The notes under the pieces were generated by a model that ran no database searches, was not told the origin of the DNA, and was given only the letters and a program-made list of their open reading frames with translations. 44,610 bases of DNA from positions 1 through 44,610 of IMG/VR virus record IMGVR_UViG_3300036851_000139; one strand, written 5' to 3'. This DNA comes from a virus. Positions 1-44,610 of this stretch are shown piece by piece (position 1 is the first letter of the stretch; the number at the start of each line of letters is the position of its first letter). Made by a program: the position numbers and the translations under genes.

Positions 1-1695
1 GTTGAGGGTCTGCCCAGCCTGGAGCGTATATTGTCGCGCCAAGGTGGACGGATCGACAACGAAGCTCACGCCGAACGTCGCGCCCCCATTCATCTGCACT
101 TCGGCGCTGTTGAACAGGCCGTCATGATACCAATCCAGCCACCCGCCGAACGACAAGCCGGCAAAGTTGCAGATGCGCACAGAGCTAGAGCCAGAGAACG
201 TCTCAAGCCGCGCCGTGTTTGCCGTTACCGTGATCCCGGTGTTGGTGAAATTGAAGATCGCCTGACCGGTGCCGCTATTGGACGACGACAGCAGGCGGCT
301 AGCCCCCGGCGTGAGCACGCGCGTCGCCGTTCCGGCCGAAGCAAAGTGCGTGGCCTGCATGTCGAAGTTGTTGGTGACTAACGTCCCGGCGTTGAGCGTG
401 AACACACCCTCCGTCAGGAAGTGTGAGCCCAGCGACACAGTGCCGCCCGGCGACTGGATCGTGACCGAGCCGAGGAAGCCGCCGGTCAGAACTGTCTGCC
501 CGCCTACGGCAGAGATAGCCGGAAGATGAAGATTCAGGTTCATCGTCCCGGTCTGCACGGCAATCGTTCCGATGAAATTGCCAACCGGGACCACCGCGCC
601 CGTACCCGTCGGCACGTCGATGCTGCCATACATCGAATAGGCGCCGGTCACTGCCAGGTTTGGCGTGTTTGTGACCGCAGACCAGTCCTGTGCGCCGATA
701 CGAGGCACGTTGACGGTGAAGGTCTGCCCGGTGCCGCTGAACGAATTGGCGTCGGCGACCGCAATGTCTTGCGGCAACGGCATCGTGGCGCCGGTCGCGC
801 CACCTGGCGACGCCGACCATACCGTCACATCCGAATAGGTCTTGCCGCCAGCGTTCACCAGATAGCGCGTGACCGCAGGCGTAAACGTGATGTTGGAGTT
901 GCCGCCAGCATTGCCCACTGAGCTTCCAGCCCAGACACCCGCGCCAGCTCCGGTGATATTGTAGATATCGACATTCGCGATGGTTACATCCGCAGCCGTC
1001 AAAGTCCGCTGCGTACCGATTGCCGATGATCCCAATAGGAGACGATCTGTCTGGCTTGGCCCAGCCGCAAAAAACGTGCCCGTGATCGTGAAGTTACCGA
1101 CGATCATGGTGCCGTTCTTGGAGACAGACAGATTGCCGAAGGTGGCGTTCTGGTTGCCGCTGGTCACGGCACCCGACCCGGTCACATTGACCGTCGCGTA
1201 AGTTGTCGCGCCGAAGTTGACCGTGCGCGCACCGTTGCCGGAAATATTGATGGTCGAGCCGGTGACCGTGAAGGTCAACCCGGTGACAGTCGTCCAGGTC
1301 CAGCACGAGCCGATGCCGGTAACGTTGACCGTCGCATTCGTCAGGTTGACCGTGCGGGTTGCCGTGCCGGTCCCGCTCCAGGAGCCCGTTGTAATCGTGC
1401 GGCTGGTCGCGTTCATGGTTCCGGCGAACGCGCCTGACGTGATCGCCGTGACCGAGATGTTGGTGTCAACAGTGATCGTGCCGGTCCCGGAATTCCCGTC
1501 CAGGGTGACGCTCGAGGAAACGTCTGGCGGCGGCTGGCCGCCAGCACCGCCACTGGTCAGGCTCCAGATTGCCGGGTCTGACCAATTCCTCGATCCCGTG
1601 CCAACAGCAAACAGGTTGCGCGCTGGGGGCGCAGGAGCCGCAGATGCTCCGCGACGCTGATCAAGCATCGAGATTGCCAACCCCAGACCTAGCAT
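1..1695 (-). CDS. Beta-rich virion protein, N-terminal part (runs off left edge)
   Basis: The frame is open from an ATG at 1695 to base 1 with no stop, so the gene is cut by the window edge. The product is Thr/Ser/Gly/Asn-rich with many short strand-like stretches (TVNVTG, TINISGNG, FNFTNTGITV), typical of a beta-helix or beta-sandwich surface protein. It starts 3 nt after the preceding structural gene stops and lies between TerL and portal, so a head-decoration or adhesin role is inferred. Via the exact 127-base match at 449-575, the frame continues at 44483 down to 43826, giving a predicted complete protein of 634 aa. Bases 1-448 encode a diverged version of that C-terminal part. No specific family is recognised. 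Confidence 0.75.
   Translation of the reverse strand, partial: MLGLGLAISMLDQRRGASAAPAPPARNLFAVGTGSRNWSDPAIWSLTSGGAGGQPPPDVSSSVTLDGNSGTGTITVDTNISVTAITSGAFAGTMNATSRTITTGSWSGTGTATRTVNLTNATVNVTGIGSCWTWTTVTGLTFTVTGSTINISGNGARTVNFGATTYATVNVTGSGAVTSGNQNATFGNLSVSKNGTMIVGNFTITGTFFAAGPSQTDRLLLGSSAIGTQRTLTAADVTIANVDIYNITGAGAGVWAGSSVGNAGGNSNITFTPAVTRYLVNAGGKTYSDVTVWSASPGGATGATMPLPQDIAVADANSFSGTGQTFTVNVPRIGAQDWSAVTNTPNLAVTGAYSMYGSIDVPTGTGAVVPVGNFIGTIAVQTGTMNLNLHLPAISAVGGQTVLTGGFLGSVTIQSPGGTVSLGSHFLTEGVFTLNAGTLVTNNFDMQATHFASAGTATRVLTPGASRLLSSSNSGTGQAIFNFTNTGITVTANTARLETFSGSSSVRICNFAGLSFGGWLDWYHDGLFNSAEVQMNGGATFGVSFVVDPSTLARQYTLQAGQTLN
449..575. repeat. Copy 1 of exact 127-base repeat shared with the window end
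   Basis: Bases 449-575 are identical to 44484-44610, the final 127 bases of the window. Base 448 (c) differs from 44483 (a), so identity begins exactly here. An exact 127-base terminal match is what a de Bruijn assembler using k=127 leaves when a contig closes on itself. Upstream, 1-448 aligns without gaps to 44036-44483 but with many substitutions. Confidence 0.9.
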
Positions 1696-1698
1696 GGC

Positions 1699-2001
1699 TT
1701 AGACGCCGTTCCCCGGCGTGAAGTAGACCGTTGCCGTCGCCGCCGCAGTGATCGCTGCAACATGCGTTGAGCCCGAGATGGAAAATCCACAGGTCTCGCC
1801 TGGACCAACCGGGATGCCCGTTGCAACGGCCGCCGTGACTGCCGAGTCACCGAAGTTGATGAACACAGCGTTGGTCGTGTCTAGGTTCTTGACGCGGACC
1901 TGAAACGTGCCGCTGTTGATGGCAAGCGCCACTCTGGCCGAGCTGGTGGTGGCCGGAATATTGACCGTCCCCGCGGATTTCGGGGTGAACAGTGCAATCA
2001 T
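1699..2001 (-). CDS. Small virion protein, probable head decoration or fibre
   Basis: A 100-aa protein made almost entirely of alternating hydrophobic/small residues (VNIPATT, VRVKNLDTT, ATATVYF), consistent with a small beta-sandwich. The start is supported by GGAGA six bases before the ATG. It begins 10 nt after terL stops and ends 3 nt before the next beta-rich gene, so it belongs to the late operon. The exact structural role is inferred from composition and position; no family is recognised. Confidence 0.75.
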   Translation of the reverse strand: MIALFTPKSAGTVNIPATTSSARVALAINSGTFQVRVKNLDTTNAVFINFGDSAVTAAVATGIPVGPGETCGFSISGSTHVAAITAAATATVYFTPGNGV

Positions 2002-2010
2002 GGATGTCTC

Positions 2011-3348
2011 CTAGATGCGCTCGCGGCGCTGCGGTTCTTCGCTGCGAAGCCGCGCAAGATCGTTGAATGTCGGTAGCTCGAAGCCCGGCGGTGGCACAGA
2101 GCCGACCACCAGAGCGCGATCAGGCCGCTTGGGCACCTCGGGCACCATTTCCTTGTACGCCATGGCCAAATAGCGAAACGCATCAGCCGAGTGCGACGCC
2201 CAATCGTGCCGCGGCTCGTTCTTGAACGTCCTCAGCTTCTCGTCGTAATCGGCCTTGTACTGGCGCAACGACTCCAGCCCGACCGAGCAAAGATGCTTGT
2301 CAAACCAGCAGTGCTGCATCAGCAACCGCCCGGCGTTGATCCCGTCCATGACACCATGGTCAGGAACCAGCCTTGGCTTGCGCTTCAGCGTGATGAGCGT
2401 TTCAACCCGCGTGCGCCCCGTGCCAAGCTCCTTGACCTTGGCGTCGTGCGGTACCCAGTCCTCGCCCCACTTGTACGGCAGTCGGCCCAATCCCTCGACT
2501 AGCTCAGGGATCGTCTCGTCGTGCTTGCCCTCGATATGGTCGATGATGCGGACTTCACCCGCATTGATCTGGAACATCCAGATCGCCATGTTGGCGCCCT
2601 TGCCGAGGTCCCAAGCTGTGTGAACCGGCAGCGCAGGCTCGTAGGGCACATCCTTGATACGGCCCTCACGCTCGGCCTGAGCGATCTCCTTGCCGTAGTA
2701 GGCGCCGAGGATCGCCGCCTCGAACGAGCATTCAAACTCCTGTTCGTACTGCTCGGGCGTCATGCTCTGTCGAGCGTCAGCCAATTCCTCAGGCGGCAAC
2801 AAACCCGTCTCAGACGCCCGCAATATCAGCGGGAACCAATCACGATTGTCCTGCGCTAATTGCCAGAGCAGAAAGAACTCGTTGCGCCCTTTCGGCGTGC
2901 CAATGAACGTTGCCCAGCCCTTGCGATCAGCAAGCATGGGCCGGATGATTTCACCCCAGACTGAGGGCCGCATGTCGGCGTATTCGTCTAGAACAACGCC
3001 ATCCAGATAGATACCGCGCAACCGATCAGGATTGTCCGCGCCGTACAGCCGGAGCCGCGCCCCGTTCGGCAAATCAACCCGCAGCTCGCTCTCGTTGATC
3101 TCCCCGCCAAGTGGCCGGGCATAATGCTTCAGGTAAAGCCACGCAACGTCCTTGGCTTGGTTGTAGAGCGGCGCCACGTAGGCAAACCGCCCCTCCCGCT
3201 TGTCGCACTCAAGAGCCGATCTCAGGAGCTTCTGAACGCACGCCACGGTCTTCCCGGCGCGACGGTGCGCAACACAGATAGACCAGCGCTTATCGGATGT
3301 CAGAAGCCCCTTGAACTGGCGCCGAGCCCGTATCTCAACGTCAATCAA
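2011..3348 (-). CDS. terL: Terminase large subunit
   Basis: This is the ATPase-nuclease motor that packages DNA into the prohead through the portal. It is 445 aa. The Walker A variant AHRRAGKT is at residues 27-34. Walker B VVLDE ends at Asp121-Glu122, and the coupling motif GTPKG is near 150. The RNase H-like nuclease domain begins with AWDLG (Asp247), and a late acidic residue lies in SADAF near the C-terminus. The frame begins at a TTG that overlaps the end of terS by 8 nt. No closer ATG precedes the ATPase core, so translational coupling to terS is likely. Confidence 0.95.
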   Translation of the reverse strand: MIDVEIRARRQFKGLLTSDKRWSICVAHRRAGKTVACVQKLLRSALECDKREGRFAYVAPLYNQAKDVAWLYLKHYARPLGGEINESELRVDLPNGARLRLYGADNPDRLRGIYLDGVVLDEYADMRPSVWGEIIRPMLADRKGWATFIGTPKGRNEFFLLWQLAQDNRDWFPLILRASETGLLPPEELADARQSMTPEQYEQEFECSFEAAILGAYYGKEIAQAEREGRIKDVPYEPALPVHTAWDLGKGANMAIWMFQINAGEVRIIDHIEGKHDETIPELVEGLGRLPYKWGEDWVPHDAKVKELGTGRTRVETLITLKRKPRLVPDHGVMDGINAGRLLMQHCWFDKHLCSVGLESLRQYKADYDEKLRTFKNEPRHDWASHSADAFRYLAMAYKEMVPEVPKRPDRALVVGSVPPPGFELPTFNDLARLRSEEPQRRERI

Positions 3349-3583
3349 AGCTCAGCGTGACCTTGTGCTTGACTGGGCCGCCCTCAGCGCCTGTCACAGC
3401 TACGCTGGTTAGGTCAGGCAGGCACTTTTTGAGCAATCCAAGGGCGGCAGACACTTGAGTGCCACTCATTTCCCTTTTTCCCTCAGCGTGCTGGATTAAC
3501 GCGCTGAGAATTTGACTCTTTTGGATTTTACTCCGGTGCGCGTCTGACATCCGGAATCCCGGCTGCCGGCCTCTTGTTGACAT
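3341..3583 (-). CDS. terS: Terminase small subunit (TerS-like)
   Basis: An 80-aa protein lying immediately before terL and overlapping it. It has a basic helical N-terminus (SKIQKSQILSALIQHAEG), then MSGTQVSAALGLLKKCLPDL and a short acidic/hydrophobic tail. This order resembles the short TerS proteins of podoviruses, where a helix-turn-helix recognises pac or cos and an oligomerisation helix follows. An internal ATG at 3550 would give 69 aa; neither start has a clear Shine-Dalgarno. The assignment rests on the pattern and on adjacency to terL. Confidence 0.8.
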   Translation of the reverse strand: MSTRGRQPGFRMSDAHRSKIQKSQILSALIQHAEGKREMSGTQVSAALGLLKKCLPDLTSVAVTGAEGGPVKHKVTLSFD

Positions 3584-3614
3584 TGGTCGTCAGGGCTTCT
3601 GATCGCCCCGCTCC

Positions 3615-3974
3615 CTATTTGGTTTCGGACTCGTAAGCTTCCCGCTCGATCGCATCGACAACGCCCGGCACCTTCTCGCCACGTTCCCAACGGCGATAGT
3701 CTGCCGCCGTCACGCCTAGCTGCTTGGCCCGGCGCTCGCCCTCTTCTGTTGGCTCGTCGCCAGGTGGCATGTTGGAGAGCTGGCCGATCTCAGCCATAAG
3801 GCCATCCGCCTCGCTCTCAACCTGCCTTGCAAAGCGCTCAGCGTGCTCAGCAGCTCCATCAATTTTTGCAATGGCGTTGGCCGTTGTTTCGGTTGCCTGG
3901 ATGACTCGCATCTTGGCAGCGCTGACCCGGTCTCGAATCGAAGCGGCCAGAAAGTCTGCGCCCGTGATGCTCAT
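3615..3974 (-). CDS. Hypothetical late protein, helical
   Basis: A 119-aa protein, mostly amphipathic helix (residues 5-70), followed by an acidic linker (PPGDEPTEEGERR) and a short segment, LGVTAADYRRWERGEKVPG, that looks like part of an XRE-type helix-turn-helix. The start was chosen because its ATG overlaps the stop of the upstream lipoprotein gene (ATGA). The open frame extends further upstream but there it only shadows that gene. Position just before terS suggests packaging or regulation, but function is unknown. Confidence 0.65.
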   Translation of the reverse strand: MSITGADFLAASIRDRVSAAKMRVIQATETTANAIAKIDGAAEHAERFARQVESEADGLMAEIGQLSNMPPGDEPTEEGERRAKQLGVTAADYRRWERGEKVPGVVDAIEREAYESETK

Positions 3975-4234
3975 TCGAATATCCGTGTTTGTCTCTGCGA
4001 CCGCGGCGACCAGTTCGTGGTAGACTTTTTGGGCCAGAAACGGTCCCAGACCGAACGGCGCGCTACGTGCTCTTGAGCCTTGCGAGGGGTGATTTCCTTC
4101 GCTGGCGTTTTGTGTACTAAAGCCTTGTCCTGACTCGGCTTTGCACTGATTTCCTTCGAAGCGGGAATTCCCGTCACGCTCGCGCACCCCGCAAGCATCG
4201 CGGCAAGAGCAACAGCGAAGAGTTTGCGGACCAT
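3971..4234 (-). CDS. Small lipoprotein
   Basis: An 87-aa protein with a classic lipoprotein signal: MVRK, a hydrophobic stretch, then LAGC as lipobox with Cys17. The mature part is Lys/Pro/Arg-rich and unstructured, so it should be anchored to a membrane facing the periplasm. A clear Rz/Rz1 pair exists separately at 24121-24493, so this may be a second spanin-like or superinfection-related lipoprotein. It is coupled to the next gene by a 4-nt overlap. Confidence 0.7.
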   Translation of the reverse strand: MVRKLFAVALAAMLAGCASVTGIPASKEISAKPSQDKALVHKTPAKEITPRKAQEHVARRSVWDRFWPKKSTTNWSPRSQRQTRIFE

Positions 4235-4270
4235 TACCGTGAGCGCTCGTTGACATTCAACACTGGTGAT

Positions 4271-4549
4271 CTAACCGCCGAGGTCTGCAGGATTTAGGTC
4301 GAGAGCCTTCAGGAAGGCCACCTTCTCCTCGTCCATGCACTCAACATCGCCGAGCTTCTTGTCGATCTTGTCGAGGAGCTGCAAAACCTTACGCATCATC
4401 TCCTTGGTTTCGTTGTCCACAACTGGAAACGCCGAACTCTGAGGCATCCCAGAGACGCCACCACCGAGCCCCGGATGAAACGGATTGTAGCCAAAGCGAT
4501 CCGGATATTGCCTCGTGTAGTAGTCGCTAACGGCAGAAACTGCGCACAT
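4271..4549 (-). CDS. Hypothetical protein
   Basis: A 92-aa protein. The N-terminal half is Tyr/Pro/Gly-rich (YYTRQYPDRFGYNPFHPG). The C-terminal half is a charged amphipathic helix (ETKEMMRKVLQLLDKIDKKLG) that could oligomerise. AAGGA lies nine bases before the ATG, overlapping the end of the upstream gene. No family is recognised; it sits in the operon leading to terminase. Confidence 0.65.
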   Translation of the reverse strand: MCAVSAVSDYYTRQYPDRFGYNPFHPGLGGGVSGMPQSSAFPVVDNETKEMMRKVLQLLDKIDKKLGDVECMDEEKVAFLKALDLNPADLGG

Positions 4550-4560
4550 TGGCTAATCCT

Positions 4561-4881
4561 TCACGCAGGGTCGAAGTCCGGAGCGGACCACTCGGACGGC
4601 GCGGTGTCGCTCCAGTACAGGTCCTCCGAATTGACTCCTTCAACCAAGGAGGCGATGCGATCCACCAAGCCCCGCGTAACCGGAACCGCGGTATAGTACA
4701 TCGGCACAGGCGTCACCCCATCCGCGGCAACCCCGTAGAACCACTGCGGCTCAGTGGGCTGGACGATCCCAGGATCAACACCAACGGACAGCGGCTGCAC
4801 CACGTTCTGCGGCGTGCCGTCGAGAGCCTTCAGGCGGGCATGCTTGGCGATGGTGGCGAAGTCAAAGACGGCGCAAGTCAT
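4561..4881 (-). CDS. Hypothetical protein, first gene after the early terminator
   Basis: A 106-aa acidic protein with aromatic-rich stretches (EPQWFYGVAADGVTPVPMYYTAVPV). The ATG at 4881 is preceded by GAGG at good spacing. Longer in-frame starts run into the terminator at 5027-5062 and were rejected. As the first gene beyond that terminator, it probably opens the late transcription unit. No family is recognised. Confidence 0.6.
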   Translation of the reverse strand: MTCAVFDFATIAKHARLKALDGTPQNVVQPLSVGVDPGIVQPTEPQWFYGVAADGVTPVPMYYTAVPVTRGLVDRIASLVEGVNSEDLYWSDTAPSEWSAPDFDPA

Positions 4882-5026
4882 GATAGGAAACCTCAGCTTG
4901 AGGAAGCTCATATGCGAGGATTTGTATCGGACAGCCAGCGCTCCCGATGTTCCGAGGCTCACGACGGAGCAAACAGGGGTGGGTTGCTCGTGGCCGGATG
5001 GGGAAAAGCGCGGCTGTCCGAAGGGT

Positions 5027-5062
5027 AAAACGCAAAACCCGGCGCGGATTTCTCCGGCCGGG
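5027..5062 (-). terminator. Rho-independent terminator ending the leftward early operon
   Basis: Read leftward, a GC-rich hairpin (arms CCCGGC/GCCGGG with inner CGGA/TCCG around a GAAA loop, 5038-5062) is followed by TTTTGCGTTTT. It lies 10 nt past the stop of the last early gene and separates early from late genes. Late expression therefore needs its own promoter or antitermination. Confidence 0.85.
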
Positions 5063-5071
5063 CACAATTCG

Positions 5072-5626
5072 TCATGATCTATTTCCCAAGTGGATAGCCG
5101 ATTTGCCCTGCCCTGTCAAGCCGAAGTGGATCGCCAGCTCGTTCAGCCCGAACAACGCATGCCCGAACTCCAGGAAGGTCAGATGCAAATCATCCTCGCA
5201 CAGGCGCCGAATGGCCATCCTCACGGACACGCCATGGCGAGCGAGAACCACCAGCGCTTTCTGGTAGCGTTCGAGGTCTTTCAGGTGCCGGCGCCTCTCC
5301 AGTTCACCCGCCTCACTGTCCGGATCGACAGGCGTGCCCTTGGAGCGGTTAAAATCGCTCGGGCTATTCGTCCCCGCTCGCGAGCCGATCGCCGCGCTGT
5401 GGCGACTCGCCAGGTCCGCCCAGCGGCATCCCGCGTCGTACTGCTCGGAGGTCAACCGACCCGCAAGGTACAACCGCCCGATTTCGGCACCCCATCGAGC
5501 GTCTTGCATCCCGGCGAGCGCAGCGTCTCGCAATCGACGGATTGCGCCCGGCGCCGTCTCGACCTCTCGAACCAAATCGCCGGAGGTGTACCGCCGACCC
5601 TGCTTGCGCTTGCGTCCAACTGCCAT
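5072..5626 (-). CDS. Hypothetical protein at the end of the early operon
   Basis: A 184-aa basic, helix-rich protein. The N-terminus is highly basic (MAVGRKRKQGRR). The middle carries WGAEIGRLYLAGRLTSEQYDAG, and the C-terminal part has a helical HGVSVRMAIRRLCEDDL. I recall similar proteins near replication genes of alphaproteobacterial phages but know no function. Being last before a strong terminator and first upstream of the late genes, it could be a late regulator; that is inference. Confidence 0.7.
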   Translation of the reverse strand: MAVGRKRKQGRRYTSGDLVREVETAPGAIRRLRDAALAGMQDARWGAEIGRLYLAGRLTSEQYDAGCRWADLASRHSAAIGSRAGTNSPSDFNRSKGTPVDPDSEAGELERRRHLKDLERYQKALVVLARHGVSVRMAIRRLCEDDLHLTFLEFGHALFGLNELAIHFGLTGQGKSAIHLGNRS

Positions 5627-5658
5627 GTGATGCCTGCCTGCCCCGTGTTTGATGCCAG

Positions 5659-6501
5659 TTAAGCCGCAAATATCTTCCGGTCCTCAGAGAGAACCCCGTG
5701 CTTGGTGAGGATTTCCGCCGGAACCTTGCAGCCCGGCTGTCCAGGTTCGGCGCCGTACCACCTCGTCGACCACCCCTGACCTCGCAACCAGCGAACAATC
5801 TGACCGTCCCAGTCCGGCACGAACTCTTCGGCAGCCGGTTCATCGAGATAATCCCGCCAGCGCTTGTCGCGTAGCCACTTCACGGCCTGCGGGATGTACT
5901 CCGTGTTGATTTTCGCAGCATCAACCGTGGCGCAGCGCGTGGCGCCAGCGATGATCTCCGCCGGGTCCGCACCAGATTTGACAGCGGCAGCGAAGAGCTT
6001 TTCAGCGGGAGCTTTTGGGTTTGCCCCCATCCGCCTTGGGTACGCCTTCCAGAATTCCTCGAAAGCTTCCTCACGGGGCGCGACAGCGCCAGATTCTTTC
6101 TTTTCTTCTCTAATCTCCTCTTTATCTTCTCTAGCGTTCCCGTGCGTTTCATTGCGTTTCATTGCGTTACGATGTTCGCGCACGCGTTCCGTCGAGTTAT
6201 CTTCGCGCTTCGGCTGCCGCTTCTGCCAAGCCGACAAAACGCCTGACACGATTACGCTTTTCTCGTTCAGTGCGGCGATGATTGCGGCGACTTTTGCCTC
6301 ATCGAATCCGGAGAACGTGGCGTAGGTTTCAACGTCGAAATCCTCTACGCTGCCCCTGCTCTCGTTTTGGCTTGCGTGGTCGAAGAGTGCCCAGACCACG
6401 GCAGACACCATGCCGGCGGGTACGTCAGCGCGCTTGGCAATCACAAGCCATTTATTGTCGGTTGGAGCGCCGTGCCATGAGCGAAACCAATCAAGGCTCA
6501 T
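5659..6501 (-). CDS. Replisome organiser / helicase-loader-like replication protein
   Basis: A 280-aa protein. The N-terminal part (WFRSWHGAPTDNKWLVIAKR to about residue 90) resembles the winged-helix domain of phage replication initiators. A charged linker follows (residues 100-150: many E, K, R). The C-terminal part carries FEEFWKAYPRR near 160, typical of phage replication proteins that load the host helicase. The ATG at 6501 has a strong GGAGGGGG and overlaps the preceding stop by 4 nt. The open frame upstream of it is a shadow of rusA. Its role is probably origin binding or helicase recruitment. Confidence 0.75.
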   Translation of the reverse strand: MSLDWFRSWHGAPTDNKWLVIAKRADVPAGMVSAVVWALFDHASQNESRGSVEDFDVETYATFSGFDEAKVAAIIAALNEKSVIVSGVLSAWQKRQPKREDNSTERVREHRNAMKRNETHGNAREDKEEIREEKKESGAVAPREEAFEEFWKAYPRRMGANPKAPAEKLFAAAVKSGADPAEIIAGATRCATVDAAKINTEYIPQAVKWLRDKRWRDYLDEPAAEEFVPDWDGQIVRWLRGQGWSTRWYGAEPGQPGCKVPAEILTKHGVLSEDRKIFAA

Positions 6502-6662
6502 TCTTCCCCCTCCGGAACATTCGGCTCGCCGTCCTTTGTCCACTTCATCAGTTCCGAATAATCGCCGTGACCCGTACCCTGCAGGTCTCCGGTCTCCTCC
6601 CAACCCACAGCGATCCAGCGCGGAACGTCGTGGAGGCGCACAAAGTGAAACCAGGTGATCAT
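6498..6662 (-). CDS. Small hypothetical protein coupled to rusA
   Basis: A 54-aa acidic, Trp-rich protein (MITWFHFVRLHDVPRWIAVGW, then an acidic tail). It overlaps the rusA stop by 4 nt upstream and the replication gene start by 4 nt downstream, so it is clearly translated as part of the coupled operon. No family is recognised. Confidence 0.7.
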   Translation of the reverse strand: MITWFHFVRLHDVPRWIAVGWEETGDLQGTGHGDYSELMKWTKDGEPNVPEGEE

Positions 6663-7012
6663 CGGCCCACCTTGTGAACGCGGACCATGCAGCCCTCGAC
6701 CGGCCCCCATGACCAGGAGCCGGCATCGGCTAGCTTGTCGTCAATGATGAGATTGACCGATTGTAGGAAGTCGAGAACGACCTTCCCGCGGTTGTCGCCG
6801 TCCCTAGCCTGCTTGCGCCGCTTCTCGTCCAGGATGATGTGATACGTGAAATGGCCTTCAACCGGCGTGCCGACCGTCTTGCGCTGCTGAATATAGGCAA
6901 CATAAGCCTCGTCCTTCCAAGCCCGATACTGCGGGCTCAGATAGGTGTTGCCTTTCGCGTGCCGCCAGATTCGGTTAACCGAGACCGGAAACGGGAGTGA
7001 AAGAGTGACCAT
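6659..7012 (-). CDS. rusA: RusA-family Holliday junction resolvase
   Basis: A 117-aa endodeoxyribonuclease of the RusA fold, which cuts four-way junctions in recombination and replication intermediates. The family signature is complete: N-terminal LPFPVSVNRIW, YLSPQYRAWK, then the acidic catalytic set Asp71 and Asp73 (DGDN) and Asp91/Asp92 (IIDD). The length fits the family. It overlaps the upstream HNH gene by 38 nt, indicating tight coupling in the recombination block. Confidence 0.93.
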   Translation of the reverse strand: MVTLSLPFPVSVNRIWRHAKGNTYLSPQYRAWKDEAYVAYIQQRKTVGTPVEGHFTYHIILDEKRRKQARDGDNRGKVVLDFLQSVNLIIDDKLADAGSWSWGPVEGCMVRVHKVGR

Positions 7013-7349
7013 TGCCCCTATGCTCTATGATGTCAGTCGCAGCAACGAAATCGCTAGTCGACGCATACAAAGCCATAGCGATAATGAACGGGTTGATCCC
7101 TTGGTCACGCCACCAAGCGATCTCGTCGCCTCGCGCGTGTTGTTCGCGGTGATGCCTTCCACACAAGGGAACAGTCCAGCAGTCTGACGGCCTCTCTCCG
7201 CCGCCAGTCGGATACTTGCCCATAGCCAGCTCGCCAGAACGGATGTGGGCGGCTTCAGTCTCTATGTCGTTGTGACACACACAACATGGCAGCCCGCGAA
7301 TGAACGCGAGATGCTTTTCGTCCCTTCTGCGCGGCCGGCGGAAGTTCAC
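6975..7349 (-). CDS. HNH-type nuclease, Ref/DUF968-like
   Basis: A 124-aa protein with a zinc-binding HNH core. LPCCVC supplies a CxxC pair near residue 22, ETEAAHIRSG carries the first HNH histidine, and CGRHHREQH completes the ββα-metal motif, followed by WWRDQGINP. This arrangement matches the DUF968/Ref group of phage recombination nucleases (P1 Ref is RecA-dependent). Its place next to rusA and an SSB-like gene supports a recombination role. Confidence 0.8.
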   Translation of the reverse strand: MNFRRPRRRDEKHLAFIRGLPCCVCHNDIETEAAHIRSGELAMGKYPTGGGERPSDCWTVPLCGRHHREQHARGDEIAWWRDQGINPFIIAMALYASTSDFVAATDIIEHRGNGHSFTPVSGLG

Positions 7350-7669
7350 AGTCGCGCCTCCGTGCGCCTCGTCGCTTCATGCGACTGCCACTCGGAGAAT
7401 TTCATGCGCAGATATTCGAGCTGCACCTTTAGAAGGTTGGCCTGCTTGCGCGCGGCAACCATCTTTTCGATGAAGTCCATCCACTCCGCCGACGCCTTCG
7501 TAATTGCCTCAGCCTTGGAGACAGCCAAGTCCGCATGCTGCTGCATCTTCTGCGACAGGTATGCGGACTTGGTGTCTTCAAGCAAAGAGGCGGCAGCATT
7601 GGCGTCGACCCATTTGCGGGCGACAATCCGATACTGCTCAGACCAAGGAAGGTTTGGGTTGGCGTTCAT
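7346..7669 (-). CDS. Hypothetical helical protein of the recombination block
   Basis: A 107-aa protein, nearly all alpha helix with a coiled-coil pattern (residues 20-95, SKAEAITKASAEWMDFIEKM). It overlaps the HNH gene by 4 nt and its ATG directly follows the stop of the SSB-like gene. The position suggests a role with single-strand annealing or repair, but no family is recognised. Confidence 0.7.
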   Translation of the reverse strand: MNANPNLPWSEQYRIVARKWVDANAAASLLEDTKSAYLSQKMQQHADLAVSKAEAITKASAEWMDFIEKMVAARKQANLLKVQLEYLRMKFSEWQSHEATRRTEARL

Positions 7670-8071
7670 TTAGAACGGGATTTCGTCCGAAGGCATCGAA
7701 ACGGGCTTGTAATCGTTGCCGGCGGGGCCGGATGAAATCTGGTCCTGGCGAGGCGGAGCGCGGTCCCTGGCAGTCGGCGCACGGCAGCGAATGGCTGGAC
7801 CGATCTTCCCCTGAAAATCCGTCATGACGGAAAACAGGATGATCTCGTTGTCGTACCAGTGCTCGGTGTCGTCGCCGTAGGCGTCAACAATGGTGTTGCT
7901 GTTCGTCTTATTGAGGACGAGGCCCTTTTCCTTGCCCTTGAAGTACAGAACGAGCTTCATATCGTCGCCCATCTTCTCCTTCTCGACATTGGCCATGATG
8001 ACCTTCACGTCGCGGTTCTGGAGGTCTGCTGCTTTCAGGTACTTGCTCGGGAATTCTTCGGAGATTTTCAT
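7670..8071 (-). CDS. Phage single-stranded DNA-binding-like protein
   Basis: A 133-aa protein. The core (VIMANVEKEKMGDDMKLVLYF to about residue 90) shows five or six strand-like segments compatible with an OB-fold. After a disordered Arg/Pro/Ser linker it ends in SDEIPF, the acidic-hydrophobic tip typical of bacterial SSB C-termini that recruit partner proteins. The ATG at 8071 was chosen; the longer open frame upstream is a shadow of the Gp157 gene. Function is inferred from the tail and the recombination neighbours. Confidence 0.65.
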   Translation of the reverse strand: MKISEEFPSKYLKAADLQNRDVKVIMANVEKEKMGDDMKLVLYFKGKEKGLVLNKTNSNTIVDAYGDDTEHWYDNEIILFSVMTDFQGKIGPAIRCRAPTARDRAPPRQDQISSGPAGNDYKPVSMPSDEIPF

Positions 8072-8072
8072 T

Positions 8073-8570
8073 TCATTTGATCCTGATTGAGAGTGAGGGT
8101 TCTGAATTAGACAGTTCAAATCCCGGCACTGTCTGGCCGGCTTTCAACGCATCCTTGATCTTGGAGCGATCAAGAGTGCGGGAAACTTTGCAGTAGTCGT
8201 CCGGCAATGAAGCCGGGTCCGCCTCGCCAACTAGCTTTGGCTGGCCTTTGCGAATGGACAGCGTCGCTTCCGGCAGCTCCACCTTCGGAAGGCCCGATGC
8301 GTCCAACATCTTGAAGGCGAGGCCGCGCAGGCTATTGATGCGATGCTGAAAGCGCTCGGTGCGCTGCTGAAGAACAGTCAGCCGCCCTGATGTGCCATCT
8401 GCCAACGCCGTTGCGTCTTCGATCTGCCGCACAATGGCTGTAAGCAGCCTGTCAAGTTCGGTTTCGCTCTCGATTGCGAGCAACCAGCTTTCATCGTCCT
8501 CGACCAAATCGGGATGCTGCAGACGCAGGTTCTCGATCTGCTGTTTGACGATGCGGGGATCAAGCCTCAT
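8073..8570 (-). CDS. Gp157-family protein
   Basis: A 165-aa protein matching the siphovirus Gp157 family (Pfam 'Sipho_Gp157'). It has a long N-terminal coiled coil (residues 10-85), then the conserved C-terminal region VELPEATLSIRKGQPKLVG and LPDDYCKVSRTLDRSKIKDALKAG. Members are found in phage recombination/replication operons next to SSB or annealing proteins, and in some phages are linked to host resistance to infection. The biochemical activity is not established. Confidence 0.88.
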   Translation of the reverse strand: MRLDPRIVKQQIENLRLQHPDLVEDDESWLLAIESETELDRLLTAIVRQIEDATALADGTSGRLTVLQQRTERFQHRINSLRGLAFKMLDASGLPKVELPEATLSIRKGQPKLVGEADPASLPDDYCKVSRTLDRSKIKDALKAGQTVPGFELSNSEPSLSIRIK

Positions 8571-8749
8571 TTCACTCCCCTCAGATCGTCTATCATTCGC
8601 GACAGCCGATCCCGCGACAGCTCAAGGTCTGACGCCATCTCCTTGAGATAGTCCCGGCCCTGTGTGTGGTGCCGGTAGGAGTCCAGCCCCTTGATCGAAA
8701 GCATCAGCATCCGTGCATCGTGCGAAACGTCTTCCTCGACTTCGGTCAT
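8567..8749 (-). CDS. Small hypothetical protein
   Basis: A 60-aa, strongly helical, acidic-basic protein (SHDARMLMLSIKGLDSYRHH). It overlaps both neighbours by 4 nt, so it is a genuine member of the coupled operon. It may be a partner of the Gp157 protein; no family is recognised. Confidence 0.65.
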   Translation of the reverse strand: MTEVEEDVSHDARMLMLSIKGLDSYRHHTQGRDYLKEMASDLELSRDRLSRMIDDLRGVK

Positions 8750-9171
8750 TTGCGCTCCCCTCCGAGTTGTTCAATCAGCATTTCAACGGATGCCTGCAAC
8801 GAAGCGTCCGTCTCCAGCATCTTCGTTATCTTCCGATCGCCGTAGAGAACCGTCGTATGATCTCTCCCGAACCGCTGGCCGATCTCCGGAAACGACTGCG
8901 TCGTAAGCCGTCGCGCTATGTGAAAGGCGACCATTCGAGGGAACGCCACGACCGGGGACCGGCGCCGCCCAATCAGGTCGTTCAGAGAAAGCCCGTAATG
9001 CTGCGCCACGGCCCTCTGGATTGAGGCGATAAGCGGCCCGGTAGAATTAACGGGGGCGCCTTCAATCCTCTGCCTCTGCAGGGCAACCCACTCCTCGACC
9101 GTCGCGATGGCGTTGACGATCTCAACCGGAACGCTTGGATGAGCTTCGTGCAGTTCTTGAACAAGTGACAT
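8746..9171 (-). CDS. DnaA domain IV-like protein (origin-binding domain only)
   Basis: A 141-aa protein whose C-terminal 80 residues match the DnaA DNA-binding domain. FPRMVAFHIARRLTTQSFPEIG is followed by the signature GRDHTTVLYGDRKI, the helix-turn-helix that reads DnaA boxes. The AAA+ ATPase and domain I of DnaA are absent, and the N-terminal 55 residues form an unrelated helical part. Such proteins could occupy DnaA boxes in the phage or host origin. The fragment is the right size for a free-standing regulator rather than a broken dnaA. Confidence 0.9.
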   Translation of the reverse strand: MSLVQELHEAHPSVPVEIVNAIATVEEWVALQRQRIEGAPVNSTGPLIASIQRAVAQHYGLSLNDLIGRRRSPVVAFPRMVAFHIARRLTTQSFPEIGQRFGRDHTTVLYGDRKITKMLETDASLQASVEMLIEQLGGERK

Positions 9172-9234
9172 TACAAACTCCCTGCCCTGTGGTGCTTAGG
9201 CGAAGCCCCGGCATTTGCGCCGGGGTCTTGATCT

Positions 9235-9846
9235 TCAGGCCAACGCCTTACGAGCCAGCGCAGCTTCAACCATGCTCTGAGTTCGGAAAACACGGCCGGC
9301 AATCCCGCGCGGAAGCGATCGCGCAGCACGTTCAGCGGCAGACAATGGACGATGGTTACCGCCGCGATCAGGTAAGTGGCCGCCCGAGCCGCGAGGATGC
9401 AAACGCGCAGGTCTCAACTTGATTTTCAGCGCGCCGCCATTGGCCTCGATGGCCTTCAACAGCATCTTATAACCGGATGGACGATCGAACATCTCGGCTA
9501 CATGATCCCGATGCTGGTAACAAACGCACTCTGCAGGCATTCCATTCTTGTCAAGCTTGGTGGTCACGTATGCCCTAGATTGCGTCCAGTCGATGAAAAG
9601 GGCGGGATGAGAAAAACGACCCTTAAGACGTTTCACACATACCGCTCCTGCACAGCGCTGCGCGTCGCCGTGGCCCTTCTGCGCCATAGCGATCCGCACG
9701 TCATCCGCGCTCAATTCAAGCTCGACCGGCTCTTTTGATTTGGCCCGGACGACCTTGACGTGGTGAACAATCGGACGCGGGCCGCCGAGGTCGAACCTCA
9801 TAATGTGGCGCCGCGTCTTGGTAGTCTTCTTCGTCTTCTTAGCCAT
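9235..9846 (-). CDS. Hypothetical basic protein
   Basis: A 203-aa protein beginning with a Lys/Thr-rich tail (MAKKTKKTTKTRRH). A probable beta-rich domain spans residues 15-130 (VHHVKVVRAKSKEPVELELSA), followed by a basic Arg/Pro/Gly C-terminus. The ATG at 9846 has AAGGGG at seven-base spacing; an ATG two codons upstream is too close to it. DNA binding is plausible from charge. No family is recognised. Confidence 0.65.
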   Translation of the reverse strand: MAKKTKKTTKTRRHIMRFDLGGPRPIVHHVKVVRAKSKEPVELELSADDVRIAMAQKGHGDAQRCAGAVCVKRLKGRFSHPALFIDWTQSRAYVTTKLDKNGMPAECVCYQHRDHVAEMFDRPSGYKMLLKAIEANGGALKIKLRPARLHPRGSGGHLPDRGGNHRPLSAAERAARSLPRGIAGRVFRTQSMVEAALARKALA

Positions 9847-10315
9847 TTGCATTCCCCTTCATGCTGTTTGCGAGTTGCTGCCAAGCGACAGCGGTTTGAA
9901 TTGCAGACGCGATTACTTCGTCGTCGATTGGACCGTCGTAACGGGCCAATAATCTTGCTTCATACGAGTAGAACAAGAACGCCTTCCTCAACTCACTCGG
10001 ACTGTCTTCCGTCACCTCGGGAACGGTCCTCGTCGGCAGACGACGGACCTTGCCGTCCAGACCTGTGCGGGCCTCATCATCAACTGGCAACTTGTTGCCA
10101 GTTGCCCTTCTGGCTTTCTGGACCGTCGTATGGCTGGCGCCGATCTCTGCTGCGATGGCCCGGTCGGACATCTGCGGATTGGCAGCAATCGCCGCTGCAG
10201 CTCGCTGGCCGGCCGGCATGTATGGAGCACCGCAGTCGCAGGCCGCGTCCACTGTTGCTCCGCAGGCCGAGCAGCCAATTTCAAGCACTCGCTTACGAAA
10301 GGAAACCACTGTCAT
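9839..10315 (-). CDS. Zinc-finger plus HTH DNA-binding protein
   Basis: A 158-aa protein. It starts with a small Cys cluster (CSACGATVDAACDCG, about residues 15-29) that can bind zinc. A helix-turn-helix follows (MSDRAIAAEIGASHTTVQKARR, about 49-70), of the kind used by ParB-like and resolvase-like regulators. The remaining helical part is of unknown role. It overlaps the downstream gene by 8 nt, and probably regulates the early operon or marks the replication origin. Confidence 0.7.
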   Translation of the reverse strand: MTVVSFRKRVLEIGCSACGATVDAACDCGAPYMPAGQRAAAAIAANPQMSDRAIAAEIGASHTTVQKARRATGNKLPVDDEARTGLDGKVRRLPTRTVPEVTEDSPSELRKAFLFYSYEARLLARYDGPIDDEVIASAIQTAVAWQQLANSMKGNANG

Positions 10316-10343
10316 TGTGTGTCCTCGCTGTTAGTCCCTGGGC

Positions 10344-10706
10344 TCAATCTTGAGTGCCAAGCGCGCGAACCAGGTGCTCAAGCAGATCAATCTGCGAGCC
10401 ATGAAAACCTTCATCCGTCGCACGCATTCCTCCGATGATTTTCTGGTAGTGAGCTGCAAGGGCAGTCTTCTCTGCCTTGTAGGCTCGTTCCCGTTCGAGG
10501 CGTTCTGCCTCGCGCTTGACGGCGACAATCGCCCGGTGACGAGGATCGTGAATCTCCCCTCGCCATATCGACCGCGCGGCCCGTTTGGATATGTTCGCAG
10601 CATTGGCCACCTTTTCGAGCCACCTCGGCTGCTCGCCGAACCCTGGCTTCCCCGCGATTGTGATCATTGCCTCACGCGCACACATTTGGTTCAACTCCGA
10701 CCGCAC
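10344..10706 (-). CDS. Probable DNA-binding early regulator
   Basis: A 120-aa protein with a central helix-turn-helix-like stretch (WLEKVANAANISKRAARSIWRGE) followed by a long basic helix (AIVAVKREAERLERERAYK). The GTG start at 10706 is preceded by AAGGAG seven bases away. It stands apart from the downstream gene by 28 nt. Function is inferred from the HTH-like pattern only. Confidence 0.65.
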   Translation of the reverse strand: MRSELNQMCAREAMITIAGKPGFGEQPRWLEKVANAANISKRAARSIWRGEIHDPRHRAIVAVKREAERLERERAYKAEKTALAAHYQKIIGGMRATDEGFHGSQIDLLEHLVRALGTQD

Positions 10707-10802
10707 TTGGATTCTCCTTCATGCTTTGATGCCTGCATGAAGACGGACGACGACTTTCCTTTCACGACGTTGGCGGCGGCAACCGCTCTCGTCACGAGAC
10801 GA

Positions 10803-10913
10803 CTAAAACCCCATTCCGATCAGCAGAGACGCAATGAACAGGCCACCGATGATGGCAGAGCCGACAACGAGGCACGCAATTGCGATAATCATTTCACTGA
10901 TGCTGGCCATCAT
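10803..10913 (-). CDS. Very small membrane protein
   Basis: A 36-aa protein that is almost a single transmembrane helix rich in Ile/Ala/Gly (IIAIACLVVGSAIIGGLFIA). GAAGG precedes its ATG-ATG start, which overlaps the stop of the preceding gene (GGATGATG), so translation is coupled. Early small membrane proteins of this type often act in superinfection exclusion or host takeover; that role is speculative. Confidence 0.6.
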   Translation of the reverse strand: MMASISEMIIAIACLVVGSAIIGGLFIASLLIGMGF

Positions 10914-11092
10914 CCTTCACCTTTGGTGTGAGATACCGGATTAGAGAAGCGCGCCCGCCCCTGCGCGCTAGCGGCTGGTTGCTCTTTGCCCCGAAGAGCG
11001 CCAGCCGCTCTGCGTTCAAGCAGCGGTGAGAACAGCGCGGCGAAGATCGCTGCGATGATCACCCATCCGGTCAGAAGCGTGAGGAGAGTCAT
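10910..11092 (-). CDS. Small membrane protein
   Basis: A 60-aa protein with one N-terminal transmembrane helix (LLTLLTGWVIIAAIFAALF) and a basic cytoplasmic tail (ERRAAGALRGKE). The predicted topology is N-out/C-in by the positive-inside rule. It is coupled to the 36-aa membrane protein. No family is recognised. Confidence 0.6.
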   Translation of the reverse strand: MTLLTLLTGWVIIAAIFAALFSPLLERRAAGALRGKEQPAASAQGRARFSNPVSHTKGEG

Positions 11093-11271
11093 GCGCGCGC
11101 CTCCTGATTCTCAGAAAGCGCTATGCAGTTCAGGTCACGCGATGAAAGTTCCTGGTGGAGGAACTGCGGCGAAAAATGTTCAACGAGTTGTGCAGATTGT
11201 AAAGTTCCTTCTTTGCACGCCGGCCAAATCGGTTCTTGATGTGCGTCAGGGCATGCAGGGGAACAACAAGC

Positions 11272-11526
11272 ATGGATGGGAATGGGAAGCCGGACTTCTT
11301 CGGAACGCCGGAGTACTTCATGAACCGCGTTTACGATTGCGAGGCCGCTGGTGGTGGAAACATGCGCGTCTACTGCTGCTCCGTGCGGGGCAAAGAAGTC
11401 ATCCCGCTGTTTTCGGTCGTCATGCCGATTATCGAGATGATCGAGGCGGCGGCGATCGTGAAGCAGCGCGCCTCGGAGATTTGGAACGAGGGGCAGATGG
11501 TGGTGCCGATGATGGAGTTGAACTGA
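11272..11526 (+). CDS. Hypothetical protein on the opposite strand within the early operon
   Basis: An 84-aa protein with balanced composition (DFFGTPEYFMNRVYDCEAAGG, then VIPLFSVVMPIIEMIEAAAIV). AGGGGA lies 11 bases before its ATG. A leftward frame over the same bases is open but His/Arg/Leu-rich and looks like an artefact. The gene therefore lies antisense inside the leftward operon, between the Cro-like gene and the membrane proteins. Function is unknown. The 11093-11271 stretch beside it shows no convincing gene. Confidence 0.6.
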   Translation: MDGNGKPDFFGTPEYFMNRVYDCEAAGGGNMRVYCCSVRGKEVIPLFSVVMPIIEMIEAAAIVKQRASEIWNEGQMVVPMMELN

Positions 11527-11528
11527 GG

Positions 11529-11729
11529 TCATTGGGCGACCCCAAGCTCAACGAAATCATCCGCGGTGCAGGCGCCGTCGGTAAATTCCCTGATCTTTTC
11601 GATTGTCTGCCAGTCTGGACGGACCTTGCGGCGACGTATGCGGCTCACGGTGGCACGGGAGCGCTTGATCGCCTCGGCAACCTCGTTATCGGAGAGGTTC
11701 TTTTTCGTCATGTAGTCTGACAGGTGCAT
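11529..11729 (-). CDS. Cro-like HTH regulator
   Basis: A 66-aa single-domain helix-turn-helix protein (LSDYMTKKNLSDNEVAEAIK, then ATVSRIRRRKVRPD). It matches the XRE/Cro pattern of a short repressor without a dimerisation or cleavage domain. It is the first leftward gene after the promoter at 11740-11769 and is transcribed divergently from the CI-like gene, which is the classic lytic repressor position. The start at 11729 was chosen because the longer frame would run over the operator. Confidence 0.8.
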   Translation of the reverse strand: MHLSDYMTKKNLSDNEVAEAIKRSRATVSRIRRRKVRPDWQTIEKIREFTDGACTADDFVELGVAQ

Positions 11730-11739
11730 CATGCGCACT

Positions 11740-11769
11740 GTTGTACATCGGGCGTACATTGCTCGTCAA
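11740..11769 (-). promoter_or_regulatory. Leftward early promoter PL with internal operator
   Basis: Read leftward: TTGACG (11769-11764), an 18-base spacer, TACAAC (11745-11740). The spacer holds the palindromic operator TGTACGCCCGATGTACA (11758-11742). It drives the Cro-like gene and the replication operon. A repressor bound between -35 and -10 would block polymerase directly. Confidence 0.75.
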
Positions 11770-11775
11770 GGGCTT

Positions 11776-11797
11776 TGTACACCCAGACGCATGTACA
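11776..11797. promoter_or_regulatory. Second operator of the left switch
   Basis: An inverted repeat of TGTACA separated by 10 bases, 17 bp from the PL operator and upstream of the CI-like gene. Its left half also matches the 17-bp operator consensus (TGTACACCC). A further TGTACA half-site overlaps the CI start at 11822. Likely an auxiliary or autoregulatory site. Confidence 0.6.
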
Positions 11798-11820
11798 GCG
11801 ATCTCTCGCACTTGCACCAT

Positions 11821-12180
11821 ATGTACATGGCCCAGAAACGAGTCACTCCGCGCTTTAAGCGCCGGCTTCGCCGCACATTCCTTCGACAGTGGCGGGAAAA
11901 ACGCGAGATGACCCTGGAACAGCTTGCTGAGCGCGTGGGAGTGCGCTTGGGCGCCGGGTTCACTCATGCCAGCCTGAGCCGGATCGAGCGCGGCTTGCAG
12001 CCCTACAGCCAGCCAATATTGGAGGCGGTTGCCGACGAGCTGCAAATTGACGTGGCATCGCTGCTCATGCGCGACCCGTCAGACCCCGAGGCGATGTGGT
12101 CAATTTGGGATCAGGCCAAGCAAGGTGAACGCAAGATAATTGTTGATATTGCAAAAACGATAGTGAAAACAGGAACATAG
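11821..12180 (+). CDS. CI-like phage repressor (XRE family)
   Basis: A 119-aa protein with a basic N-terminus (RFKRRLRRTFLRQWREK). An XRE helix-turn-helix follows (MTLEQLAERVGVRLGAGFTHASLSRIERG), then a helical tail of about 45 residues. There is no S24 peptidase domain, so it is unlikely to be inactivated by RecA self-cleavage. The open frame begins upstream at 11731, but that part covers operators; ATG 11821 or 11827 is the probable start. Rightward orientation opposite the Cro-like gene identifies it as the lysogeny repressor. Confidence 0.8.
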   Translation: MYMAQKRVTPRFKRRLRRTFLRQWREKREMTLEQLAERVGVRLGAGFTHASLSRIERGLQPYSQPILEAVADELQIDVASLLMRDPSDPEAMWSIWDQAKQGERKIIVDIAKTIVKTGT

Positions 12181-12186
12181 GAACGA

Positions 12187-12459
12187 ATGCAGCCAAGCTG
12201 GGTGACGTTGATGAAATTTCCGGCCATCGTTCGCAGCTTCCTAAAAGCGGCCCTCAAATGGGCGTTCATTATTGGGGCGGCGATCGTTGGAACGACCCTT
12301 CTGCAGGGCGTCGCCTTCGAAACCAGGATGATTGTGTTTCTGGTCGGCCTCGGCATGGCAATCGCCTATGTTGACGGCTCGCACAAGGACCGGATTTCGA
12401 TGCTTGAGTATCGAATTGATGAGTTGGAGCAAAAACTCCTCGGCTATCGTCACCGATGA
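12187..12459 (+). CDS. Membrane protein downstream of the repressor
   Basis: A 90-aa protein with an amphipathic N-terminus and two hydrophobic segments (WAFIIGAAIVGTTLLQGVAF and MIVFLVGLGMAIAYV). A C-terminal coiled coil follows (MLEYRIDELEQKLLGY). It lies 6 nt behind the repressor, so it should be expressed in the lysogen. Position and topology suggest a superinfection-exclusion protein; that is inference. Confidence 0.65.
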   Translation: MQPSWVTLMKFPAIVRSFLKAALKWAFIIGAAIVGTTLLQGVAFETRMIVFLVGLGMAIAYVDGSHKDRISMLEYRIDELEQKLLGYRHR

Positions 12460-12539
12460 CCCGCCCTCCCCGCCTGTTTACGGTCGGGCTCGCTGTGGTG
12501 TTTGTTTTGGCTATTTTGCAGGGGTTTTTTGGTGGGTGA
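12456..12539 (+). CDS. Very small membrane protein
   Basis: A 27-aa protein, one transmembrane helix (LFTVGLAVVFVLAILQGFFGG) after a short basic start. It overlaps the stop of the preceding membrane protein by 4 nt (ATGA), and the next gene begins inside its 3' end. Probably expressed with the repressor. Confidence 0.55.
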   Translation: MTRPPRLFTVGLAVVFVLAILQGFFGG

Positions 12540-12852
12540 CATGCAAATCGGCATTCCATGCGCGAAGTGCCACAAGACAACGATGAAGATGCTCAGCGAG
12601 CTTGAAGTGAGCAACAGCGTGAGATGCCCCGTCTGTGGCGAGGTTACTGATCTCACCGACAATTTGTGGCGGGGCGCCCTCCGCGATGCTCGTAAGGCAG
12701 CCGACGAGTTCGACGCCAAATTTTGAGTATAAATCCTTAAGCTCTCGGAGGTCTGTCAAGGCCTGCCTCATATCGGGAATGACCCGGGTCGCCGGAGTCA
12801 CCTCCCGGACCTCATTATCAAGAACCACGTAGGTGTTCCGAGCATCTGCCAT
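12511..12852 (-). CDS. Hypothetical protein, copy A of the antisense pair
   Basis: A 113-aa protein preceded by a perfect AGGAG. It is paralogous to the leftward gene at 12881-13177: VIPDMRQALTDLRELKDL, GVELVG.LTS, KLA.H, ALRA and HVTH recur in both. About two-thirds lies antisense to the zinc-ribbon gene at 12532-12726, with codons exactly aligned. Conservation with synonymous changes extends beyond that overlap (the DLRELK region), supporting real coding. Function unknown. Transcription from it would run antisense to the repressor operon. Confidence 0.6.
   Translation of the reverse strand: MADARNTYVVLDNEVREVTPATRVIPDMRQALTDLRELKDLYSKFGVELVGCLTSIAEGAPPQIVGEISNLATDGASHAVAHFKLAEHLHRCLVALRAWNADLHVTHQKTPAK
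12532..12726 (+). CDS. Zinc-ribbon protein, copy A
   Basis: A 64-aa protein with PCAKC and RCPVCG forming a C-x2-C...C-x2-C zinc ribbon, followed by a helical tail (ARKAADEFDAK). The GTG start is supported by comparison with copy B, which begins with the same GDM after an ATG, and by an upstream AGGGG. It follows the small membrane protein gene with an 8-nt overlap, so it belongs to the rightward repressor operon. Confidence 0.6.
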   Translation: MGDMQIGIPCAKCHKTTMKMLSELEVSNSVRCPVCGEVTDLTDNLWRGALRDARKAADEFDAKF

Positions 12853-12880
12853 ACCAATCTCCTGATCTGATTTAGAAGTG

Positions 12881-13177
12881 CTAGCTATGCTGTGGCGGAG
12901 GGACCTCTGAATGGGTGACATGCCGCTTAGCCTCGATTGCACGCAGTGCAATAAGCGCACCGTGAAAATGGTCAGCCAGTTTGAGACGCAGAACGCGTTT
13001 GTCTGCCCCTTCTGCGGGCACTGTCACAACCTCCGCGCAGAGCCATGGGTATCCATGATAAGGGCCGCTCGTAAGGCCGCCGACGAGTTCGACGCCAAGC
13101 CTGGTGCTTAGCTCCTTCAATTCTCGCAAGTCCGCCGGCCCTTGGCTGATGTCCGGGATGATCCCCTGATCCGACAT
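12881..13177 (-). CDS. Hypothetical protein, copy B of the antisense pair
   Basis: A 98-aa protein whose ATG is preceded by AGGAGG. It is paralogous to copy A (roughly 45% identical over the shared 80 residues by eye): IIPD....DLRELK, GVELVG.LTS, KLA.H, ALRA, HVTH. Two-thirds lies antisense to the zinc-ribbon gene at 12911-13111. It is the first leftward gene from the operator region at 13227-13278, so it may be controlled with the switch. No family is recognised. Confidence 0.6.
   Translation of the reverse strand: MSDQGIIPDISQGPADLRELKELSTRLGVELVGGLTSGPYHGYPWLCAEVVTVPAEGADKRVLRLKLADHFHGALIALRAIEAKRHVTHSEVPPPQHS
12911..13111 (+). CDS. Zinc-ribbon protein, copy B
   Basis: A 66-aa paralog of copy A with DCTQC and VCPFCG zinc ligands and the same ARKAADEFDAK tail; two extra residues (C and H in GHCHN) could also bind metal. 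GGAGG lies nine bases before the ATG. The DNA encoding the tail is almost identical in both copies, pointing to a fairly recent tandem duplication. Probably a small DNA- or protein-binding factor. Confidence 0.6.
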   Translation: MGDMPLSLDCTQCNKRTVKMVSQFETQNAFVCPFCGHCHNLRAEPWVSMIRAARKAADEFDAKPGA

Positions 13178-13226
13178 GTTCGCCTCCTGATTTGATTTCA
13201 GGATGAATAGCACGCTTTGAACTATT

Positions 13227-13243
13227 TGTACACCGGACGCACA
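13227..13243. promoter_or_regulatory. Auxiliary operator of the right switch
   Basis: TGTACACCGGACGCACA, an imperfect palindrome of the same 17-bp operator family, 18 bp left of the PR operator. It lies upstream of the leftward paralog gene (start 13177), where it could control that promoter. Confidence 0.6.
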
Positions 13244-13250
13244 TTTCCAC

Positions 13251-13280
13251 TTGACTAACTATGTACGCCGGGTGTACAGA
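13251..13280 (+). promoter_or_regulatory. Rightward early promoter PR with internal operator
   Basis: TTGACT (13251-13256), an 18-base spacer, TACAGA (13275-13280). The spacer contains TGTACGCCGGGTGTACA (13262-13278), a near-perfect palindrome. The layout and most bases match PL on the other strand. It drives the accessory operon starting at 13316. Confidence 0.78.
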
Positions 13281-13315
13281 TAGCCCCATCGAACACCAGC
13301 CGATGGGGCAGACAG

Positions 13316-13480
13316 ATGGCAACCTTCGATCTCAGGACGGCAACAATCACGGACCTGCTGGAGCGCGCAGGGTACCTGGAAAACTTCCCGGCGCGCGGCC
13401 GCTATCGTGACGATCTCCACGGCGAGGCCAAGGCGCTTCGCCTTCTCGCTGCAGATCGCGCCAATGCGAGGGCCGCGTGA
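13316..13480 (+). CDS. Small hypothetical protein, first gene from PR
   Basis: A 54-aa helical protein (TITDLLERAGYLENF, then HGEAKALRLLAADRANARAA). GGGG precedes the ATG; the stop overlaps the next start (TGATG). First gene behind PR, about 36 bases from the -10, so among the first transcribed on induction. No family is recognised. Confidence 0.65.
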   Translation: MATFDLRTATITDLLERAGYLENFPARGRYRDDLHGEAKALRLLAADRANARAA

Positions 13481-13758
13481 TGAACACCGACCGCACCTTC
13501 TACGCAGCATTCAACCATTACCCGACCGGCGACGAGGCGATTGTCGATCCCTCAATGACCCGCGCGGAGCTGGTCAAGAATATCCGCCGCGGTGAACTCG
13601 GCTTCGACAACGTCGTGAAGGTGCTGGCGTTCAATCCGGTCGAGCACATCTGCGACGACGTGACGGACGAGGTCTTCGCGCTGGTTGAGGCCGAGGTTAG
13701 GCGCCTGCAGGACATCGAGGACTTTCCATTGTCACGCCATCTCGACGCGGCGGAGTAG
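13480..13758 (+). CDS. Hypothetical early protein
   Basis: A 92-aa protein with mixed alpha/beta character (DRTFYAAFNHYPTGDEAIVD, MTRAELVKNIRRGELG, DDVTDEVFALVEAEVRRLQD). Coupled to the previous gene by TGATG. A short segment resembles a helix-turn-helix or DNA-mimic acidic protein, but this is not diagnostic. Confidence 0.65.
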   Translation: MNTDRTFYAAFNHYPTGDEAIVDPSMTRAELVKNIRRGELGFDNVVKVLAFNPVEHICDDVTDEVFALVEAEVRRLQDIEDFPLSRHLDAAE

Positions 13759-13763
13759 CCGCC

Positions 13764-13976
13764 ATGATCAACCGCCACGTCATCAACGGCATCAAGATCA
13801 ACACCAGCTTCGATTATCCGCCGATCCCGGTTCGCGACATGGACTGGTCCGCCGTCACTGACAACTACGACGCGGATTGCGACCAAGACGGATTTTTCAG
13901 CAATTGCCCGCAGGGGCACGGCAGGACCGAGCAAGAGGCAATCGATGATTTGCTTATGCAGTTGGAGGACGAGTGA
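13764..13976 (+). CDS. Small acidic hypothetical protein
   Basis: A 70-aa acidic protein (YDADCDQDGFFSNCPQGHGRTEQEAIDDLLMQLEDE). The layout of a Cys/His/Gly central turn and an acidic C-terminal helix resembles small phage proteins of the type 'G-x-T-x-x-E-A-I-x-D-L' that carry a HicB-like end. The Tyr-Asp rich front is not typical of that family. Function unknown. Confidence 0.65.
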   Translation: MINRHVINGIKINTSFDYPPIPVRDMDWSAVTDNYDADCDQDGFFSNCPQGHGRTEQEAIDDLLMQLEDE

Positions 13977-14191
13977 TGGGCACCTTCCACCCCTTCCCCG
14001 GCACCAACATCGATCCAGTCGGCGACGCGCTGAAGAAGTACCGCGAAGCGGTGATCGCCATACAGCATATCGAGCCGCAGCGAATGGCTGGAGACCTCGA
14101 CACGATCGCCAGCGGTCTGCTTGCGATGCATCTCGTGATGGATCGCATCATCGCGGCGCGGGTCGAGATGCGGATTGACGCAGCTGAGTAG
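13976..14191 (+). CDS. Small hypothetical protein
   Basis: A 71-aa helical protein (PVGDALKKYREAVIAIQHIE, AGDLDTIASGLLAMHLVMDRIIA). The ATG overlaps the preceding stop (TGATG). No family is recognised. Confidence 0.65.
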   Translation: MGTFHPFPGTNIDPVGDALKKYREAVIAIQHIEPQRMAGDLDTIASGLLAMHLVMDRIIAARVEMRIDAAE

Positions 14192-14194
14192 CCC

Positions 14195-14299
14195 ATGACC
14201 TCCCTCGCCTATTTCAACTGGTTTCTGCAGTACGTATTCCTCTGCTGGCCGGTCATCTGCTGGCTATTCCCGCAGAAGAAACATTTGGCGGTGAAGTGA
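14195..14299 (+). CDS. Very small membrane protein
   Basis: A 34-aa protein with an aromatic-rich transmembrane helix (WFLQYVFLCWPVICWLF) and a basic C-terminus (PQKKHLAVK). It starts 3 nt after the preceding stop. No ribosome-binding site is obvious, so it is probably coupled. Confidence 0.5.
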   Translation: MTSLAYFNWFLQYVFLCWPVICWLFPQKKHLAVK

Positions 14300-14368
14300 G
14301 GATTTGGACAATGACCGACAACGGATCGCGCAGTCTCAACACAGGTGAATGAACGAAGGGGTATGACG

Positions 14369-15166
14369 ATGGCAACATGGATAGAAGGCACAAACGGCAA
14401 CAAGTGTTCCGTGGAATGGTTCGGCTCAAAAGAGGCCGCACAGAAGGCGCTCGATAGCCTGATCGATTGCGAGAATTGTACCAACTGCTCGGGCTGCTCG
14501 GGCTGCTCGGGCTGCTCGGACTGCTCGGACTGCTCGGACTGCTCGGGCTGCTCGCGCTGCTCGGACTGCTCGGACTGCTCGGACTGCTCGGACTGCTCGG
14601 ACTGCTCGGACTGCTCGGGCTGCTCGCGCTGCTCGCGCTGCTCGGACTGCTCGGACTGCTCGGGCTGCTCGGGCTGCTCGGACTGCTCGGACTGCTCGCG
14701 CTGCTCGCGCTGCTCGCGCTGCTCGGACTGCTCGGGCTGCTCGGACTGCTCGGGCTGCTCGGACTGCTCGGACTGCTCGGGCTGCTCGCATGTCGCGTGG
14801 CTGACCTCCAAGAAGAGCTTGGAGGGCGATCCCGATGCGGCGTCCGGTCAACTTAGTCCGCCACCCGTTCCTGTCATCAAGAACATCCACCAGACCGTCC
14901 TTGCCGCAGCATCCAACCCGGATGCTCTGGATATGTCGACTTGGCACACCTGCGAAAACACGCATTGCTGGGCTGGCTGGATCGTCGCCGTGGCCGGGCC
15001 GGAAGGCCGCGAGCTTGAGCGGTTCTTCGATACGCCGCTCGCTGCGATGAAAATTTGCGACGCAAGCTCTTCGCTCCCGAAGATTTCTCCGATCCGGTTT
15101 TTCGAAACCAACGATGAGGCCATCGGCCACATGAAGCGGATGGCTGAGAAGGAAGCTGCGCTGTGA
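14369..15166 (+). CDS. Cys-Ser-X repeat protein with C-terminal WHTC/THC domain
   Basis: A 265-aa protein in three parts. The N-terminal 30 residues (WIEGTNGNKCSVEWFGSKEAAQKAL) lead into a solenoid-like block of 36 cysteines spaced exactly three apart. The first units are CEN and CTN, then 33 unbroken C-S-X units with X = Asp (17), Gly (10) or Arg (6). After a Pro-rich linker, a globular C-terminal domain of about 95 residues carries IHQTVLAAASNP, WHTCENTHCWAGW and RFFETNDEAIGHMKRMAE. I recall this C-terminal domain from phage proteins that carry pentapeptide repeats at the same position, so the Cys block may be an alternative beta-solenoid. GAAGGGG lies eight bases before the ATG. Function unknown. 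Confidence 0.85.
   Translation: MATWIEGTNGNKCSVEWFGSKEAAQKALDSLIDCENCTNCSGCSGCSGCSDCSDCSDCSGCSRCSDCSDCSDCSDCSDCSDCSGCSRCSRCSDCSDCSGCSGCSDCSDCSRCSRCSRCSDCSGCSDCSGCSDCSDCSGCSHVAWLTSKKSLEGDPDAASGQLSPPPVPVIKNIHQTVLAAASNPDALDMSTWHTCENTHCWAGWIVAVAGPEGRELERFFDTPLAAMKICDASSSLPKISPIRFFETNDEAIGHMKRMAEKEAAL
14486..14782 (+). repeat. 33 tandem copies of a 9-bp unit (TGC-TCG-NNC)
   Basis: The unit is tgctcg followed by ggc, gac or cgc. The Cys and Ser codons never vary, not even synonymously; only the third codon changes. Neighbouring units often share the third codon in runs (six GAC, three CGC), as expected from slippage or unequal crossing-over. All 33 units are in frame with the gene at 14369-15166. 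Related, less perfect units flank it from 14468 to 14791. Confidence 0.95.
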
Positions 15167-15588
15167 GCGACAACGCACCAGAGATCCGCGATCAGCAAGG
15201 GCAATTGAACATGAACGATTGCGAGTTCATGCCGCTATCTTTGACCCCAATGGAGTTTCTCGACCACGAGCACGTCATTGTTGACGCGGACGGCGCCCGT
15301 ATTGCCACGATGGGGTGCAATCGAGAGCGGGCAGAGCAGTTTGTCCGCGTCGCCAATGAACACGCCGCCCTCCTCGCCGAGCGGGACGCGCTGGTGAAGG
15401 CGCTGGAGCCGTTTGCCGAGTTCGCGGAAACTTTCGGGGGCCCCCTCCCCGACGAATACGAATTCCTCGTCAAGCTCGATGCGGTGCCATTGTTCAAAGC
15501 CAAGATTGGCGACTTCCGTCGCGCCCGTGCGGCACTCAACCACACGCCGCAGCTTTCGTCTGGAGATGGCGGGAGTGCAGCAAAGTGA
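15163..15588 (+). CDS. Hypothetical protein with coiled-coil segment
   Basis: A 141-aa protein. A beta-rich front (HVIVDADGARIATMGCNRERAEQ) resembles phage proteins where 'I-V-D-A-x-G' leads into a residue-counting helix. Next comes RVANEHAALLAERDALVKALEPF, a common phage motif of unknown function. The GTG start overlaps the previous stop. The role is unknown. Confidence 0.7.
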   Translation: MSDNAPEIRDQQGQLNMNDCEFMPLSLTPMEFLDHEHVIVDADGARIATMGCNRERAEQFVRVANEHAALLAERDALVKALEPFAEFAETFGGPLPDEYEFLVKLDAVPLFKAKIGDFRRARAALNHTPQLSSGDGGSAAK

Positions 15589-15809
15589 AGCTGACCGCAT
15601 CACAACGCAAGTGGATGGCACGCGCCAATGATCTTGGGCAGATCAGGTTCAATGGCCCGCGCGGCCTCGCCCATGGCGTTTGGGAGCGCATGATGAAGCG
15701 CTTGGTGGCTGAAGGTCTGGTGACGCCCAACCCATTCGGCGAATACGAGATCACAGCCGCCGGCCGCACGGCAATGGCTCGCCATGAGCAAAAGGATGCG
15801 GCTCGATGA
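15585..15809 (+). CDS. Small winged-helix-like protein
   Basis: A 74-aa protein whose predicted helices and ending (WERMMKRLVAEGLVTPNPFGEYEITAAGRTAM) follow the pattern of a winged helix-turn-helix, with the final 'YEITAAGR' as the wing. The GTG start overlaps the upstream stop. Probably DNA-binding. Confidence 0.65.
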   Translation: MKLTASQRKWMARANDLGQIRFNGPRGLAHGVWERMMKRLVAEGLVTPNPFGEYEITAAGRTAMARHEQKDAAR

Positions 15810-16027
15810 CCGAGCGTCCCGTTGAAGATTTGCTCGGAGAAGTTTGGTGGCGCCGGAAGCCGCAGAAGCGCACCTGGGCCGATCTTCCCGAAGGCGAACA
15901 GAAAGACGCCTGCCGGCGTCTGGGTATGAAGCTGTTCGGCCGCAAGCTGCTGGAAGCGTCGGCCGGTCCGCCATTCTCAAGTCGTCACCAGTTTTCCGCG
16001 CGCCAGCGCACAGACCAAGAGGGTTAG
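15806..16027 (+). CDS. Small hypothetical protein
   Basis: A 73-aa basic, Trp-containing protein (LLGEVWWRRKPQKRTWADLPEGEQKDACRRLG). Coupled to the upstream gene by ATGA. No family is recognised. Confidence 0.6.
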   Translation: MTERPVEDLLGEVWWRRKPQKRTWADLPEGEQKDACRRLGMKLFGRKLLEASAGPPFSSRHQFSARQRTDQEG

Positions 16028-16030
16028 AGA

Positions 16031-16327
16031 ATGGGCAGGCTTGAACGCAAACTCGATACCGACCTGATCGACCGCATCCTGGCGAATGGTCCGATCAAGA
16101 AGCAGCCGCGCACGAAGTCGAAGAAGACGCCGCGTGTGGCGAACACCTATCGCGGCCACCCCGAGCGCGTAGAAGCGCGCGCCGAGCGGAAAGCGATTGA
16201 GCGCAAGCGCGCTCGCGAAACGCCTGCGCCGCAGCGTGGTGTGCGGCTGAACCGTTCGCGCAAGTGGAGGCCGGCAAAGACCTACGCCGAGGCCCGCGCG
16301 CAATCGCTGCCGGTCGCCGCCGAATGA
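16031..16327 (+). CDS. Highly basic hypothetical protein
   Basis: A 98-aa protein with about one-third Lys/Arg residues (KKQPRTKSKKTPR, RAERKAIERKRAR). Likely disordered and nucleic-acid-binding. It begins 3 nt after the previous stop. No family is recognised. Confidence 0.6.
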   Translation: MGRLERKLDTDLIDRILANGPIKKQPRTKSKKTPRVANTYRGHPERVEARAERKAIERKRARETPAPQRGVRLNRSRKWRPAKTYAEARAQSLPVAAE

Positions 16328-16367
16328 CACTCCTCTCCAACAACTCGTCCGATGTGCAGGAGCGCAC

Positions 16368-16688
16368 ATGACCCCGCAAGATATGACTGATCTTATCTGG
16401 TGTGCGATGGACAATCGCAGAGACATGGATACCAGCCTGACCGACTACGCCAAGGCCGCAACAGAGGCGGTCGGCTGGCGCGAGGTCACAAAGGAGATGC
16501 CGGACATAAACGATGTTGTTGTCTGCACCAACGGAAAGGCGCGGTGGCTCGACAAACGGATAGTCGGCTGCGACGAACTGAAGTGGCAGGAACACGTCGC
16601 AACGCACTGGCATCCGTTGCTCGACCTGCCGCCAATCCTTTCCAAGGATCAGCCTGATACGAGAACAGATCATGCTGCGCAGAAATGA
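16368..16688 (+). CDS. DUF551-domain protein
   Basis: A 106-aa protein whose C-terminal two-thirds match DUF551: GWREVTKEMPDINDVVVCTNG at the front and THWHPLLDLP at the end, separated by a short variable segment. DUF551 is widespread in phages and prophages, with no known activity. AGGAG lies before the ATG. Confidence 0.85.
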   Translation: MTPQDMTDLIWCAMDNRRDMDTSLTDYAKAATEAVGWREVTKEMPDINDVVVCTNGKARWLDKRIVGCDELKWQEHVATHWHPLLDLPPILSKDQPDTRTDHAAQK

Positions 16689-16924
16689 AACGCTCGCGGA
16701 TCACCGAAGCGACGATGTCGGATTTATTCCTCATGATTGACGAAGCGAAGATCAAGGCCTTGGTTGAGAAGCAGGCGAACGACGAAGGATGCTGGTTCGT
16801 CGCCCAGACGATAACCGAGGCCTATTTGCAGAGCCAGTTGCGCTTGTTGCACGCCGCGATCGAGGGGACCGACTACTTCGGCCGTCCAGTTGTTTCAAAG
16901 AATGAGGCTAGCGCGGCAAAATGA
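16685..16924 (+). CDS. Small hypothetical protein
   Basis: A 79-aa helical protein (MIDEAKIKALVEKQANDEGCWFVAQTI, then AYLQSQLRLLHAAIEG). Overlaps its neighbours by 4 nt on both sides. Located directly before the xis-like gene. No family is recognised. Confidence 0.65.
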   Translation: MKRSRITEATMSDLFLMIDEAKIKALVEKQANDEGCWFVAQTITEAYLQSQLRLLHAAIEGTDYFGRPVVSKNEASAAK

Positions 16925-17268
16925 CCGTAAACCTCCCCGCCTTTATCACCCCCGAGCAGCTTGCGGCAGAGGTCGGCTGGTCGGAAAGACGCCTGCGTGA
17001 GAAGGCGCGGGAGCTTGGCGCGTGCCGGATTTTAGGCAATCGTATGATACTCACCCAGGCCGATGTTGAACTGCTTCTGGAGGCTGCCAAACCATGCCCC
17101 TCAAAATCTACCGACGCGGCGACGTTTGGCATTATCGGGGGACCGTTGCCCGCCGGCGACTACGCGGCTCTACGGGCGCTACGAACAAAGAAATTGCGGC
17201 CAGGTATGCCGCAGAGATCGAAAACAAGTTCTGGAAGCGTGGTTTCGATGGACCGGAAGCGGTCCTGA
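16921..17268 (+). CDS. Excisionase-like HTH protein overlapping the integrase
   Basis: A 115-aa open frame whose first 57 residues form a MerR/Xis-type helix-turn-helix (FITPEQLAAEVGWSERRLREKA, then RILGNRMILTQADVELLLEA), as in excisionases or recombination directionality factors. From residue 58 on, the frame overlaps the start of int for 175 nt in another frame. That tail is Arg/Lys/Ser-rich and may be only tolerated sequence. Position before int supports control of excision. Confidence 0.7.
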   Translation: MTVNLPAFITPEQLAAEVGWSERRLREKARELGACRILGNRMILTQADVELLLEAAKPCPSKSTDAATFGIIGGPLPAGDYAALRALRTKKLRPGMPQRSKTSSGSVVSMDRKRS

Positions 17269-18098
17269 CGTTCGCCCAGGCGTCGATCAAGTATCGAGCC
17301 GCCGGCAAGCAAACACGGTTTCTGGAGCGCATAGAGGACTACTGGAAAGACACGCTGGTGAAGGACATCAACGCGGGCGCCATCACCCAGTCAGCGCGGG
17401 AGCTTTACCCGCGGGCTGCTAATGCGACCCGCAACCGGCATGTGATCATCCCGACGCAGGCCGTCATCAATCACGCAGCGGAGCTGGGCTTATGTGGCAA
17501 GATCAGCGTCAAGAGGTTCGACGTATTTACGAAACTCAAGAAGCCCGCAACCATCGCCTGGGTGCGATCCTTTATGGAGTCGACCCCACCGCATCTCGGG
17601 GGGTTGGCTATCTTCATGCTTCTTACTGGAGCGAGAGTTTCGGAAGCGCTCTCGGTGGATTGGGCGGACGTGGATCTGGAGAAGCGGACGGCGCTGATCC
17701 GTCAGTCCAAAATTGGGGCCGAGAGGCTCGCGCACTTGCCGCAAGAGCTGGTGGTAGCGTTGGCGAACATTCCGAAGGAGACCGGCCGCAAGGTGTTCCG
17801 CTATACCACGAAGGCGGCAGCCGATAAGTCCTGGCGAGCGGCCATCAAGCGCGCCGGGATCGAGCCGCTATCCTTCCACTGCTGCCGGCATGGCTTCGCC
17901 ACGGCCTTGCTGCACGAAGGCGTTGACGTGGTGACTATCGCAAGGCTCGGCGGCTGGAAGTCGGCTGAGCATGTCCTGAAAACCTACGGACACGCCAAGG
18001 ACGACATCACTTTGACGGATCGAATTTCTGGCTCAAATCTGACACACGAAGAAATCGACAACTCAGAAATGCCCTACAAAACAAGGGGTTCGCGATGA
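17094..18098 (+). CDS. int: Tyrosine recombinase integrase
   Basis: A 334-aa site-specific recombinase that integrates and excises the phage at att sites. The catalytic set is visible: Arg181 (LTGARVSEAL), Lys206, His262 and Arg265 (FHCCRHGFAT), Trp288 in the place of the second His (GGWKS) and the nucleophile Tyr298 (KTYGHA). The N-terminal residues 1-55 form the arm-binding domain and 56-150 the core-binding domain. GGAGG lies ten bases before the ATG. The attP core was not identified. Confidence 0.95.
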   Translation: MPLKIYRRGDVWHYRGTVARRRLRGSTGATNKEIAARYAAEIENKFWKRGFDGPEAVLTFAQASIKYRAAGKQTRFLERIEDYWKDTLVKDINAGAITQSARELYPRAANATRNRHVIIPTQAVINHAAELGLCGKISVKRFDVFTKLKKPATIAWVRSFMESTPPHLGGLAIFMLLTGARVSEALSVDWADVDLEKRTALIRQSKIGAERLAHLPQELVVALANIPKETGRKVFRYTTKAAADKSWRAAIKRAGIEPLSFHCCRHGFATALLHEGVDVVTIARLGGWKSAEHVLKTYGHAKDDITLTDRISGSNLTHEEIDNSEMPYKTRGSR

Positions 18099-18223
18099 AT
18101 AACGTTGACCCTCGGTGGGGAGAGGTTTCCCGCCGCTGGAAATACAGAAACCCTTTCATTTCCGCAAGTTCTTTCGTTTGCGACCTCGCAGGATCGTGTG
18201 AGTTCGTGAAGAACGCCGCGTGA
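18095..18223 (+). CDS. Short open frame after int
   Basis: A 42-aa frame starting inside the int stop (ATGA), with AAGGGG six bases upstream. The sequence is Trp/Arg-rich (DPRWGEVSRRWKYRNPF), without known features. The same stretch (18099-18243) is the natural place for attP in an int-distal arrangement. It may therefore be a recombination site rather than a gene. Confidence 0.4.
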   Translation: MNNVDPRWGEVSRRWKYRNPFISASSFVCDLAGSCEFVKNAA

Positions 18224-18243
18224 ACACGGAGAAGGATTGACAC

Positions 18244-18474
18244 ATGGCTGACACGCTCTCGTTCCCGGATGGTTCTGCCGAACGCAACGCCCTGCTCGAC
18301 GCCCGCGAGAAGGCCCAGGCCCTCGTCCGGATCCGCCCAGATTTGCGGTTCATTGGCGGCGACATCGTGCGCCTGCTCGACGCCATCCAGAAATGCCCCG
18401 GAGACATCTTCGCCCGCCGGCAGCTCGCCGAGCGGTACGCCACGATTGGGCGCCGGCTCGGCAATCCTCAGTAG
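18244..18474 (+). CDS. Small hypothetical protein
   Basis: A 76-aa helical protein (AERNALLDAREKAQALVRIR, GGDIVRLLDAIQKC). GGAG lies 12 nt before the ATG. No family is recognised. Confidence 0.65.
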   Translation: MADTLSFPDGSAERNALLDAREKAQALVRIRPDLRFIGGDIVRLLDAIQKCPGDIFARRQLAERYATIGRRLGNPQ

Positions 18475-18493
18475 CGATGGGAGACTTGGGGCG

Positions 18494-18760
18494 ATGAAAC
18501 CGGAATGGATTTGGGGCTTCCAGTGGGAGGTCAGCTACAAGCTCGCCTCCGACAGCTTCACGAGCTGGCGCATGGTGCGACGCTTCCTGTTGAGCGTCGA
18601 GGGAAGCCTTGATCGCGTCCACAAGGCGCACCGTTGCTGGTGGCCCCACGGGGTTCTTACGGTCCTTGGGCTCTCGATCGGCGCCGGTATCTACGTTGAT
18701 CGCGGCCCGCTCGTCGCAGCCCGCCCATCCTGCCATGCCATTGAAGGAGAGAAGCAGTGA
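18494..18760 (+). CDS. Small membrane protein
   Basis: An 88-aa protein with an aromatic N-terminus (WIWGFQWEVSYKLASD), a basic middle and one transmembrane segment (GVLTVLGLSIGAGIYV). Its stop overlaps the GTG of the next tiny membrane gene. No family is recognised. Confidence 0.6.
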   Translation: MKPEWIWGFQWEVSYKLASDSFTSWRMVRRFLLSVEGSLDRVHKAHRCWWPHGVLTVLGLSIGAGIYVDRGPLVAARPSCHAIEGEKQ

Positions 18761-18837
18761 ACTTCGCATTTGGAATGCTCGTAATCGGCTTGCCGCTGTG
18801 GCTGTTCGCGTTCGTTCTGATCAGCGCACTGAAGTAG
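18757..18837 (+). CDS. Very small membrane protein
   Basis: A 26-aa single transmembrane helix (MLVIGLPLWLFAFVLISAL). The GTG start is preceded by AAGGAG and overlaps the upstream stop. The stretch 18838-18993 after it has no convincing gene. Confidence 0.55.
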   Translation: MNFAFGMLVIGLPLWLFAFVLISALK

Positions 18838-18993
18838 TTCGAATTCGAAATTCCATGGGGACGCGCGACCGACTAGCCATGGTCATAGATTCTCGGCGGG
18901 GGCTGGCAGACCAAACGGGCGAGTATCCAAGCGCCTTAAGTGAGCGTGTTGAAAAAGCCCGGCCAATGAGAATTCGGAATGGAGACCGCTTCA

Positions 18994-19182
18994 ATGAACC
19001 GCAGCATCCGACGCGAGTACGTCTTTAGTCAGCGCGAAGTCCACGAGGCCCTTATCGCCTGGATGAAGTCGAAAGACCTTCAAGCACCCGACTACGTCGG
19101 CAACACGCCCTGCACGAGCTGGATCAGGGAAGATGAAAGCTTGCGTGTCGTTTGGATCGTTGAGGACAAGCTAGATTACTAA
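18994..19182 (+). CDS. Hypothetical protein with in-frame TAA followed by open sequence
   Basis: A 62-aa protein (VFSQREVHEALIAWMKSKDL, TSWIREDESLRVVWIVED) that stops at TAA 19180-19182. The same frame then stays open for 28 codons to TGA 19267-19269 (PILKALGVQIEAVKF, RDIYLIPR), a sensible beta/alpha continuation. The ancestral product was probably 91 aa, now cut by a nonsense change, or the stop is read through. GGAG precedes the ATG. Confidence 0.6.
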   Translation: MNRSIRREYVFSQREVHEALIAWMKSKDLQAPDYVGNTPCTSWIREDESLRVVWIVEDKLDY

Positions 19183-19298
19183 CCGATCCTGAAGGCGCTC
19201 GGGGTCCAGATCGAAGCCGTCAAATTCGACGGCAGGACCGAGCGGGACATCTATCTGATCCCGCGCTGATCCCAACACGACAGCGAGGAGATGCGGCG

Positions 19299-19559
19299 AT
19301 GGCGTCGAGGAACTACCATAAGAGACGCGCGAAAGAACGGAAGATCGAGCAGGCAGAGCGCGCTTATGTTGAGGCGCTTCGACGCCAAGCCGTCCGTTAC
19401 GAGCACGTCACCGAACGAAGCGCCGCCAGGATGTCGAAAGAGCGGCTGGAGGAGACGATCAGGCACGGGAAGCTTCGCAAGGGGCTCACCGGCGCACCCA
19501 TCGGGCTGTTGCCGGCGGAAGCCTTCGCGCGGCTTGCTGCCGCACAGTCGAAGCTGTGA
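19299..19559 (+). CDS. Small basic helical protein
   Basis: An 86-aa protein rich in Arg/Lys/Glu (NYHKRRAKERKIEQAERAYVE), predicted long helix. Likely nucleic-acid-binding. No family is recognised. Confidence 0.6.
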   Translation: MASRNYHKRRAKERKIEQAERAYVEALRRQAVRYEHVTERSAARMSKERLEETIRHGKLRKGLTGAPIGLLPAEAFARLAAAQSKL

Positions 19560-19583
19560 CCGAACATCGAAAAGATCAGCGAC

Positions 19584-19781
19584 ATGTTCTGGCAACCTGA
19601 ACCAGTTGAGGAGGACGAGCAGGCGGGCATCCCCGTCAAGCTCTACAAGTGCACCGATGGGGCAATGAGGACCGCTTACGAAAGAGCTGCCTTTGAGAAA
19701 AGGGTTAGGTGGACATGGCTTGGTTGGACACTCGCCCCAGAGAAGCCGCGTCAACCAACCACAGAGGACACATGTCGATGA
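19584..19781 (+). CDS. Small hypothetical protein
   Basis: A 65-aa acidic-then-basic protein (WQPEPVEEDEQAGIPVKLYKC, TWLGWTLAPEKP). Its end overlaps the next gene start. No family is recognised. Confidence 0.55.
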   Translation: MFWQPEPVEEDEQAGIPVKLYKCTDGAMRTAYERAAFEKRVRWTWLGWTLAPEKPRQPTTEDTCR

Positions 19782-20011
19782 CTGATGAACAGCAGGAACT
19801 ATTCAACGAACGCCACCTATTGTGGTGGATTCTGAAGGCCGTCCACGCCTGCCGTGCTGACGGTACACGCCCCGACACGCTGCTATCCGAGACGATGTGG
19901 AAGAACCTAGGCGCTCCGGATTGGGTGTTGCCTGCGATGCGCGAGAAGTACGCGCAGATGCCGCAGGTTTACCGTCCCGCCGAGGGATCACCACAGGGAG
20001 GCAAGGAATGA
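19772..20011 (+). CDS. Small hypothetical protein
   Basis: A 79-aa helical protein (EQQELFNERHLLWWILKAVHAC, PDWVLPAMREKYAQMP). An alternative start two codons later overlaps the upstream stop. Coupled to the next gene by ATGA. No family is recognised. Confidence 0.6.
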   Translation: MSMTDEQQELFNERHLLWWILKAVHACRADGTRPDTLLSETMWKNLGAPDWVLPAMREKYAQMPQVYRPAEGSPQGGKE

Positions 20012-20262
20012 GTGAGTTGCCTGAGTCCGTCTGGAAGATGATCCGGGACTATATTGAAATCCATGGCGATCCGTTCGCCCCTTACGAGGCCGGCACAAAC
20101 CTAGTGTGCCAAGAGACGGAGCACAGGTGCAACGGTTGCGGAGCAGTCGGCATGTCAAAATGGCCCGACTGGAAGGTGCAATTGGAGCATAAGCCGAATT
20201 GCCGTTGGGTTGCGTGGAATGCTGCTGTTCATCATGAGCAGGGAGCGACAAATGAGCCGTAG
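20008..20262 (+). CDS. Small zinc-ribbon-like protein
   Basis: An 84-aa protein with a metal-binding pattern: HRCNGCG (C-x2-C) and HKPNC about 25 residues later, with more His in the tail (HHEQG). DUF551-like or Zn-finger proteins of phages share this look, but no firm family is assigned. Its 3' end overlaps the next gene. Confidence 0.65.
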   Translation: MSELPESVWKMIRDYIEIHGDPFAPYEAGTNLVCQETEHRCNGCGAVGMSKWPDWKVQLEHKPNCRWVAWNAAVHHEQGATNEP

Positions 20263-20569
20263 ATTTAACGAAGAGTACGATGGCCCGGCGCTGGCAAAGT
20301 GCCACTCTCTTGGCCTACATCCAGCCTTCGCCCCCATGGGCGAGGATCACCATACCGATACGCCGCTGAGCGACGAAGACAAGCGCGTCGGAGACGCATT
20401 GGCCTATTTCTTGGGAGGGCTGTTTGTCGACAAGGAGGACATCATGGACCCCAACAGGCCCCACAAGGAAAGCTATTTCTACAACGAGATGACCTCAGTC
20501 GACGCATGGTCCAGGGTGGCCCGAGCGCTGCGCATCCATGGACTAAAGATCGCAGACCGCCAATCGTAA
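20252..20569 (+). CDS. Hypothetical protein
   Basis: A 105-aa acidic protein (LSDEDKRVGDALAYFLGGLFV, SVDAWSRVARALRIHGLK) with a His/Asp-rich stretch (GEDHHTDTP). Overlaps the upstream gene by 11 nt. No family is recognised. Confidence 0.65.
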   Translation: MSRRFNEEYDGPALAKCHSLGLHPAFAPMGEDHHTDTPLSDEDKRVGDALAYFLGGLFVDKEDIMDPNRPHKESYFYNEMTSVDAWSRVARALRIHGLKIADRQS

Positions 20570-20583
20570 GCCAGGAGCACCAG

Positions 20584-20766
20584 ATGACTGACGACATCGA
20601 AGCCCGAGCCAAAGCCGCCGTCGAACGCTTCGTCAACGAGGCAACGACATATGCGCCTAGATCGCTGGACGACAGGAAGCACTACAAGGTGTTGTCGGAT
20701 ATCCTCAACTCCCCGACCTATAAAGGTCGCTTGACCGAGATCATCATTGAGGAGTTTCGCAAGTGA
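20584..20766 (+). CDS. Small hypothetical protein
   Basis: A 60-aa helical protein (DDIEARAKAAVERFVNEATTY). GGAGC precedes the ATG and its stop overlaps the GTG of the next gene. No family is recognised. Confidence 0.6.
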   Translation: MTDDIEARAKAAVERFVNEATTYAPRSLDDRKHYKVLSDILNSPTYKGRLTEIIIEEFRK

Positions 20767-21017
20767 CCCGCGCTGAATTCATCAAGGCTTACGCCGAGCG
20801 ATCCGAGCTACCTCCAGAAGCAACGAAGTTCGCCGGCCTTGGCCTGCTATCTCCTAGCCGCGATACCAGAATGATCGCCCTGCCATGCGGCTGCGGCGAT
20901 GAAGGCTGCGAAGGCTGGGCCATGGTCGGCATCGAGGGCGTGATTCATCACCTTGCCTTTGACGCACCTGAAGAGCTGCGGGACGCCTACATCAAGGCCG
21001 CTGGATCGCCGCTGTGA
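20763..21017 (+). CDS. Small hypothetical protein with Cys motif, last of the rightward operon
   Basis: An 84-aa protein. The N-terminal helix (RAEFIKAYAERSELPPEATKF) is followed by LPCGCGDEGCEGW, a Cys cluster of three, and a short beta-rich end. The GTG start is coupled to the preceding gene. The 21018-21123 stretch after it contains imperfect hairpins but no T-run, so no terminator is claimed. Confidence 0.65.
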   Translation: MTRAEFIKAYAERSELPPEATKFAGLGLLSPSRDTRMIALPCGCGDEGCEGWAMVGIEGVIHHLAFDAPEELRDAYIKAAGSPL

Positions 21018-21123
21018 GCCCTTGCACTCCCCTGCCCCTTCACCACTGGTGTTCGTTCGACGGAGGATGAGGAAAGACCACGCGCCTGAACGCTAAGGCC
21101 GATAGTGGCCAGCCTTGCGGGCG

Positions 21124-21327
21124 CTAGCGTCCGCGCAGCTTCGGCGCCATGCGATTGAACAGGTGCCAGAGCTGATCGTTGTTGATTTCGAGCTTCTCCC
21201 AAGGCCCGTCGTCGTAGCTCAGCACAAGAAACGGTTTCCCGCCCTCAAACACGAGATCGCAGGTCTTGGCCTTGCGAAGCGGGATTGGCTCACTTTCCAC
21301 CAGGCGCGGAGAGATTGCGCTGTTCAT
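21124..21327 (-). CDS. Small hypothetical protein, leftward
   Basis: A 67-aa protein with a beta-hairpin-like middle (KAKTCDLVFEGGKPFLVLSYDDG) and a helical end (INNDQLWHLFNRM). It faces the end of the rightward operon. No clear Shine-Dalgarno; an in-frame TTG four codons earlier is possible. No family is recognised. Confidence 0.5.
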   Translation of the reverse strand: MNSAISPRLVESEPIPLRKAKTCDLVFEGGKPFLVLSYDDGPWEKLEINNDQLWHLFNRMAPKLRGR

Positions 21328-21387
21328 TGATTGGACCAAAAGCGAAGCGCGTAGTAGAATCTCATATTGCTGATCCGGAGGTTTCCG

Positions 21388-22041
21388 ATGCGGAAGGTTT
21401 TCAAAGATTTGACCGGAGAGCGGTTCGGTCGATTGGTTGTGACTGGAGTTGTGCGAAAATCAAATCGCGCTCACGGCCCAACCATTTGGCGCTGCCTGTG
21501 CGATTGCGGCAAGGAGACTTCTGTCCAACATTGGAACCTCAAGACCAACACGCGCTCTTGTGGCTGCGCAAAGGCCACCCAAGGAGGGATGAGATATAAA
21601 GCACGTCCGCATCCGATGCATAATCGGTGGAGGGAAATGATCAGACGATGCGAGGACCCAAGAAACAAACAGTTCAAGAATTACGGCGCTCGCGGAATCG
21701 CCGTTTGCCAACGATGGAAGTCGCTTCCAAATTTCGTTTCCGACATGGAGTCGTCCTTTTTTGAAGGGGCCACTATTGAGCGCAAGGATAATGATTTGGG
21801 CTACTCCCCAGAAAATTGCATCTGGGCGACTCAAAGGGAGCAAACCAACAATCGTCGCGTCACCACCTTCGTAGACAGTCCTTGGGGACGCGTTCCAATG
21901 TCAATCGCCGCAGAACGTGTAGGGATTCCATATCCACTTTTTAAGGGACGAGTGCGTGAAGGCTGGTCGCCGGAGCGCCTATTTGATCCAGCAAATGCCA
22001 GAAGACTTCGTCGTCGAAGCGGGCAAGCTAACCGGGAGTAG
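21388..22041 (+). CDS. HNH/AP2-like putative homing endonuclease
   Basis: A 217-aa protein of a widespread phage family. The N-terminal module has DLTGERFGRLVVTGV, a CDCG and SCGC zinc-type cluster (about residues 44-66). The C-terminal module carries MIRRCEDPRNKQFKNYGARGI, VCQRWKSLPNFVSDM, IERKDNDLGYSPENCIW and ATQREQTNNRR, the conserved set of HNH-like mobile nucleases. GGAGG precedes the ATG at good spacing. It is free-standing, located at the boundary between the accessory operon and the lysis cassette, as expected for a selfish gene. Confidence 0.75.
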   Translation: MRKVFKDLTGERFGRLVVTGVVRKSNRAHGPTIWRCLCDCGKETSVQHWNLKTNTRSCGCAKATQGGMRYKARPHPMHNRWREMIRRCEDPRNKQFKNYGARGIAVCQRWKSLPNFVSDMESSFFEGATIERKDNDLGYSPENCIWATQREQTNNRRVTTFVDSPWGRVPMSIAAERVGIPYPLFKGRVREGWSPERLFDPANARRLRRRSGQANRE

Positions 22042-22171
22042 GACTCCCGCCCGTCATCCAATCCTCCAGCTCCGGCAGGTCAAATGCCGCCTCTTCATCC
22101 TCGGTCCCCGTATTGGGAAGATAGCGGCGACCCTTGCGGACACGTCGGAACGGCGGTCGGGGGCGACGCAT
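22028..22171 (-). CDS. Small hypothetical protein after the phosphoesterase
   Basis: A 47-aa protein, basic at the front (RRPRPPFRRVRKGRRY) and acidic at the end (EDEEAAFDLPELEDW). GAGG lies before the ATG, which follows the preceding stop by 4 nt. Overlaps the end of the nuclease gene by 14 nt on the other strand. Confidence 0.5.
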   Translation of the reverse strand: MRRPRPPFRRVRKGRRYLPNTGTEDEEAAFDLPELEDWMTGGSPTPG

Positions 22172-22175
22172 GGCA

Positions 22176-23318
22176 TTACCTCGCAACCATCTGTGGGGAC
22201 AACGTGATACGGGAGACCTCGCCATAGCGGCGATGATAGCTAATGACCTTCGCCGATCGGCCGGCCAGCCATCCGCCGTTCGCCGCGTAGGCGTCAGGCG
22301 CAGCCAGCGTCTCGTGACGCTCGACCTTCATCAGGTTTGTTGATTTCAGTTCGTCGGAGTGGAAGTGGCCGAGATGGGCGTAACTGTATTTGGTTCGGCC
22401 GAACACATCCCGGAACTTGCCGGCAAACACGCTGTCAACGGTCGCCAGCTTTCGGCGATGTCCATGATGATAGAACAGCGAGGTTTCGCCAAATTCGTAG
22501 ACGTAGTAGGTGCTGGCGCTCGTATCGACCGTGACCCGCGGCTCGTCCTCGAAGAACGCCGCAAACATCTCCCGCAACCAGGCTTCGCTCGCCGGGTCGT
22601 GGTTGGCGTCTGCCATGATGATGTGAACGCGCTGGTGCTTTTCGAGCAGCATCCTGACGATCCGCCGCAAGGTCCGGATAACCACCCGAATGACCTTCTG
22701 AAGCCGGCTGTCGGCGTCTAGGACGTGCGCGTGCGCTGGCGTCACGCTCAGATGTGAGTCGTGGTGTAGCAAGTCGCCGAGCTGGGCCAGGACCGCCGTT
22801 TGCGCTGGCGGCGACATCTCGATTGCCGCCGCGAACCAGTCCAACAGCAGCTTTTCGGCAATCTTCAGGTCGTAATCCGTGCCGGTCTCTGGCTCCCACG
22901 AGAGCATGCCGAAATGTAAATCCGTGACCGTGTACTGATTCAGGAGGTCGGCATTGCCCAACGAAGGAGGCAAAACCGGCTCCTCACGCGGGAGTTGCTG
23001 CTTTAGCTCGTCAAACGCCGTGCGGAGGGCGTCCAGCGTGGCGCTCGCATCATCCTTGGCCTTCACCCACTGGAGTAAACGCCCCTCTGGGTCGTCCTCT
23101 GGGAATTTGTAGAGGGTCGAAGTCGCGGCCCGGATTTGGCCTGGTTCGACGCCAGCCTGGTAGTCACCAAGCCCGCGCTCGGCGGCGATCTTCAGGCGAT
23201 GCCGGAAGGTCTTTTCGTTGAGGTTGAGGGCTTTGGCCGCGAGATGCTTGCGACCGTACCTGCGAAGTGCCTCAACAGCCTCCAGCGCCTTCTCGTCGCT
23301 CAGTGGCGGGGTTGGCAT
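22176..23318 (-). CDS. HTH-metallophosphoesterase fusion
   Basis: A 380-aa protein. The N-terminal 65 residues carry an HTH (ALEAVEALRRYGRKHLAAKAL, NEKTFRHRL). A calcineurin-like phosphoesterase with the metal motifs in order follows: DLHFG (about 133), GDLLHHDSH (about 181), ANHD and GHFHSDE. The family hydrolyses phosphodiesters of nucleic acids or nucleotides. The ATG overlaps the upstream stop (TGATG). I recall similar HTH-phosphoesterases in other phages, of unknown substrate; its placement with lysis genes is notable. Confidence 0.8.
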   Translation of the reverse strand: MPTPPLSDEKALEAVEALRRYGRKHLAAKALNLNEKTFRHRLKIAAERGLGDYQAGVEPGQIRAATSTLYKFPEDDPEGRLLQWVKAKDDASATLDALRTAFDELKQQLPREEPVLPPSLGNADLLNQYTVTDLHFGMLSWEPETGTDYDLKIAEKLLLDWFAAAIEMSPPAQTAVLAQLGDLLHHDSHLSVTPAHAHVLDADSRLQKVIRVVIRTLRRIVRMLLEKHQRVHIIMADANHDPASEAWLREMFAAFFEDEPRVTVDTSASTYYVYEFGETSLFYHHGHRRKLATVDSVFAGKFRDVFGRTKYSYAHLGHFHSDELKSTNLMKVERHETLAAPDAYAANGGWLAGRSAKVISYHRRYGEVSRITLSPQMVAR

Positions 23319-23692
23319 CAGCCACCAATTCCGGAGATGAAGCAAAACACCGTGTCGCCGATCGAGCACATATGCGCCCAACCATCTGGGCTGTCGCGGT
23401 CATACTCGACCTTCTCCTGCGGGATGCGTAGCCACTTGCCGTCGCTGGCGCGCTGGGCTTCCCATCCGGTGTGTGGGGAGTATCTAACTGCCGGCACAGG
23501 CGCGCAGTCCTGATCGTTGCAGCAGGAATAGCGCCGGTCGTCCGGCCTCATCCAGGATTTATAGAATTTCTGGTGGAGCATTTCATGCTCAGGCGGGTGG
23601 TGATGACCCGCGTGTTGCGCCAATCCGCCATTCATTCCGACGTACAACAGTAACAAACACGCAATCACGATGCCCGCGATGGCTCGCAGCAT
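23318..23692 (-). CDS. Secreted Cys/His-containing protein
   Basis: A 124-aa protein with a signal peptide (MLRAIAGIVIACLLLLYVG), then a His-rich patch (HAGHHHPPEHEMLH) and a domain with CCNDQDC and MCSIGDTVFCF. Several cysteines in an exported protein suggest disulfide or metal binding in the periplasm. It lies between the lysis genes and the phosphoesterase, so a role in lysis or envelope change is inferred. No family is named. Confidence 0.7.
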   Translation of the reverse strand: MLRAIAGIVIACLLLLYVGMNGGLAQHAGHHHPPEHEMLHQKFYKSWMRPDDRRYSCCNDQDCAPVPAVRYSPHTGWEAQRASDGKWLRIPQEKVEYDRDSPDGWAHMCSIGDTVFCFISGIGG

Positions 23693-23774
23693 TATAACCT
23701 CCAGCTTATTGTGGAAGGGGTTGGCGATAAGGAATGGGTTATACTCGGCTTGAAAAAGCGATGATAACTCAGCG

Positions 23775-23957
23775 CTATAACTTGAACCTTCGAACGCACC
23801 GCTGCAGACCGAACCCGTCGTGCGTCAGGCCGGAATCGTTGCCGATGTCGGCGGGCGGGCACGAAGGAATTTGGATTGCCTCGGTGAGGCCGCCGTGAGG
23901 GAATGCGAAGGTGCAGACTAGAAGCAAGACGGCGGTCACGCCGGCCGCTTCCACCAT
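23775..23957 (-). CDS. Small exported protein
   Basis: A 60-aa protein with a hydrophobic signal-like front (VTAVLLLVCTFAFPHGGLTEA) and a short part with two Cys (PSCPPADIGN, QRCVRRF). Overlaps the end of the holin candidate by 22 nt. The 23693-23774 gap upstream of its neighbour shows no gene. Confidence 0.5.
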   Translation of the reverse strand: MVEAAGVTAVLLLVCTFAFPHGGLTEAIQIPSCPPADIGNDSGLTHDGFGLQRCVRRFKL

Positions 23958-24124
23958 TGGCGGAGTTTCATGACCATCTGAATGAGCTGAGCGACCAGCA
24001 CCGCGGCGCCAAGGATGGGAAGGATGAGCGCGGCATATTCCGAAGTCGCTTGCAGCAACGGCAACCACCAGGGGCTGGAGACGGCAGCAACGGCGCTGGT
24101 GGTCGTCACGGAGTTGAGGGTCAT
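23936..24124 (-). CDS. Holin candidate
   Basis: A 62-aa protein with a hydrophobic middle (ALILPILGAAVLVAQLIQMV), a polar Thr/Ser-rich front and a basic C-terminus (KLRQWWKRPA). Size and layout fit a class II/III holin that opens the membrane or triggers a SAR endolysin. It overlaps the Rz1-like gene by 4 nt and lies in the lysis cassette; membership of a known holin family cannot be shown. Confidence 0.6.
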   Translation of the reverse strand: MTLNSVTTTSAVAAVSSPWWLPLLQATSEYAALILPILGAAVLVAQLIQMVMKLRQWWKRPA

Positions 24125-24354
24125 TTCTTCAGCTTCTTGTACGGAGGCGGCGCACCGCAGATCGACGACAGGGCACCGTTATTGCCGACGACCTGGCGAA
24201 TGGTTTCGGCAGTGTCCTTGCGGGACGGGTAGACGTGCTTGATCGTCTCGCAGGTAACGGACTTAGTCCCGGAACCAGTCGTTTGACAGTTCGCCAGCGT
24301 CAAGCTCGCGCAGAGCATCAGCCCGGCCGTTGTCACCCTTTTTAATCGCGTCAT
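24121..24354 (-). CDS. Outer-membrane spanin lipoprotein (Rz1-like)
   Basis: A 77-aa lipoprotein with a signal peptide ending in LANC (Cys23) and a short Pro/Lys tail (GAPPPYKKLKK). Its first part lies inside the 3' end of the Rz-like gene in another frame, the hallmark overlap of Rz/Rz1 pairs. The spanin pair fuses inner and outer membranes at the end of lysis. Confidence 0.75.
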   Translation of the reverse strand: MTRLKRVTTAGLMLCASLTLANCQTTGSGTKSVTCETIKHVYPSRKDTAETIRQVVGNNGALSSICGAPPPYKKLKK

Positions 24355-24493
24355 TGATTTGCCTTTCGACCTTCGCTTTGTAAGATGTGCGGCCGTCGTA
24401 ACGGCCCTTTGCGTAGATGCCAGCGAGCGCGAGCCCGACGACCGCGAGGCCTCCGAGCCATCTGCCAACCGGAGAGAGGAAAAATGCAAGCAT
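24263..24493 (-). CDS. Inner-membrane spanin (Rz-like)
   Basis: A 76-aa protein with an N-terminal transmembrane helix (RWLGGLAVVGLALAGIYAKG) and a charged helical periplasmic part (KAKVERQINDAIKKGDNGRADAL). Short for an Rz, but topology and the overlap with the lipoprotein gene support the call. Its ATG overlaps the preceding stop (TGATG). Confidence 0.75.
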   Translation of the reverse strand: MLAFFLSPVGRWLGGLAVVGLALAGIYAKGRYDGRTSYKAKVERQINDAIKKGDNGRADALRELDAGELSNDWFRD

Positions 24494-24588
24494 CAGAACC
24501 TCGCGATGAGATGGGCGAGGCCAACAATGACCAGGCCGATGAGAAACAAGTAAATGAATGCCCCATGGCCAGTGAACGGATCAGGCAT
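24493..24588 (-). CDS. Very small membrane protein of the lysis cassette
   Basis: A 31-aa protein, one transmembrane helix (AFIYLFLIGLVIVGLAHLIA). It overlaps the end of the lysozyme gene by 8 nt and the start of the Rz-like gene. Could be a pinholin or antiholin; size and place are the only support. Confidence 0.55.
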   Translation of the reverse strand: MPDPFTGHGAFIYLFLIGLVIVGLAHLIARF

Positions 24589-25051
24589 CGTTGAGACCCT
24601 CCATGCAGAGACGGCGTTCCTTGACGCGACGCCTGGTCAGGCCGGGAAACACGACGCCGGCCGCTCGGTTAAACCGGAGCATGGCATCACAGGCGCCCTG
24701 CCCGTTGCCCGCGTTGTAGAACCGCGCCACGCTCGACTTGCAGAAACCGCCAGTGCCGATGTTGTAGGCGAGCGACAGGAACGCCAGCTCGGTCTTGTCC
24801 GACATCGGGCGCGTGATGCAGCGCTCGACCCTGTCGGCGAAGTGGTCCAGTTCTTTGATGAGAAGCGCCTTGCACTCCAGGATCGACTTCCGATCGCCGG
24901 GCTTCACGCCCTCAGTCGAGCCATAACAGATCGTCCATGGGTGGCCGCGCGTGGCTGGATCGGGATAGGCAACGAGACGCAGCCCCTCGAACCCGCCGAC
25001 CAGCGTGACGGCAAGCGCAGCCATTGCGCCGCCCTTTGCCAGTCGGCTCAC
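24581..25051 (-). CDS. Lysozyme (GH24, T4-type), probable SAR endolysin
   Basis: A 156-aa muramidase. The catalytic triad pattern is present: Glu22 (FEGLRL), Asp31 (AYPDP), Thr40 (WTICYG), with LAYNIGTGGFCKSS and FNRAAGVVFPGLTRRR typical of the family. The front (AMAALAVTLVGGFEG) is weakly hydrophobic like a signal-anchor-release sequence, so export by Sec without a holin is possible. The GTG start overlaps the stop of the preceding small membrane gene. Confidence 0.9.
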   Translation of the reverse strand: MSRLAKGGAMAALAVTLVGGFEGLRLVAYPDPATRGHPWTICYGSTEGVKPGDRKSILECKALLIKELDHFADRVERCITRPMSDKTELAFLSLAYNIGTGGFCKSSVARFYNAGNGQGACDAMLRFNRAAGVVFPGLTRRRVKERRLCMEGLNDA

Positions 25052-25161
25052 AGCAGAACGATCGCCACGAACACCGCAGCGGCGCTATAGCCTAGCATCT
25101 GGTGCGGATGCGCCACGATCCAGTCGATGGCCTTGAGATAGAAATCCTTGAATGCGTTCAT
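25048..25161 (-). CDS. Small membrane protein, first of the lysis cassette
   Basis: A 37-aa protein, amphipathic at the front (NAFKDFYLKAIDWIVAHPHQ) and with a transmembrane helix at the end (YSAAAVFVAIVLL). It starts 22 bases after the terminator T-run. Another holin candidate from its position right before lysozyme. Confidence 0.55.
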   Translation of the reverse strand: MNAFKDFYLKAIDWIVAHPHQMLGYSAAAVFVAIVLL

Positions 25162-25182
25162 GGCGGGCTCCTTGGGGTTTGG

Positions 25183-25210
25183 GAAAAGAAAAAGCCGCCC
25201 GGAGGCGGCT
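25183..25210 (-). terminator. Leftward terminator upstream of the lysis cassette
   Basis: Read leftward: AGCCGCC-TCCG-GGCGGCT followed by TTTTTCTTTT. It lies between the fibre genes and the lysis cassette, so lysis genes need their own start downstream or antitermination. Very similar in sequence to the terminator at 28419-28442. Confidence 0.88.
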
Positions 25211-25268
25211 GGCGGTTGGGTTGCGGGGCTGGTAGGTTGCTCGCCCCGAGTGCTAACCGGAGCCGCGA

Positions 25269-26069
25269 GTGAACTTCATTAATCGAGCCAAGGGCTATGT
25301 CTCGCGGAGGCTAAATCCTGCGCCGGCCGTAGAGCCGGAGACGATTTTGCCGGCACCCGCACGTCCGTCACCTGCTGTTACAAGGTCCGGATACGCCGCT
25401 TATGGCGAAGACATCATGGCGGTCGCTTGGTTTCAGCACTTCGGCATTGAGCTAACCCAACTCCGATATCTTGATATCGGCGCCGCGCATCCCTGGCAGA
25501 TCAACAACACGTACAAGCTGTACGAATACGGCGCATCCGGCGTGCTGGTCGAGCCAGACCCTGATCAGGCCAAGGCACTGCAATTGGCACGCCCACGTGA
25601 CACCGTTTTGAACGTTGGCGCGGCGTTCGACGAACGCCGCAGTGGAAATCTCAACCGAATGACGACCAGCTTGTTCAATAGTTTTTCTGACGAACAGGCC
25701 GACTTCGTTGTTCGATCGTCTGAGGGATGGCAGCCCGAGCAGCGGCAGGAACTGCGCGAACGCCGTGAGATTCCGCTTGTGCCCATCAACGAGCTTATCG
25801 CCGAACATCTCGGCCAAGCTCCGGACTTCCTTTCAATCGACGCGGAAACGCTCGACGTTCCGATTTTGCTAAAGCTCGATATGTCGCGGTTCAAACCATG
25901 GATTGTGTGCATGGAAGCCGTGACAGATCGCAAGCTCGCCGATGATATATGGCTGCCTCAGGGCTATGTGTTGTCGGCGTTCACGCCCGATAACTTCATG
26001 TATATGATCGACCCGTTTTCGACCGCTTGGCACGAATTTAAGGCGGGCAGTCGGCGCCATCCCATTTAG
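25269..26069 (+). CDS. FkbM-family methyltransferase (moron)
   Basis: A 266-aa protein. After a disordered Pro-rich front (residues 15-40), the SAM-binding motif YLDIGAAHP is at 67-75 and the acidic strand VEPDPDQ at 94-100; [11 protein letters not shown] near 195 is the conserved FkbM pattern. FkbM enzymes O-methylate sugars or small molecules, often surface polysaccharides. The gene is rightward among leftward late genes, so it is an independently expressed insert, perhaps for changing the host surface after infection. GTG start with CGGAG seven bases upstream. Confidence 0.88.
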
Positions 26070-27505
26070 CGCGCGCGCCGCGCGACTATAGCTCCATAAG
26101 CGGCCGGTGCGCCGACATTGAACGTGCAATTCGTCACCAAATACACTGTCGTGGTTGCGCTCAGACTGAGACGGAAAGTGCCAGGCTTTAGTGTGATTGC
26201 GAACAACGAGGTAAATGCTCCAAACGTGAAATTAGCGTAGCGATCTGCCGATGTGTTGTTGGTCGCACTCGTTGTTGAAATTGATCCAGTCACAGTTTGA
26301 AAAGACGCCGGCGATCCAGTGACAAAGATAGTTCCGGTAACGTCCCAATCTCCGGCGGTTAGCGATATGCTCGTGATGTTGGCCGCGACCCCAGTTGTCA
26401 GACCAATTGGCGTACCGACAGGAAGTATCGAACTGACGTACTCACCAACATCGCCATCCGCCGCGCTGTCGTTCGTGTTCGTGCCCTGAACCGGAATGCC
26501 GCCGTTGCCGGAGCGAGAGAGAGCGCCCGTGGTATCAGCGACGATAAGCGCCGAGTTCTGGATAATAGTACCGGTGGCGCCGTCGAAACGCGCTACGGCA
26601 TTATCTGTTGCGGAGCCTGGCCCCGAGACATTGCCTGATCCGGCCGGCGTAGCCCACGTTCCATCGCCGCGCCAGAATGTCGACGCTGACGCTCCGGACC
26701 CGGAGTTGAGATGTCCGACCGCAAGATTTCCTAGTACGCCGGTCGAGAGTGGCAATCCCGTGCCGTTTGTCAAAACAACAGCCGATGGCGTGCCCAGTGC
26801 GGGCGTAGTAAATGACGGAGAAACCGCCCGAGCGACGGCCCCTGTTCCGGTATTAGCAGTTACGGCGACGCCGTTGATAGAGAGAGAGTTGCCGGCGCCG
26901 GCCGTGTCGTAGGTTTTGCCCGTCAGCGTGTTTGTCGAAGTCGCGGACAGGATCGCGCCGGTCGGCGGCATGGTGTAAGTCTGCCCATCCGTGCCGGTGA
27001 ACACCATTGTATTGTTAAACGTCAGCGTCTTGCCGGCACCGCCGGTCAACGTATAGGTGCCGGCCGTGAACGTGTTGCCGTTGATGCTGGTTGCGGTCGC
27101 CGCGCCCAATATCGGGACCGTGAACGTCGGGCCATTTGCCCGTGCCATAGCGCCCGTGCCGGTGTTTGCCGTGACAGGGAGGCCCGCAATGCTGAGACTG
27201 TTTCCAACTCCCGCCGTGTCGAATGTTTTATTGGTGAAGATGTCGGTTGTCGCCTTGCCGACGAGCGTATCAGTCGCGGCCGGGACAGTGAGCGTCCCGG
27301 AGGCCACCGCCTCCGCGACGATGGTCGTCACACCCGAGGTCGATCCCACCAGGATCAGCGGCTCAGCATTGTTGAATGTCAAACCCTCGTCATAGTCATC
27401 GAACAGCGCGATTGCATCGTTTGGATCGATGACCGTGTTGACGATGGGGTCGGAGAACGAGTTGGAAATCCGGTCAAAGATGCCGGTCGTTGGATTACGA
27501 GGCAT
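26066..27505 (-). CDS. Tail fibre / receptor-binding protein
   Basis: A 479-aa Thr/Gly/Ala-rich protein. Repeated segments ([36 protein letters not shown]) are typical of phage fibre stalks that trimerise as beta-structures. The C-terminal 120 residues ([13 protein letters not shown] to the end) look like a globular beta domain for receptor contact. It is the last gene of the late operon and its end overlaps the FkbM gene end by 4 nt on the other strand. Confidence 0.82.
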
Positions 27506-27507
27506 TC

Positions 27508-28398
27508 TCAGACCCCTGCATAGAAGATGAAGTTGACAGCACGCGTCGGCTGAACCCTTGAAAGGTTCGTCTGCGCTTGGGCACCGTTGATGCTGCCGAC
27601 CGTTCCGACCGGCGTGAAGGAGCTGATAAGAGAGCCGGCCGTTACACTGCCGATGAGGGCGCCAAGCCCCCCGCTGCCGTAATTGAAGGATTGAGTAGCG
27701 CCGAAGGGGACAGCCCCCACCGTTGAAGAGGCGTTGCCTAGCTGCCCGGTGAATGCGGGCGAGAAGTTCGGCAGTTCCGGCAGCAGAATAGGTGCAGCTG
27801 CAAAGCCAGTGATGGCGCCAACCGTCGCCAGGCCCGGAGTGATTGATGCGCCGGAATCAACACCAGCCAACGCATAACCAGCGCCAGAGGCGATCGTAAA
27901 AGTCGTAGTTCCGTTACCGTTGGTGAACCATGCGCTGCCATTGGCTATGGCAGCTTGCGCAAACGTCCAAAGAGCTGGCCTGTCTGCCCTGTTGTACGTC
28001 GCCCCTGCCAGCACCCAACCAGATGGCGCCGTGGTGTCGGGCCACGGAAGAGGGCCGAGGCCAACGGGCAACAGCGGCAGGCCGTTTTGCTTCAGCGGCA
28101 CAGCAAAATCCGCCCCGGTCGGACCGATCGTCGCCTGCACCAACCCGCCGCCGAATATCTCCTGCGTATCAGCAGCAGACCTGCGCAGGCCCGTATTCGG
28201 GTCTGACAGATAAGTCATACCCTGCGATGCGAGCTGTAGCGGCCCGGTCATGCCGCCCTGACCGTCTCGGGCAAGCGATCCCGTCAGCGCATCGGCGATG
28301 TCCGAGAAGTCGCTATTCACCGCTGAGGATGAAATGACCGTGTTCGGCAAGAAGGGGGGTTCTGGAAGCAGGTAGACGCCTCCACCGTTGCGGCTCAT
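27508..28398 (-). CDS. Tail fibre with collar-like tip domain
   Basis: A 296-aa protein. The N-terminal 60 residues ([21 protein letters not shown], then DIADALTGS) are the fibre attachment part common in phages. Further on come [19 protein letters not shown] and a Gly/Thr-rich end closing with VNFIFYAGV, the pattern of phage tail-collar domains. It begins just after a terminator and lies 3 nt before the second fibre gene. Confidence 0.82.
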
Positions 28399-28418
28399 TC
28401 AGGATGCTCCTAGAATGC

Positions 28419-28442
28419 AAAAAGCCGCCCCGGAGGACGGCC
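28419..28442 (-). terminator. Leftward terminator before the fibre genes
   Basis: Read leftward: GGCCGTCC-TCCG-GGGCGGCT followed by TTTTTGC. It lies between the last ejection gene and the fibres, and would lower fibre expression relative to the head genes. Confidence 0.75.
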
Positions 28443-28445
28443 TTG

Positions 28446-28598
28446 ATGCGTTTAATTCAGATCGGTGTTGTTCTGGCGCTCGGCCTATTCACGACTTGGC
28501 TTGCCAACCTTTGGCTCGGCCTGTTCGATTTCATTTACGACCTTCGGCAGGCCCGGTCGCTCCGAGCCACCTCGGAGATGACAGAACGCGAGCAATAG
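28446..28598 (+). CDS. Possible small membrane protein
   Basis: A 50-aa rightward frame with a good hydrophobic stretch (IQIGVVLALGLFTTWLANLWL) and a charged tail. It sits between the terminator and the 3' end of the ejection gene, overlapping the latter by 68 nt antisense. No ribosome-binding site stands out, so it is uncertain. Confidence 0.35.
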   Translation: MRLIQIGVVLALGLFTTWLANLWLGLFDFIYDLRQARSLRATSEMTEREQ

Positions 28599-30516
28599 CC
28601 CGCGAGTTTTCGCCGGTTGTTTGGGCGGACCTGAGAAGCTCGCGCGCCAGCGTCTGAACTTCCGGCCCCTGCCGTGAAAGAATCCTGCCGATCTCGTCCT
28701 TTGTCGCCGAGCTACTGGCACCGGAAATGGCCTTGGCAACCGCGTTCAGCGCCTTCAACCCGAGTCCCGTCAAGGTCGTATCGGTCGGGACATTCCCGCC
28801 TGCGGCTCCTTCCATAGCATTCGCTGCGCTGGTGCGCTGTGCCGTCTGTGAGTTTTGGACGATCTTCTGGTAACTGTCACGGAATGTGCGATTGTCCATC
28901 AGCGCTTTGGCGACCCGCTGATGCGGCCCCTCACCGAACACCTGCGCAAACTTCTGGCTGTTCCAGTCCTGCGGCGTGCCGAGCTTGCGCTCAAGCGCGT
29001 TCAGATCGTTGACGTTAGTTCCAACGATGCGGTCCACTTCGGCACGCGCGCCTTCACGCAGCCGAACCGGCGCGGCAGATGGGCCGATCTGGGCGCCTTG
29101 TGGCTGTGTGCCAGCGACGATCTCGTCGGCAAGCTCGGCCGGACGGATTGCCTCCTTGCCCGCATCGAACACTTGCGAGCCGCGGCGCAGCGCGCCTGAC
29201 TGGCGATGCAGTTCGGCAGCCTGCGCATCTACGTCTTTGATCCGCGGGACTACTCGCGCAAGTTCGTCGTCAACGGCTCGGCGCGCCTGTGTAAGAATGC
29301 GAATCGTGTTTGGGTCCGCCTCGGTAGCAAGCAATCCATCGATTGCTTCCCGGGTATTCAGGACAACGGCAGGCTCGGTCTGGTGTACGCCATCACCTAG
29401 CATTTCGCGAACCTGGCGCGCTGCGCGCTGCGCGGGTCCGCGCTCGACGTTCGCGATTGCGTCAAGTTGCTGCGCTAGGGGCCGCATGTCTGCCGGCGCC
29501 GCGTTGGCGAGCGCCGCCTGATACTGTGGCGAAAGCGATTGCCTGCTTTGCTCAAGCCACGCCTCAACTCGCGACGGGATTGGCGACGGCCCAAGCTCCT
29601 GATCCAGCGTCTGCGCCAACCGTTGCCCGGTGCGCGCGTCGCGCTCGGTCAGCGCGTTGACCAGCCGCGCGCGACCGGCTCCGGTCCCCGTGCCAGCCCC
29701 CTGCCCCAGTCCGAGCATCGCGGGCCCGGCGTCAACCAACATCGCATCCGGGCCCATGTCCGGAAGCCCGCGCATTCCGGCCTCATCAGCCTGCGCCGCC
29801 CCTCTCAGCATTGCAGAGGCACCGCGGCCAGCTCCAGCCACGCGAGGCCCTAGGAATGCCGAACCCGTTCGATAAGCCGCGCCTGCTGCTGAACCGAGAA
29901 CAGGAAGCGCCCCGCCGACAACCAATCCGGTTGCCGCGCCAGTCTTGGCATTTTCCAGATAATCAGAGGCCTTATCGGAATAGGTATTCCCGGCGCCATG
30001 CAATCCGCCATACCCGGCGCCTTCAGCGCCGTACCCAAGCACGCGTCCGAGCAGGTTAGGGCCCACGCGCCCCGCTAGAGTGACGCCGCTCTTGATCAAT
30101 CCCGCTCCACCAGCAACACCGCCAAGAGCTTCAGCCGCCATTGCCTCCGCTGGCGCACGATCCCGGAAGGCTTGCGTCTTTGCTCTTTGCGCCTTCACAC
30201 CTTCATCGTAGGAGGGGGCCTGACCAGTCAGCGCATCCATTCCGCCAGCAAACTTGTCTGCAAGACCGAACGTAAGTCCGCTAGCGGCCATACGAGCCCA
30301 ATCATCAGCCTTACGACCAACGCGATTGATCTCTTCGCCAATTCCTGGCCCCGCCGTATAGGTGGTCCCCATGCCCTCCATCGTGGATGGCATCTGTTCA
30401 GGCGCGGAAGGGGGTACCTTCAAGTGCTTCTGGAGGGCAGCGTAAGCACCCTCCGCCGTTGCCCCCTCGATCTCGTATCGTTTCCCGTCAGGGGCCGTGA
30501 TGTCGAAAATCGGCAT
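28531..30516 (-). CDS. Ejection (internal virion) protein 3
   Basis: A 661-aa Ala/Gly-rich protein. The N-terminus (MPIFDITAPDGKRYEIEGATAEGAYAALQKH) resembles the short head domain of podoviral internal proteins. Weak hydrophobic helices at 130-230 (GGVAGGAGLIKSG, GLVVGGALPVLGSAAGAAY) could insert into membrane. The C-terminal half is helical. It is third in the row of three large proteins after the hub, as in P22/T7-type genomes, where such proteins form the DNA channel across the envelope. Confidence 0.75.
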   Translation of the reverse strand: MPIFDITAPDGKRYEIEGATAEGAYAALQKHLKVPPSAPEQMPSTMEGMGTTYTAGPGIGEEINRVGRKADDWARMAASGLTFGLADKFAGGMDALTGQAPSYDEGVKAQRAKTQAFRDRAPAEAMAAEALGGVAGGAGLIKSGVTLAGRVGPNLLGRVLGYGAEGAGYGGLHGAGNTYSDKASDYLENAKTGAATGLVVGGALPVLGSAAGAAYRTGSAFLGPRVAGAGRGASAMLRGAAQADEAGMRGLPDMGPDAMLVDAGPAMLGLGQGAGTGTGAGRARLVNALTERDARTGQRLAQTLDQELGPSPIPSRVEAWLEQSRQSLSPQYQAALANAAPADMRPLAQQLDAIANVERGPAQRAARQVREMLGDGVHQTEPAVVLNTREAIDGLLATEADPNTIRILTQARRAVDDELARVVPRIKDVDAQAAELHRQSGALRRGSQVFDAGKEAIRPAELADEIVAGTQPQGAQIGPSAAPVRLREGARAEVDRIVGTNVNDLNALERKLGTPQDWNSQKFAQVFGEGPHQRVAKALMDNRTFRDSYQKIVQNSQTAQRTSAANAMEGAAGGNVPTDTTLTGLGLKALNAVAKAISGASSSATKDEIGRILSRQGPEVQTLARELLRSAQTTGENSRAIARVLSSPRWLGATGPAEGRK

Positions 30517-32303
30517 CAGCGAGCCCTGATCTTGTAGCCGTCAATTTCAATCACCCCTGCCGAGGAGGGCTTGGCCGCCGTAGCGGCCGGGGTGGCCCCC
30601 GGTGCTGCCTGCGGCGGCGCCGGCTTGTACTCATCGAACGGCCCGAAAGTCGGCAACACGTCCGCCTCGTTCATCCGGTTGCGTCCGGCGATGCCGCGGT
30701 ACATGCCCGCGTCTTGGTCGAACATGCCCTGATAGGCGAGGATGCGACTGCGCGCTTCCTGCATGATCATGCCACGCAGCTCAGGCGTCAGGCGACCGGT
30801 CTCGGTCATCTGGCTCTTGAGGGCCGCTTGCAGTTGTTGCGGCAAGGTCGCGATAGCCTGCGCCACGGTCATTTCGCTTTCGCGGACGACGCTGCCCGGG
30901 TCCATGATCTTCGCCATGCCATAGATCAGGTTAACGTCCGCGGCGCGGTTGTCGCGACCTGCAGCCTCCGCCATCGATTTATAGACTGGTGCCGCTTGAG
31001 CAAGGTTCTTGTAGGACGGCAGCCCCTGCACTTCATTGCGCAGCTTTGAAGCGGCCTCCGAAGAAGCCGGCATGCCCTCTTCTGCAGCGCGCTTGGATTG
31101 CGCCTCGCGCCATACTTTGGGATCAACACCGGGTGGCGGAGCCGGAATGGTGGAAGTAGCAGCGGTGCTGTTTTGTGGCCTGTATGGCGTTACAGACTGA
31201 TTGGCCGGATTGATCCAGCCCTTTACGGGCTGTCCTGTCGCGGGATCAATCTCGCCCGTGTCGCCGAATGTCGGCTTCGTAGCGCCCTGATAAACAGGCT
31301 GTGGAGGGCCTCCGCGCGGGTCCATGCGCAGGATCGTGCCATCGGGCAGCGTCTGGTAACTGTACTCCTGCGGCTTCGCGAGTTGCTGCATGAGGGCCGT
31401 AGCGATAGCGCGAGCTGGCGAGCCTGGGCTTGCCGACATTCCCGCAACTATCGCCGCCCGCTGCTGGGGCGTCGCATTGGCGAGGAGGCCGCCCTGCCCT
31501 TGCGGAGCCGCTTGCGGACCACTCAGCGCAGCCGCGACCGGGGCATTTGCCCCGCCAAAGAAACGATGATCGCCGATGTCCACGCCGCTGCCGTTGTCCC
31601 ACGCAGGAGCCTGACGACCGAGCGCAGCCTGCGCCTTCGGAGCATAGAAGTTCGTCGCTCCGTTCGTCGGGTCGTTGCCCGCGTAGGCCGAGGTTAGCGC
31701 CTGGTCTGCCGACTGATACTGCGGGCTGTTCGGATCAATCGCCGCCATCTTGGAGCGACCGCCGGCAGTATTCCACGGCTCGAACTGGTTTTGCGCCATG
31801 ACGACCTGCGTCGGCGTTGCCCCACCGCCAACCGCACGGTTGCGAATGACGCTTCCGACCGCGTTCATGCCAGTTGGGCCCTGGTTGCCCGCTTCGGCGA
31901 TGATGGTCCGAATGGCCCTGTCTCGATCATCACCTGATGGCGGGTCGAGGGGACTTGCTTCGTCGTTACCGTAGATTTTCCCCGGCGCCGCGTTCGGCAT
32001 CTGAGGAAGCGCGCCCATGGGATTAACGCCTGCATTACCGACTGGCGCAGCAGCTGGAGCGGAAGCGGTCTGGCCGCCGCCCATCAGAGCCTCAAGCACC
32101 TTGTTGTCGGCCGCGCGGCGCTCGCGATCCATATCGTCAGCACGACGCATCTGATAGCCGCCAAGCGCACCCTTCCCTAGCTCGTCCAGACCTTCAGCCC
32201 AATGCGTGATCTGGCGCGTCTTGCCAGGCGCGAGCATGGCCTCAGCGATGGCACGACGCCGCGCGATCTGCTCCGGCGTGTAGGAGCCCGAGTCTACGGC
32301 CAT
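30516..32303 (-). CDS. Ejection protein 2 with SleB-type cell wall hydrolase domain
   Basis: A 595-aa protein. Residues 125-250 match a SleB/CwlJ-type hydrolase: RAIRTIIAEAGNQGPTGMNAV with the catalytic Glu137, VIRNRA, VVMAQNQFEPWN and GATNFYAP. It is therefore a virion-borne enzyme that opens peptidoglycan for DNA entry. The front (residues 1-75) is a charged helix and the rest is Pro/Gln-rich with helices near the end. It overlaps its downstream neighbour by 1 nt. Confidence 0.82.
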   Translation of the reverse strand: MAVDSGSYTPEQIARRRAIAEAMLAPGKTRQITHWAEGLDELGKGALGGYQMRRADDMDRERRAADNKVLEALMGGGQTASAPAAAPVGNAGVNPMGALPQMPNAAPGKIYGNDEASPLDPPSGDDRDRAIRTIIAEAGNQGPTGMNAVGSVIRNRAVGGGATPTQVVMAQNQFEPWNTAGGRSKMAAIDPNSPQYQSADQALTSAYAGNDPTNGATNFYAPKAQAALGRQAPAWDNGSGVDIGDHRFFGGANAPVAAALSGPQAAPQGQGGLLANATPQQRAAIVAGMSASPGSPARAIATALMQQLAKPQEYSYQTLPDGTILRMDPRGGPPQPVYQGATKPTFGDTGEIDPATGQPVKGWINPANQSVTPYRPQNSTAATSTIPAPPPGVDPKVWREAQSKRAAEEGMPASSEAASKLRNEVQGLPSYKNLAQAAPVYKSMAEAAGRDNRAADVNLIYGMAKIMDPGSVVRESEMTVAQAIATLPQQLQAALKSQMTETGRLTPELRGMIMQEARSRILAYQGMFDQDAGMYRGIAGRNRMNEADVLPTFGPFDEYKPAPPQAAPGATPAATAAKPSSAGVIEIDGYKIRAR

Positions 32304-33091
32304 CAGCCCCAGCCTCCCATGCCGAACGACAGGGCACTCTTACCGAGGCCGAATAGACCGGTCATCAGCGCGTTGTTCTGCGCATTTTCAGCATCGAACT
32401 GCTTGTTCTGCTGGTTCAGCGAGAGCTGGTTTGCGCCGATCACATCCGTCGGCGCAATGCCGGCAGTTGGCGTACCAGTCCAGTTAGGCTGAGAGACCTG
32501 CGAGCCGGACATCAGCGCCGTGATTTCGTTGATCGGCTGATTACGCTGGGTCAACGCTTCCGTGACCGCCTGCTGCCTGCCGTTTAGCAGAAGCTGATTA
32601 TAGGCATCGTTCTTTCCCTGATCGAACTGGCCTCGCATCGTCGAGTACGCTTCGCTGCCGGGGCGAATACCGCGATTGATCAAATCCGCTTCGAGCGATT
32701 GGCTCTCGCGCGCGAAGCGCGGGTCAAGACGCTTGCTGCCGAGTTCGAACAATCTGGCTTCCGTCGCCTCATTGCTGAGATCGACAGGAGTGGAAAGCGC
32801 CTGCGAAACCCGCGCAGTTTGATCGCGGCCGATCTGGCCAACATTCTGTCGCGTCTGCTGGTTCACATCATAGATGGCTTGCTCGCCGGGGGAGTACGTC
32901 TGCGTGGCCTCGAAGCGAGGCGTGCCGTCATCCCACGTTCCGACCTGACGATAGCTAAGGGAACCCTGCGGCGTGTTCTGATTGACTGCATTCAACCCGA
33001 ATTGAGAGACAGCCGTGTCGCGGTTTGCCTTCCCCTGCGCGTTCGCAAGCTGCGTCGGGTCTGGGGCGGGGGGCGCCGAAGGTGCATCCAT
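32303..33091 (-). CDS. Ejection protein 1 / internal virion protein
   Basis: A 262-aa Gln/Asn-rich protein (QLANAQGKANRDTAVSQFGLN, YDVNQQTRQNVGQIGRDQ). The C-terminus has a Gly/Ala helix (MTGLFGLGKSALSFGMGG) that may insert in membrane. Smallest and first of the three proteins behind the hub, matching the gene order of P22 ejection proteins. No direct family signature. Confidence 0.7.
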   Translation of the reverse strand: MDAPSAPPAPDPTQLANAQGKANRDTAVSQFGLNAVNQNTPQGSLSYRQVGTWDDGTPRFEATQTYSPGEQAIYDVNQQTRQNVGQIGRDQTARVSQALSTPVDLSNEATEARLFELGSKRLDPRFARESQSLEADLINRGIRPGSEAYSTMRGQFDQGKNDAYNQLLLNGRQQAVTEALTQRNQPINEITALMSGSQVSQPNWTGTPTAGIAPTDVIGANQLSLNQQNKQFDAENAQNNALMTGLFGLGKSALSFGMGGWG

Positions 33092-33092
33092 A

Positions 33093-33506
33093 TCAAATTC
33101 TCCACTTGGCGCGAAACGCGCTCAAGTCGTCAGTCGTCAGGCTGAACAGCAGCCCATCTTCCTTGCCGTAGAATTTCCGCGCCACGCCCTCGTGATGAAA
33201 GCCGAGCCGAGGCGCAAGTTTCCGGAGCGTCTTGTTCGAACGGCGCGTGTGCATTTGCAGCCTTGAGCAGCCGAGTTGCTCGAACACGTAGGACAGCATA
33301 GCCGCGCATGCGGAGCGGGATATGCAGCCCCTTCCCGCCATGGACACCTCAACGCCATCCCCGTTAAAACCCGTGAAGACATAGCCGCCGGTCAGCATTC
33401 CCTCACCGTTGAGAACGCCGATCGCGGTAAATGGGGCATGGAACGGCTTGCCGTTGATATTGCCGACCCAGTCCGCGACCGTTTCATCATGGCCGAGCAG
33501 GATCAT
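33093..33506 (-). CDS. GNAT-family acetyltransferase in the structural operon
   Basis: A 137-aa protein with the GNAT layout: FTAIGVLNGEGMLTGGYVF (strands 1-4), SMAGRGCISRSACAAML (acetyl-CoA loop), and LGCSRLQMHTRRSNKTLRKLAPRLGFHHEGVARKFY, the conserved end of small N-acetyltransferases. The ATG overlaps the previous stop by 4 nt, so a longer upstream frame was rejected. It is placed between tail hub and ejection genes; the substrate may be a virion protein or host factor. Confidence 0.85.
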   Translation of the reverse strand: MILLGHDETVADWVGNINGKPFHAPFTAIGVLNGEGMLTGGYVFTGFNGDGVEVSMAGRGCISRSACAAMLSYVFEQLGCSRLQMHTRRSNKTLRKLAPRLGFHHEGVARKFYGKEDGLLFSLTTDDLSAFRAKWRI

Positions 33507-33769
33507 CGGCGGCCGATCGTGCTCATATACATTTCGTAGTCTTGCGGAGACATCTGACCAGAGCGAAACATCTGCTCCGCTCGCGCTACCCGTTCCCAAT
33601 TCTCCGGAGGAAGATTTGCAAAGTTCCCAGCCATGCTCTCCGCTGAAGATTGATCTATGACGCCCTGCCTAAGCAGGTCTTCAGCTATTGCTCGCTGAGG
33701 TCTGGACCTCGGCATGGGCACTGAAGGCTTTTGCGTCAAAGCTTGCGCGATAAGATTCATGTTCGACAT
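33503..33769 (-). CDS. Small hypothetical virion-operon protein
   Basis: An 88-aa basic-then-acidic protein (RSRPQRAIAEDLLRQGVIDQ, PPENWERVARAEQMF, SPQDYEMYMS). Its ATG shares a base with the hub stop (TAATG), so it is coupled. Possibly a tail chaperone or minor component. No family is recognised. Confidence 0.6.
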   Translation of the reverse strand: MSNMNLIAQALTQKPSVPMPRSRPQRAIAEDLLRQGVIDQSSAESMAGNFANLPPENWERVARAEQMFRSGQMSPQDYEMYMSTIGRR

Positions 33770-35400
33770 TAGATGTAGGACCCATCTTCCATGAGCAAAT
33801 CAAAGCCATTCACCTGAAGCGTGACCTCTGCGCCGTCAGCAATCGCCCATTCGTTCACGCCCCAGAGCGATATTCCCCACAGCGCGCCACCGCCGGCAAT
33901 TGAGCTTTGAATATCCACCACCATCCGAATGGATGCGCAGTAGCCCATGCCAACAACCGAGGTCCAATCAGACTTCGTCTGGATTTGGCCGCCCCATTGC
34001 GCCTGATCCCACAACGACGCATCCCACAGCGAAGCGAACGATGCCGGAGTTTGAGGAACGGCAATCGGGGCATTGGTCTGGAAATCGACATTGAACGCAA
34101 TGCCAGGCTGCACCTGAGCATCCGTCGTCAATTGCGGGCGGCACATCGTCCAGCGCTTTTGATGGCCGCGCGACTTGTAGTAATCGAACGCCGTCATCAT
34201 GTCGGCGCTGAGCGTCCGCCCGTAATCCGTGCCAGACCTGTCGGCCTCGTAAACCTGACCGTCATTGCCTCCAAAGAATGGACGCTCGTCGAAAATCTCC
34301 CAACACGAACCGTTCATGCCCGTGAACTGGCACCAAGCCCCGTTCAGGGTGTTCATGACATACTGCTGCTGCTCCCCGTTTTCCGATATCGGAACGTTGA
34401 GGATCGCCCTCGTTCCTCTCGGATAGGAAATCAGCTGCCAGCCGAAGTTGTCCCCATATTGCCTTGCTGACTGGTTCATGACGCGCTGGATGCGCTCGGT
34501 CATCGTGACCTTCGCAACCGCGGCGCGTTCGAAGATCAGCGCCTTGGAGAGCGGCACAACGCCGTCAATGCAGATCAGCGCAACATCCGCGCCGACCTTG
34601 GTAAAGCAGCGCCGGCCGATCGGCGAACCGGTGTAGAACGTTCCGACAAGACGGAAGTCTGTTGCCGGGTCGATGCCCTGATAGACCGAAACCTGCCCCT
34701 TCGATGAAATGAAGGCGATATAGTCGTCTGGACCGTCGCCTGCGTCCAGCGACCACGAGCAGGCCGCCATGAGAAAGCCGCCGAGCGACCAGTTGCCACC
34801 CAGCGGAAACTTCTTGGCCTCTCCCTGAATGGAGTCAACCGGCAGATAGGCCGCATCACTTGAGCCCACGATCGTGAACCACAGCCGGTTCTTGTGCGGG
34901 ACGACGTGAATAAAATCCGTGGAGTCGATGCCGGTCCCGGTGATCGTTGCCGTCGCCCAGGCTGATCCATCATAATATTGCGGGATATCGGCGCCGTTCA
35001 CGAGATAAAGGAAATTACCTCCGGTCGTCGCGAAGTTCGTGAACTGAAACCGGGCATTCGTCAGGCCGGTCACGGCACTGGAGGCGGTCGAAGAGGTTAC
35101 GTTGTAGATCGTTGACCCGGAGGCCGCGAACAGTTCGTTGCTCGCAACGCCTTGATAGTTTGCAATCGTCTCAACTGGCGTCCCAGACATCGTATCGCAA
35201 TGGCGCGTGAAGCCACGGCGAAGCTCGACCCAGTCCGGCTGAGGAAACCAGTTGACGAGCTTGACCGCGCGCGTGGGCTTCATCTGCGCAATTGGCGACA
35301 CCGCATCCCAGCCGTCGACGGGCGCCGGGATAGATGCGCCGCGCGCCACCATCGGACGGGGCGTTTTCCCCGTCCGTTTGGCATTCCAAGATGCGCGCAT
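33769..35400 (-). CDS. Tail hub / DNA-stabilising protein (P22 gp10-like position)
   Basis: A 543-aa protein. A conserved-looking front (PAPVDGWDAVSPIAQMKP, AVKLVNWFPQPDWVELRRG) is followed by a long beta-rich part with repeated blades (NELFAASGSTIYNV, GNFLYLVNGADIPQYYDGS, NRLWFTIVGSSDAAYL), which looks like a propeller. It sits between the adaptor and the ejection genes as P22 gp10 or T7 gp12 do, so a nozzle/hub role is inferred. Confidence 0.78.
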   Translation of the reverse strand: MRASWNAKRTGKTPRPMVARGASIPAPVDGWDAVSPIAQMKPTRAVKLVNWFPQPDWVELRRGFTRHCDTMSGTPVETIANYQGVASNELFAASGSTIYNVTSSTASSAVTGLTNARFQFTNFATTGGNFLYLVNGADIPQYYDGSAWATATITGTGIDSTDFIHVVPHKNRLWFTIVGSSDAAYLPVDSIQGEAKKFPLGGNWSLGGFLMAACSWSLDAGDGPDDYIAFISSKGQVSVYQGIDPATDFRLVGTFYTGSPIGRRCFTKVGADVALICIDGVVPLSKALIFERAAVAKVTMTERIQRVMNQSARQYGDNFGWQLISYPRGTRAILNVPISENGEQQQYVMNTLNGAWCQFTGMNGSCWEIFDERPFFGGNDGQVYEADRSGTDYGRTLSADMMTAFDYYKSRGHQKRWTMCRPQLTTDAQVQPGIAFNVDFQTNAPIAVPQTPASFASLWDASLWDQAQWGGQIQTKSDWTSVVGMGYCASIRMVVDIQSSIAGGGALWGISLWGVNEWAIADGAEVTLQVNGFDLLMEDGSYI

Positions 35401-36338
35401 TAGCCGTTACCAGGCCCCGGCCAGTTGCCGTCCGGAACGTTGCCGTTCGTGATCAGGAACGGACCCGACCTGCGGTTAAGATAGAGGTCGGGAATGCCGC
35501 CATTGTTGGCAAACTTGGCGTTCACTGCGTCTAGGTACTCTGTTTGCATTGCTGCATATTCAAAGCCCTTGATTTGCCACATACGCCACTTCACGCCGAG
35601 AATGACGAGTTGATCATCCAGCAACGGCACGTCTTCATTGGCCGTCATCTTGTCCGAAAACGTGTCGTCGGCCTTCACGCACCAGTTCTTGGAGATGTAC
35701 ATGAACACCAGCGCGCCAGGCGCTGGCGCCCCACCGGCAAACGGCGGCGGCCAAATCCGCCACGCGGACGGCCGGCGGCCAATCTGCGTCCAGCGGCGCC
35801 GCGGCCCTGTCGTAAAGATGCCCGAGCGGATATATTGATACATCTGCGGGCTGTCCGGCCCCATCAGCTGCCAATGGTTAGTCCGGTCCCACCAAGTTTT
35901 TCCGATGTAGCGATCGAAGTCCTCCGGCAGGTCGTAGGTGTCCTTGCCGAACACCAGTTGCTCACCGATCCCGCTCGCAGTCGGAAGCATTTCAAGGCGC
36001 ACGGAGTTCGGCGAGAGCACCTCGGCCACACGTTGAGCCGGCGGCATGCCGTTGCCTGACACGGCGTAGCTTGTGCTAAGCCCTGCAGTCGACGGAATGT
36101 TGCTCACGATGGCGTCATTGGCGACGACATCGCCTGTCGTGGTAATCGCCGCCTCGACGTTGATGATGTGCTCCGCCTGAAGATCGGTCCAGTCATAATC
36201 GCGATATAGTTGCGTGCAGTCGCGATTGGTCAGTGCCATGAGCTGGATGAGCTGAAGGTCCGTCGTACCCGCAAGGGTCGTCGGAGCGTTCAGCCCAAGC
36301 TCATTGGCTGCTGTTTGAATTATTTCAAGGAAAGTCAA
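35400..36338 (-). CDS. Head-tail adaptor (P22 gp4 / T7 gp11-like)
   Basis: A 312-aa protein. The N-terminal helix pattern (FLEIIQTAANELGLNAPTTLAG, DLQLIQLMALTNRDC) and YRDYDWTDLQAEH are characteristic of podovirus adaptor proteins that bind beneath the portal. The rest contains ELPED-like and VKWRMWQIKGF segments seen in such adaptors. The stop overlaps the hub start by 1 nt. Confidence 0.82.
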   Translation of the reverse strand: MTFLEIIQTAANELGLNAPTTLAGTTDLQLIQLMALTNRDCTQLYRDYDWTDLQAEHIINVEAAITTTGDVVANDAIVSNIPSTAGLSTSYAVSGNGMPPAQRVAEVLSPNSVRLEMLPTASGIGEQLVFGKDTYDLPEDFDRYIGKTWWDRTNHWQLMGPDSPQMYQYIRSGIFTTGPRRRWTQIGRRPSAWRIWPPPFAGGAPAPGALVFMYISKNWCVKADDTFSDKMTANEDVPLLDDQLVILGVKWRMWQIKGFEYAAMQTEYLDAVNAKFANNGGIPDLYLNRRSGPFLITNGNVPDGNWPGPGNG

Positions 36339-36358
36339 TGGACCGACCCCAGTTCAGA

Positions 36359-36733
36359 TTACGGAGTGGTCACACCAGGCAGGAAGAACCAGCCGTTCTG
36401 GCTGTTACGCACCGCCAGTGCAGCCGACTTCGCAGGCATCGTCCAGGAAGCGGCACCCTGATTGAACCCGCCGCCGGTCGGCGGATACAGGATGATGGCG
36501 TTCGCGGTGACGTTGTTCACCAGATAGCCGGTCCCGATTTCCGAATTCGCCGATAGCTTCACGCCGCTGTTCGCCGCACCGCTCCCAATGATGATGAGCG
36601 TCGCCGCTCCATTGAGAACGGTCGCATCATTGGCGGTAGTGCCGGCTCCAGCCACACTGCCGATCTGGTAACCCAGACGAATAGCGGCCTGGTCGGGGAT
36701 GCCGACCTGCATCAAGTCCTTAGCAAGTGCCAT
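36359..36733 (-). CDS. Small virion protein
   Basis: A 124-aa Ala/Gly/Ile-rich beta-type protein (TLIIIGSGAANSGVKLSA, AIILYPPTGGGFNQG, WFFLPGVTTP). The look is that of a small decoration or vertex protein. AGGAG precedes the ATG. Located between the head genes and the adaptor. Confidence 0.7.
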   Translation of the reverse strand: MALAKDLMQVGIPDQAAIRLGYQIGSVAGAGTTANDATVLNGAATLIIIGSGAANSGVKLSANSEIGTGYLVNNVTANAIILYPPTGGGFNQGAASWTMPAKSAALAVRNSQNGWFFLPGVTTP

Positions 36734-36736
36734 GAT

Positions 36737-37321
36737 TTAAGTCTCCTTGGGAGGACGGCCGGGGCCGCGCCGTTGAGGGGTTTCGTCGGTGGTTTCGTTC
36801 TTCGCAGTCAACGCAGCCTGGAGTTCGGCAATCTGCTTCTGCATCGCTTCCATCTGGTGCAAATCTGCCCCGGTCTTGGCGGTCGTCAGATAGACCTTGG
36901 CGCGTTCGACCAACTGCCGCCCGCCCATCGGCAGCGCCGAAATGGCCGTATCGTTGAGCGCTGCAAGCTGCTGGATGGTGAAGATGTTGAATGATTTGAG
37001 CGTCAGGACCATGCCCGGCTCAGACGGGAACAGGAGATCAAGCGGGGTGCCGCTTCCGATCTGGTCCTTGCCGGCCTTGAAATTCTCGTACTGCTTCGGA
37101 AAGCGGAGCTTATGGAAGTCGGTCACAAGCTGCTTCACGGACTCCTTTTCGCCCGGCTGGAACACCTCGATCATTTCCACATCGTTGTAGACTGGGACGC
37201 CCTTGTCTTTCGACTGGTAGACACTCAGTTCGGGATGGATGAAGAACTTCACCATCAGCTGCGCGTCGTTGCCGAAAATCGCCGTGCCATCCGGCGCGTA
37301 ACTCTGGGGGGAAAAATCCAT
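36737..37321 (-). CDS. Head-operon protein with coiled coil and AT-hook-like tail
   Basis: A 194-aa protein. The N-terminal 100 residues are a mixed domain (GTAIFGNDAQLMVKFFIHPE, DVEMIEVFQPGEKES). A helical coiled coil follows (LHQMEAMQKQIAELQAALTAK), then a basic end, RRGPGRPPK, that looks like an AT-hook and could touch DNA. GGAGA lies before the ATG. A completion or vertex protein is plausible. Confidence 0.7.
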   Translation of the reverse strand: MDFSPQSYAPDGTAIFGNDAQLMVKFFIHPELSVYQSKDKGVPVYNDVEMIEVFQPGEKESVKQLVTDFHKLRFPKQYENFKAGKDQIGSGTPLDLLFPSEPGMVLTLKSFNIFTIQQLAALNDTAISALPMGGRQLVERAKVYLTTAKTGADLHQMEAMQKQIAELQAALTAKNETTDETPQRRGPGRPPKET

Positions 37322-37337
37322 TCACCTTCTCCATGGA

Positions 37338-37367
37338 AAAGGCCCGCCAGCGGGATGCGGGCGGGCC
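37338..37367 (-). terminator. Leftward terminator after the decoration gene
   Basis: Read leftward: GGCCCGCC (37367-37360), an 11-base loop, GGCGGGCC (37348-37341), then TTTTCC. It lies between the decoration gene and the next head gene, so it probably reduces readthrough to set capsid:tail protein ratios. Confidence 0.8.
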
Positions 37368-37375
37368 TGAGTTGC

Positions 37376-37684
37376 TTAAAGCGGGCTTGTAGTCTTCTGG
37401 ACCCAGCCCGAATCTCCAACCGCAAAGGCGACCGGAGCGGTATATCCGGTGCCGGGAGCGGTGGTGATGTGGAAGTTTGCGTTGACCGTTACGTTCTGAC
37501 CCGCCGTTACGATCACATCCGCCACGACGAAAACCCACGTGGTGTTGTCGGTGCCGAGCGTGGACTGGCCAAGCGCGAACGGAGCCGGCCCGCGATACGG
37601 AAGAGTAGCTTCGGCCGGATACGTCAGCTCGAAATTAACACCCTCCATAGGAAGGGTGCTGTAAGGACCATACGGATTTGCCAT
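37376..37684 (-). CDS. Capsid decoration protein
   Basis: A 102-aa beta-rich protein (PMEGVNFELTYPAEATLPYRG, DNTTWVFVVADVIVTAG, VTVNANFHITTAPGTGY). It lies 12 nt behind the major capsid gene with AAGGAG before the ATG, and the terminator after it places it with the capsid in the most abundant transcript. The role is inferred from size and neighbours. Confidence 0.75.
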   Translation of the reverse strand: MANPYGPYSTLPMEGVNFELTYPAEATLPYRGPAPFALGQSTLGTDNTTWVFVVADVIVTAGQNVTVNANFHITTAPGTGYTAPVAFAVGDSGWVQKTTSPL

Positions 37685-37696
37685 GTTGCGTGCTCC

Positions 37697-38507
37697 TTAC
37701 GAGTTGAACAGCACGCCCTGAAGGCGGCGGTTGCTGATTGTCATGTTGCCCGCAAAGCCCATGAGCTTGACGCTGGCGTCTTGGTTGACGCTCATGCGCT
37801 TCGGCCCGATGGCGTTGAAATTCCGGTCGCGGTGCGGCCGATATTTCACGTAACGGGTGTTGAGGAAGTACATGGTGTTCGTCGGGCAGCCGCCGACCGG
37901 GATCGGGTCGGTCGAATAACCCTGGAAGCCACCATCCAGCAGCACGTCGGCTGAGCGGTACTTCAGGGATTCGAAACCAGTCTCGCCGACGCGAACCGCT
38001 TCCGTGCGCTGGATCGCCTGCAACGACTGGTTATAGAGTTCCCAGAAGTTGTTGTCGGCCGTGATGAGGTCCACCTTGTCCGTGCCACGAACCAGCTGGT
38101 TCGCAACAGTGTCCATGTAGCCTTTCATGTTGGCCGCAGACGCGGCGGCGCCGCCGTCGGCGATCGCAGCGAACTTGATGTTGCGCCAGAACTCCCAGGT
38201 CGCCGGATCGATGCCGCCGACTGCGCCAACGCTCGGCGTTTTCGAGACGAGCTGCTGAAGGCCGCCGATGCTCTTGGGCGTGGTGCCGTCAGAGTAGACG
38301 CCAGTGGCGATCAGGCTTTCCAACGAACGTTCAGCGTTCGCGACGCGACCGCCGATCAGCTCGATCATCCGCTCTTCGCCGGAGTTCTGGAGTTCTTCCA
38401 GGCCGGAGATGGAGACCGCGACTGCAGCCTGTCGGATTTGGAACACCGCAGCGGAGAAGATTTGCTGCGGAGCGATATTCAACGTTTCGTAGCCCGAATA
38501 CCACATA
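37697..38507 (-). CDS. Major capsid protein, exon 2
   Basis: This encodes the C-terminal 269-270 residues of the capsid shell protein (HK97-fold type). It begins in the middle of the E-loop/spine region with MWYSGYETLNIAPQ, then QAAVAVSISGLEELQNSGEE and a P-domain. No ribosome-binding site or proper N-terminus precedes it, and a stop lies just upstream. Joined with exon 1 after intron removal it gives a 342-aa protein, the usual length for this group. Confidence 0.9.
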
Positions 38508-39393
38508 CGGTCTGTTACTTAAGTGACCTGCTGTTAAGCAGGCGGAGCAACCTCTTCGGATCGCTCTCCCCGGTTTCGTTGGGCAGTTATTGCCGGGGTC
38601 CAGACTGTCGCATCCTCTCGAAAGAGGTCTTCCCGCTCAGTCGTTCACGCTGCACACCTTGCGGCTGCTTGCGCCCTGTCACCCACTTCTGGGCTTCCAA
38701 GTCAATCAGGGAAGATTTATCCACGATTATGTTGATTCTATTCGACTTTCACGCCGCTTGTGGTAGAATTATCGGCGTAATCTAACTTGAGATTTTTATG
38801 GCGAAACGCGGAGATACCGTCACTTGCCCAGTTTGCAGCAAGCAGTTTTATCGCTTTCCGTCTGAGACCAAGAAGCGTCAGACATGCTCCCGAACTTGTG
38901 CCGCTCGCATGTTCCGAGACAAAGGAACAACCGAACAGTGCGTCGTTTGCGGTAAGGCCTTTTGGCGGTCTCCCAATCTCGCTAAGCGAGGGATGGGAAA
39001 ATATTGCTCAAAAGCCTGCAACGGCGAAGGCAGCAAGAAGCAAGTCAATCGTTCTTGTCTTCAGTGCGGCGTTGACTTTTCAGTCCCGCTACACAGAACG
39101 CTTACAAAGAACGGTGCCAACTTCTGCGGCCACAAGTGCCGGCTCACCTTCCGCCGCAAGCTTCGCAAGCGCAATGAACAAGAGATGTTCACCAACTGGC
39201 AGAAGCGAGAGTGGAAAGACGAGAAGTGCATCAGATGTGATGCAGTCGATAAACTCGAACTCGACCACATCACCCCGCGGTTTGCGGGAGGGAAAGCAGA
39301 AAAGAACAACGCCCAAACTCTCTGCCGGCCTTGCAACCGAAAGAAATTTTGGACGGACGATTACCCGCTATATATCGCCTTTCTCAAGCAGCG
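38508..39393 (-). ncRNA. Group I self-splicing intron in the capsid gene
   Basis: About 886 nt on the leftward strand. The catalytic core lies near the 3' end: GACTG (38642-38638) pairs with CAGTC (38607-38603) as P7 around a P8 hairpin CCTCT-TTCG-AGAGG. A P9 hairpin follows (CCCCGG/CCGGGG, 38598-38568), and the intron ends in G at 38508. At the 5' end the exon sequence TGCT pairs with GGTA to give a U-G pair at the splice point, extended by CGCT/AGCG, as in P1. ATATA next to it can pair with the 3' exon TATGT as P10. Exact borders are inferred from these pairings and from the reading frame. Confidence 0.8.
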
Positions 39394-39412
39394 AGCAGAA
39401 TCGGTTGGTTAG
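38798..39412 (+). CDS. HNH homing endonuclease, antisense inside the intron
   Basis: A 204-aa protein with an N-terminal array of three zinc-finger-like motifs: CPVCSKQF...CSRTC, CVVCGKAF...CSKAC and CLQCGVDF...CGHKC. The C-terminal HNH domain has CIRCDAVDKLELDHITPRFAGG and QTLCRPCNRKK. It should cut an intronless capsid gene near the insertion site. The gene runs opposite to the intron RNA, so it must be expressed from its own promoter. Its last 19 nt run into capsid exon 1 on the other strand. Confidence 0.9.
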   Translation: MAKRGDTVTCPVCSKQFYRFPSETKKRQTCSRTCAARMFRDKGTTEQCVVCGKAFWRSPNLAKRGMGKYCSKACNGEGSKKQVNRSCLQCGVDFSVPLHRTLTKNGANFCGHKCRLTFRRKLRKRNEQEMFTNWQKREWKDEKCIRCDAVDKLELDHITPRFAGGKAEKNNAQTLCRPCNRKKFWTDDYPLYIAFLKQRAESVG

Positions 39413-39611
39413 TCGTGCCATTCAAAGCGTACTCCAGCTCTTCCCAGATCGTGGTGCCGCCGTCGATTGGCGAATAGGATCGGGTGTTGCCGCGCTTCTG
39501 TAGATAGCTGAGCAACATATTATTTCTGGTTACGTTGTCAGCGGCCTTCTTGCTACGATTCTCGATCGTCGTAGCCACGATGTCGTCAATTGACGGATTG
39601 GGGGTGGCCAT
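39394..39611 (-). CDS. Major capsid protein, exon 1
   Basis: This encodes residues 1 to 72 plus two bases of a shared codon: MATPNPSIDDIVATTIENRS, DNVTRNNMLLSYLQKRG and GGTTIWEELEYAL, the N-arm typical of this capsid group. AAGGAG precedes the ATG at 39611. Without splicing the frame would stop after seven more residues beyond Gln-Pro (ILLAA then TGA). With splicing at 39394/38507 the frame continues without shift. Confidence 0.9.
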
Positions 39612-39614
39612 GAT

Positions 39615-39633
39615 GGCTCCTTGTGAGGGAGCC
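39615..39633 (-). promoter_or_regulatory. Hairpin covering the capsid ribosome-binding site
   Basis: Read leftward: GGCTCC, a 7-base loop, GGAGCC, ending three bases before the capsid ATG. The 3' arm contains the AAGGAG core, so the structure could limit or time capsid translation relative to the scaffold. There is no T-run, so it is not a terminator. Confidence 0.55.
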
Positions 39634-39641
39634 CGCATCTC

Positions 39642-40727
39642 TTAGCCGGCGCGAACCTGATGGATGGCTGCGCGCACGTCATCGTAGACATTACCTTCGC
39701 TCGGAGCCCTTGCCGGCGGACGAGAGTTCGCCGAGGAGCCCTTGATGCTGACAGCTGCCCTTGATGCCTGCGCGGCCTTCTCGGCCACCTTGGCGGTTTG
39801 GGCTTGCTGTGTTTCAGCCTGTTGAGCGGCGATGACCTTCGAACGCACATCCGGGTTGAGCCAGACGGCGCGGTCGTAGGCTTTCTCCAGCAACTCCATC
39901 GGAGACATATTCGGATTTGCCAGCCGGACCTCGTTGATAAGGTCGGGGAGGAATTCCTCGACATCGGCATAGTGCAGCTTTGAGGCCGCGAACTGCTGCG
40001 TCAGTGTGAGGTTGTTTCCGAACTCGATGGACTGAAGGCGCTGCTCTAGCGCGGTAATCTGCGGGATGACTTGCGGAGCCGCCTCAGTTCGCACCTGCGG
40101 TTGAGCCGCGGGCGGATTTGTTGCGAGTTCTGCGAGGTTGATGCCATGCGTCTGGGCCAGCCACATGATCGCCTGTGCAGGCTGCGTCTCCAGGAAACGT
40201 TGACCGTCCATCAGGCGTTGAATGCCCTGTTCGGTCGTCATTCCCCGGCGTTGCGATTCCTGCGCGATAGGCGTCAGTGCTTGCTCGTAACGCTTGGTCT
40301 GCTCGGAATACTGACGGAAGCCTTTGGACGCCTCGTCTTCCCTCTTGAGGACCGCGTTTTGAATCGCGGGAGGGAGATTTTGCCAAAGGGCCTTGGCATC
40401 AGCCGCCCAGCTGACAGGAGCGGCAACGGCAGCGGTTGATGGCTGCACCTCGCTTGGCTTTGTCGTGCTTTCCGGGGGCGGTAATTTCGGGTCGGGAGCG
40501 GCGGCCTGTACAGGCGCTGCATCCTTGGAAATGAATTTGCCGTCAGGGCCGCGCACACGTTCCGGTGCGGCTTCGACAGGCTGGTCTGGTTCTGGTGCCT
40601 CAGGAGCCTCTTCCGGCTCACCCTTCAGGCTCGTGATTGCTTCCCGAACCGCGTCGTTCACCTCGTCGCGGGCGGAAACTGGATCGACTGGAGCTTCGAT
40701 TACCTTGTCTTCAACTTCATCGGCCAT
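39642..40727 (-). CDS. Scaffolding protein
   Basis: A 361-aa protein directly before the capsid gene. The front is acidic and Pro/Ala-rich (residues 5-110, PEEAPEAPEPDQPVEAAP). Helical stretches follow (NAVLKREDEASKGFRQYSEQ, ITALEQRLQSIEFG) and a basic-Ser/Pro end (GSSANSRPPARAPSEG). Composition and place are typical of podovirus scaffolds, which guide shell assembly and leave before packaging. The ATG at 40727 has AAGG upstream and overlaps the preceding stop. Confidence 0.85.
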   Translation of the reverse strand: MADEVEDKVIEAPVDPVSARDEVNDAVREAITSLKGEPEEAPEAPEPDQPVEAAPERVRGPDGKFISKDAAPVQAAAPDPKLPPPESTTKPSEVQPSTAAVAAPVSWAADAKALWQNLPPAIQNAVLKREDEASKGFRQYSEQTKRYEQALTPIAQESQRRGMTTEQGIQRLMDGQRFLETQPAQAIMWLAQTHGINLAELATNPPAAQPQVRTEAAPQVIPQITALEQRLQSIEFGNNLTLTQQFAASKLHYADVEEFLPDLINEVRLANPNMSPMELLEKAYDRAVWLNPDVRSKVIAAQQAETQQAQTAKVAEKAAQASRAAVSIKGSSANSRPPARAPSEGNVYDDVRAAIHQVRAG

Positions 40728-41047
40728 CAATCACCTTCTATGTTGAATAAGCGAGGGCGGTAGCCCTGCTTCACCATCTGATATGCTTGCGCCACGTCTC
40801 CAGCGATGCTCTGCTCACGCACGGGCTGGGGCCGCTCCCGGTCGTTGCCCTTCTCGACAACTCCGGCCTCCCTGGTCCACCTGCGAAACTGAGACTTGCT
40901 GTCAGTGCGGCGTCCGTCCGCGTAGGCATGATGCTCAAGGGCTTCGCCCAGGCTGTCAGAGATGACATGGACGCGATCTCGGCGCGGTGGCGCTGAGTGT
41001 TTCGGAACGACCCTGCCGTTTCGATAGACGAAGGATTCGCGGGTCAT
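40727..41047 (-). CDS. Hypothetical protein between portal and scaffold
   Basis: A 106-aa basic protein (YRNGRVVPKHSAPPRRDRVHVI, SDSLGEALEHHAYADGRRT). Overlaps its neighbours by 1-4 nt, so it is translated together with portal and scaffold. May be a minor head component or assembly factor. No family is recognised. Confidence 0.65.
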   Translation of the reverse strand: MTRESFVYRNGRVVPKHSAPPRRDRVHVISDSLGEALEHHAYADGRRTDSKSQFRRWTREAGVVEKGNDRERPQPVREQSIAGDVAQAYQMVKQGYRPRLFNIEGD

Positions 41048-41406
41048 GAGGTTGCTACATGAGGAACAAACTTAGAAAAGTTCTCCTTCACAGGAGGAAG
41101 CTCCCGGCGCTTCAGCGGCTTGATCGACACCAGCAACTGATATTTGAGTGCATTGATTGCGGCGTGCATCTTGCCCGCAATCGCAGCGTCATCGTCGGTC
41201 GGTGCGACCACAAACGACGCTTCCCCCTGGCAAGCCTGCGCCCCCATCGTAACGGGATGCGCAACGACGACGCCGATCATGGTCCCCGTCGAATCCCAAA
41301 CCGGGGCCGGGCATTTGATCTGCGTGAACTTGCTGTGAGCCTGCGCGATCGGCTGGATTGTCTTGCGGATGCGCATGACGGATGCGCCCAGTTCGGTTGA
41401 GTTCAT
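41044..41406 (-). CDS. Hypothetical protein after portal
   Basis: A 120-aa protein with a beta-type middle (KCPAPVWDSTGTMIGVVVAHP, CQGEASFVVAPTDDDAAIAGK) and a basic helical end. The ATG overlaps the portal stop (ATGA). No family is recognised. Confidence 0.65.
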   Translation of the reverse strand: MNSTELGASVMRIRKTIQPIAQAHSKFTQIKCPAPVWDSTGTMIGVVVAHPVTMGAQACQGEASFVVAPTDDDAAIAGKMHAAINALKYQLLVSIKPLKRRELPPVKENFSKFVPHVATS

Positions 41407-43826
41407 GCTTTCACCTTCGGGTTCGGTTGCATCGCCTCTTTCGCCTTGGCCTCTCGGACCTTCTCGCCAAGCTCGAACTCGTGTTCGCCGGCCTCGGCAT
41501 CACGCTCCGCAGCGCGCTCGGCCATCTCATCATCGCGGACGGCAGCGCGTTCGTTGATCTCTGCGTCGCGCTCGGCGGCCTCAGTCTCGATCGCCATCTT
41601 CTGCTGATCGACCTGCAGCTCCATCCCCATTCTCTGGCGCTCCATCTCCATGCGCTCGCGTTCGAGCTGGAGCTTTTGCTGGTCAATCTGAAGCTGGGCT
41701 TGCGCCTTCATCAGTTCGATTTGCGCCTTCTGCTGCGACAGCGCCAAATCCTGCTCGCCCTTCTGCTTGTCGAGCGCAGCCTTTTGCTGCATGCTCTGTG
41801 CATTCAGCTCAGCTTTTTGCTTTTCGCCCTGTGCCTTGACCTCTTCAGGGCTCGGCGGCTTGGGTGCCGGGTTCTTCGCAGCCTGCGATAGCTGCTCGAT
41901 CGCCTGCTCCCACACGCCCTCGACATCGCGCCCTGCACCAAAGCGCCTGAAGGCAAACAGGACCGACTGACCCAATGCTGGCATGAGTTGCGGAACGGCC
42001 TGGGCGATCGGAATGGACTTCTCCAGGAAGCCGCCGACCGCGGTAAACATCTCGACGACGGACTCCTTGGCCGCCTGCTTGTCGACCTCCACCGTGCTGT
42101 CGGTCTCGATGTCGATGCGGAACGTCCGCATCTTGTCGTTCTTCAGAAGCGCGCACGCTTCCATGAACCTCTTTTGCGCCAACGCATTAAAATCGGGCGG
42201 AGGTGGCTGCAGGCCGGGAGCGGGAGGCATGCCCCCGGCCGCGCCATCCACGGGCGGAGGTGACACGCCCGGTTCAGCTTCAAGCGGAGGCCCGCCGTTG
42301 TGGCCCATTTGCGGCTGTTGGGGCGGGGCTGGTGGCGCCTCGGCCTTCAGTTCGTCCGCGATGAGCGGCAGCATGCCCGTCATCTCGGCGAGGATTTCAG
42401 GGGAGAACTGCTCGGAGATGATCTCCGCCGCTATGCGGATGGCGTCGCCAGCAAAGCGCGCGACTTCCTTCTTGCGATCCTCCAGACGAAGCGAGGCGAA
42501 CTGACCCTTGATGCGCTGCTCGGTTGCGGTCTTTGCCGTTCCCTGCGCCTGGCCACGAATGATGTCCGACAGGCCCGTAATCTCGGCCATGTCGGCCTTC
42601 ACACGGTCGCGCGCCTCGTAGAGGCGGATCAGCGCCTCCACCACGTCCTTGATCGGGACGAAGTCGACCGACGCCTCAAGGCCTCCCTTTTGCGCAAACT
42701 CGGAATACTTCGCGACGCCGATCATCCGGTTGTCGGCGCCCTCTGAAAGAATGCGCTTCAGTTCCGGGATCGAGGCATCATAAACGCCATTGACGCGCAC
42801 GGCGTCGGTTAGCGCCTTGATGCGCGCTGTCAGATCATCGAGCTCGTCAGCCTGGTCCTGATACTCGACGTAATCCGGGACCGGCACGAGGCAGTCATTG
42901 GTCGTCGTCGCATACAGCGGCTTTGGGCAGGGCCAGAATGATTCCAGTTGCAGCGGGTCATCCGTGACCTCAAGCGGGGCGTTCTGCCAGTCCGGAGCGA
43001 TGAAGATGACCTTCTTCTCGGACTTGTCCCAGATTTCCACCACGCAGGCGCGGGGCTGGCGCCTCTTCTTCTCCTTGTCGCTCTCCTTGTCCTTCGACCC
43101 GTCACGAAGAGGAACGAGATCGGCGATCGGCCTGCCGGTCTCCTTGTCGATCCCCTTGAAGCGCGCCCGCATCTCCTTGCGGGTCAGCATCTCCTCTTTC
43201 GCGACCCACCACACTTCTTCCCAAACAGGCGATGGCGAGTGCTTAAACTTGTCCCAGGCAACGTAGTCGGTGCAGACTTTCTCGTATGTGACCGGCCGCG
43301 GGGCCAAGCCTGCGTCCTGCGTCGCGTTAGTGGATTCGTTAGCCTGCGGCTGCGAACCTAGATCCTCGGGCGCGCCATACGTCGGCTCATAGCGCTCCCA
43401 AAGCGTGCCGCGCCCGCACAGAAGATAATCGAGCACCGACTTCTGCATCGACGGGTGCAGATATCCGACCTCGATTTGCACCTCCAGCGCCCGCTCCAGC
43501 GTCATGCTGGAGATGCGGGCCAGCGGGTCTTTGTCGAGGTAGCGCCGCTCAGCAACAGGCTGCGGGGCTTTCAGATAGATCGCGGGCTGCAGCGTCTGGA
43601 TGTTCGACCAGAGCGCATTGAACCGGGCGCCAGACGGTTGCGGCGTGCCGTTAGAATCGGCCTGGCGCTCGTCCCTGTATCGGCGAATGATCTTCCGACA
43701 GCGATCGAGCCATGGCTTGAACTCGTCGTCATAGGCCGCAATCTGGTCAGTCCAGTATTTGACGAGCGCAGCGTCTTGCGTCCCCGGTTTTTCGTCCTGG
43801 GCCGAGATGTTGGGGTCATCGGCCAT
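41403..43826 (-). CDS. Portal protein with long coiled-coil C-terminus
   Basis: An 807-aa protein. The first 520 residues follow the podovirus portal layout: a basic helical front (WTDQIAAYDDEFKPWLDRCRK), SMQKSVLDYLLCGRGTLWERY, and the stem region (AEITGLSDIIRGQAQGTAKTATEQRIKGQFASLRL). From about 520-590 it is Pro/Gly-rich, then a Gln/Glu/Ala-rich coiled coil of about 150 residues closes the protein, probably the internal barrel. The ATG (43826) shares a base with the stop of the beta-rich gene (TGATG). Confidence 0.9.
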   Translation of the reverse strand: MADDPNISAQDEKPGTQDAALVKYWTDQIAAYDDEFKPWLDRCRKIIRRYRDERQADSNGTPQPSGARFNALWSNIQTLQPAIYLKAPQPVAERRYLDKDPLARISSMTLERALEVQIEVGYLHPSMQKSVLDYLLCGRGTLWERYEPTYGAPEDLGSQPQANESTNATQDAGLAPRPVTYEKVCTDYVAWDKFKHSPSPVWEEVWWVAKEEMLTRKEMRARFKGIDKETGRPIADLVPLRDGSKDKESDKEKKRRQPRACVVEIWDKSEKKVIFIAPDWQNAPLEVTDDPLQLESFWPCPKPLYATTTNDCLVPVPDYVEYQDQADELDDLTARIKALTDAVRVNGVYDASIPELKRILSEGADNRMIGVAKYSEFAQKGGLEASVDFVPIKDVVEALIRLYEARDRVKADMAEITGLSDIIRGQAQGTAKTATEQRIKGQFASLRLEDRKKEVARFAGDAIRIAAEIISEQFSPEILAEMTGMLPLIADELKAEAPPAPPQQPQMGHNGGPPLEAEPGVSPPPVDGAAGGMPPAPGLQPPPPDFNALAQKRFMEACALLKNDKMRTFRIDIETDSTVEVDKQAAKESVVEMFTAVGGFLEKSIPIAQAVPQLMPALGQSVLFAFRRFGAGRDVEGVWEQAIEQLSQAAKNPAPKPPSPEEVKAQGEKQKAELNAQSMQQKAALDKQKGEQDLALSQQKAQIELMKAQAQLQIDQQKLQLERERMEMERQRMGMELQVDQQKMAIETEAAERDAEINERAAVRDDEMAERAAERDAEAGEHEFELGEKVREAKAKEAMQPNPKVKA

Positions 43827-44610
43827 CAGCTGAAGTTCCAACCGGTATTGCCGCCGCCATCAATAGAGTTGCCCGCGTTGAACGTCGCGCCACCCAACGC
43901 GGTGCTATTGATGATCGTGCAGAAACTACAGGTATTGGTGCCGGCGGCATCCGAGAACGTGAATGGCGACGCCGTCGAGCTTTGCACGGTCAGGCGCGAA
44001 CTCGTCGACGACCCTGCCAGCGACAAGCTGCCGACAGTAACGGTCAGCCCGGTCTGAAACGTGTAGCTACGCGCGAGCGTTGATGGATCAACCGTGAAAG
44101 CTCCCGTGAACGTCGCGCCCCCATTCATCTGCACTTCGGCGCTGTTGAACAGGCCGTCATGGTACCAATCCAGCCAGCCGCCGAACGACAGGCCCGCCAA
44201 ATTGACAATGCGCACCGAACTCGACCCGCTGAATGTCTCCAGGCGCGCCGTGTTGGCAGTGACCGTGATCCCGGTGTTCGTAAAGCTGAATATCGCCTGG
44301 CCCGTGCCGGAATTCGACGAGGACAGCAGGCGGCTAGCCCCCAGCGTCAGCACGCGCGTTGCAGTGCCGGCTGAAGCAAAATGCGTGGCCTGCATGTTGA
44401 AGTTGTTCGTCACGAGCGTCCCGGCGTTGAGCGTGAACACGCCCTCCGTCAGGAAGTGTGAGCCCAGCGACACAGTGCCTCCAGGCGACTGGATCGTGAC
44501 CGAGCCGAGGAAGCCGCCGGTCAGAACTGTCTGCCCGCCTACGGCAGAGATAGCCGGAAGATGAAGATTCAGGTTCATCGTCCCGGTCTGCACGGCAATC
44601 GTTCCGATGA
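43826..44610 (-). CDS. Beta-rich virion protein, C-terminal part (runs in from right edge)
   Basis: The frame is open from the window end to a stop at 43826 (261 codons visible), so its start lies outside. It is the in-frame continuation of the gene beginning at 1695, joined through the 127-base match. It shows the same Thr/Gly/Ser-rich strand pattern (GTVSLGSHFLTEGVF, TVTANTARLETFSG, WLDWYHDGLFNSAEVQMNGG) and ends in FNAGNSIDGGGNTGWNFS, a form often seen at the end of beta-helix surface proteins. Confidence 0.8.
   Translation of the reverse strand, partial: IGTIAVQTGTMNLNLHLPAISAVGGQTVLTGGFLGSVTIQSPGGTVSLGSHFLTEGVFTLNAGTLVTNNFNMQATHFASAGTATRVLTLGASRLLSSSNSGTGQAIFSFTNTGITVTANTARLETFSGSSSVRIVNLAGLSFGGWLDWYHDGLFNSAEVQMNGGATFTGAFTVDPSTLARSYTFQTGLTVTVGSLSLAGSSTSSRLTVQSSTASPFTFSDAAGTNTCSFCTIINSTALGGATFNAGNSIDGGGNTGWNFS
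44484..44610. repeat. Copy 2 of exact 127-base repeat (window end)
   Basis: Identical to 449-575 over all 127 bases up to the last base of the window. The natural junction is 44483 followed by 449. Confidence 0.9.

Follow-up and report, generated by a model that had tools for sequence, protein, structure and literature searches.

A group I intron with an opposite-strand HNH endonuclease gene in a phage major capsid gene, and a candidate C·A pair at its 5' splice site

An antisense endonuclease in a capsid intron is already known from LittleE, a mycobacteriophage of Cluster J, where an endonuclease ORF lies on the strand opposite to an intron of the major capsid gene, and where splicing was demonstrated by RT-PCR and protein sequencing (PMC3706429). 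Antisense endonuclease genes are also known in myxomycete introns, among them the nuclear group I introns Dsq.L2066 and Dir.S956-2 of Didymium, in which the endonuclease gene runs opposite to the ribozyme strand (PMC9548176). Regarding the 5' splice site, the group I database of 2025 calls the U-G pair "completely conserved" and requires the U, and 16,427 candidates were rejected by it for lacking this base (PMC11835236). Departures have been reported in fungal mitochondrial group I introns, with C-G at the 5' splice site (PMC3562157), and in group B IStrons, which splice after G, one base away from a U-G that is retained (PMC4227781). In view of these exceptions, the U·G pair is not taken here as a defining trait of group I introns.

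The locus described here lies in a virus record of IMG/VR, IMGVR_UViG_3300036851_000139, whose whole stretch of 44,610 nucleotides was analysed and is called the window below. As in LittleE, the gene that is interrupted is the major capsid gene and the endonuclease ORF is on the other strand, but LittleE has an exon 1 ending in U, a LAGLIDADG-like endonuclease with an HNH-like tail and an unrelated host (PMC3706429). The Didymium introns share the opposite-strand gene but belong to eukaryotic rDNA and encode His-Cys box enzymes, and the insertion in Dsq.L2066 is in P9 and not in the P1 loop (PMC9548176). The C-G introns (PMC3562157) and the IStrons (PMC4227781) differ from the usual U·G pairing exactly at the 5' splice site, as the window intron appears to do, but neither of them shows the C·A wobble that we propose for it. 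Late genes of a tailed phage lie on the minus strand of the window, and the presence of an integrase gene suggests that this phage is probably temperate. The evidence given below supports the reading that its capsid gene is split by a group I intron bearing an opposite-strand gene for an HNH endonuclease. The features are collected in Table 1.

Table 1. Coordinates of the features in the window, with the evidence for each
Feature	Position	Strand	Evidence or remark
Integrase gene	17094-18098	+	
Tail and lysis genes	around 30-36 kb	-	
Portal gene	41403-43841	-	
Exon 1, major capsid gene	39412..39611	-	phrog_9953; L002 DNA identity ending at 39412; gapless spliced product
Exon 2, T ATG TGG ... 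stop	37697..38507	-	phrog_9953; alignment with L001-L003
Group I intron, 904 nt	38508..39411	-	missing from L001-L010; core covariance model match
Catalytic core P3-P8 as modelled	38603..38720	-	113.2 bits, E 2.6e-24, model R1
Internal guide sequence 5'-ACAUA A UCGUG-3'	38722..38732	-	10/11 complement of ligated exons
P3 5' strand UCUUCCC	38709..38715	-	partner 38634-38628 GGGAAGA; covariation
P7 5' strand GACUG	38638..38642	-	partner 38607-38603 CAGUC; pseudoknot with P3
P8 hairpin CCUCU-UUCG-AGAGG	38614..38627	-	UUCG-type
P9, P9.1, P9.2 hairpins	38598-38568, 38566-38545, 38542-38527	-	MFE fold of 38602-38508, z -2.5
Terminal G (omega-G)	38508	-	sole G among splice-equivalent ends
HNH homing-endonuclease-like ORF, 204 aa	38798..39412	+	antisense to capsid; Pfam PF01844 E 3.9e-9; phrog_1271 E 2.1e-21
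Promoter-like site, TG before -10 hexamer	38742..38769	+	9/12 consensus positions

The two capsid pieces are in-frame parts of one major head protein, as an earlier note made from the letters of the window had proposed. This is confirmed by phrog_9953 (major head protein), which matches the N-terminal piece over profile positions 4-64 (E 1.2e-10) and the C-terminal piece over positions 67-327 (E 1.6e-78). Calling the protein HK97-type is plausible: the profile match to the PDB entry 6j3q_A is weak (E 0.0037), the Pfam SU10_MCP match is below the cut-off, and an AlphaFold model of an intronless relative reached a mean pLDDT of only 33.5.

Close capsid relatives without an interruption were found in three IMG/VR contigs (L001, 86%; L002, 94%; L003, 93%), and their protein reads ..ALNGTT-MWYSGYE.. 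or ..NGTT-QWYSGYE.. at the junction. Exon 1 aligns to L002 with 92% DNA identity and the alignment stops exactly at 39412, while on the right-hand side the DNA alignment with L001 and L003 starts again at 38506. Joining C39412 to T38507 gives a protein of 336 aa that is gapless against the three relatives (93.8, 93.5 and 85.7% identity), and the predicted sequence of the ligated exons is GGCACGACTATGTGG. Exon 1 thus holds codons 1-66 and two bases (AC) of codon 67, a Thr codon whose last base is the first base of exon 2, and the junction sits immediately before YSGYE, an invariant motif of the phrog_9953-type capsid family. The alignment of the spliced product to intronless homologs, which the earlier note had suggested, supports one protein made of both pieces, whereas the junction given there inserts six residues.

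The insert has a group I core that can be recognised with a model built from its relatives. A covariance model (R1) was built from 48 related phage introns, with the window excluded; it matches the insert, where every pair modelled is kept, and has no match in nine intronless capsid loci. Among the 48 members, again with the window excluded, 98% of the cells in P3-P8, including the P3/P7 pseudoknot, are paired, and the covariation of these helices is 0.379, against 0.138 in shuffled and at most 0.091 in slid controls. All the pairs of P3 change on both sides in the family (7/7), and the last (fifth) pair of P7 may be A-U, G-C or U-A. The P7 strands, the UUCG hairpin of P8, the P9 hairpins and the terminal G had already been picked out in the earlier note and are present at the positions in Table 1, and its overall reading, a group I intron with an antisense HNH gene, holds up with the R1 match despite the negative Rfam result.

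Actually, the Rfam search had been proposed as the check, with the absence of a hit named as a refutation of the intron, and RF00028 gave no group I match on the window at the gathering threshold or at E<=10. However, RF00028 also misses both close relatives of the intron, MW202674 and CRP-118, and since these plainly split known genes, the negative result is uninformative. The model is itself stated to be incomplete (PMC11878797), and a match to it serves for detection and does not define a group I intron. These two relatives were found by blastn with the insert: in podovirus ctn9Y15 (MW202674) the same core splits a P22-type coat gene (80.6% core DNA identity), and in Roseobacter phage CRP-118 it splits a ribonucleotide reductase gene (76.7%). 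Both have the core motifs of the window, but they differ from it in that no endonuclease is annotated in the gap and that P1, by inspection, has 8 bp and includes a U·G; neither record annotates an intron. When the IMG/VR viral contigs were scanned for the core pattern, 93 stretches matched, which represent around 60 distinct introns, and the same core lies inside ribonucleotide reductase, tail and coat genes. The element of the window is a new member of this large and poorly annotated phage intron family. A search for a second copy of the intron itself found none, and it is known from one contig only.

The guide sequence lies just ahead of P3, around 680 nt downstream of the 5' splice site. 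Its UCGUG (38726-38722) pairs with CACGA of exon 1, forming a P1 of 5 bp, and its ACAUA (38732-38728) pairs with UAUGU of exon 2, forming a P10 of 5 bp. The guide is complementary to CACGAC^UAUGU everywhere except at the junction, where C39412 faces A38727 instead of the U·G pair usual at a 5' splice site. This site is unique in the window at one mismatch or fewer to the full exon complement, and dinucleotide shuffling of the 83 nt that separate the endonuclease start from P3 gave a match like this in 15 of 20000 shuffles. Furthermore, the best partner of the guide among 999 windows of 12 nt along the spliced capsid mRNA is the junction. The P1 and P10 that had been drawn at the 5' end of the intron in the earlier note are probably chance pairings. 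The P1 of the window is short: it has five Watson-Crick pairs, whereas most relatives have about 6-8.

The position of the guide was then compared within the family. Where relatives lack P2, their guide begins 23 nt ahead of the anchor TGACTTGG with the guanine of the U·G pair; A38727, 23 nt before the core anchor, occupies that same position. A U·G helix exactly there was found in 43 of the 59 other members by an automatic census, in which the splice sites are mostly set by P1 pairing rather than by cDNA. This census at a fixed guide position replaced an automated attempt to locate both splice sites jointly in all members, with open-frame tests, which was too noisy. Seen by eye, most of the rest show the U·G in a different register or behind a P2 hairpin, the exceptions being L079 and L114. 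An A at the guide position occurs in other members from 18 viral contigs, and those inspected have U·G elsewhere, except for L114; the genome contigs gave no matches of this kind. L079, with a hairpin at 25 nt, was considered as a second C·A case and rejected, because its translation suggests a junction elsewhere and the hairpin is probably P2.

A protonated C·A pair is shaped like a U·G wobble. In a study of 1989 cited in PMC6155759, Doudna, Cormack and Szostak reportedly found that C·A can replace U·G in Tetrahymena ribozymes engineered at the 5' splice site, and we liken the window to this wobble-pair cleavage, although those variants are laboratory mutants and not a natural intron. The C in question stands second in a conserved Thr codon (ACN; the relatives L001-L003 have ACC), which would make it hard to change to U. 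Since the shape of C·A is like that of the wobble, a change from G to A in the guide is what would be expected at a site offering C under selection for wobble geometry. We consider it likely, on the grounds of the terminal G and the guide position, that this is a natural group I intron with C·A in the place of U·G, in which the exon C is fixed by the Thr codon, the guide has changed from G to A and the wobble geometry is kept. A literature search, in which the classic literature was covered only partly, found no natural C·A splice site, and this candidate pair would be the new part of the locus.

As the intron starts with TAA and exon 2 with TAT, cuts after C39412, T39411 or A39410 yield an identical message, and therefore homology alone cannot place the cut (the C|T, T|A and A|T junctions give the same spliced mRNA). 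Of these cuts, only the one after C39412 gives an intron ending in G. It is unlikely that the same intron is cut one base later, with exon 1 ending in U39411, paired as U-A with A38728, and the intron ending in U38507. Such a cut would keep the usual terminal U of exon 1 and gives the same ligated mRNA, but it needs two departures and not one, namely a Watson-Crick U-A in the place of the wobble and the loss of the terminal G. Furthermore, it would put the guide base 24 nt from the core anchor rather than 23, and G38508 already sits at the expected place after a GTAACA motif, as near the 3' end of the relatives. The ending in G, as expected of a group I intron, would fit the homolog-consistent junction.

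An insert that is not spliced at all, leaving the capsid as two polypeptides or the locus as a dead variant that has received an endonuclease insertion, is in our view very unlikely. The negative RF00028 result would agree with it, and departures such as C·A could be a sign of decay. However, the core is intact with all the modelled pairs kept, the guide fits both exons, the exons of an essential gene join without loss, and relatives carry the same core within ribonucleotide reductase, tail and coat genes.

The boundary of the earlier note, with exon 1 ending in U39394, a nearby P1 and a product of 342 aa, is hardly credible: the frame does remain open past 39412 (NQPILLAA*) and the pairing at the 5' end reaches -15.9 kcal/mol with loops and bulges included, but the six extra residues (NQPILL) are missing from intronless relatives at 94% identity and the open stretch has a counterpart in no homolog, 39410-39394 encodes the C-terminus of the endonuclease on the opposite strand, the pairing lies away from the conserved guide position, and both the L002 identity and the frame of the homologs end exon 1 at 39412.

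The explanation that we regard as very probably right is a self-splicing capsid intron with the C39412/T38507 junction, a C·A pair and homing by the antisense HNH enzyme. The intron would be transcribed along with the late structural genes and would excise itself from the RNA. The guide would align the end of exon 1 (CACGAC) beside the start of exon 2 (UAUGU), with C39412 facing A38727 as a wobble that replaces the usual U·G. Guanosine, as the cofactor, would attack after C39412, the last base of the intron, G38508, would then enter P7, and the joining of the exons would restore an unaltered 336-aa capsid protein. The product of the antisense gene probably cuts intronless alleles, which do exist (L001-L003), at the conserved site coding for YSGYE, and this cutting would let the intron spread.

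Regarding the endonuclease, the antisense HNH ORF of the earlier note was recovered, with three Cys-rich, zinc-finger-like repeats followed by a C-terminal HNH domain (residues 144-183). Its stop had been placed within exon 1, and an overlap does exist; it is one base long and not 19, with the TAG at 39410-39412. The ORF lies within the P1 loop, with the 5' splice site on one side and the guide on the other, and P1 would therefore close over around 680 nt. As the gene is antisense, its expression would have to proceed from the plus strand and be separate from that of the late capsid message. The promoter-like site, which precedes the endonuclease start by 28 bp, may be its own promoter; two such sites occur in the region against 0.7 expected, which is a weak excess. 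Relatives of the endonuclease were searched for, with none in the viral contigs and only partial HNH matches of 35-36% in phage records.

If the C·A assignment is true, the ribozyme would recognise wobble geometry in nature as it does in the test tube, and the window would offer a natural counterpart of a known ribozyme-engineering result. C·A introns could then settle at sites without a U, and the splicing of the capsid message might be pH-sensitive. It would also follow that searches based on boundaries can discard real introns; the 2025 database, which requires the U, would exclude a C·A intron (PMC11835236). As for the family, around 60 distinct members are known, many of them in capsid, tail or reductase genes, and RF00028 misses those tested, so that structural genes split by them go unrecognised in phage records.

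Some other members deserve a mention. The family sequences tested with RF00028 were three, L012, L013 and the window, and all three were missed. Two tandem family introns, with a micro-exon of about 22 nt in between, lie in an N4-gp56-type (phrog_1357) major head gene in L078:2970-3777 (+) and in L100:4600-4927 (-), and the first intron of L078 has an antisense LAGLIDADG-like ORF in the P6 region (by eye). L031 and L040, both with portal genes nearby, L068 and L104 have two neighbouring family introns per contig, apparently in one gene. Capsid genes of the phrog_9953 type carry family introns at a different site in L025:461-567 (-), L028, L030, L041, L043, L048, L076 and L082; that site is at a VNQDA motif near the C-terminus and its P1 has U·G. 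Sense LAGLIDADG-like ORFs occupy the P1 loop in L093 and L114, and in L093 a U·G P1, AGACCCU paired with GGGGUCU, encloses about 1 kb. Finally, L079:1248-1369 (-) is a GC-rich member of the family in a tape-measure gene.
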